IMG/VR virus record: IMGVR_UViG_3300024946_000007
Location: 1-26,577 of that record
Reading direction: 5' to 3' (one strand)
Origin: a virus
Length of the DNA: 26,577 nt
How positions within the stretch are numbered: position 1 is the stretch's first letter; the number at the start of each line of letters is the position of its first letter. The notes below the pieces were generated by a model. That model did no database searches. It was not told where the DNA came from and was given only the letters and a program-made list of their open reading frames with translations. This document shows positions 1-26,577 of this stretch, piece by piece. Made by a program: the position numbers and the translations under genes.

Positions 1-146
1 AGGAAGATGATAAATGGTCGTGTGCTGAGTTGGTGGCCAGCATTCTAGCAGCAGGTGGTCAAAGGCCGTTTGATAGTAAGTATCACCATCGTATTACACC
101 TCAGCATTTGTTATCGCTGAATTTTGAGAAAACAAAAATTAAATAA
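1..146 (+). CDS. C-terminal fragment of a phage protein, possibly cysteine-amidase-like
   Basis: The frame starting at base 3 is open from the window edge to TAA at 144-146, giving the last 47 residues of a gene. The visible part contains W-S-C-A-E-L-V-A followed by a short hydrophobic stretch and R-I-T-P-Q-H-L-L. A Cys-Ser/Ala-Glu-Leu/Val motif close to the C-terminus, followed by a TP-x-x-L segment, is typical of permuted NlpC/P60 (YiiX/YebB-like) peptidase-amidase proteins found in phage tail and lysis regions. With only the tail visible this is a weak functional guess; coding status is supported by the open frame and the terminator directly after it. Confidence 0.65.
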   Translation, partial: EDDKWSCAELVASILAAGGQRPFDSKYHHRITPQHLLSLNFEKTKIK

Positions 147-157
147 ACCGAAACATT

Positions 158-184
158 AAAAAGCCGCTTAATTGCGGTTTTTTT
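158..184 (+). terminator. Rho-independent terminator after the leading gene
   Basis: An A-run and AGCCGC (162-167), the loop TTAATT and GCGGTT (174-179) form a short GC-rich hairpin with one G-T pair, followed by an unbroken T-run to 184. It lies 12 bases after the stop codon of the first gene and separates it from the lysis cassette. The mirrored A-run means it could also act leftward. Confidence 0.8.
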
Positions 185-259
185 ACGCCCATACATCTGA
201 GTTATGACACAGGTGGACGTTGCTAACATTGGCACATAAAAACAGTAAGGTAGAAAAAA

Positions 260-628
260 ATGCCAGATCCAGTAACGCACGCAACCAGCCCATGGATAGT
301 TGCAACATTAACAGCAGCATTAAGCGCTCTTTTCGATTTGCCAATTGGAGTGATTATTACTGCATTTGGTGGTGCTTATTGGGCTGTCTATCGAAACAGT
401 GCATTAAGAGTTAGCAAATCAATATGGTTAATCATTCTTTCAACATTTATTGCATGCGTCATGGTCCATGGGATTGTGTGGATATTTCATGCATGGCTAG
501 ATATTAATAACGTGCCACAGCGCCCAGTTGCTTTTATGTTGGGATTTGCAGTAATTGATAAGCCATTTAGGGATTGGTTAATTCAGATATTTACATCTAA
601 ATACAATTTACTTGAGGTAAAAAAATGA
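260..628 (+). CDS. Holin-like membrane protein
   Basis: A 122-residue protein with about three hydrophobic segments (roughly residues 11-44, 55-79 and 89-106) and a short charged tail. Size, topology and position as the first gene of a cassette with an amidase and spanins fit a phage holin, which would form lesions in the inner membrane to release or activate the endolysin. The start ATG has an AAGGT Shine-Dalgarno seven to eight bases upstream. Its end overlaps the next gene by ATGA, implying translational coupling. No family-specific motif was recognised, so holin is inferred from context and topology. Confidence 0.75.
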   Translation: MPDPVTHATSPWIVATLTAALSALFDLPIGVIITAFGGAYWAVYRNSALRVSKSIWLIILSTFIACVMVHGIVWIFHAWLDINNVPQRPVAFMLGFAVIDKPFRDWLIQIFTSKYNLLEVKK

Positions 629-954
629 AATTCCAACTAATCCTGTCCGTGTTAATTGGACTTTATATACTTGCCGATTCGATTTATTTGGCATCAGTTA
701 CAAATGGAGAAAACAGATACTGCATGATTGCAAAATATGTTGGTGCTGCGATGAGTGGACCGTATCTTATTTTTGTAACACATGATAGTTCTAGCATTTT
801 ATTTGGGTGCACCATCGCATTATTTATGTGGCCAGAAACGTACTTTAGGCTAATAAAATATTTAAGCATTGAATATCCGCTTATACACCACTTTCTAATT
901 GATAAAACAAATCATAAATCAAGAAGAAAGGCTGACAATGAAGCGTTTAGTTAA
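625..954 (+). CDS. Small membrane protein of the lysis cassette (second holin or antiholin candidate)
   Basis: A 109-residue protein coupled to the preceding gene by an ATGA overlap. It has an N-terminal hydrophobic helix (about 3-25), a second hydrophobic region (about 34-52) and a third (about 57-70) ending in F-M-W-P-E-T, then a basic hydrophilic tail. Phage lysis cassettes often contain two holin-type proteins, one inhibitory, and this could be the partner of the upstream protein. Its last 17 bases overlap the amidase start. Function is inferred from context only. Confidence 0.65.
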   Translation: MKFQLILSVLIGLYILADSIYLASVTNGENRYCMIAKYVGAAMSGPYLIFVTHDSSSILFGCTIALFMWPETYFRLIKYLSIEYPLIHHFLIDKTNHKSRRKADNEAFS

Positions 955-1492
955 AGACATTGTTATTCACTGCTCAGCCACGCCTAATGGCAAGGATATT
1001 CGCGCAAAAGATATTGACGTGATGCATGCCAATCCAAAGATTGGATTTAAGCGTAATAGCCAAGCAAAGCGAAACTTTAATCCAGAATTTGGAAGCATCG
1101 GCTATCACTACGTGATTACGGTAGATGGACAGATTGAAACTGGTCGTGGGCTGGAAGAGTTGGGCGCACACGTACAAGGCCGTAATACAGGTTCGATTGG
1201 CATTTGTTTAATCGGCACTGATAAATACACACCAGAGCAGTGGGAAACGCTTCGTACCTGCTTGATTAATCTATCATCAATTATCCAAGGCAAGCCGCAC
1301 GCAACTGTTGAAGGTGCGTTAAATGCTTACAAAGATATGGGAATTTCAATCAAAGGCCACCGAGATTATTCACCAGACCTTAATGGTGACGGTCAAATTA
1401 CACGTAATGAGTGGGTAAAAGACTGCCCAAATTTCGACGTTTCAGCTTGGGTTAGAGGCGGCATGAAGCCGATTAAGGCCAACCTTTTATGA
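938..1492 (+). CDS. N-acetylmuramoyl-L-alanine amidase endolysin (T7 lysozyme type)
   Basis: A 184-residue Amidase_2 (PGRP-fold) enzyme that cleaves the amide bond between MurNAc and L-Ala of peptidoglycan. Visible active-site residues follow T7 lysozyme: zinc ligands H11 (VIHCSAT), H141 (GHRD) and C163 (KDCPNFD), a tyrosine in GYHYVI (Y56 or Y58) and K161. Between H141 and C163 lies a 12-residue loop with EF-hand spacing (D147, N149, D151, Q153, I154, E158). I chose ATG 938, preceded by AAGG at good spacing; an in-frame ATG at 899 lies deep in the previous gene and lacks support. There is no signal peptide, so export would need the holin. It overlaps the spanin gene by ATGA. Confidence 0.93.
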   Translation: MKRLVKDIVIHCSATPNGKDIRAKDIDVMHANPKIGFKRNSQAKRNFNPEFGSIGYHYVITVDGQIETGRGLEELGAHVQGRNTGSIGICLIGTDKYTPEQWETLRTCLINLSSIIQGKPHATVEGALNAYKDMGISIKGHRDYSPDLNGDGQITRNEWVKDCPNFDVSAWVRGGMKPIKANLL

Positions 1493-2082
1493 TTGCGTGG
1501 ACATTAATCAAACTTTTAGCATCGCATGTTGCTGGCTTTGTAATGAAGTATTGGCGAATTATTTTGCCGTTACTGGTGCTTTGGTATTGCTACTCACAAT
1601 ACAGCGCACAGGTGGCTCGTGCTGATAAGGCTGAGCTTGACTTATCCAAGCAAGTGCAACTGCATAAGCAGTTTAAAGACGACATAGCACTAGAAACCAT
1701 GAAGCGTAGTGCTGAAAACGCAACCAAGTTAGCCGTGGCTAAAAAGGCTCTGCAAGAAAGTGAAAAACAACACGGCGCAGTGATCGCCAAATTTAACCTA
1801 GACCGCGAACGTGAAACAAAAAACCTAAGGGCCTACTATGAAAATCGTATTGATAGCACTAAGTTTAACTTTACTGAGCGCATGCGCCTCGAAGCCGAGC
1901 GTGTTAGTTCTGGATTGCCAGAAGCTACAAGCGATACCAGCAGATTTACCGAACGTGAACGAGAGTGCTACGCAGGTTATTCTGCGCTAGAAGGTGCGTG
2001 CAAGTTAACAACAAATGATTACAACAGATTGCGCGGATGGGCGAATGCTGCATGCGAACAAGTAGGGTGTGAAAAGGAATAG
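1489..2082 (+). CDS. Rz: Inner-membrane spanin, Rz-like (i-spanin)
   Basis: A 197-residue protein with one hydrophobic segment near the N-terminus (about residues 20-37) followed by a long charged, Lys/Glu/Ala-rich region predicted as coiled coil (about 40-135). This is the layout of Rz-type i-spanins, which bridge the periplasm to fuse inner and outer membranes at lysis. It is longer than lambda Rz (153 residues). The C-terminal part carries four cysteines (in ERECYAGY, EGACK and AACEQVGC), which may form disulphides in the periplasm. The partner lipoprotein gene is nested inside it in another frame (1838-1990). It follows the amidase with an ATGA overlap. Confidence 0.88.
   Translation: MIAWTLIKLLASHVAGFVMKYWRIILPLLVLWYCYSQYSAQVARADKAELDLSKQVQLHKQFKDDIALETMKRSAENATKLAVAKKALQESEKQHGAVIAKFNLDRERETKNLRAYYENRIDSTKFNFTERMRLEAERVSSGLPEATSDTSRFTERERECYAGYSALEGACKLTTNDYNRLRGWANAACEQVGCEKE
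1838..1990 (+). CDS. Rz1: Outer-membrane lipoprotein spanin, Rz1-like, nested inside Rz
   Basis: A 50-residue protein read entirely within the Rz gene in the +1 frame. It begins MKIVLIALSLTLLSAC: a short basic N-terminus, hydrophobic core and L-S-A-C lipobox with the lipidated Cys at position 16, leaving a mature lipoprotein of 35 residues with one more Cys (27) and prolines at 20, 34 and 38. The ATG is preceded by AAGGG seven bases upstream inside the Rz reading frame. Together these match Rz1, the o-spanin that joins Rz across the periplasm. Fully nested Rz1 genes are known from lambda-like phages. Expression is inferred, but signal peptide and ribosome site together are unlikely by chance. 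Confidence 0.9.
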   Translation: MKIVLIALSLTLLSACASKPSVLVLDCQKLQAIPADLPNVNESATQVILR

Positions 2083-2084
2083 AA

Positions 2085-2930
2085 ATGGCGACAACAACTA
2101 ATCAGTCATGGACCCCGACAGATGGGATTAATAACTACAACAATATGAGCGCTACGCCTCAGCTTGCAACAACACAAACAGCGCCAGCATCAACAGTGGC
2201 AAACGCAGCAAGCGCACCATCAGGCTTAACATCTGCAATTACTAGAGATGTGAACAACAATGAACTGTTAAGCACTCAAGTTAACAAGGTAATCGGTGAG
2301 GATTCGCCATTGATGCAACAAGCCGCAGCAAAAGCAAAACAGGCCGCTAATAGCAGGGGCATGTTAAATAGCTCAATGGCGGTTCAGGCTGGGCAGGCTG
2401 CGGTAATGGATAGAGCGGTTCCAATCGCTCAATATGACGCTGGTGTAAATAGTAGCGTGCTTAATACTAATCAGGCAAACCAGCAACAATCTAATACTTT
2501 TAATGCGAGCCAGACACAGCAAAATAACCAGTTTAATGCTAGCAATGAGCAAGACATTAACAAGTTCAATGCGCAAAATCAGAATCAAACAAATCAGTTC
2601 AACGCCTCAGAGCAAAACAAAACAAACATTTTTAATGCAAATGAGCAGAACGTAGTGATTAAGCAGTTCATGGACCAAAGCAACAAGCTTCAATTAGCAG
2701 ACATTGAGGCGAGTTATAAAACCATACTGCAGTCTGAGGCTTCTGCAGGTTCACTTTACCAGCAGTCAGTGAGAAATATTAGCGACATTTTACAAAACCC
2801 AGACCTAACGCCAGAGGCTAAGACAGCGGCAGTGACAAATCAAAATGAATTATTAAAAACAGGATTAAACATACTAGGGAAAATTGGCGGTTTAAACCTC
2901 GATGGCCTGCTTACATTCCCAACAGCATGA
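2085..2930 (+). CDS. Asn/Gln-rich virion (ejection) protein with 11-residue repeats
   Basis: A 281-residue hydrophilic protein. Residues about 60-115 contain the pattern S-P-L-M-Q-Q-A...A-N-S-R-G-M-L-N-S-S-M-A...A-V-P-I-A-Q-Y-D-A, which I know from small internal virion proteins encoded next to giant ejection proteins in podoviruses. Residues 136-190 are five consecutive 11-residue units of the form x-N-x-F-N-A-x-x-Q-x-x, with phenylalanines exactly at 139, 150, 161, 172 and 183. The C-terminus is mixed helical with a Gly/Leu end. The start has an AGGA ribosome site. Its end overlaps the next gene by ATGA. Role in the particle is inferred. Confidence 0.75.
   Translation: MATTTNQSWTPTDGINNYNNMSATPQLATTQTAPASTVANAASAPSGLTSAITRDVNNNELLSTQVNKVIGEDSPLMQQAAAKAKQAANSRGMLNSSMAVQAGQAAVMDRAVPIAQYDAGVNSSVLNTNQANQQQSNTFNASQTQQNNQFNASNEQDINKFNAQNQNQTNQFNASEQNKTNIFNANEQNVVIKQFMDQSNKLQLADIEASYKTILQSEASAGSLYQQSVRNISDILQNPDLTPEAKTAAVTNQNELLKTGLNILGKIGGLNLDGLLTFPTA
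2490..2654 (+). repeat. Five tandem 33-base coding repeats (11-residue units)
   Basis: Five head-to-tail 33-base units encode S/N/I/T-N-x-F-N-A-x-x-Q/E-x-x. Phe-Asn-Ala is kept in every unit while the DNA varies at third positions, so the protein pattern is under selection rather than the DNA being a recent slippage product. An 11-residue period fits a right-handed hendecad coiled coil or a stacked amphipathic helix. Confidence 0.85.
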
Positions 2931-3313
2931 TGAAAGAAATACAGAATTATTTAATCAATGAAGAACACTTAACGGTTGAGCAGGTGAAGCTTGCGTTATT
3001 AAAATGGAATGTTGAGCCAATCATTTATCAAGGCGTGCAGATTGGTGAAACGATGATGCAAAACAACGAAATACATTTTGCGCTTAACAAAAGATTTCGC
3101 AAAGTGATTGGACGTAAGCAAATGATGCATGAAGTAGTCAATGCATTGTTAGATAAGCATGAGTTCTTGGTAACAAAGCTCTACAAGAACGATAAATACA
3201 AAAAACTTATTGAGTTGTTTGGCTTTAAAAAAACACACGAAGATCAGCAACATGAATATTTTTGGCTAGACAAGGACACGAAAAATGATCGCCATTCAAA
3301 TACCAAATATTGA
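2927..3313 (+). CDS. Small virion-region protein, possibly GNAT-like
   Basis: A 128-residue protein coupled to the gene before it (ATGA overlap). The visible pattern is a beta-rich start, then I-H-F-A-L-N...R-F-R-K-V-I-G-R-K-Q-M-M-H-E-V-V and, about 45 residues later, K-K-L-I-E-L-F-G-F-K-K-T-H. A basic helix followed by a late L-x-x-L-G-F turn is the usual layout of GNAT-fold proteins, and small GNAT-like proteins (T7 gp13-like and relatives) sit beside ejection proteins in many podoviruses. The family match is by pattern only; catalytic acetyltransferase activity is not implied. Confidence 0.55.
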   Translation: MMKEIQNYLINEEHLTVEQVKLALLKWNVEPIIYQGVQIGETMMQNNEIHFALNKRFRKVIGRKQMMHEVVNALLDKHEFLVTKLYKNDKYKKLIELFGFKKTHEDQQHEYFWLDKDTKNDRHSNTKY

Positions 3314-4286
3314 GTACAAAACTATTACTCATACTCGCCGATTGTCGGTTGAAATGCCATATGCAAGTCCACATAGGGGTGCGCCATATGGTGAAAAAAA
3401 TGGTCCAGCACTTGGTGTTGCGGCCGCTGTTGGCTCTATATCAGCAGGTATGGCAGCAACAAGTACACTGCTTGGTGGAATTATGATTGCAGGCGGTATC
3501 GCAAGTGGTCTTGGTGCAATTACCGGCAATAAAGCATTATCCACAATTGGTGCGGTTGCTGGGCTTGCAGGTTTTGGCGTTGGTGCTTTTACTGGCTTAG
3601 AAGGTGGTTTTGTCAATCCGTTTTCAAGCGCAGCAGATGGCACATCTAACTTCTTTAATACAGTATCAGGCGATGCAGTTAAAAGTGTTTTTAGTAACAT
3701 TAAGTCGGGGCTTGGTATTGGCGATAGCACGATTGCCGCAGGCATTAAAGATACGGCTGGCGTTACAACTAACGCGGCTGACACCTCTGGCATTGGCGGT
3801 GCGTTAAGGTCAAGTGGTACAGAGCAATTAACTCATGTGAATGGTGTGCCAGAATCATTCATTGGTCGTGCGGTCGATGGCGTAAAAGATGTTGGAAGTG
3901 GCTTATTGGGTACGCTTAACAATAGCCAAGGCGCACTCAGTGCATTAGGTGGCTTGTCAGATGGCTACATGAAGGGTCAAGAGCTTGAGCAGTTGCAGCC
4001 ACTTACAGATGCAAGAGTTGACCAAACAAACACACAAACTGCGGCACAACAGCAACAGATGGACCTGATTGCTCAGCGCCAAAAAAACTTACAATTCCAA
4101 CCCAATAGTGCCGCGACTGTTAACCAAGATCAGAACGTTTATAACAGACAGCCTGGCACTAATACACCAGGGAAAATAGCCGTGTCGATTGAAGGTGAAG
4201 TGAAATACGTTACACCAGAAGAATACAATCAAATTCAGCAAGCTAAATCTGGTGCAGGCATGCTTTCACAAATGGGAGGTGCGTAA
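3285..4286 (+). CDS. Gly/Ala-rich internal virion (ejection) protein
   Basis: A 333-residue protein whose start overlaps the preceding gene by 29 bases; AAGGA lies eight bases before ATG 3285. Residues about 45-110 form a Gly/Ala-rich, strongly hydrophobic region of several potential membrane-crossing helices (A-A-V-G-S-I-S-A-G-M-A and following). The rest is hydrophilic, with a Gln-rich coiled segment around 235-275. Hydrophobic Gly/Ala segments in otherwise soluble proteins just upstream of a giant ejection protein suggest a pore or channel component injected into the cell envelope. No catalytic motif is seen. An alternative start is ATG 3354, but it has a poorer ribosome site. Confidence 0.72.
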   Translation: MIAIQIPNIEYKTITHTRRLSVEMPYASPHRGAPYGEKNGPALGVAAAVGSISAGMAATSTLLGGIMIAGGIASGLGAITGNKALSTIGAVAGLAGFGVGAFTGLEGGFVNPFSSAADGTSNFFNTVSGDAVKSVFSNIKSGLGIGDSTIAAGIKDTAGVTTNAADTSGIGGALRSSGTEQLTHVNGVPESFIGRAVDGVKDVGSGLLGTLNNSQGALSALGGLSDGYMKGQELEQLQPLTDARVDQTNTQTAAQQQQMDLIAQRQKNLQFQPNSAATVNQDQNVYNRQPGTNTPGKIAVSIEGEVKYVTPEEYNQIQQAKSGAGMLSQMGGA

Positions 4287-4747
4287 TGGACCAGAAACAA
4301 TTTAACGCAAAGCCAGCGGCAATTGCCGAGGATATGGCCGCAAGTGTACCTAAAGAGTTTCAAGAAGCTTTTGCGCGTGTAGTTAAGGCTGGGATGAAGG
4401 TGATATTCTCAGAGGAAACGCACGAAGATATTATTCAAATGCTAAATAAAAGTGAAGGTGATATTGGCGAAATGCTTGGTTCGCAAATTGCGAGCTTAAT
4501 GGCGATGCTTTACCAAAAAAGCAACCAGACAATGCCAGGCGAAGTGATTGTACCTGCTGGAACATATCTACTTGCACAGGCTGCAGAGTTTTTAGAAACG
4601 GTGACAGAGGAAGAAATGGCACCAGAGATTATTGCGCAAGCAATGCAAACAATGATCGATTCTTTAATGCGCGGTTTTGGTGTTGATCCACAACAGTTTG
4701 GGCAAATATCGGAACAAGCTTTATCACAGTATCAGGGAGCAGAATAA
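4286..4747 (+). CDS. Small acidic virion-region protein
   Basis: A 153-residue acidic, mostly helical protein, started by ATG 4286 right after GGAGGT and overlapping the previous stop (TAATG). It is rich in Ala, Glu, Gln and Met with no Cys or Trp and no membrane segment. Its central part reads L-L-A-Q-A-A-E-F-L-E-T-V-T-E-E-E. It lies between two probable ejection proteins in a strictly coupled gene series, so it is probably a particle component or a chaperone for one. No family recognised. Confidence 0.65.
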   Translation: MDQKQFNAKPAAIAEDMAASVPKEFQEAFARVVKAGMKVIFSEETHEDIIQMLNKSEGDIGEMLGSQIASLMAMLYQKSNQTMPGEVIVPAGTYLLAQAAEFLETVTEEEMAPEIIAQAMQTMIDSLMRGFGVDPQQFGQISEQALSQYQGAE

Positions 4748-5631
4748 TGTCTGGCTTATTAGGTTTTATGGCAGCAGGCGCGGCTAAAGGATATTCAGAG
4801 GGGCGAGGCCGTGATCTGGCTCAGAAGCAAGAGTTTGATTTAAAGACGGCGTTGCTTGATGCACAGATGGATAAAGAGCTTCGATTAAAAGAAGCTGGCT
4901 ATGCGATGGAGGATAAACGCGCCGCCGCCGAAATTGAGCGCAATAAAGCATATATGGCTGACGTTGAGGAAACGACTAAAACTCCTGAATCAGTCATTAA
5001 TAAATACACGGATGAAAAAGGCCAAGAGCAGATGGTTAAATCTGGCGGTGATGAAGTTAAAACTACACGCAAGGCAACCATGCAAGATGGCTTCGAGCGT
5101 GCCATGAAAGGCGGTGACTTTAAATCTGCTGAAACATTTGCAAAGATGGTACCAAAAGGCAAAGACTTTGAAAGCATTAAGCTTGAAGATGGTTCTGTCA
5201 TGGCGTTTGATAAATCTAATGGCACAGCAAAAATAGTGCTGGAAGGTGGCCAAAAAGTTGATGTGCCAAAAAGTGAGCTTGAATTAGCATGGCGCATGGC
5301 TGATGGCGATGCAGAAAAAGCGGCCAACATATTGGTTAGCCAAAAAGCTAAGGTAAGTGCAGCAGGACGTGCTCCGCAAAAACAAAGTGATGACGATCAA
5401 TCTTTTGCAGACTGGAAAAGAAAGCCAGAAAACAAAGGCAAAGGCCGTGATGATTACAGCCGAGAAAAGGCTTCATGGGGTAAGGACGATAATGAAGTTA
5501 TAACTATCGCAAAAACATATTATGATAAAGATGGCAATGAAATTAGAGAAACAAAGAAAGGCAAGGTGCCAGAGAAATCAAATGGCGCTCTAAGCAAAGA
5601 TAAGAGCGGTAACTACACGTATAACCGATAG
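4747..5631 (+). CDS. Virion-region protein with hydrophobic N-terminus and coiled coil
   Basis: A 294-residue protein coupled to the gene before it by a TAATG overlap, with GGGAG upstream. It starts with a short Gly/Ala-rich hydrophobic stretch (M-S-G-L-L-G-F-M-A-A-G-A-A) followed by a long charged helix (about 20-75), a compact central part (about 75-200) and a Lys/Asp/Gly-rich, probably unstructured tail. This N-terminal pattern is common in podoviral internal core proteins. It is the last gene before a hairpin and the giant gene. Function inferred from position. Confidence 0.65.
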   Translation: MSGLLGFMAAGAAKGYSEGRGRDLAQKQEFDLKTALLDAQMDKELRLKEAGYAMEDKRAAAEIERNKAYMADVEETTKTPESVINKYTDEKGQEQMVKSGGDEVKTTRKATMQDGFERAMKGGDFKSAETFAKMVPKGKDFESIKLEDGSVMAFDKSNGTAKIVLEGGQKVDVPKSELELAWRMADGDAEKAANILVSQKAKVSAAGRAPQKQSDDDQSFADWKRKPENKGKGRDDYSREKASWGKDDNEVITIAKTYYDKDGNEIRETKKGKVPEKSNGALSKDKSGNYTYNR

Positions 5632-5653
5632 TGCTTTTCTGGTAACACAAGTG

Positions 5654-5685
5654 GGGTTGGATAGAATTATCCAACCCTTTATTGT
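5654..5685 (+). terminator. Perfect 9-bp hairpin between the ejection genes and the giant gene
   Basis: GGGTTGGAT (5654-5662) and ATCCAACCC (5669-5677) pair perfectly around AGAATT and are followed by TTTATTGTTT. It looks like an intrinsic terminator with an imperfect T-run, so it may only attenuate transcription. It lies 22 bases after one stop codon and ends 15 bases before the next start. Confidence 0.65.
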
Positions 5686-5700
5686 TTCTGGATAATCAGC

Positions 5701-8700
5701 ATGGCTAACGTAGTATATCGCGGTAAATCAATCACATTCCCAGGCGGCATGAGCGAGGCAGAAATATCGCAAGCAATGCCTTCAATCGCGGATCAGATAG
5801 ATGCGGATTTTGCACAAGCGCCACAGCCGGAATCGCCTAAGCCTCAATCATTCCTATCTCAAGTAAAAGACGATATTGTTAAAGCTATTACACCAAATAG
5901 CAAATACAAGTCAGTTGTTGATGGCATGGATGGAAAGGTTATTGATGATCGCCGTGCCATTGAGCGCAAAGGCGCACCAGTCACGGACCAAACTTTCAAT
6001 AAAGTTAAGTCTTCCTACGAAAATGCAACACCACAAAAAAGAGCAGAACTTTCCAATCGCAAAGATTGGCTAGGCAATGTCGCATCAGAGGTAGATAAAC
6101 AATATCAAGAAATTAAAGAAGATGGCATTGGTGATAATCGCAAAGAAGCGAAAATTAACAAAGTCATGAAGAACTCAAATGCTGACTTTAACACAGCTAA
6201 AAACATGGTTGAGCAAGGCGAGGACGGAAACGACATTGCGACCATAGCAAACGGCTTGCCACAGAGAGAGGTCGTTGATTACGCACTTGATACCGTAAGG
6301 GCAGTAGCTAAGATCGCCCCGACAACAGGGAAGATGGCAACAGATATTTTAGGGTTAGGCACGAATTACATCCCAGTAGTGGGTGACATGATTATGTCGA
6401 TGGGTGAAGGCTTCGATGATGCCATTAAGTACCAGACAGATAAGCAGTCGCCAGAGTTGCGCCAGAAGTCTATTGAGCTACAAAACATTGTAAAAAATGG
6501 TACAGGCATTCAACTAACAGAGTTTTTAACTGCAAACCCATCTGTTTTATCTGATGTTGCAATCCCTTCACTTGGCTTTATGTTAGCAAGTGGTGGCGTT
6601 GGTGCAGGCGTGACTAAACTAGCCAGTGAAAAGGCAGCAGCGAACTTAACTGCTAAATATGCTGGGCGTAATGCAGAGTCAATCAAAACGCTAGCTGCAA
6701 GGTATGGCCGTGAAAAAGGCACACAAGCCGCTATTGCCATGAACGTTGGTGTAAACGCAGGCGGCGCATTTAGCGAGGCAGAAGGTGACGCACGCACTAA
6801 ATACACGGCAGCGGCAATTGCTGGTATTACTACGCTACTAGGCAATAAGATTACTAAGGGCGGTGCGGAAGGCGTAATTGCCAGAGGGAATAGTGGCGTT
6901 TCATCATCAGTAAATCGCCTTGCTAATGCAGCAAAAACTGCAGGTAAAGAATCTTTGCAAGAATATGTTGAAGGTGGTGGCCAAGGATTAGGCGTACAAA
7001 CTGGCGAATACGCATTTGGCAATCGAGAAGAAATAGACTTTGGACAAATCAACAGACAAGGGTTATTAGAAGCGGCAGCAGCAGGCGTGCCAGGTGCAGT
7101 TGTCGGCGCGTTGCAAGGTGCTGGATCTTTTAAGCAAGTTACTTCAAATGTCCGTGTTGATGGTAACACTCAAGGCGACATTGACGCTGAAACACTACAA
7201 GTTGAGTTTGACGCTAAACAAGCCGAGGCAGATACAGCGCTTGCCAATATTACCAATCCCGATGCAAGTATTGATGACGCTATTGCGCTTGCTGAAAAAG
7301 CAATTGATATACCCGTGCCACAAACAGGCTTGTTAAATTCAATCAGTGATGATGCCTTACTTGCAGAAGTGCAAAGCGCCACAGAAGCCATACCAGCAAG
7401 CGATATTTTAGGGGATGAGAATGTCAGCGATACGACTAATGCCACTACCGAGCTGGCTAACGAAACCATTACAGGCTCAAGTGATAACATACAAGGAAGC
7501 TTGGGAGATTTACCTAATCAGCTTGCAGGACGGAGCGATACAGGACCAATTGATAACTCTACCGAAGCATCTGCACAAGGCAGCGGAAGCGATCAACTTA
7601 ATGGAAATGGAATACAAGGGAACGATGCAATAGCTATACTTAATGGCGAAGATGCAGTATCACGTCCATTCGCCCAAGCCACAGACGACTTCTTGCCGAA
7701 GATGCGCAGCATGACCACTGATGCAAAAGTCATTAGCCAAATTGATGAAGAGTTGAAGTTACGTGGCATTACTAATGTCGATAGCGTAAACACAACAGCG
7801 GAACGTGTCGATGAAAAGGTAAAAGGCGTACATGTTGGTGAGAAAATTAACAAAGAGTGGACCGCATTCAGTCCTGAATCTGGCACGCTAAACATTCCAC
7901 GCTCAGAAATGCCGCAAGTAAAAGCAGAGCACCGTGGCGCGATGGTTAACTTTTTGAATGCTAGAGGCGTGGACCACACGCAAGAAACGGTACCAGCATC
8001 ATCACTTAAACCAACACAGCAAGAGTTTTCAGAAGCCAAGGTTAAGAAGGCAAGCAAGTATGCAGGCGGTGACCGTTCAATCTTGGTTTCATCTGACAAC
8101 CATGTGTTAGACGGCCATCATCAATGGCTATCTAAATTAAACAAAGGCGGCGATGTTGATGTAATCCGTTTGAATGCGCCTATTGCTCAGTTGCTTGATG
8201 ATGTTAAAGAATTCCCAAGCTCAACCGTTGAGAGTGGTGCTACAACATCTAAAGTACAAAAGCCAAAATCACCTAAACAATACAAACCTAAGACGCTACT
8301 AGCAACCCTACGTGACATTGGCGGCATTAAGCTATCTGAAAAACAAGATGTTACAGGCGAAGTAAAAGGCTTTGCGCCTGGTGGATATAACCAAGTATTC
8401 AAACAAGCATCTAACCGTTCACTCAAGGGCTTGATTGAATCAGGTGATTTAGTCGATTACCTACCATACAACATGCGCCTTGAATCTAACGGCGCTAATG
8501 ATGATGCTTTTGATTCAACAGAGGCGTATGATTACCTTTCGGAAAAAATACGAAACGGTGAATCAGTATTGCCGTATGCAGTTGTTGAAGAGGCTCAAGC
8601 GAATCAATACTACCAAGACGCAGGAGCAACAGCTGAAAGCGATGTTCAAGAGGCGGCAGAACTATTAACAGAGGATGAAATCAATGAGCAACTCAGACAA

Positions 8701-11700
8701 GCCACAAACGAGGAAAGAGAAACTGCTACAGAGGCTCGCGTCATTAACACCGAGCGCGAGAATGGCGATACTGGAAGCGGCGAAAGAAGTACAACAACAA
8801 CGCAAACTAACGCCAGTCAGCAAGCGGAAGTAACAGACAGTAAAACCGACCTACTAGGCGACAATACTACCGCCAAACAAGCCGTTGCTGATGCCGAGCG
8901 TGCAAAAGACGCTAAGCGCAATTCAGGCAATGACAATCAAGATACATTCACTCTAACTGGTTCAAACAGTGAAGCAGATCAGGCCGCAGCAGCCGGGGCG
9001 CAAGATTTGTTCTCAGCGCCAATCAAGCAACAGTCAAATACAGAAGCTAGCACTGGCGAGGATGTTGCAGAAAATACAGCCAATCAATCAAGCAACGGTC
9101 AAGCAAATGACGAAGTAGCCAAAGCCGCAGAAGCGCTCACCGCCGCAGGCGTTAAAGGCAAGGAAAAGCTAGACACCATTAAAGATGTGCGCGAAGGTAA
9201 AGTCACGGCTGATGAGGTGGCTGATGCTTATGGTGCCCCAAACGAAGCGGCAGAAGAGGATGTGGCAGATCAAGCGCCAGTAGGCCGCATTGATGACTTC
9301 GGCGAGAAGCTAGAAGGCGCTAAAAAAGACCTTTGGAAAAACTATCAGAAAGCCATGGGCGATGAATTGCCTGCTGATGCCAAAGACATTACTTTATCTA
9401 AACACTTTCCTGAACCTGACTACGATAACCTAATTGCTAGTGGCATGGATATTAAAGCCATTGCTGCAATCAAAGCGATGCGAGATGAAATTCCTAGCAA
9501 ACCTAAAATGCCAAGCAAGGTACGTAGATGGGTAAGTGAGCTTACTGCTTTGCGCGAGTTTTCAAATGGACTAATCAACGGAAGCAAAAGCATTGATGAT
9601 GTATTAGGTATATTAAGCGCGAGCAATGTAAATAATAAATTTGCCGACAGAATCAATCTGTATGGTGAAATTGGGTATCCAGCGTTTAAGTCTGCCAAAG
9701 GCTACAAAATTACTGGTGGATGGACTTCATTTGATAAAGGCGTTGCAGAAGCAGGCAAGAAAACTGCGCTAGAGTTTCCAAATGGCAAGCGTGAATATTT
9801 CAATGACCGACAAAGTGCCGTAGATGCATTACGCATTAAGCTTGAAGTTGCACCAGAAGGTACAGAACGTAAAACGAAATTGGACGTTTATCGAGTTACC
9901 GCCACTGGCGATTTAGTCATTGGTAAAAAGGTCGCATCAAATAAATATATTGACCTTAAAGGTGGGTTTAAATCACCTAAAGAGGCGTTCCAATATTATG
10001 CAGACAATGAGGCTGAGTTGTTGCAGTTGCTTGAGCAACGTAAAAACGTGCGCCCAGAGCGCAGAAGTACAAACAACCCTCGCGTTGGAATTGACTATCG
10101 CTTAGGACAAGATGTAACACCTGAGAAGTTTGCCGCAGAGTTTGGCTTTAGAGGGGTACAGTTTGGTAACTATGTAGAGCAATCACGCCGACCAAGAGAT
10201 TTAAACAATGCTTATGACGCATTGCTTGATCTTGCGAACATTATTGGCGTACCGCCTCGCGCTATCTCATTAAACGGCACTTTAGGCTTGGCTTTTGGTG
10301 CGCGTGGCAAAGGTGGGAAAAATCCAGCAGCAGCGCATTTTGAACGTGGTGAAGTGGTGATTAACCTCACTAAAGTGAATGGGTTTGGTAGCTTGGGCCA
10401 TGAGTGGTTTCATGCCATGGACAATTACTTTTCAAAAGCCCGTGGTGACAATGAATACCTAACACAGAAGCCACAACAAAAGCGTACATACAAAGCAGGG
10501 CAGGGCTTTGAGCTGGATGAATCTATCAGGCCAGAAGTGCTAAGTGCATTTAAGAATCTGATGGATGCTATTCGCAAATCAGACTATTACACACGCTCAT
10601 CTAAAATTGACAATACGCGCACCAATGATTATTGGAGTACCGCAGAAGAGTTGGCTGCGAGAGCGTTTGAAGCATATTTAATTGCTAAGTCTAAAGACGC
10701 TGGAAGATCTAATGACTATTTAGCCAACATTGAAGATGAGGACGTTTACGAGATTGCTAACCAAGCAGCTAAAGATTTTGGCGCATTTGAAGATCCATAC
10801 CCATATCCAACAAGAGCAGAGCAAGCGGAAATAAATCCATTGTTCGATGCGTTGTTTGGCGAGTTAAAAACCAAAGAAACCGACAGTGGCAACGTGGTGA
10901 TGTTTAGCCGTAGTAATGCCACCCCATACCGTGGCATGGACAAAGAAAAAGCACAATCAATTATTGATGAGTTGCAGAAGTCACACAAAGGCATACCTAA
11001 GGTAAAGTTAGTTGACCATCATTCTAAACTGCCAATTCCTTCAAGCATTATTGAGGAAATTAACGGAAGCGAACAACTACTCATTGAGCGCTTAGAGTTG
11101 GTCACTCAGTTACCTAGCGAACAAAACATTCAGGCCGCATTGAGCGTAAGAATCAATGACGTGGAAGGCCTATATTCAAATGGTGAAATATGGATTAATA
11201 CCAATGCCATTAACAGTGAGGAGCGCTTAAGAGAAGTGTTTGCGCATGAAGCAATCGGGCATATGTCGGTTGAGAGCATGCTGAATGAAGTTGATAAAAC
11301 TTTATTCCCTAAATTGCTAACGCAAGTTAAAACATTAAATAAAGCAGGCAATAAGTACATTCGCGGCATTTGGGATGATGTTAAACAATCGCAGCCGGAT
11401 ATTGACGATACCGCAATGGCTGGTGAAGTTTTAGCTTTTATCGCTGAGCGTGGCGACCAAGATGTTGAAATGTCACCTGTTGTTAGGTCAATATGGCAGC
11501 GCTTAATTGATGGCATCAAGGCATTCGCAAAACTGGTATTCAATGTTGAGATGACTGATGTTGATGTTAGAGATATTGTTTCAATGGCTTCACGCTATGC
11601 TAAGGGCGAGGATGTTGTTAGCCTTATCTCAAGCAATAATATGTATTACAGCCGCAACAACCGCGTACCATCAAAAGCAGAAGGCGACACATTCCTAACC

Positions 11701-14700
11701 GCTGCGCTTGAGTTCACTGCTAGAAACGAAGATTTCTTTGAGAACGCCCCATCTGATGCAAAAGATATAGCTGATATTGCCAGCGATATGAACACGCAAT
11801 TCCGTGTTGAACCATTTGGTAAGTCACAAACAAAACTAGATGGCGCTGATACCGCTTGGGAGGTGTTTTTACCAAACGCTAAATATCGCTCAGCCGTTAT
11901 CTATGAAAAGGGCAATGAGGTTTGGATTAACGTATCTCGCTTACGTTCAGGCGCAGATATTGGTAGCCGTATTTATTCACTGGCCGCAGCTTATGCATAC
12001 AACAATGACAAGGTGTTTATTGGTGATCCGCTTGGTTTAACCGCCAAGGCTTTCTACCGCCGTGCAGAGAATATGCTGTCTAGTGCATTGAAGTACGGAA
12101 CTACTAAGCACATTGCGCCTCATGTGGCTCAAACAGACCCAGATTTGTACTATTCATTCGATGAAAAAACAAAAGAATTTGGCGAATCAGTGCGTAAAAT
12201 CAACTGGAAAACAGGTGACGATGCACACAACATTAAAGAACTGATTTATACTGTTTATCACGGTGCAATTACTAATTTACCAGAACTTAAAAATGTCATC
12301 TTTGACCCAACAACACAAGACTTTACAACCATCAATGGTGAGCAATTCACCAATGATGATTTTGAGCGCGTGTTATCCGACTATTACGCCAGAACAGATG
12401 GCGACAGTGGATCACGAATTGTTGATGGAAGTTCACAAGATGCTACCGTCAACGCCACTGAAACGAGCAATCCTTATCGCGCAGGAATCCGCACGGCAAA
12501 GAGAGCAGCTTTCTACAATACCTTTCTACGCGAAAAGAGCCGCGAAAGAAGGAGTGAAATACTGGGCACGTATGTGCGCGAGTTACAGAATCGCGGACTG
12601 GCAGACAGCTTAAGAGGCACGTTCTACTCACGCAGCACGCCTCAAACTGAAACACCACAATTCAAAGCATGGTTCGGCAACAACGGCGACTTCAACCCTA
12701 CTAATCCTGATATTCGTTTTAGTCGCACTTCATCGCAAGGCAATTTAAACAACGAAATACCAGCCGAAACCACAGCGCAAAAGATTCAACGTATAGGCCA
12801 AGATAAGTTTAACCGTTTTAAAGTTTTGCAAGATTTTCTAGTTGAAAAAGGCTTGGAATTAGACGAAGCCGCAGACGTTTACTTAGCGGAAACGCTCATG
12901 AGTGGGCGTATATCTACCCGTAAAGAGGACTTTAGAGAAGGCCAAGTAGAGCCGTTAATCAAGCGCACACAAGCGGCTGATTTAAGCATGGAACAAATAG
13001 GCGATTTTCTAAAAGCGCAACATGCGCCAGAGGCAAACAAACGCGCTAGACAGTTGCAGAACAGAGAAGATGCAACTGCATTTGGCGTAAGCGATGCAGA
13101 AGCGCAAGACGCAATGGACGCTTTTAAAGAGTTGCCAAACTTTGTGGAATTGAAAAGCATCGCTAACGATTGGCGCAAAATTACCGAGCAAACTAAAAAA
13201 ATAAAAATCGATTCTGGGTTATTGACTCCCGAACTGGTGGCGGCTTGGGAAAGCGCTTATGAAATGTATGTGCCAGTTAAGGGCGGTGACGATGCTGGCA
13301 CGACCACCGGCACTGGACAAGGCTTAAATGTTCGTGTTAGAAACAAACAACGTCTAGGCCATGGGTTGCGCGATGAAGCGATTATTGAAAATATTTTGCG
13401 CGATCACGAATCAGCTATTACATTGGACGAAAAAAACCGTGTAGGAAAAGCATTAATTCGCTTTGCATTAGCGGCCAAAAACGATGACATTATCACGATT
13501 GATAAGCCCGTTAAGCGCCAAGTATTAAAGCAAGGAGAAACAGCTTATGTGGTGGCTAATAAAGGTATTGATACCGCCACATTCGCCACGCGAAAAGAAG
13601 CCGAGCTGTACATTCAATCACAAGTAGCGTTTGGCCAAACTAAATCAAACTTTAGCGTTGATCAAACAAAAGACCCTGTGCGCGTGATGTTACAAGCGTC
13701 ACCACAATTAGCTGATAACGAAGTGACGGTTTACGTGGGGGGGCATGCGATACGCTTGCAAATTAATGACGAGATTGCAGCGCGTGAATATAAAAACATG
13801 GGCGTTGAGCATTTGAATGCCATATTTTCGGCAGGCCGTGAAGTGAATAACTGGCTATCAAAAGCCTATACTGGTTACAGCCCAGACTTTATTTTTACCA
13901 ACCCGATTCGTGACTCGATTCAAGGCGCGATTACATTAACAGGCAATTTAGGTGGCGTAACTACTGCAAAAATATTTGCTAACTATCCAACGGCTGTTAA
14001 AGAGTTGGTTAAGCACTTTAAAAATAAAGGTTCATCTGCTTTAGTTAATGAATATCGAGCACAAGGCGGCTCTACAGGTGGCGCATATCTAAGTGATTTA
14101 GAGCGTATAGGCAATGATATTCAATCTAGCTACAATGAGTATCAAGGGGCTTTAGCGACTTATAAATCGGTTTATGAGAAAAATATTGCTAACGGTAAAA
14201 GTGCAAAAGCAGCACATACAATGGCGAGTTTAAAAGCGGGTTCAGCAGGCTTTAAAAAGATACCGATTATTGGGCACTTTTTGAAACTGATGGAAAGTAT
14301 TAACGCCATTACTGAAAACGCTTTACGTGTAGCGACTTATAAAACATTAACCGAAAACGGCATAAGCAAGGGCAGGTCTGCGGCACAAGCAAAAAACTTG
14401 ATGAACTTCAACCGTAAAGGTGAGCAATCAAACGCAGCAGGTGCGCTCTACCTGTTCTTTAATCCAGCCGTACAAGGCACTAAGTTAATTCAAGAAGCAT
14501 TAATGGAATCACCATACAAACGCCAAGCTCAAGCGCTTGCTGGCGGCATGACGGCTATGGCCTTCACAATGGCAATGATGGCGCTGAATGGCGATGATGA
14601 AGATAAAGATAAGTGGAATAAAACGCCAGACTATATCAAGGACGGTAACATTGTGTTTGATATGTTCGGCACGCAATTTACATTGACGCTGCCTTATGGC

Positions 14701-15543
14701 TACCGTGTATTTTGGTCTTTAGGTAATGTCATGGCAGATGCTACGCAAGATGGCGCTAACTATGGCAAGCTTGGCAATCGTGTTGCATCTAGTTTGTTTG
14801 CAAACTTCTCGCCAGTTGGGAACCCAATGGAAGGCGAAAATGGTTTATTCCAGCTACTGCCAACATTACCAAAGATGGCGTTAGCACCAGGCGTAAATGA
14901 GGATAGCTTTGGTCGACCAATAACACCTAAAAAATGGAACCCTGCCACGCCAGATTCACAGTTAATGAATCGAGGTACGCAGGGTAGTTTATATGATGGC
15001 GTATCTGAAAAGCTTAATAGCTTTACAGGTGGCAGTAATTTTAAATCTGGAGTGGTGGACGTATCGCCAGAAACATTAAAATTCTGGGTTAAATCTCTAA
15101 CGGGTGGCGCGGGGCAGTTCGCTTTTGATTCTGCAAATATCGTTAAACAGGGGGCGCAAGGGGTATCTCCGCAGAACCTTAAAGACATTCCAATAGCACG
15201 TAAGTTTGCACGCGAAACAGGCGTAACAGATTCACGTTCCGCTTTCTGGGAAAGAAAAAATGAAGCAGATATGGCTGCAGATCAATTAGCTTTGGCAAAA
15301 AAAGCACACGATACAGCGGCTATTGCTGATTTTATAAATGAAAATGGCATGCTGATTAAAATGTCAAAAATGTCTGATAGGATGTTGAAAATGGCTAACG
15401 GTAAGCGTGATGCTATTGGCGCTATCAAGCTTAATGAAAACTTAACGCTTAGTGAAAAAATTAAAATGATTAATGAGCTTGAAGATGAAGAGAAAAAAAT
15501 TTACGATAAATACATCAATATATTTGATAAGCAATCAAATTAA
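5701..15543 (+). CDS. Giant polyvalent virion protein (3280 residues)
   Basis: One uninterrupted frame of 9843 bases. Segments in order: 1-30 with YRGKSITFPGGMSEAEI, a start common to phage internal virion proteins; 275-305, 370-385 and 453-477 Gly/Ala-rich hydrophobic segments; 555-700 low-complexity linker; about 700-840 a ParB-like region with D804-G-H-H-Q-W809; about 855-975 another conserved region; 1000-1130 linker; about 1196-1460 a region with RIDDFGEKLEGAKKDLW; about 1462-1707 an LPD1-like zincin with H1567-E-W-F-H1571; about 1740-1975 a second zincin-like region with H1849-E-A-I-G-H1854; 1985-2306 a conserved unknown domain; 2314-2342 remnant of an ART-type module; 2360-2570 helical; 2690-3030 an LPD38-like C-terminal region with N-F-N-R-K-G-E near 2902-2908. 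Such proteins are thought to enter the cell with the DNA and counter host defences. The start has a weak ribosome site; the N-terminal motif supports it. Confidence 0.9.
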   Translation: MANVVYRGKSITFPGGMSEAEISQAMPSIADQIDADFAQAPQPESPKPQSFLSQVKDDIVKAITPNSKYKSVVDGMDGKVIDDRRAIERKGAPVTDQTFNKVKSSYENATPQKRAELSNRKDWLGNVASEVDKQYQEIKEDGIGDNRKEAKINKVMKNSNADFNTAKNMVEQGEDGNDIATIANGLPQREVVDYALDTVRAVAKIAPTTGKMATDILGLGTNYIPVVGDMIMSMGEGFDDAIKYQTDKQSPELRQKSIELQNIVKNGTGIQLTEFLTANPSVLSDVAIPSLGFMLASGGVGAGVTKLASEKAAANLTAKYAGRNAESIKTLAARYGREKGTQAAIAMNVGVNAGGAFSEAEGDARTKYTAAAIAGITTLLGNKITKGGAEGVIARGNSGVSSSVNRLANAAKTAGKESLQEYVEGGGQGLGVQTGEYAFGNREEIDFGQINRQGLLEAAAAGVPGAVVGALQGAGSFKQVTSNVRVDGNTQGDIDAETLQVEFDAKQAEADTALANITNPDASIDDAIALAEKAIDIPVPQTGLLNSISDDALLAEVQSATEAIPASDILGDENVSDTTNATTELANETITGSSDNIQGSLGDLPNQLAGRSDTGPIDNSTEASAQGSGSDQLNGNGIQGNDAIAILNGEDAVSRPFAQATDDFLPKMRSMTTDAKVISQIDEELKLRGITNVDSVNTTAERVDEKVKGVHVGEKINKEWTAFSPESGTLNIPRSEMPQVKAEHRGAMVNFLNARGVDHTQETVPASSLKPTQQEFSEAKVKKASKYAGGDRSILVSSDNHVLDGHHQWLSKLNKGGDVDVIRLNAPIAQLLDDVKEFPSSTVESGATTSKVQKPKSPKQYKPKTLLATLRDIGGIKLSEKQDVTGEVKGFAPGGYNQVFKQASNRSLKGLIESGDLVDYLPYNMRLESNGANDDAFDSTEAYDYLSEKIRNGESVLPYAVVEEAQANQYYQDAGATAESDVQEAAELLTEDEINEQLRQATNEERETATEARVINTERENGDTGSGERSTTTTQTNASQQAEVTDSKTDLLGDNTTAKQAVADAERAKDAKRNSGNDNQDTFTLTGSNSEADQAAAAGAQDLFSAPIKQQSNTEASTGEDVAENTANQSSNGQANDEVAKAAEALTAAGVKGKEKLDTIKDVREGKVTADEVADAYGAPNEAAEEDVADQAPVGRIDDFGEKLEGAKKDLWKNYQKAMGDELPADAKDITLSKHFPEPDYDNLIASGMDIKAIAAIKAMRDEIPSKPKMPSKVRRWVSELTALREFSNGLINGSKSIDDVLGILSASNVNNKFADRINLYGEIGYPAFKSAKGYKITGGWTSFDKGVAEAGKKTALEFPNGKREYFNDRQSAVDALRIKLEVAPEGTERKTKLDVYRVTATGDLVIGKKVASNKYIDLKGGFKSPKEAFQYYADNEAELLQLLEQRKNVRPERRSTNNPRVGIDYRLGQDVTPEKFAAEFGFRGVQFGNYVEQSRRPRDLNNAYDALLDLANIIGVPPRAISLNGTLGLAFGARGKGGKNPAAAHFERGEVVINLTKVNGFGSLGHEWFHAMDNYFSKARGDNEYLTQKPQQKRTYKAGQGFELDESIRPEVLSAFKNLMDAIRKSDYYTRSSKIDNTRTNDYWSTAEELAARAFEAYLIAKSKDAGRSNDYLANIEDEDVYEIANQAAKDFGAFEDPYPYPTRAEQAEINPLFDALFGELKTKETDSGNVVMFSRSNATPYRGMDKEKAQSIIDELQKSHKGIPKVKLVDHHSKLPIPSSIIEEINGSEQLLIERLELVTQLPSEQNIQAALSVRINDVEGLYSNGEIWINTNAINSEERLREVFAHEAIGHMSVESMLNEVDKTLFPKLLTQVKTLNKAGNKYIRGIWDDVKQSQPDIDDTAMAGEVLAFIAERGDQDVEMSPVVRSIWQRLIDGIKAFAKLVFNVEMTDVDVRDIVSMASRYAKGEDVVSLISSNNMYYSRNNRVPSKAEGDTFLTAALEFTARNEDFFENAPSDAKDIADIASDMNTQFRVEPFGKSQTKLDGADTAWEVFLPNAKYRSAVIYEKGNEVWINVSRLRSGADIGSRIYSLAAAYAYNNDKVFIGDPLGLTAKAFYRRAENMLSSALKYGTTKHIAPHVAQTDPDLYYSFDEKTKEFGESVRKINWKTGDDAHNIKELIYTVYHGAITNLPELKNVIFDPTTQDFTTINGEQFTNDDFERVLSDYYARTDGDSGSRIVDGSSQDATVNATETSNPYRAGIRTAKRAAFYNTFLREKSRERRSEILGTYVRELQNRGLADSLRGTFYSRSTPQTETPQFKAWFGNNGDFNPTNPDIRFSRTSSQGNLNNEIPAETTAQKIQRIGQDKFNRFKVLQDFLVEKGLELDEAADVYLAETLMSGRISTRKEDFREGQVEPLIKRTQAADLSMEQIGDFLKAQHAPEANKRARQLQNREDATAFGVSDAEAQDAMDAFKELPNFVELKSIANDWRKITEQTKKIKIDSGLLTPELVAAWESAYEMYVPVKGGDDAGTTTGTGQGLNVRVRNKQRLGHGLRDEAIIENILRDHESAITLDEKNRVGKALIRFALAAKNDDIITIDKPVKRQVLKQGETAYVVANKGIDTATFATRKEAELYIQSQVAFGQTKSNFSVDQTKDPVRVMLQASPQLADNEVTVYVGGHAIRLQINDEIAAREYKNMGVEHLNAIFSAGREVNNWLSKAYTGYSPDFIFTNPIRDSIQGAITLTGNLGGVTTAKIFANYPTAVKELVKHFKNKGSSALVNEYRAQGGSTGGAYLSDLERIGNDIQSSYNEYQGALATYKSVYEKNIANGKSAKAAHTMASLKAGSAGFKKIPIIGHFLKLMESINAITENALRVATYKTLTENGISKGRSAAQAKNLMNFNRKGEQSNAAGALYLFFNPAVQGTKLIQEALMESPYKRQAQALAGGMTAMAFTMAMMALNGDDEDKDKWNKTPDYIKDGNIVFDMFGTQFTLTLPYGYRVFWSLGNVMADATQDGANYGKLGNRVASSLFANFSPVGNPMEGENGLFQLLPTLPKMALAPGVNEDSFGRPITPKKWNPATPDSQLMNRGTQGSLYDGVSEKLNSFTGGSNFKSGVVDVSPETLKFWVKSLTGGAGQFAFDSANIVKQGAQGVSPQNLKDIPIARKFARETGVTDSRSAFWERKNEADMAADQLALAKKAHDTAAIADFINENGMLIKMSKMSDRMLKMANGKRDAIGAIKLNENLTLSEKIKMINELEDEEKKIYDKYINIFDKQSN

Positions 15544-15562
15544 TTAGTGGTAAACTTTAATC

Positions 15563-15673
15563 ATGAAAACTAAATGGGAAATTTGGAAAATAATAGAGCA
15601 TTGGCTTGTTATTTTTTTGTTCTTGTTATTCACAGTAGGCGCTTATATTTGGCATCGAATTGACATGATGTAG
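15563..15673 (+). CDS. 36-residue single-helix membrane protein
   Basis: ATG 15563 to TAG 15671 encodes a peptide starting MKTKWEIWKII, with one long hydrophobic helix (about residues 14-30) and a short basic end. It lies 19 bases after the giant gene and before a hairpin. The ribosome site is weak, so coding status rests on position and the clear membrane helix with a Lys-rich N-terminus. Function unknown; small membrane proteins at this spot could be regulators of lysis or exclusion. Confidence 0.45.
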   Translation: MKTKWEIWKIIEHWLVIFLFLLFTVGAYIWHRIDMM

Positions 15674-15678
15674 TATGC

Positions 15679-15713
15679 GCTATGCAAAAGAGTTTGCGGC
15701 TCAATTGCATAGC
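15679..15713. other. Inverted repeat (9-bp stem) before the HNH gene
   Basis: GCTATGCAA (15679-15687) and TTGCATAGC (15705-15713) are perfectly complementary; within the 17-base loop GAG and CTC can extend the pairing. No T-run follows, so it is more likely an RNA-stability or protein-binding site than a terminator. It is 30 bases upstream of the endonuclease start. Confidence 0.55.
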
Positions 15714-15743
15714 TAACCACCATTAACCTGTTGAGAGGCAATC

Positions 15744-16475
15744 ATGGCTGAAATAGATATTACCAGATTTTCAAATCACATAGACCCTGACACTGTTCAA
15801 CGCTTTATTAAATACATTCACGTAGATTCAAATACAAACGCTTGGCTTTGGAAGGGTGGAAAAACTGGCAATGGATATGGTGGATTTTGGTATAAAGGCA
15901 AAACTGTATCTGCACACAGATTTGCATACGAACTTATCAATGGGCCTATAGATGGCGAATTGCATGTTTGCCATAAGCATGAAGAACTTGGACGACATAA
16001 CATAAATCCAGATCACCTTTTCTTGGGTGATAGCGCAGCAAATATGCATGATGCGTCTGTTAAAGGCAGATTGCCAGACGGCGTTAAAAATATAAATGCC
16101 AAGCTTACAGAAAAACAAGTTACTGAAATTAGAAATTTAAAATTGACTAACAGAGAGCTTTCGTCAATGTATGGAGTTTCAAAAGTAAAAATAAGCCATA
16201 TAAAACGTAACCAGTCATGGCAAAAGCTTGGCAATGTCCAGCCAGTAACTATTCATTCGCTAAGAAACAAAACTGGATATAGAGGAGTTAGGATAAATGA
16301 TAATCCTAAAATGAGAACATTGACTTATAGAGCGGCAATCACTATCACCAAAAACGGCATTAAGAATGTGATTGATTTAGGTAGCTACAAAGACCCGATT
16401 CAAGCCGCCAAAGCTTTTGATGAAGCCGCAATACTTTACAGAGGTAAAGACGCAAAAACTAATTTTAGTTACTAG
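15744..16475 (+). CDS. HNH-AP2 homing-endonuclease-like protein
   Basis: A 243-residue protein of three parts. Residues 33-105 are an HNH_3-type nuclease: W-L-W, G-Y-G-G-F, A-H58-R-F-A-Y-E, V-C76-H77-K and N88-P-D-H91-L. Residues 118-160 look like a helix-turn-helix with N-R-E-L-S-S-M-Y-G-V-S. Residues 177-241 are an AP2 DNA-binding domain (G-Y-R-G-V, then A-A-K-A-F-D-E-A-A and N-F). This is the usual build of free-standing phage homing endonucleases, which nick or cut DNA and spread with their flanks. GAGAGG stands six bases before ATG. The second Cys pair of some HNH_3 proteins is absent. It sits alone between the late genes and attP, a typical place for a selfish insertion. Confidence 0.9.
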   Translation: MAEIDITRFSNHIDPDTVQRFIKYIHVDSNTNAWLWKGGKTGNGYGGFWYKGKTVSAHRFAYELINGPIDGELHVCHKHEELGRHNINPDHLFLGDSAANMHDASVKGRLPDGVKNINAKLTEKQVTEIRNLKLTNRELSSMYGVSKVKISHIKRNQSWQKLGNVQPVTIHSLRNKTGYRGVRINDNPKMRTLTYRAAITITKNGIKNVIDLGSYKDPIQAAKAFDEAAILYRGKDAKTNFSY

Positions 16476-16660
16476 CGCAAGCATGCACCAAAGAGAAAAC
16501 ACAATCACTTTATCCATGCGATATAATAATCTCATTGGTTGAGTGTGTGTATTTATTTGCATAAAAATGGTTTATAGTTAATTCATAGGTTAATTTATGG
16601 CGAAATAAAGCGCTTTAAAATAATCGAGGTGCTCGAAGTTGCACTCGTACCATTAATTTT
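16476..16660. other. Non-coding stretch left of the attachment core
   Basis: No convincing gene here. It is AT-rich, has a 12-bp palindrome TAAAGCGCTTTA (16606-16617) and a small bulged hairpin around 16626-16646. It probably forms part of the left arm of the attachment region. Confidence 0.4.
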
Positions 16661-16661
16661 A

Positions 16662-16684
16662 TTCTAACAATTAATCTAACTACT
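16662..16684 (+). repeat. Left-arm copies of TCTAAC(TACT), possible integrase arm site
   Basis: TCTAACTACT occurs at 16675-16684, preceded by a partial copy TTCTAAC at 16662-16668. The same decamer recurs at 16886-16895 and 17424-17433. Same-orientation short repeats on both sides of an attachment core are typical of arm-type sites of tyrosine integrases. Confidence 0.4.
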
Positions 16685-16720
16685 ACCTCTGTAAGAACTA
16701 CCAAATAAGGATGTACGTTT

Positions 16721-16736
16721 CTCTCCTTTCGCACCA
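16721..16736 (+). other. attP: Probable attP core: copy of a tRNA-Leu 3' end
   Basis: CTCTCCTTTCGCACCA parses exactly as the 3' end of a tRNA: five bases of T-stem (CTCTC), seven of acceptor stem (CTTTCGC), discriminator A and CCA. The matching tRNA would begin GCGAAAG, the style of bacterial tRNA-Leu genes. The bases before it do not form a T-loop or tRNA body, so this is only the end. It lies 161 bases before the integrase start with a repeat on each side. No host sequence was available to confirm identity. Confidence 0.65.
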
Positions 16737-16760
16737 AATTTGAGTTGTAAAAGCACCATG

Positions 16761-16806
16761 AAACCCCGTGTTTATTGGCTTATAAGCTAAATATCACGGG
16801 GTTTTT
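16761..16806 (+). terminator. Strong hairpin terminator between attP core and integrase
   Basis: AAACCCCGTG (16761-16770) pairs perfectly with CACGGGGTTT (16795-16804); the loop holds a second palindrome GCTTATAAGC (16778-16787). A T-rich run follows on the right and the A-run on the left gives some leftward activity. It would stop late transcription before the integrase. Confidence 0.8.
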
Positions 16807-16824
16807 GTTTATGGGTATATGTGG

Positions 16825-16863
16825 TTGATTCTGGTTGATTCTGGGGATATAAAGATATATATT
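16825..16863 (+). promoter_or_regulatory. Doubled integrase promoter on a tandem 10-bp repeat
   Basis: TGGTTGATTC is repeated directly (16822-16831 and 16832-16841). Each copy supplies a -35-like TTGATT: 16825-16830 pairs with TATAAA at 16848-16853, and 16835-16840 pairs with TATATT at 16858-16863, both with 17-base spacers. Two overlapping sigma-70 promoters shifted by ten bases would drive the integrase. Confidence 0.6.
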
Positions 16864-16895
16864 CTCACTACTTTCTCACCATCATTCTAACTACT
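16863..16895 (+). repeat. Right-arm copies of TCTMACTACT next to the integrase start
   Basis: TCTCACTACT (16863-16872) and TCTAACTACT (16886-16895) are same-orientation copies of the decamer also seen left of the core. They cover the bases between the promoter and the integrase ATG, so integrase bound here could repress its own gene. Confidence 0.4.
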
Positions 16896-16896
16896 C

Positions 16897-17868
16897 ATGG
16901 CCAACGTAACAAAGACCGCATCCGGCAAGTGGCGTTTTCAAGTAACTGTTAATTACAAGGCGCAAGTAAAAACTTTCGCAACGAAAGCAGAAGGCTACGT
17001 CTGGGAGGAATCTCTTAAGGCTGGCAAAGATAATAAAACGCCATCGATTACATTCGGCAAGCTCCTAGAAAAGTACCGTGATGAAGTTTCTGTTAAGAAA
17101 AAAGGCTCACGATGGGAAACAATCCGCATCAACAAGTTTCTTAACGATGAAGTCGCCAAGATTAAGATAGGCGATTTAACTAAGAATACATTTGCAGAAT
17201 GGCGCGACAGGCGGCTTAAAGAAGTTAGTGCTTTATCGGTGTTACGCGAGTGGGCTTTATTAAGTCATTGCTTACAGATTGCTATTACTGAGTGGGAGTA
17301 CCTGAAAGATAATCCAATGAAAGGGCTAAAGAAGCCACAAGGCCAGCCACCTAGAGATCGAATCATTACAGATGACGAAATAGACAGGCTATGTTTTGCA
17401 CTTAACTATTCTAACAATGCAATTCTAACTACTATAACTAGCCGAGTTGGTGCTGCTTTTATGTTTGCAATTGAAACAGCTTTTCGTGCGCAAGAAATTT
17501 GCAATCTAAAATGGTCAGATATAAATGATCGCGTTGCGAAGATAAATGATTCTAAAACTTATACCGGCATTAGGTCTGTGCCTTTGAGCAAGGCGGCGAT
17601 GGCCATACTTGAGCAGTGCAAAGGGCTTGATAAAACGTATGTATTTAATATCAATACTAGCCAGCTTGATAGTCTATTTAGAAAGGCTAAGAAGCTAGTT
17701 GCTATTGACGATCTGCATTTCCATGACACTAGGCATTTAGCTATTACGCGCCTGGCATCTAAGTTAGAAGTGCTTGAATTGGCGCGCGTTGTCGGTCACA
17801 AAGATTTGAAAATGTTGCTGGTTTATTACAACAAAGCCGCAAGTGATTTAGTTTCAAAATTAGACTAG
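16897..17868 (+). CDS. int: Tyrosine-family phage integrase
   Basis: A 323-residue site-specific recombinase with an N-terminal arm-binding/SAM-like region (about 1-145) and a catalytic domain (about 155-323). The catalytic residues are visible: R197 in T-A-F-R-A-Q-E, K220 in the beta-hairpin, H276 and R279 in F-H-D-T-R-H, H301 in V-V-G-H-K-D and nucleophile Y310. It would join attP to the host attB, inferred to be a tRNA-Leu 3' end. There is no clear Shine-Dalgarno before ATG 16897, suggesting low translation. It is the only rightward gene right of attP and converges on the excisionase gene, overlapping it by four bases. Confidence 0.95.
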   Translation: MANVTKTASGKWRFQVTVNYKAQVKTFATKAEGYVWEESLKAGKDNKTPSITFGKLLEKYRDEVSVKKKGSRWETIRINKFLNDEVAKIKIGDLTKNTFAEWRDRRLKEVSALSVLREWALLSHCLQIAITEWEYLKDNPMKGLKKPQGQPPRDRIITDDEIDRLCFALNYSNNAILTTITSRVGAAFMFAIETAFRAQEICNLKWSDINDRVAKINDSKTYTGIRSVPLSKAAMAILEQCKGLDKTYVFNINTSQLDSLFRKAKKLVAIDDLHFHDTRHLAITRLASKLEVLELARVVGHKDLKMLLVYYNKAASDLVSKLD

Positions 17869-18041
17869 GCCGCTTTCTTTTTTAAATATTCTTCAATTGC
17901 TTCTTCACTCCATTTTGGGTGTGCCTTGGGCGTAAGCTTAATTGGCTTTGGAAAATCTGGTTGATGCTTGATGATCTTTCTAAAGTGATCTACACACACG
18001 CCTACCTTTTTCGCAGTCTCTTCTGTTTTTAGTAAATTCAT
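17865..18041 (-). CDS. AlpA/excisionase-like small DNA-binding protein
   Basis: From ATG 18041 this is a 58-residue protein: L-L-K-T-E-E-T-A-K-K-V-G-V, a helix-turn-helix, then F-P-K-P-I-K-L and W-S-E-E-A-I-E-E-Y-L. That is the AlpA/MerR-type winged-helix pattern of phage excisionases and AlpA regulators. ATG 18041 has AAGGGA at good spacing; starts further upstream lie inside the preceding gene. As the last gene of the leftward early operon, with its stop sharing the palindrome CTAG with the integrase stop, it is well placed to switch integrase from integration to excision. Confidence 0.82.
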   Translation of the reverse strand: MNLLKTEETAKKVGVCVDHFRKIIKHQPDFPKPIKLTPKAHPKWSEEAIEEYLKKKAA

Positions 18042-18042
18042 C

Positions 18043-18195
18043 TTATTTCCCTTCCAACTTATCTTGTTTGTACTTAATCGTAATTTCAGGCTCATGTCCC
18101 ATTTTAAATAGCTTACTTGCTAGCTGTGATGCTGCGGCAAATCCTTTTACTTCACACTTAGTGTTAGTGCATTCAACGTAGAATTTTCTGGTTAT
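18043..18195 (-). CDS. 50-residue protein apparently starting at ATA
   Basis: An open frame tiles exactly between its neighbours: it begins with ATA at 18195-18193, overlapping the stop of the upstream gene as ATAA, and ends with TAA one base before the excisionase ATG. The product runs (M)TRKFYVECTNTKCEVKGFA..., has Cys9 and Cys14 and a basic end, and looks like a normal small phage protein. The frame has an upstream TGA at 18213-18211 and no ATG, GTG or TTG before residue 32, so it needs a rare ATA start, or the base is a mutation or read error for ATG. Function unknown. Confidence 0.6.
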   Translation of the reverse strand: MTRKFYVECTNTKCEVKGFAAASQLASKLFKMGHEPEITIKYKQDKLEGK

Positions 18196-18695
18196 GGTGT
18201 GGCTTTCAGTTCACCTATTTGTTTGATGATCGCGCTTCTATATGCGCCCATGCTTTGAAACGTAATCGCTAGTGCGTCATCTGCTACAATGTTTTTACAG
18301 CGGTCGATGGTGGCGTTATCATGCTCTGCTAGTGATTGTGCAGTGGTTGATTCCAACACTTTAAAAGCATTAAGCAATGATTCATTTTCGCTACTAGCTT
18401 CATATTGATAAGATTCAACCATTCTTTCCAAAGCCTCATGCAACTGATTGTTAGATGCGGTTAGTTCTGCTATTTTTGCTTCCGCTAGATTGCAATACTC
18501 TACATATTTGTTGCTTTCTTCTAATGCCCTAGCTTCTACTTCATGCACACGTTGCTTAAGTGAGTTTATTTCACTTTCACTGGCTTGGGTGCAGGCTTGG
18601 TAGCCCGCTTCTGCTGAATTTCTACTACGTAAAATTAAATTAGCATCCGTTCCGTACCACCACTTCTCAAACTCTTGATTTACTTGGTTAGTCAT
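18192..18695 (-). CDS. Coiled-coil early protein of unknown function
   Basis: A 167-residue hydrophilic protein. It begins with Q-E-F-E-K-W-W...S-R-N-S-A-E-A-G-Y-Q-A, a start seen in many small proteins of phage early operons, followed by a predicted coiled coil (about 38-95) and a helical C-terminal part. GGAGG stands six bases before ATG, and the start overlaps the previous stop (ATGA). No enzyme motif visible. Confidence 0.72.
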   Translation of the reverse strand: MTNQVNQEFEKWWYGTDANLILRSRNSAEAGYQACTQASESEINSLKQRVHEVEARALEESNKYVEYCNLAEAKIAELTASNNQLHEALERMVESYQYEASSENESLLNAFKVLESTTAQSLAEHDNATIDRCKNIVADDALAITFQSMGAYRSAIIKQIGELKATP

Positions 18696-19024
18696 TCCCC
18701 CACCTCCGTATTGGTTGGTGCTGCGTTAAGCATGGCTCGAATATCGCGCTCCAAATCGTCTGGGTGCATTCCATCCTCACAATACGAAACTGCAAGGTTT
18801 ATTAAATCTTCCACGTTTACGATAGCGCACCCCTCTGGTATTTGCTTAGGTTGCTGTTCGTTCTGCGATATTGGTAGTAAATTGCTTATAGCTTCTAAAG
18901 TATCATTCAATTCGTCTTGAACAATCTCTTTGTGGTAGTCAGAATAAACTCCAGACATTCTATCGACTAAGTCTTCCAGTAATTCCTTTTTAGCAATCAA
19001 CACCTCGTCATTATTTTGTGTCAT
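18692..19024 (-). CDS. Hypothetical acidic early protein
   Basis: A 110-residue acidic protein from ATG 19024, which has GAGG at good spacing; an in-frame GTG at 19036 would add four residues. It contains a helical N-terminal half and a Gly/Pro-containing middle (P-E-G-C-A-I-V). It overlaps both neighbours (13-14 bases upstream and ATGA downstream), as expected for coupled phage genes. No family recognised. Confidence 0.68.
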   Translation of the reverse strand: MTQNNDEVLIAKKELLEDLVDRMSGVYSDYHKEIVQDELNDTLEAISNLLPISQNEQQPKQIPEGCAIVNVEDLINLAVSYCEDGMHPDDLERDIRAMLNAAPTNTEVGE

Positions 19025-19316
19025 GTTTAACCTCACTAAGTTTGTCGTAGGTGGTCAGGGCTTCGTATTCATCTTCCATCTTGTCAAATATTTCAAAAGG
19101 AACAGCTACAAAATTAGTGTCGTGTAATACTATTTCTTCTGCCTCGTTCATAACTGTACGCAAAGCCTCCACCAACACCTCTGCCGATGCTACTTTGGCG
19201 CGTAGGGTTTGGAGTTCCTCAATTAAACTATCAATTGTTATTTGAGGATTACAGTGTTGGCAACCATCACCAACTAATTTTGTCCTCAAGTCACATTTAC
19301 ATTTATCCACAATCAT
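19011..19316 (-). CDS. Cys-rich early protein with coiled coil
   Basis: A 101-residue protein. Its N-terminus carries C6-x-C8 and G-C19-Q-H-C22-N-P, a four-cysteine set that could bind one zinc ion; similar C-x-C...G-C-x-x-C-x-P openings occur in small phage early proteins. The rest is an acidic helical region (about 28-60) with coiled-coil character. GGAAGG lies directly upstream of ATG. Function unknown. Confidence 0.7.
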   Translation of the reverse strand: MIVDKCKCDLRTKLVGDGCQHCNPQITIDSLIEELQTLRAKVASAEVLVEALRTVMNEAEEIVLHDTNFVAVPFEIFDKMEDEYEALTTYDKLSEVKHDTK

Positions 19317-19327
19317 TCACCTTCCTT

Positions 19328-19417
19328 TTAAATTAGCTTCCCACAGCGAGGGCATCTTGCGCCTTTAAATCCACTTAGCTTGCACTTGCTACATTTATTC
19401 ATTGGATGGAATAACAT
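19328..19417 (-). CDS. 29-residue zinc-ribbon-like microprotein
   Basis: ATG 19417 to TAA 19328 encodes a peptide with two C-x-x-C knuckles: N-K-C-S-K-C and, ten residues later, R-C-P-R-C-G-K. This is a minimal zinc ribbon and basic enough to touch nucleic acid. Its ATG overlaps the stop of the preceding 16-codon frame (TGATG), with a G-rich ribosome site upstream. A second ATG at 19402 would give 24 residues with both knuckles intact. Confidence 0.65.
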   Translation of the reverse strand: MLFHPMNKCSKCKLSGFKGARCPRCGKLI

Positions 19418-19467
19418 CACTCCACCCCATCTGCATTACGTTTGATACTGCTAATTAAATCAGTCAT
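19417..19467 (-). CDS. 16-residue leader-type peptide
   Basis: ATG 19467 follows the previous stop by one base and runs to TGA 19419-19417, which overlaps the next ATG. The peptide is MTDLISSIKRNADGVE. It may be a coupling peptide that carries ribosomes to the zinc-ribbon gene, or a degraded gene. It fills the gap exactly, which is the main support. Confidence 0.4.
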   Translation of the reverse strand: MTDLISSIKRNADGVE

Positions 19468-19468
19468 G

Positions 19469-19732
19469 TTAGTTATCCAATTCTTTGACTGAGTAGAGGG
19501 GTTCGCCTAGCGTTACTGGTTCGTGCAAAATCCCCCAATATTCTGTTGAGTATTCAGCTACATCAGCGCATTCAACTGTGCCTACACGCACAATCGCCTC
19601 TTCTACTGCTAGGTTCATAATGGATTTAAATTCAGCTAATTGTCGAATGCTAAGTTGCATATTTTCAGCCCAAGCCATAGACGACTTAACTAGCGATTTA
19701 ACCTGCTCATCCGTAAAGTAGTTTTTAGCCAT
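19469..19732 (-). CDS. Hypothetical early protein (87 residues)
   Basis: An 87-residue helical protein with an acidic C-terminal part, starting MAKNYFTDEQVKSLV. Its ATG lies inside the end of the preceding gene (8-base overlap ATGGCTAA), which supports this start. No known motif; one Cys; no membrane segment. Confidence 0.65.
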   Translation of the reverse strand: MAKNYFTDEQVKSLVKSSMAWAENMQLSIRQLAEFKSIMNLAVEEAIVRVGTVECADVAEYSTEYWGILHEPVTLGEPLYSVKELDN

Positions 19733-19871
19733 TTTTTTGCTCCAATATTTTCATGCCGCCTTCGATAGTTCTTTTGTTGAATATTTCCTGAACATCTTTA
19801 GCGGTCATCCCATAGCTTTTGCATACTTCTAAAACCATGCCTAACAATCTGCTTTTCATTTCAGCGTTCAT
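19725..19871 (-). CDS. 48-residue basic helical protein
   Basis: ATG 19871, overlapping the previous stop as ATGA, runs to TAA 19727-19725. The product (MNAEMKSRLLGMVLEVCKS...) is helical, with T-A-K-D-V-Q-E-I-F-N-K-R in the middle, reminiscent of a small DNA-binding helix pair but too short to assign. It is supported by overlaps with genes on both sides. Confidence 0.58.
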   Translation of the reverse strand: MNAEMKSRLLGMVLEVCKSYGMTAKDVQEIFNKRTIEGGMKILEQKNG

Positions 19872-20032
19872 TTATTAGCCCAATTAGCAATACCAACTGA
19901 AAAACCTAAACATGAAATACCAAGAAGCCAGCGCCACATAGGTAAGTCTGACGGAACACCAAGTGCATACATTCCGCATTGCCATAAGAACATTGCAAAT
20001 GCTACTAAGCTAACTAATTTAACTGTTTTCAT
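19868..20032 (-). CDS. 54-residue protein with two membrane helices
   Basis: ATG 20032 overlaps the previous stop (ATGA) and TGA 19870-19868 overlaps the next start (ATGA). The peptide has a Lys-flanked first hydrophobic helix (about 4-24) and a second (about 33-51) separated by a short polar loop with Pro, Ser and Asp. Two-helix membrane proteins in early operons are often inhibitors or exclusion factors. No family recognised. Confidence 0.65.
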   Translation of the reverse strand: MKTVKLVSLVAFAMFLWQCGMYALGVPSDLPMWRWLLGISCLGFSVGIANWANK

Positions 20033-20523
20033 GCCGCTAACCTTTCACTTTCACCTCTATAAAAATTACCTGCTTTAATACGCGCATTTTGCGTTTCGTA
20101 GGCGCTCTCAAACATTCCAAAGCTGCAACGCTCTAACTGCCAGTTGTGTACCTTAAGTGCGAATTTCATAGTGTCTAAATCGGGGCCAAAAAATCCAAGC
20201 TTTCCAGTGTCTAAGAAACGCATTTTGCTTCTCTGCAAAGCATCACGCGCCGCATACAATTCATCTAAATATTCTTTGCCTAGACCTCTTTCAGTAAACA
20301 CTAGCGAGATATTGATAACATCACATAGGATCGTAAAATCATTCGGGCTTAGGTCTATTCCAAACTGCATGGCATTGAGTGAGGTAACTGCGCTTTGGCA
20401 CAACTCTCTTTGTTCATCTATCGTTAATGGCTGGTGCTTTTTAATCACGTTTAATCCTGCCAAACTGTTGATGCGATGCTTGTTAGGGTTAAATGCTTTG
20501 GTGCGTTTCTTTTGCTTTTTCAT
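20029..20523 (-). CDS. Conserved phage early protein of unknown function
   Basis: A 164-residue protein with a very basic start (M-K-K-Q-K-K-R-T-K) and a helical body: P-L-T-I-D-E-Q-R-E-L, then G-L-G-K-E-Y-L-D-E-L-Y-A-A-R-D-A-L and F-A-L-K-V-H-N-W-Q-L-E. I recognise this pattern from proteins of unknown function in proteobacterial phages and plasmids. No catalytic motif. The basic N-terminus suggests nucleic-acid contact. Coupled by ATGA to genes on both sides. Confidence 0.7.
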   Translation of the reverse strand: MKKQKKRTKAFNPNKHRINSLAGLNVIKKHQPLTIDEQRELCQSAVTSLNAMQFGIDLSPNDFTILCDVINISLVFTERGLGKEYLDELYAARDALQRSKMRFLDTGKLGFFGPDLDTMKFALKVHNWQLERCSFGMFESAYETQNARIKAGNFYRGESERLAA

Positions 20524-20600
20524 ACCTTATGGCCTTTGGATCGTCTAATCTCTTTGCGATTTTTGCGTTCGCCGCCTTTTACCTTTTTATGCTTTGCCAT
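20520..20600 (-). CDS. 26-residue, extremely basic peptide
   Basis: ATG 20600 to TGA 20522-20520 gives MAKHKKVKGGERKNRKEIRR followed by SKGHKV: 13 Lys or Arg in 26 residues. AGAGG stands seven bases upstream and the stop overlaps the next gene as ATGA. Such arginine/lysine-rich peptides can bind RNA, as lambda N does through its arginine-rich motif, but no specific match is seen. Confidence 0.6.
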   Translation of the reverse strand: MAKHKKVKGGERKNRKEIRRSKGHKV

Positions 20601-20602
20601 GA

Positions 20603-20875
20603 TTAACCTCTAACATCTATTGCATAAACCGCTACTGGATTACTTCCAAAGTGTTTATGAGTGATTGTTTTAATAACTGAACCGCGCCACTTTCTTACAA
20701 TTCTTTTGCTCTGGTCATCTTTCTTTGGGTAACCAAGGCAAATAACAACGTTGTCGTAATACTTCTCAAGTCGCTTTTTCCAGTAGAGTGTGCACAATCT
20801 AAATTCTTCTGGCTTAGTGCCATCGCGCATTTGTTCAAAATATTCACGTTTAACGTGTAGTGTTAAATCAGCCAT
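20603..20875 (-). CDS. ASCH-domain protein
   Basis: A 90-residue protein matching the phage type of ASCH domain (PUA-like beta-barrel, thought to bind RNA or modified nucleotides): it starts L-T-L-H-V-K-R-E-Y-F-E-Q-M-R-D-G-T-K-x-E-E, followed by W-K-K-R-L, a G-Y-P turn and W-R-G-S-V near the end. The ASCH signature (G-x-K-x-x-E-x-R) is present as G-T-K-P-E-E-F-R. AAAGGT precedes ATG. It is the first gene after the structured gene-free interval. Confidence 0.82.
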   Translation of the reverse strand: MADLTLHVKREYFEQMRDGTKPEEFRLCTLYWKKRLEKYYDNVVICLGYPKKDDQSKRIVRKWRGSVIKTITHKHFGSNPVAVYAIDVRG

Positions 20876-21180
20876 GATCTACCTTTCATAAAATTGGTGA
20901 TGGGTACCAGTGCTGTGTTTCTGGCTCAGTGCTTCGGCGCGTTTACATAGCAGTTAAATAAATTAACCTACTCCCTTATAAGCACTTATCTCTAAGTTAC
21001 CGTTTGCGCATCAGCCTGCGCATTACCCATCAATTAAACCGACTTAACCCCAGTGAGGTAGCCTACGCATTGGCTTTAGTGATGCGCCACGTTATAAAGT
21101 CGGCTTAATTCATGTGACTGCTTACGCCAGTCAATCGACTTCGATTTAATAAAGAACGCTCGAAGTTACACGCCGTTTTA
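20876..21180 (-). ncRNA. Structured gene-free interval in the early operon, candidate RNA element
   Basis: No gene fits in these 305 bases, although all other genes in the operon nearly touch. In the leftward transcript several hairpins are possible: TGACTG/CAGTCA (21115-21120 with 21128-21133), CTTCGA/TCGAAG (21139-21144 with 21160-21165), a 14-bp stem with one G-U pair (21032-21045 with 21097-21110), inside it ACGCAT/ATGCGC (21065-21070 with 21082-21087) and AGCC/GGCT (21060-21063 with 21072-21075), and TGCGCA twice (21005-21010 with 21017-21022). TGATGGGTA/TACCCATCA (20898-20906 with 21024-21032) is a longer-range pair that competes for base 21032. No known RNA family was recognised. Confidence 0.45.
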
Positions 21181-22374
21181 TTACGCCGCCTTCAACTCAC
21201 CAAACGATTGAGCCAACCAACGCTCTGCGGTCTTTGCCTCAACTTTGTATGTAGTAGCTACTAGGGCGATGATTGCTTGAGCAGTAGGGCGCTTAGCGTT
21301 TGCAATTTTCTGTATTGGTTCTGCAAACACATTCTTAAAGTCAGATTCGTTAAATGTCGCGTCAACAACAGCACCGTCATCGTTCTTAGCCTCTGCAATA
21401 ATCTTCGCTTCAAGCTCTTGGCGCGCTTTGATTTCAGCGGCCTCTTTAGCGGCTTTCTCTTCAAGTTCTGTATTTAGCAAAACAGCCTTTTGCTTCAATA
21501 GAAACTGCATTGATTTTGATGCGGCGGCCAGTGCCTCTTCGGTAAATTCTTGATACTCTTTTTCAGTGATAGAGATTAGTTCAAGCTCTTCTGCAAGCGA
21601 TGCAAGCTGACTAGAAAAGTCACAATCAGATCCTTTAATGATGTAGTTCTTAATGTTCTGGATCTTTGCTTTGATGCCATCCACACGCGCAGCCTCTTTA
21701 GCCTGTTCAGCCGCTTCCGCTTCTGCTGCTTTGTTTTGTGCCTCTAACTGCTCTTGCGCTTTTTTGCCTGCTAGAATGCTATTAAGTGTTTCCAGCGCAC
21801 CTTTAAGTGCATATTCAGCCTCAATGAAGCGCTCACCGAACTCTGCAGGTGTAGGGATTAGCGGTGATAGCTCCGCGATAGCCTCTTCAATGTCTGCCAC
21901 TGTTTTATTCATCACACCAAGAGGCTTGTTTTTGATGGCATCAATCTTGTTTTGAATAGCGGCCTTTGCCTGTTCTTCGGCTTTTAGCTTCGCTGCTTTT
22001 TCATCCTCTAGGCGTTGCTCTTCTGCTTTAATGTCTGCATCGAACTTTTCTTCATGTGCCTTAACCGCCGTTTCAATCTCGGTGTATGCTGATTCCAACA
22101 ATTTACCAATAGCTATAATTGGCGCTTTACGTGCTGCACGCTCTTTATCGCAATCAAGGCGAATAGTGCGGAATAGGGCGCGACATTCTTTAGCCGTTGC
22201 CATGCCTTCTTTAGTTGCTATGGCATAAGTTACTTTTGATGAAGATTTAATCGCTGCCTGTAGGCGGTTACTGAATGGCTCATATACTGCTGCAACGTAA
22301 GTTTTTGGGTCTAGCGTAACCAACTCTTGGCTAGCAATTTTTTCTGCTTCTACTGTTTGTAATGGTGCGTTCAT
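21181..22374 (-). CDS. Long coiled-coil protein of the recombination module (DUF1351-like)
   Basis: A 397-residue protein, mostly charged coiled coil rich in Glu, Lys and Ala (about 95-145, 205-235 and 300-335). The N-terminal part has A-I-A-T-K-E-G-M-A-T-A-K-E-C-R-A-L and K-E-R-A-A-R-K-A-P-I, which resemble DUF1351-type proteins encoded next to phage RecT or Erf recombination genes. The C-terminus (about 345-397) is a compact helical piece. The start overlaps the exonuclease stop by ATGA. It probably works with RecT and YqaJ; the role is not known from sequence. Confidence 0.72.
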   Translation of the reverse strand: MNAPLQTVEAEKIASQELVTLDPKTYVAAVYEPFSNRLQAAIKSSSKVTYAIATKEGMATAKECRALFRTIRLDCDKERAARKAPIIAIGKLLESAYTEIETAVKAHEEKFDADIKAEEQRLEDEKAAKLKAEEQAKAAIQNKIDAIKNKPLGVMNKTVADIEEAIAELSPLIPTPAEFGERFIEAEYALKGALETLNSILAGKKAQEQLEAQNKAAEAEAAEQAKEAARVDGIKAKIQNIKNYIIKGSDCDFSSQLASLAEELELISITEKEYQEFTEEALAAASKSMQFLLKQKAVLLNTELEEKAAKEAAEIKARQELEAKIIAEAKNDDGAVVDATFNESDFKNVFAEPIQKIANAKRPTAQAIIALVATTYKVEAKTAERWLAQSFGELKAA

Positions 22375-23045
22375 GATGTTTTCCTTTGGTCGTAATTATT
22401 TAAAAGTGCTTCAATGGTTTCTGGCTTGAACTTATCCAGCTTTTCCCTTACTTCACCTTCTGCTACTAATACTGTTTTCTCTAAATTTGCGATGTATTTG
22501 TCATCGCGCCATACTCTTTGTATGTATAGCTTTGCGTGCTCTGGCATTCGCGGATCAAAGCTCACCCAATCCCACCAATCAAACTCGTAGCACCAGATGC
22601 AACCTTGAACCTGCGGCATAAACTCTTTTTCGTTCATTCCATTTATAAAGCGGTCAATGTGAATTTTTGGGTCTTTAGGGCACTTAAACTCTGATCCACC
22701 TTTTTGCTCTGAAATAAGACCATCTGGTGAAACCCCTACAAAGCTATAAACAGGATGGTCTTTAAACTGCGCTTGAGTAACTCTGTTTCCTGTATAAAAG
22801 CTATATGCTTGCCTTGCGAAAGGCTCTACATCACGACCCCATTTAAGCGCGTAGGAATCCATGCCAGTATCAATATAATCATTGGTTAGACGCTCCACTA
22901 CGATCTGATTGATTAGGTCTGTGTAAGCCTTATTTCCTTTAGCTAACACATCTACAAAGCGAGAGCCAGTAAACTTTCCAGCACGCGCCTTGTACCAATC
23001 TTCGGTTCTTTGCTCTGGGCTGATTAGATTCTGGTTCTCAAACAT
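22371..23045 (-). CDS. YqaJ-family phage exonuclease
   Basis: A 224-residue PD-(D/E)XK nuclease of the YqaJ / lambda-exonuclease family, which resects double-stranded ends to give 3' single strands for the annealing protein. Visible motifs: R-T-E-D-W-Y-K-A-R...T-G-S-R near the start, G-R-D-V-E74-P-F-A, S-P-D108-G-L, E119-F-K121-C-P and the late Q145-x-Q147. All expected catalytic acids and the lysine are there, so it should be active. It starts at ATG 23045 overlapping the RecT stop (TAATG). Confidence 0.92.
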   Translation of the reverse strand: MFENQNLISPEQRTEDWYKARAGKFTGSRFVDVLAKGNKAYTDLINQIVVERLTNDYIDTGMDSYALKWGRDVEPFARQAYSFYTGNRVTQAQFKDHPVYSFVGVSPDGLISEQKGGSEFKCPKDPKIHIDRFINGMNEKEFMPQVQGCIWCYEFDWWDWVSFDPRMPEHAKLYIQRVWRDDKYIANLEKTVLVAEGEVREKLDKFKPETIEALLNNYDQRKTS

Positions 23046-23971
23046 TATTGATCTGCCTCTGTTTTGTTCATTTGATCTACAAAGTCAGCATCAACTGCAG
23101 GCTTTTGGTTAAGGTCTGCTTCCTCAGCTTTAGCTAAGATTCTTAGGTATTCAGGCTCACCAATAAGCACTCTTTCTTCACGCGCTGTTTTTTTCCATTG
23201 GGTCAAGAATGGCGCACTGCCTTTTGCGGCAAATGCTTCAAGCGCGTTAATCAATCCTGCGCGTTGCTCTTCTTGGCCTGAATCAATTACACGGCCTTGT
23301 TGCTGCTCTTGAGCTTGGCGACCATATTCAGCGCCGTTACGTGGGCGAGGCGGTGCAGCGTTAATGTCTTTAATTGGTGAATCTAACAATTCATCGTATG
23401 TGTAAACGCCAAGGATTGCAGAAGGGGCATAAAGTCTTGACCAGTTTTTTACCTGCAAGTAGCTCATCTGCTGTTTTACGTTTGTTTTCCAGAGAGGACT
23501 ATTTTTAGTGGTAACTGAATTACTGTTTAGCCACTCGCCCCAAGTGATTTCACTCTGTCCACGAAGAACCGCTCCTACTCTGCAACTAACAGACATAGAC
23601 GCACCGCTGCCTACTTCATCTTTATATTCATAGCTGAATGTTCCAGATATGGCTTTGCTTGAACAAACAACAGCATTAACTAACTGCGCCTCATACCCCA
23701 AGGTGCTGCCAACCAAGTGTGTTTTTTGGGCGACAATGAACGGATCCATGCCCCAATTCATTGATTGCATGACAACTGCAGCACAATCACCTTCATTGCC
23801 TTGCAAATGTTTAGGAATGCTAACTTTGCTTGATGCCATTAACTTCGCTATTTTTGTAACTCTAGCCATGTGGTCATCACTGCTCATGATTGACAGTGAC
23901 GACAAGCGACTTGGCTCAATAGTGTTAAGTTGAGAATCTTGCTGTACTGCTAACTCTGTATTTGCTTCCAT
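23045..23971 (-). CDS. recT: RecT-family single-strand annealing protein
   Basis: A 308-residue protein. Residues about 62-195 are the RecT core: A-A-V-V-M-Q-S-M-N-W-G-M-D-P-F, G-Y-E-A-Q-L-V-N-A and S-P-L-W-K-T-N-V...W-S-R-L-Y-A-P, ending L-G-V-Y-T-Y-D-E-L. The C-terminal third is Gln/Glu-rich and probably flexible. It would coat and anneal single strands made by the adjacent exonuclease during phage recombination or concatemer formation. AAAGGT is well placed before ATG 23971. Confidence 0.93.
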   Translation of the reverse strand: MEANTELAVQQDSQLNTIEPSRLSSLSIMSSDDHMARVTKIAKLMASSKVSIPKHLQGNEGDCAAVVMQSMNWGMDPFIVAQKTHLVGSTLGYEAQLVNAVVCSSKAISGTFSYEYKDEVGSGASMSVSCRVGAVLRGQSEITWGEWLNSNSVTTKNSPLWKTNVKQQMSYLQVKNWSRLYAPSAILGVYTYDELLDSPIKDINAAPPRPRNGAEYGRQAQEQQQGRVIDSGQEEQRAGLINALEAFAAKGSAPFLTQWKKTAREERVLIGEPEYLRILAKAEEADLNQKPAVDADFVDQMNKTEADQ

Positions 23972-24014
23972 TTGATACCTTTCTTAATCGGGACTATGCC
24001 GATAGTTGAAAATC

Positions 24015-24104
24015 CTAAATACTTACTTTTATTGCTCTCAAAAAACTCTTAACTATTCCGCTGCCAAACTCGCGGCAATAGAGGTAATGCTTGATAAAAC
24101 TCAT
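24015..24104 (-). CDS. 29-residue early peptide
   Basis: ATG 24104 overlaps the preceding stop as ATGA and runs to TAG 24017-24015. The peptide (MSFIKHYLYCREFGSG...) is basic and helical with the S-F-x-K-H-Y...S-F-L-R-A pattern seen in tiny proteins of many proteobacterial phage early regions. It ends 43 bases before the recT start. Function unknown. Confidence 0.6.
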   Translation of the reverse strand: MSFIKHYLYCREFGSGIVKSFLRAIKVSI

Positions 24105-24292
24105 ATCTTGCTCACTCTGCTACATTCGATTGATGCGTCACTTCCTGACATTTCAACATTGCACCAACCATCTTTAAACTTTGCATTTGCACGCTTATCA
24201 ATCTCAGCGTTTAACTGTTGCTGGATGTGTGTTGCACCGAAAAATACCAAGGCAATAATCAGCGCCCATAATATTGAGTAAAGTGTTTTCAT
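24101..24292 (-). CDS. Small membrane-anchored protein
   Basis: A 63-residue protein with one N-terminal hydrophobic helix (about 4-21), then a hydrophilic segment holding two cysteines (in G-W-C-N-V and I-E-C-S). It may be an anchored periplasmic domain with a disulphide. ATGA overlaps on both sides. Function unknown. Confidence 0.65.
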   Translation of the reverse strand: MKTLYSILWALIIALVFFGATHIQQQLNAEIDKRANAKFKDGWCNVEMSGSDASIECSRVSKI

Positions 24293-24471
24293 AGCGGATG
24301 CCTCGCTCTAATCTTCTTCATCAGTTGCATGTTGTAATCAAGCTTGTTTGGTGCGGCTTCATAGCCAGCTTGGTACTCTGCAAACTCGTTGGCGTGCTTG
24401 TTTTCAGATTCTTCAAACACCACACGCTTGTTGCCGTCTTGGTCAATGATGTATTGCTCTAGTAAGGGCAT
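24289..24471 (-). CDS. Hypothetical early protein (60 residues)
   Basis: A 60-residue soluble protein starting MPLLEQYIIDQDGNKRVVF, acidic in the middle with a basic end. GAGGCGG lies before ATG, two bases after the previous stop. No motif recognised. Confidence 0.6.
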   Translation of the reverse strand: MPLLEQYIIDQDGNKRVVFEESENKHANEFAEYQAGYEAAPNKLDYNMQLMKKIRARHPL

Positions 24472-24473
24472 GA

Positions 24474-24698
24474 TTAAGCCGCCTCTGGCGATGTATGTGC
24501 CATCATCTGGCGTTGTGCTTCACGCGCTTTCTTAGCTTCTTTCTCAGCACGTAACGCCTCTAAATTAGACGGCTTATGCACCAATGCCTTACCTTGTGCC
24601 GCGAAGTGCTCTATAGTCTTTTCTGTTGGCAATACGGCTACTTTTTTTGCCTTAACTTGCATTGCCTGCATTGCTAAACCTGATTGCAATAAATTCAT
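24474..24698 (-). CDS. First gene of the leftward early operon, basic unknown protein
   Basis: The best start is ATG 24698, with AGGTGA six bases upstream; an in-frame ATG at 24704 sits too close to that site. The 74-residue product has a basic, Ala-rich helical C-terminal half (R-A-E-K-E-A-K-K-A-R-E-A-Q-R-Q). As the promoter-proximal gene it occupies the place held by the antiterminator N in lambda, but no sequence match to N was recognised. Confidence 0.65.
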   Translation of the reverse strand: MNLLQSGLAMQAMQVKAKKVAVLPTEKTIEHFAAQGKALVHKPSNLEALRAEKEAKKAREAQRQMMAHTSPEAA

Positions 24699-24790
24699 TT
24701 TCATTCACCTAAAAAAGAGGGCTACTCACCGAAGCTTTCACCCTTGAACTTTGGGGAAGTATCGAAACGATGTTTTGTAGCGATGTGTGA

Positions 24791-24819
24791 ATCTTAGCAA
24801 GCTAAGAAACAAAATGCAA
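24791..24819 (-). promoter_or_regulatory. Leftward early promoter (PL-like) with extended -10
   Basis: Reading leftward, TTGCAT (24819-24814) and TAAGAT (24796-24791) are separated by exactly 17 bases, and the -10 is preceded by TGC, an extended -10 form. It lies about 92 bases before the first early gene and points at it. The -10 and part of the spacer lie inside a perfect palindrome. Confidence 0.72.
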
Positions 24820-24841
24820 CAAATATTTTAGCATACTAAGA
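24792..24841. promoter_or_regulatory. Two operator-like palindromes over the early promoter
   Basis: TCTTAGCAAGCTAAGA (24792-24807) is a perfect 16-bp palindrome on the -10 side. TTTAGCATACTAAG (24827-24840) is an imperfect copy of the same half-sites, just upstream of the -35. Their centres are 34 bp apart. Paired related palindromes around an early promoter are the usual layout of a phage repressor operator. Confidence 0.68.
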
Positions 24842-24882
24842 TTTTATTTTTTGTTATAGACGGATTGGCTGATTTAGGACGT

Positions 24883-24907
24883 AAAAAAACCGCCTCAGTG
24901 GGCGGTT
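24883..24907 (-). terminator. Leftward terminator 2 of a tandem pair
   Basis: On the leftward strand AACCGCC, loop CACTGA and GGCGGTT are followed by a run of T (A-run 24883-24889 on the given strand). It closes the leftward gene group to its right and shields the early promoter from read-through. Confidence 0.85.
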
Positions 24908-24944
24908 GCGGAACTGTCAACTATAAGCGTACAGTTGAATGGGT

Positions 24945-24969
24945 AATAAAAAACCTGCCGAAGCAGGTT
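24945..24969 (-). terminator. Leftward terminator 1 of a tandem pair (TTCG tetraloop)
   Basis: Leftward, AACCTGC-TTCG-GCAGGTT is a perfect 7-bp stem with the stable TTCG tetraloop, followed by TTTTA. It ends 27 bases beyond the stop of the last gene in its operon. Confidence 0.88.
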
Positions 24970-24996
24970 GGGAAAGAGATATATTAAATGTTCAAT

Positions 24997-25362
24997 TCAT
25001 TTTTTCTCTTTAGCTGCGGATTGTGAGATTTCCTGAGATTTAAAAGACAATGTTAGATAATCAGACGCTTTACTAATAATTACATATGTACCACTAAGTA
25101 CAACTCCAATTACAAAAGCGCCGCCTACTATCATATTTTTCCATTTAACCAAGTCATCAACTTTTGAATTTGCACTAGATACAGATGCGTTAAGTGTCTT
25201 TATTGATGAATTAATCTCGCCTAGTGATTTTTGCATTTCCATAATAGATTGAACAAACTGATATTCAGGATGGCCGAACCCAATGTCCTTAGGTACAGTT
25301 TGTGGTGCTCCTGATGGAGCATCATCTGCAATCTTCTTTTTATTTATGGATTGGGCGCTCAT
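24997..25362 (-). CDS. Membrane-anchored coiled-coil protein
   Basis: From ATG 25362, whose A is the last base of the upstream stop (TGATG), this is a 121-residue protein (ATG 25365 adds one residue). Order: a polar, Pro-containing N-terminus (1-30), a coiled coil (about 34-70, with Q-S-I-M-E-M-Q-K-S-L-G-E-I-N), a transmembrane helix (about 75-97) and a short charged tail. The layout resembles XhlA-type or small effector proteins anchored in the inner membrane. It is coupled to the 95-residue gene, so the two may act as a pair. Confidence 0.7.
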   Translation of the reverse strand: MSAQSINKKKIADDAPSGAPQTVPKDIGFGHPEYQFVQSIMEMQKSLGEINSSIKTLNASVSSANSKVDDLVKWKNMIVGGAFVIGVVLSGTYVIISKASDYLTLSFKSQEISQSAAKEKK

Positions 25363-25649
25363 CATTGCTCCATCCGTATTTTTAACCACTCCCACATATC
25401 TGTAGGTCCTCTGCCGTAATAGTTTGTTATAGGGACGACCATTGCGGATCCTACTGGAGATGGCTCCCCATGCTCCTGCCCTGTAATACCAAGATGGTTA
25501 GTTAGCTCAATGGTTGTGCCACTAAAATGTATCAGCCAGCCGCTATCAGCCTGTAATTCATATCTACTTTCATTAGGCAAAGTAGATTCGACTGCTTGCT
25601 TTAAAGGTTTAGAATCTGTTATTAATGGTATTGCAATATATACTGGCAT
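25362..25649 (-). CDS. Conserved 95-residue soluble protein of unknown function
   Basis: A 95-residue protein starting MPVYIAIPL, with a G-W-L-I-H-F-S-G-T-T-x-E-L core and a distinctive end: V-P-I-T-N-Y-Y-G-R-G-P-T-D-M-W-E-W-L-K. I recognise this ending from small unannotated proteins of proteobacteria, but know no function. There is no Shine-Dalgarno; a promoter ends six bases before ATG, so the message is probably leaderless. Translationally coupled to the membrane protein downstream. Confidence 0.72.
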   Translation of the reverse strand: MPVYIAIPLITDSKPLKQAVESTLPNESRYELQADSGWLIHFSGTTIELTNHLGITGQEHGEPSPVGSAMVVPITNYYGRGPTDMWEWLKIRMEQ

Positions 25650-25655
25650 AGTGAG

Positions 25656-25684
25656 CTTATATTAACATAAATTATGTTTGCAAA
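25656..25684 (-). promoter_or_regulatory. Leaderless promoter with a palindromic spacer
   Basis: Leftward, TTTGCA (25684-25679) and TATAAG (25661-25656) are 17 bases apart. The spacer holds the perfect palindrome AACATAATTTATGTT (25664-25678). Only six bases separate the -10 from the ATG of the 95-residue gene, so transcription should begin at or next to the start codon. The palindrome is well placed for a repressor. Confidence 0.58.
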
Positions 25685-25723
25685 TATGATTAATAGACTT
25701 GCTATTAGTTGCTTCAATAAATA

Positions 25724-25840
25724 CTAGCATCCTCTACGCTCCAACTTATCCTTAGCCTTGGCATCTGCTTTAGTCTGCCACTGAATATTGCTTGGATGAT
25801 CTGCAGCGCCGCCTTCATTTGTTTGCAGCCTAATATTCAT
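25724..25840 (-). CDS. 38-residue hydrophilic peptide
   Basis: ATG 25840 overlaps the end of the upstream gene by 11 bases and runs to TAG 25726-25724. The product is hydrophilic with a basic end (K-A-D-A-K-A-K-D-K-L-E-R-R-G-C). There is no clear ribosome site, so expression would rely on coupling. It may be a real small gene or the fragment of a longer one. Confidence 0.4.
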   Translation of the reverse strand: MNIRLQTNEGGAADHPSNIQWQTKADAKAKDKLERRGC

Positions 25841-26333
25841 AACAATCAGTAGTATTCCCGATAGTAGTGCAGGATGCGTTTCTTTGCTTACTTCTTAATA
25901 CTGAATCTGCACCACGGTTATAGCCGGATAATATTGCATTTACTGCATTCCACAACCCTTGTGACGGACCTTCACTTTGTGATGTTTTTTGTTTGGCTTT
26001 AAACTCTCGCTCTAGGTCATTATCTGGGATCGGTTGATTGTGAACTGCAAGACGATGTTTTGCCTCTTTAAGACCTTGCCTTGCTGATATGTTGTACCAA
26101 GGAATTGCATTGTCTGGCTGACCAATCTTTTCGTAGTTCACTCCAATGTTATAGGCGCATCCAGTAAAATGTAATACACAGCCTTTAAAGTGCTCGATTG
26201 ATTTTTCATAATTCTTGTTATTTGCCTCTATTTTTCCAAGCTCTAATTGTATTTTTGCATCAGCTTCATTTGCATATGAGTTAGTAGTGGAAAATAAAAT
26301 AAATAATAATGCAATTAAATAAGATTTATTCAT
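25830..26333 (-). CDS. Secreted protein with TPR/Sel1-like repeats
   Basis: A 167-residue protein with a signal peptide (about 1-21, cleavage probably after S-Y-A) and two to three helical repeats (about 24-97): A-K-I-Q-L-E-L-G-K-I-E-A-N-N-K-N-Y-E and later N-A-I-P-W-Y-N-I-S-A-R-Q-G-L-K-E-A, the Sel1/TPR pattern. The rest is a polar region ending S-C-T-T-I-G-N-T-T-D-C-Y-E-Y with two cysteines. It should lie in the periplasm. In this lysogeny-type gene position it could alter the cell envelope, but function is unknown. Confidence 0.68.
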   Translation of the reverse strand: MNKSYLIALLFILFSTTNSYANEADAKIQLELGKIEANNKNYEKSIEHFKGCVLHFTGCAYNIGVNYEKIGQPDNAIPWYNISARQGLKEAKHRLAVHNQPIPDNDLEREFKAKQKTSQSEGPSQGLWNAVNAILSGYNRGADSVLRSKQRNASCTTIGNTTDCYEY

Positions 26334-26335
26334 GT

Positions 26336-26515
26336 TTAATCATCTTTAGGTTTAATGTGTTCTTGGGTGTAAATTAAATTTCCAGTAAATCTATCATACG
26401 AAACGCAAGGTATTCCACCTGATGATGAGCCTGCGCAGGTTGTGTCGTACCTAAACCACCATGCCAAAACAAGCAATGCTAAACAAGTTAGAGCAATCTT
26501 ATGTTTATTACCCAT
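26336..26515 (-). CDS. 59-residue membrane-anchored or secreted protein
   Basis: ATG 26515 overlaps the upstream stop as TGATG. The product has an N-terminal hydrophobic helix (about 6-21), then W-F-R-Y-D-T-T-C, a second Cys in G-I-P-C-V and a Y-D-R-F-T-G-N-L motif. Small proteins with Y/L-D-R-x-T/S-G after one helix are common in phages and bacteria, without known function. The two cysteines may pair in the periplasm. Confidence 0.65.
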   Translation of the reverse strand: MGNKHKIALTCLALLVLAWWFRYDTTCAGSSSGGIPCVSYDRFTGNLIYTQEHIKPKDD

Positions 26516-26577
26516 CAAAACTCATACCTTTTCCACACGCTAAACAAGCGGCCAAAAACCTCAAACTCTATTCTTAA
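26515..26577 (-). CDS. C-terminal 20 residues of a gene cut by the window edge (repressor candidate)
   Basis: The leftward frame is open from the window edge to TGA 26517-26515 and ends R-I-E-F-E-V-F-G-R-L-F-S-V-W-K-R-Y-E-F. A V-x-G-R-V/L-h-x-x-W-like end is common in S24-peptidase (LexA/CI-type) repressors, and the position at the head of a lambda-like cI-rex-type operon would suit one. Twenty residues are too few to be sure. Confidence 0.5.
   Translation of the reverse strand, partial: LRIEFEVFGRLFSVWKRYEF

Follow-up and report, generated by a model that had tools for sequence, protein, structure and literature searches.

A giant polyvalent protein encoded in a phage record of 26,577 bases (the whole stretch of DNA analysed here, hereafter the window) contains a short segment in which the opening and closing borders of an ADP-ribosyltransferase (ART) module are fused at one glycine, with the catalytic core absent. 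We propose, with a probability of roughly 80%, that this segment (the scar) is the relic of an ART-PolyVal module whose core was lost between its borders, through either an internal deletion or an out-of-register crossover. Along its 3280 residues the protein comprises LPD5, a zincin-like HEWFH motif, LPD1, LPD37, a helical domain and LPD38. All four LPD domains score above their curated Pfam cut-offs within this single protein, which places it among the polyvalent proteins that carry LPD families. The features relevant to the scar are as follows.

5701–15543, plus strand: giant polyvalent protein of 3280 residues, assigned from its open reading frame, Pfam matches and an HExxH motif
11704–12534, plus strand: LPD37 (PF18853, 193.7 bits), residues 2002–2278, directly upstream of the scar
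12622–12633, plus strand: FYSR tag closing the LPD37 module (TFYSR, 12619–12633), approximately where resemblance to relatives L200 and L003 ends
12643–12678, plus strand: ART opening border QTETPQFKAWFG, ART profile positions 3–19
12676–12726, plus strand: ART closing border GNNGDFNPTNPDIRFSR, ART profile positions 148–164 of 165
12727–13500, plus strand: linker and start of the helical domain, common to relative L131 (70% identical)
14608–15195, plus strand: LPD38 (PF18857, 94.6 bits), residues 2970–3165

Shortly 3' of the giant gene lies a phage integrase gene (16897–17868, plus strand); the phage is probably temperate.

Translation of 12640–12726 in the frame of the open reading frame 5701–15543 yields residues 2314–2342 as PQTETPQFKAWFGNNGDFNPTNPDIRFSR, within which residues 2315–2342 (12643–12726) consist of QTETPQFKAWFG followed directly by NNGDFNPTNPDIRFSR. 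The preliminary description of this DNA had reported an ART opening and an ART closing motif merged at a single glycine, and both the translation and the ART profile bear this out; its placement of the fused motifs at residues 2314–2342 also stands, apart from the trivial slip that the string TPQFKAWFG begins a few residues after 2314. The glycine codon at 12676–12678 is common to the two borders, which occur in the correct order and in frame. Against a profile of 165 positions built from 94 distinct complete modules, the scar aligns at positions 3–19 and then 148–164, with none between.

Scored separately against the profile of complete ARTs, the two border fragments reach 16.3 and 21.7 bits, compared with at most 4.4 bits for 300 shuffles of the giant protein, and the giant protein with the scar removed gives no match to the profile at all; the resemblance to ART borders is therefore not due to chance. 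The scar contains both FKxWFG and GNxGxFDPxNPDIR, the border motifs of ART-PolyVal. The active site described for this family comprises His, Tyr and Asp residues in strands 1, 2 and 5 (PMC5512222), and all three are missing from the scar together with profile positions 19 to 148. Because the core with these residues is gone, the remnant can only be a linker between modules, ending in IRFSR, and no enzyme. The scar has no Pfam match, the giant protein has no ART match at the PF18760 (ART-PolyVal) model cut-off, and PF18760 is absent throughout a 53.9-kb contig of the same phage (L002).

The appearance of these borders in intact modules was examined by scanning viral contigs for the closing motif, which returned at least 120 stretches; 127 motifs were read from the fetched loci. 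Among the matches listed, an IKSA-type ART tail preceded the closing motif in every case (127/127), and an opening-type motif lay upstream in the same frame in 107 of the 127, at a distance of at least 93 residues; one of these 107, at 1240 residues in L037, is spurious. Openings follow the pattern QTxTPxFKxWFG, mostly with DSKVVD next, and the core of intact modules usually spans 90–200 residues. The shortest opening-to-closing distance among the matches listed, 93 residues, belongs to L116, whose ART is possibly partly deleted. Tandem ARTs occur in L079, L099 and L030, where a closing motif is followed at once by another opening (NPDIRFSARQTDTPAFKRWFG). The scar was considered as a spacer of such an array and this was rejected, since the tandem order (closing then opening, as in L079 and L099) is the reverse of that in the scar.

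Within 2.9 million viral contigs, only the same phage (two contigs) carries the fused form, as judged by patterns that require particular residues and that variants may have escaped. A gapped WFG-to-PDIR[FY] pattern matched five stretches in the same collection and was in frame solely in L008, which is the same phage. A stricter gapped pattern applied to 84,980 genomes matched two stretches (L196 and L197), both by chance: one is out of frame and the other lies in an unrelated protein. A longer-gap scan yielded L213, where the visible ART is complete, and the matches in named phages and plasmids that were opened (L214–L217) are ordinary ARTs. At the DNA level, 3 kb around the scar found no match among named phages. 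The exact opening QTETPQFKAWFG occurs in no viral contig besides those of the same phage, a point against the loss of an ART; a near-exact closing occurs in one further viral contig (L212), as the end of an IKSA-type ART tail. The idea that many unrelated polyvalent proteins might carry this short form as a linker in its own right thus finds no support, the form being unique to one phage in the collections searched.

Turning to the position between LPD37 and the helical domain (the slot), relatives of the downstream helical domain number 66 in viral contigs, with the same phage counted; a search of genome contigs with the region downstream of the scar gave no relatives. In six of the viral relatives (L138, L140, L151, L153, L156 and L181), an ART runs up to, or nearly up to, the beginning of the helical domain, which in these distant proteins is about 28–32% identical to that of the window protein. 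No ART precedes the helical domain in L131, L132 or L133–L136, and the slot of the close relatives L131–L136, L200 and L003 holds neither an ART nor a scar. PF18760 is likewise absent from records L002, L003, L131–L134 and L200, in a search that found ARTs in five records. Other modules follow LPD37 in L201, L202 and the Erwinia phages Pavtok and PEp14, with no ART in the stretch read. The expectation that a relative would hold a full ART between these motifs finds partial support in the six distant relatives, which have an ART in the slot, and none in the close ones. A complete ART between the same neighbours, as in-frame deletion would presuppose, is lacking from the close relatives, and no relative was found in which LPD37 is followed by a complete ART, which counts against the ART-loss reading, as does the low identity (about 30%) of the helical domain in the distant proteins that have an ART.

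The slot is a recombination breakpoint joining two lineages of the giant protein, as judged by sequence comparison. The window protein is 72–97% identical to L200 and L003 over residues 1700–2300 and then about 25% identical, the drop falling at about residue 2311. Its identity to L131 is 20–38% over residues 1200–2300 and 62–82% beyond about residue 2400. The tag at the switch reads FYSRSTPQ in the window protein, LYSRSTPQ in L131, FYSRSTSN in L200 and MYSRSKQS in L003, and short DNA matches occur at this FYSR-type tag. The ART borders inside the slot match neither sampled lineage. Elsewhere along 5701–15543, the protein is a mosaic at several points, with block-wise gains and losses of similarity to L131, L200 and L003; residues 701–800 are 85–96% identical to all three.

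We propose that the LPD37 module and the C-terminal helical/LPD38 part were once separated by an ART-PolyVal module of the Tox-ART-HYD2 type. Recombination would have joined the glycine codon ending FKxWFG to that of the closing GNNGxF in frame, the same event excising the enzyme core. It may have taken place at very short matching DNA, commonly 2–4 bp at the two glycine codons, and could have been a crossover out of register while modules were being exchanged; the in-frame product would have been retained since the remaining protein was needed. Matches of 2–4 bp at the glycine codons occur in 82 of the 94 intact modules, and matches of at least 9 in 2 of the 94. Because these codons match over so few bases, the join most likely arose by illegitimate or microhomology-guided recombination and persisted because it was in frame. 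Genes for a RecE-like exonuclease and a RecT-like annealing protein are neighbours at 22371–23971 (minus strand). DNA matches as short as those at the glycine codons are below the length that annealing proteins normally use, and a link to RecT-type annealing is therefore weak. The phage's own pair may nonetheless have helped, and it is a possible cause of the mosaicism of the giant protein; RecT-type recombinases foster exchange between diverged phage sequences (PMC3945230).

Loss of the ART core could have come about in two ways. One, which we regard as a serious candidate at somewhat less than even odds, is that the scar is a module-exchange junction: it would mark the crossover point itself, with no protein ever having internally deleted an ART. 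That the left parent contributed LPD37 and the ART opening while the right parent contributed the ART tail and the helical/LPD38 part is likewise possible, if short of an even chance. The switch in similarity from L200/L003 to L131 exactly at the slot favours such an exchange, as do the RecE/RecT-like proteins of the phage, which belong to the class that drives mosaicism of diverged phages (PMC3945230). However, neither sampled parent lineage has an ART in the slot, so that both parents would have to be unsampled, and the breakpoint may be an older event, independent of the loss of the core. The other is a simple internal deletion of a complete ART in an already mosaic protein, which we also hold to be possible but not quite an even bet, and the same may be said of replication slippage or annealing at short repeats as its route. 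Here the state of the borders (full length, ordered, in frame and with a single common glycine codon) and the 2–4 bp of matching DNA usual at the glycine codons of intact modules are in favour, whereas no such precursor was found and the coincidence with the mosaic breakpoint is left unexplained. The scar coincides with the exchange point, and an out-of-register crossover of two ART-bearing parents would yield a product identical to that of an internal deletion.

Two further accounts dispense with the loss of an ART from the phage. A short independent linker that resembles both ART borders by chance, without ever having belonged to an enzyme module, is unlikely: linkers between modules often end in a hydrophobic residue followed by [FY]-S-R/K, which makes IRFSR alone unspecific, but both borders score far higher against the ART profile than shuffles do, the closing motifs among the matches listed are ART tails without exception (127/127) and no second, independent fused copy was found. 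An assembly artefact that collapsed a complete ART is very improbable. The metagenomic origin of the record and the repetition of ART modules in many genomes would be compatible with one, yet a second viral contig, IMGVR_UViG_3300024908_000010 (L002), has the identical junction within 14,038 bp that align without a mismatch, which makes misassembly unlikely, and no other ART copy that could trigger a collapse was found in the phage. We therefore retain the loss of an ART core as our reading. The preliminary description had gone further and posited a precise in-frame loss of the enzyme with its borders left behind; loss is the best account, given the unique form of the scar and the ARTs in the slot of distant relatives, but no earlier complete ART is seen in the lineage. 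A precise in-frame deletion is thus plausible and unproven, because no precursor occurs in the close relatives and the scar lies at an exchange point.

Four hydrophobic/x-[FY]-S-R tags mark where successive modules of the giant protein end: VMFSR (10897–10911), MYYSR (11641–11655), TFYSR (12619–12633) and IRFSR (12712–12726). Many relatives have a comparable tag ahead of the helical domain. Across the fetched loci, 156 giant proteins contain [FY]SR 154 times in total against about 71 expected by composition, with varied codons, an excess due in part to the choice of loci by the ART closing motif. Such tags could be candidate sites of processing by the zincin-like domains; the literature yielded nothing specific on a cleavage tag in polyvalent proteins. 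That the slots between modules, with their conserved borders and hydrophobic-[FY]-S-R tags, might be recurrent exchange sites, where phage recombinases insert, remove or swap enzyme cassettes in frame and of which the scar would be an emptied one, is a speculative idea that we consider rather doubtful.

The scar gives a clear view of modules turning over in a giant protein that is presumably injected, with the enzyme gone and both edges still legible, although it alters no known function. It offers a concrete junction at which to test in-frame phage editing, which is usually inferred just from differences between domain lists. We know of no description of a border-only module relic inside a polyvalent protein. 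The words 'degenerat', 'deletion' and 'linker' are absent from the main text of PMC5512222.

Among known systems, the scar compares most directly with ART-PolyVal (PF18760; Iyer et al. 2017, PMC5512222), with which it shares the borders QTxTPxFKxWFG and GNxGxFDPxNPDIRFSR; it also sits in the same type of carrier protein, and the six distant relatives have their ART in the corresponding slot ahead of the helical domain. Unlike ART-PolyVal, it is without the whole core, including His, Tyr and Asp, has no Pfam match and is not an enzyme. The mosaic junctions attributed to RecT/Redbeta in temperate phages (PMC3945230) likewise combine a sharp switch of lineage with RecE- and RecT-like genes; in the window phage, where the recombinase may have played a part, the switch lies inside a single reading frame and brings with it both ends of a third module. 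The protein resembles the LPD37/LPD38 polyvalent giants in its LPD5, LPD1, LPD37 and LPD38 domains and its zincin-like HEWFH motif, and it is set apart from them by a module relic that consists of borders only.
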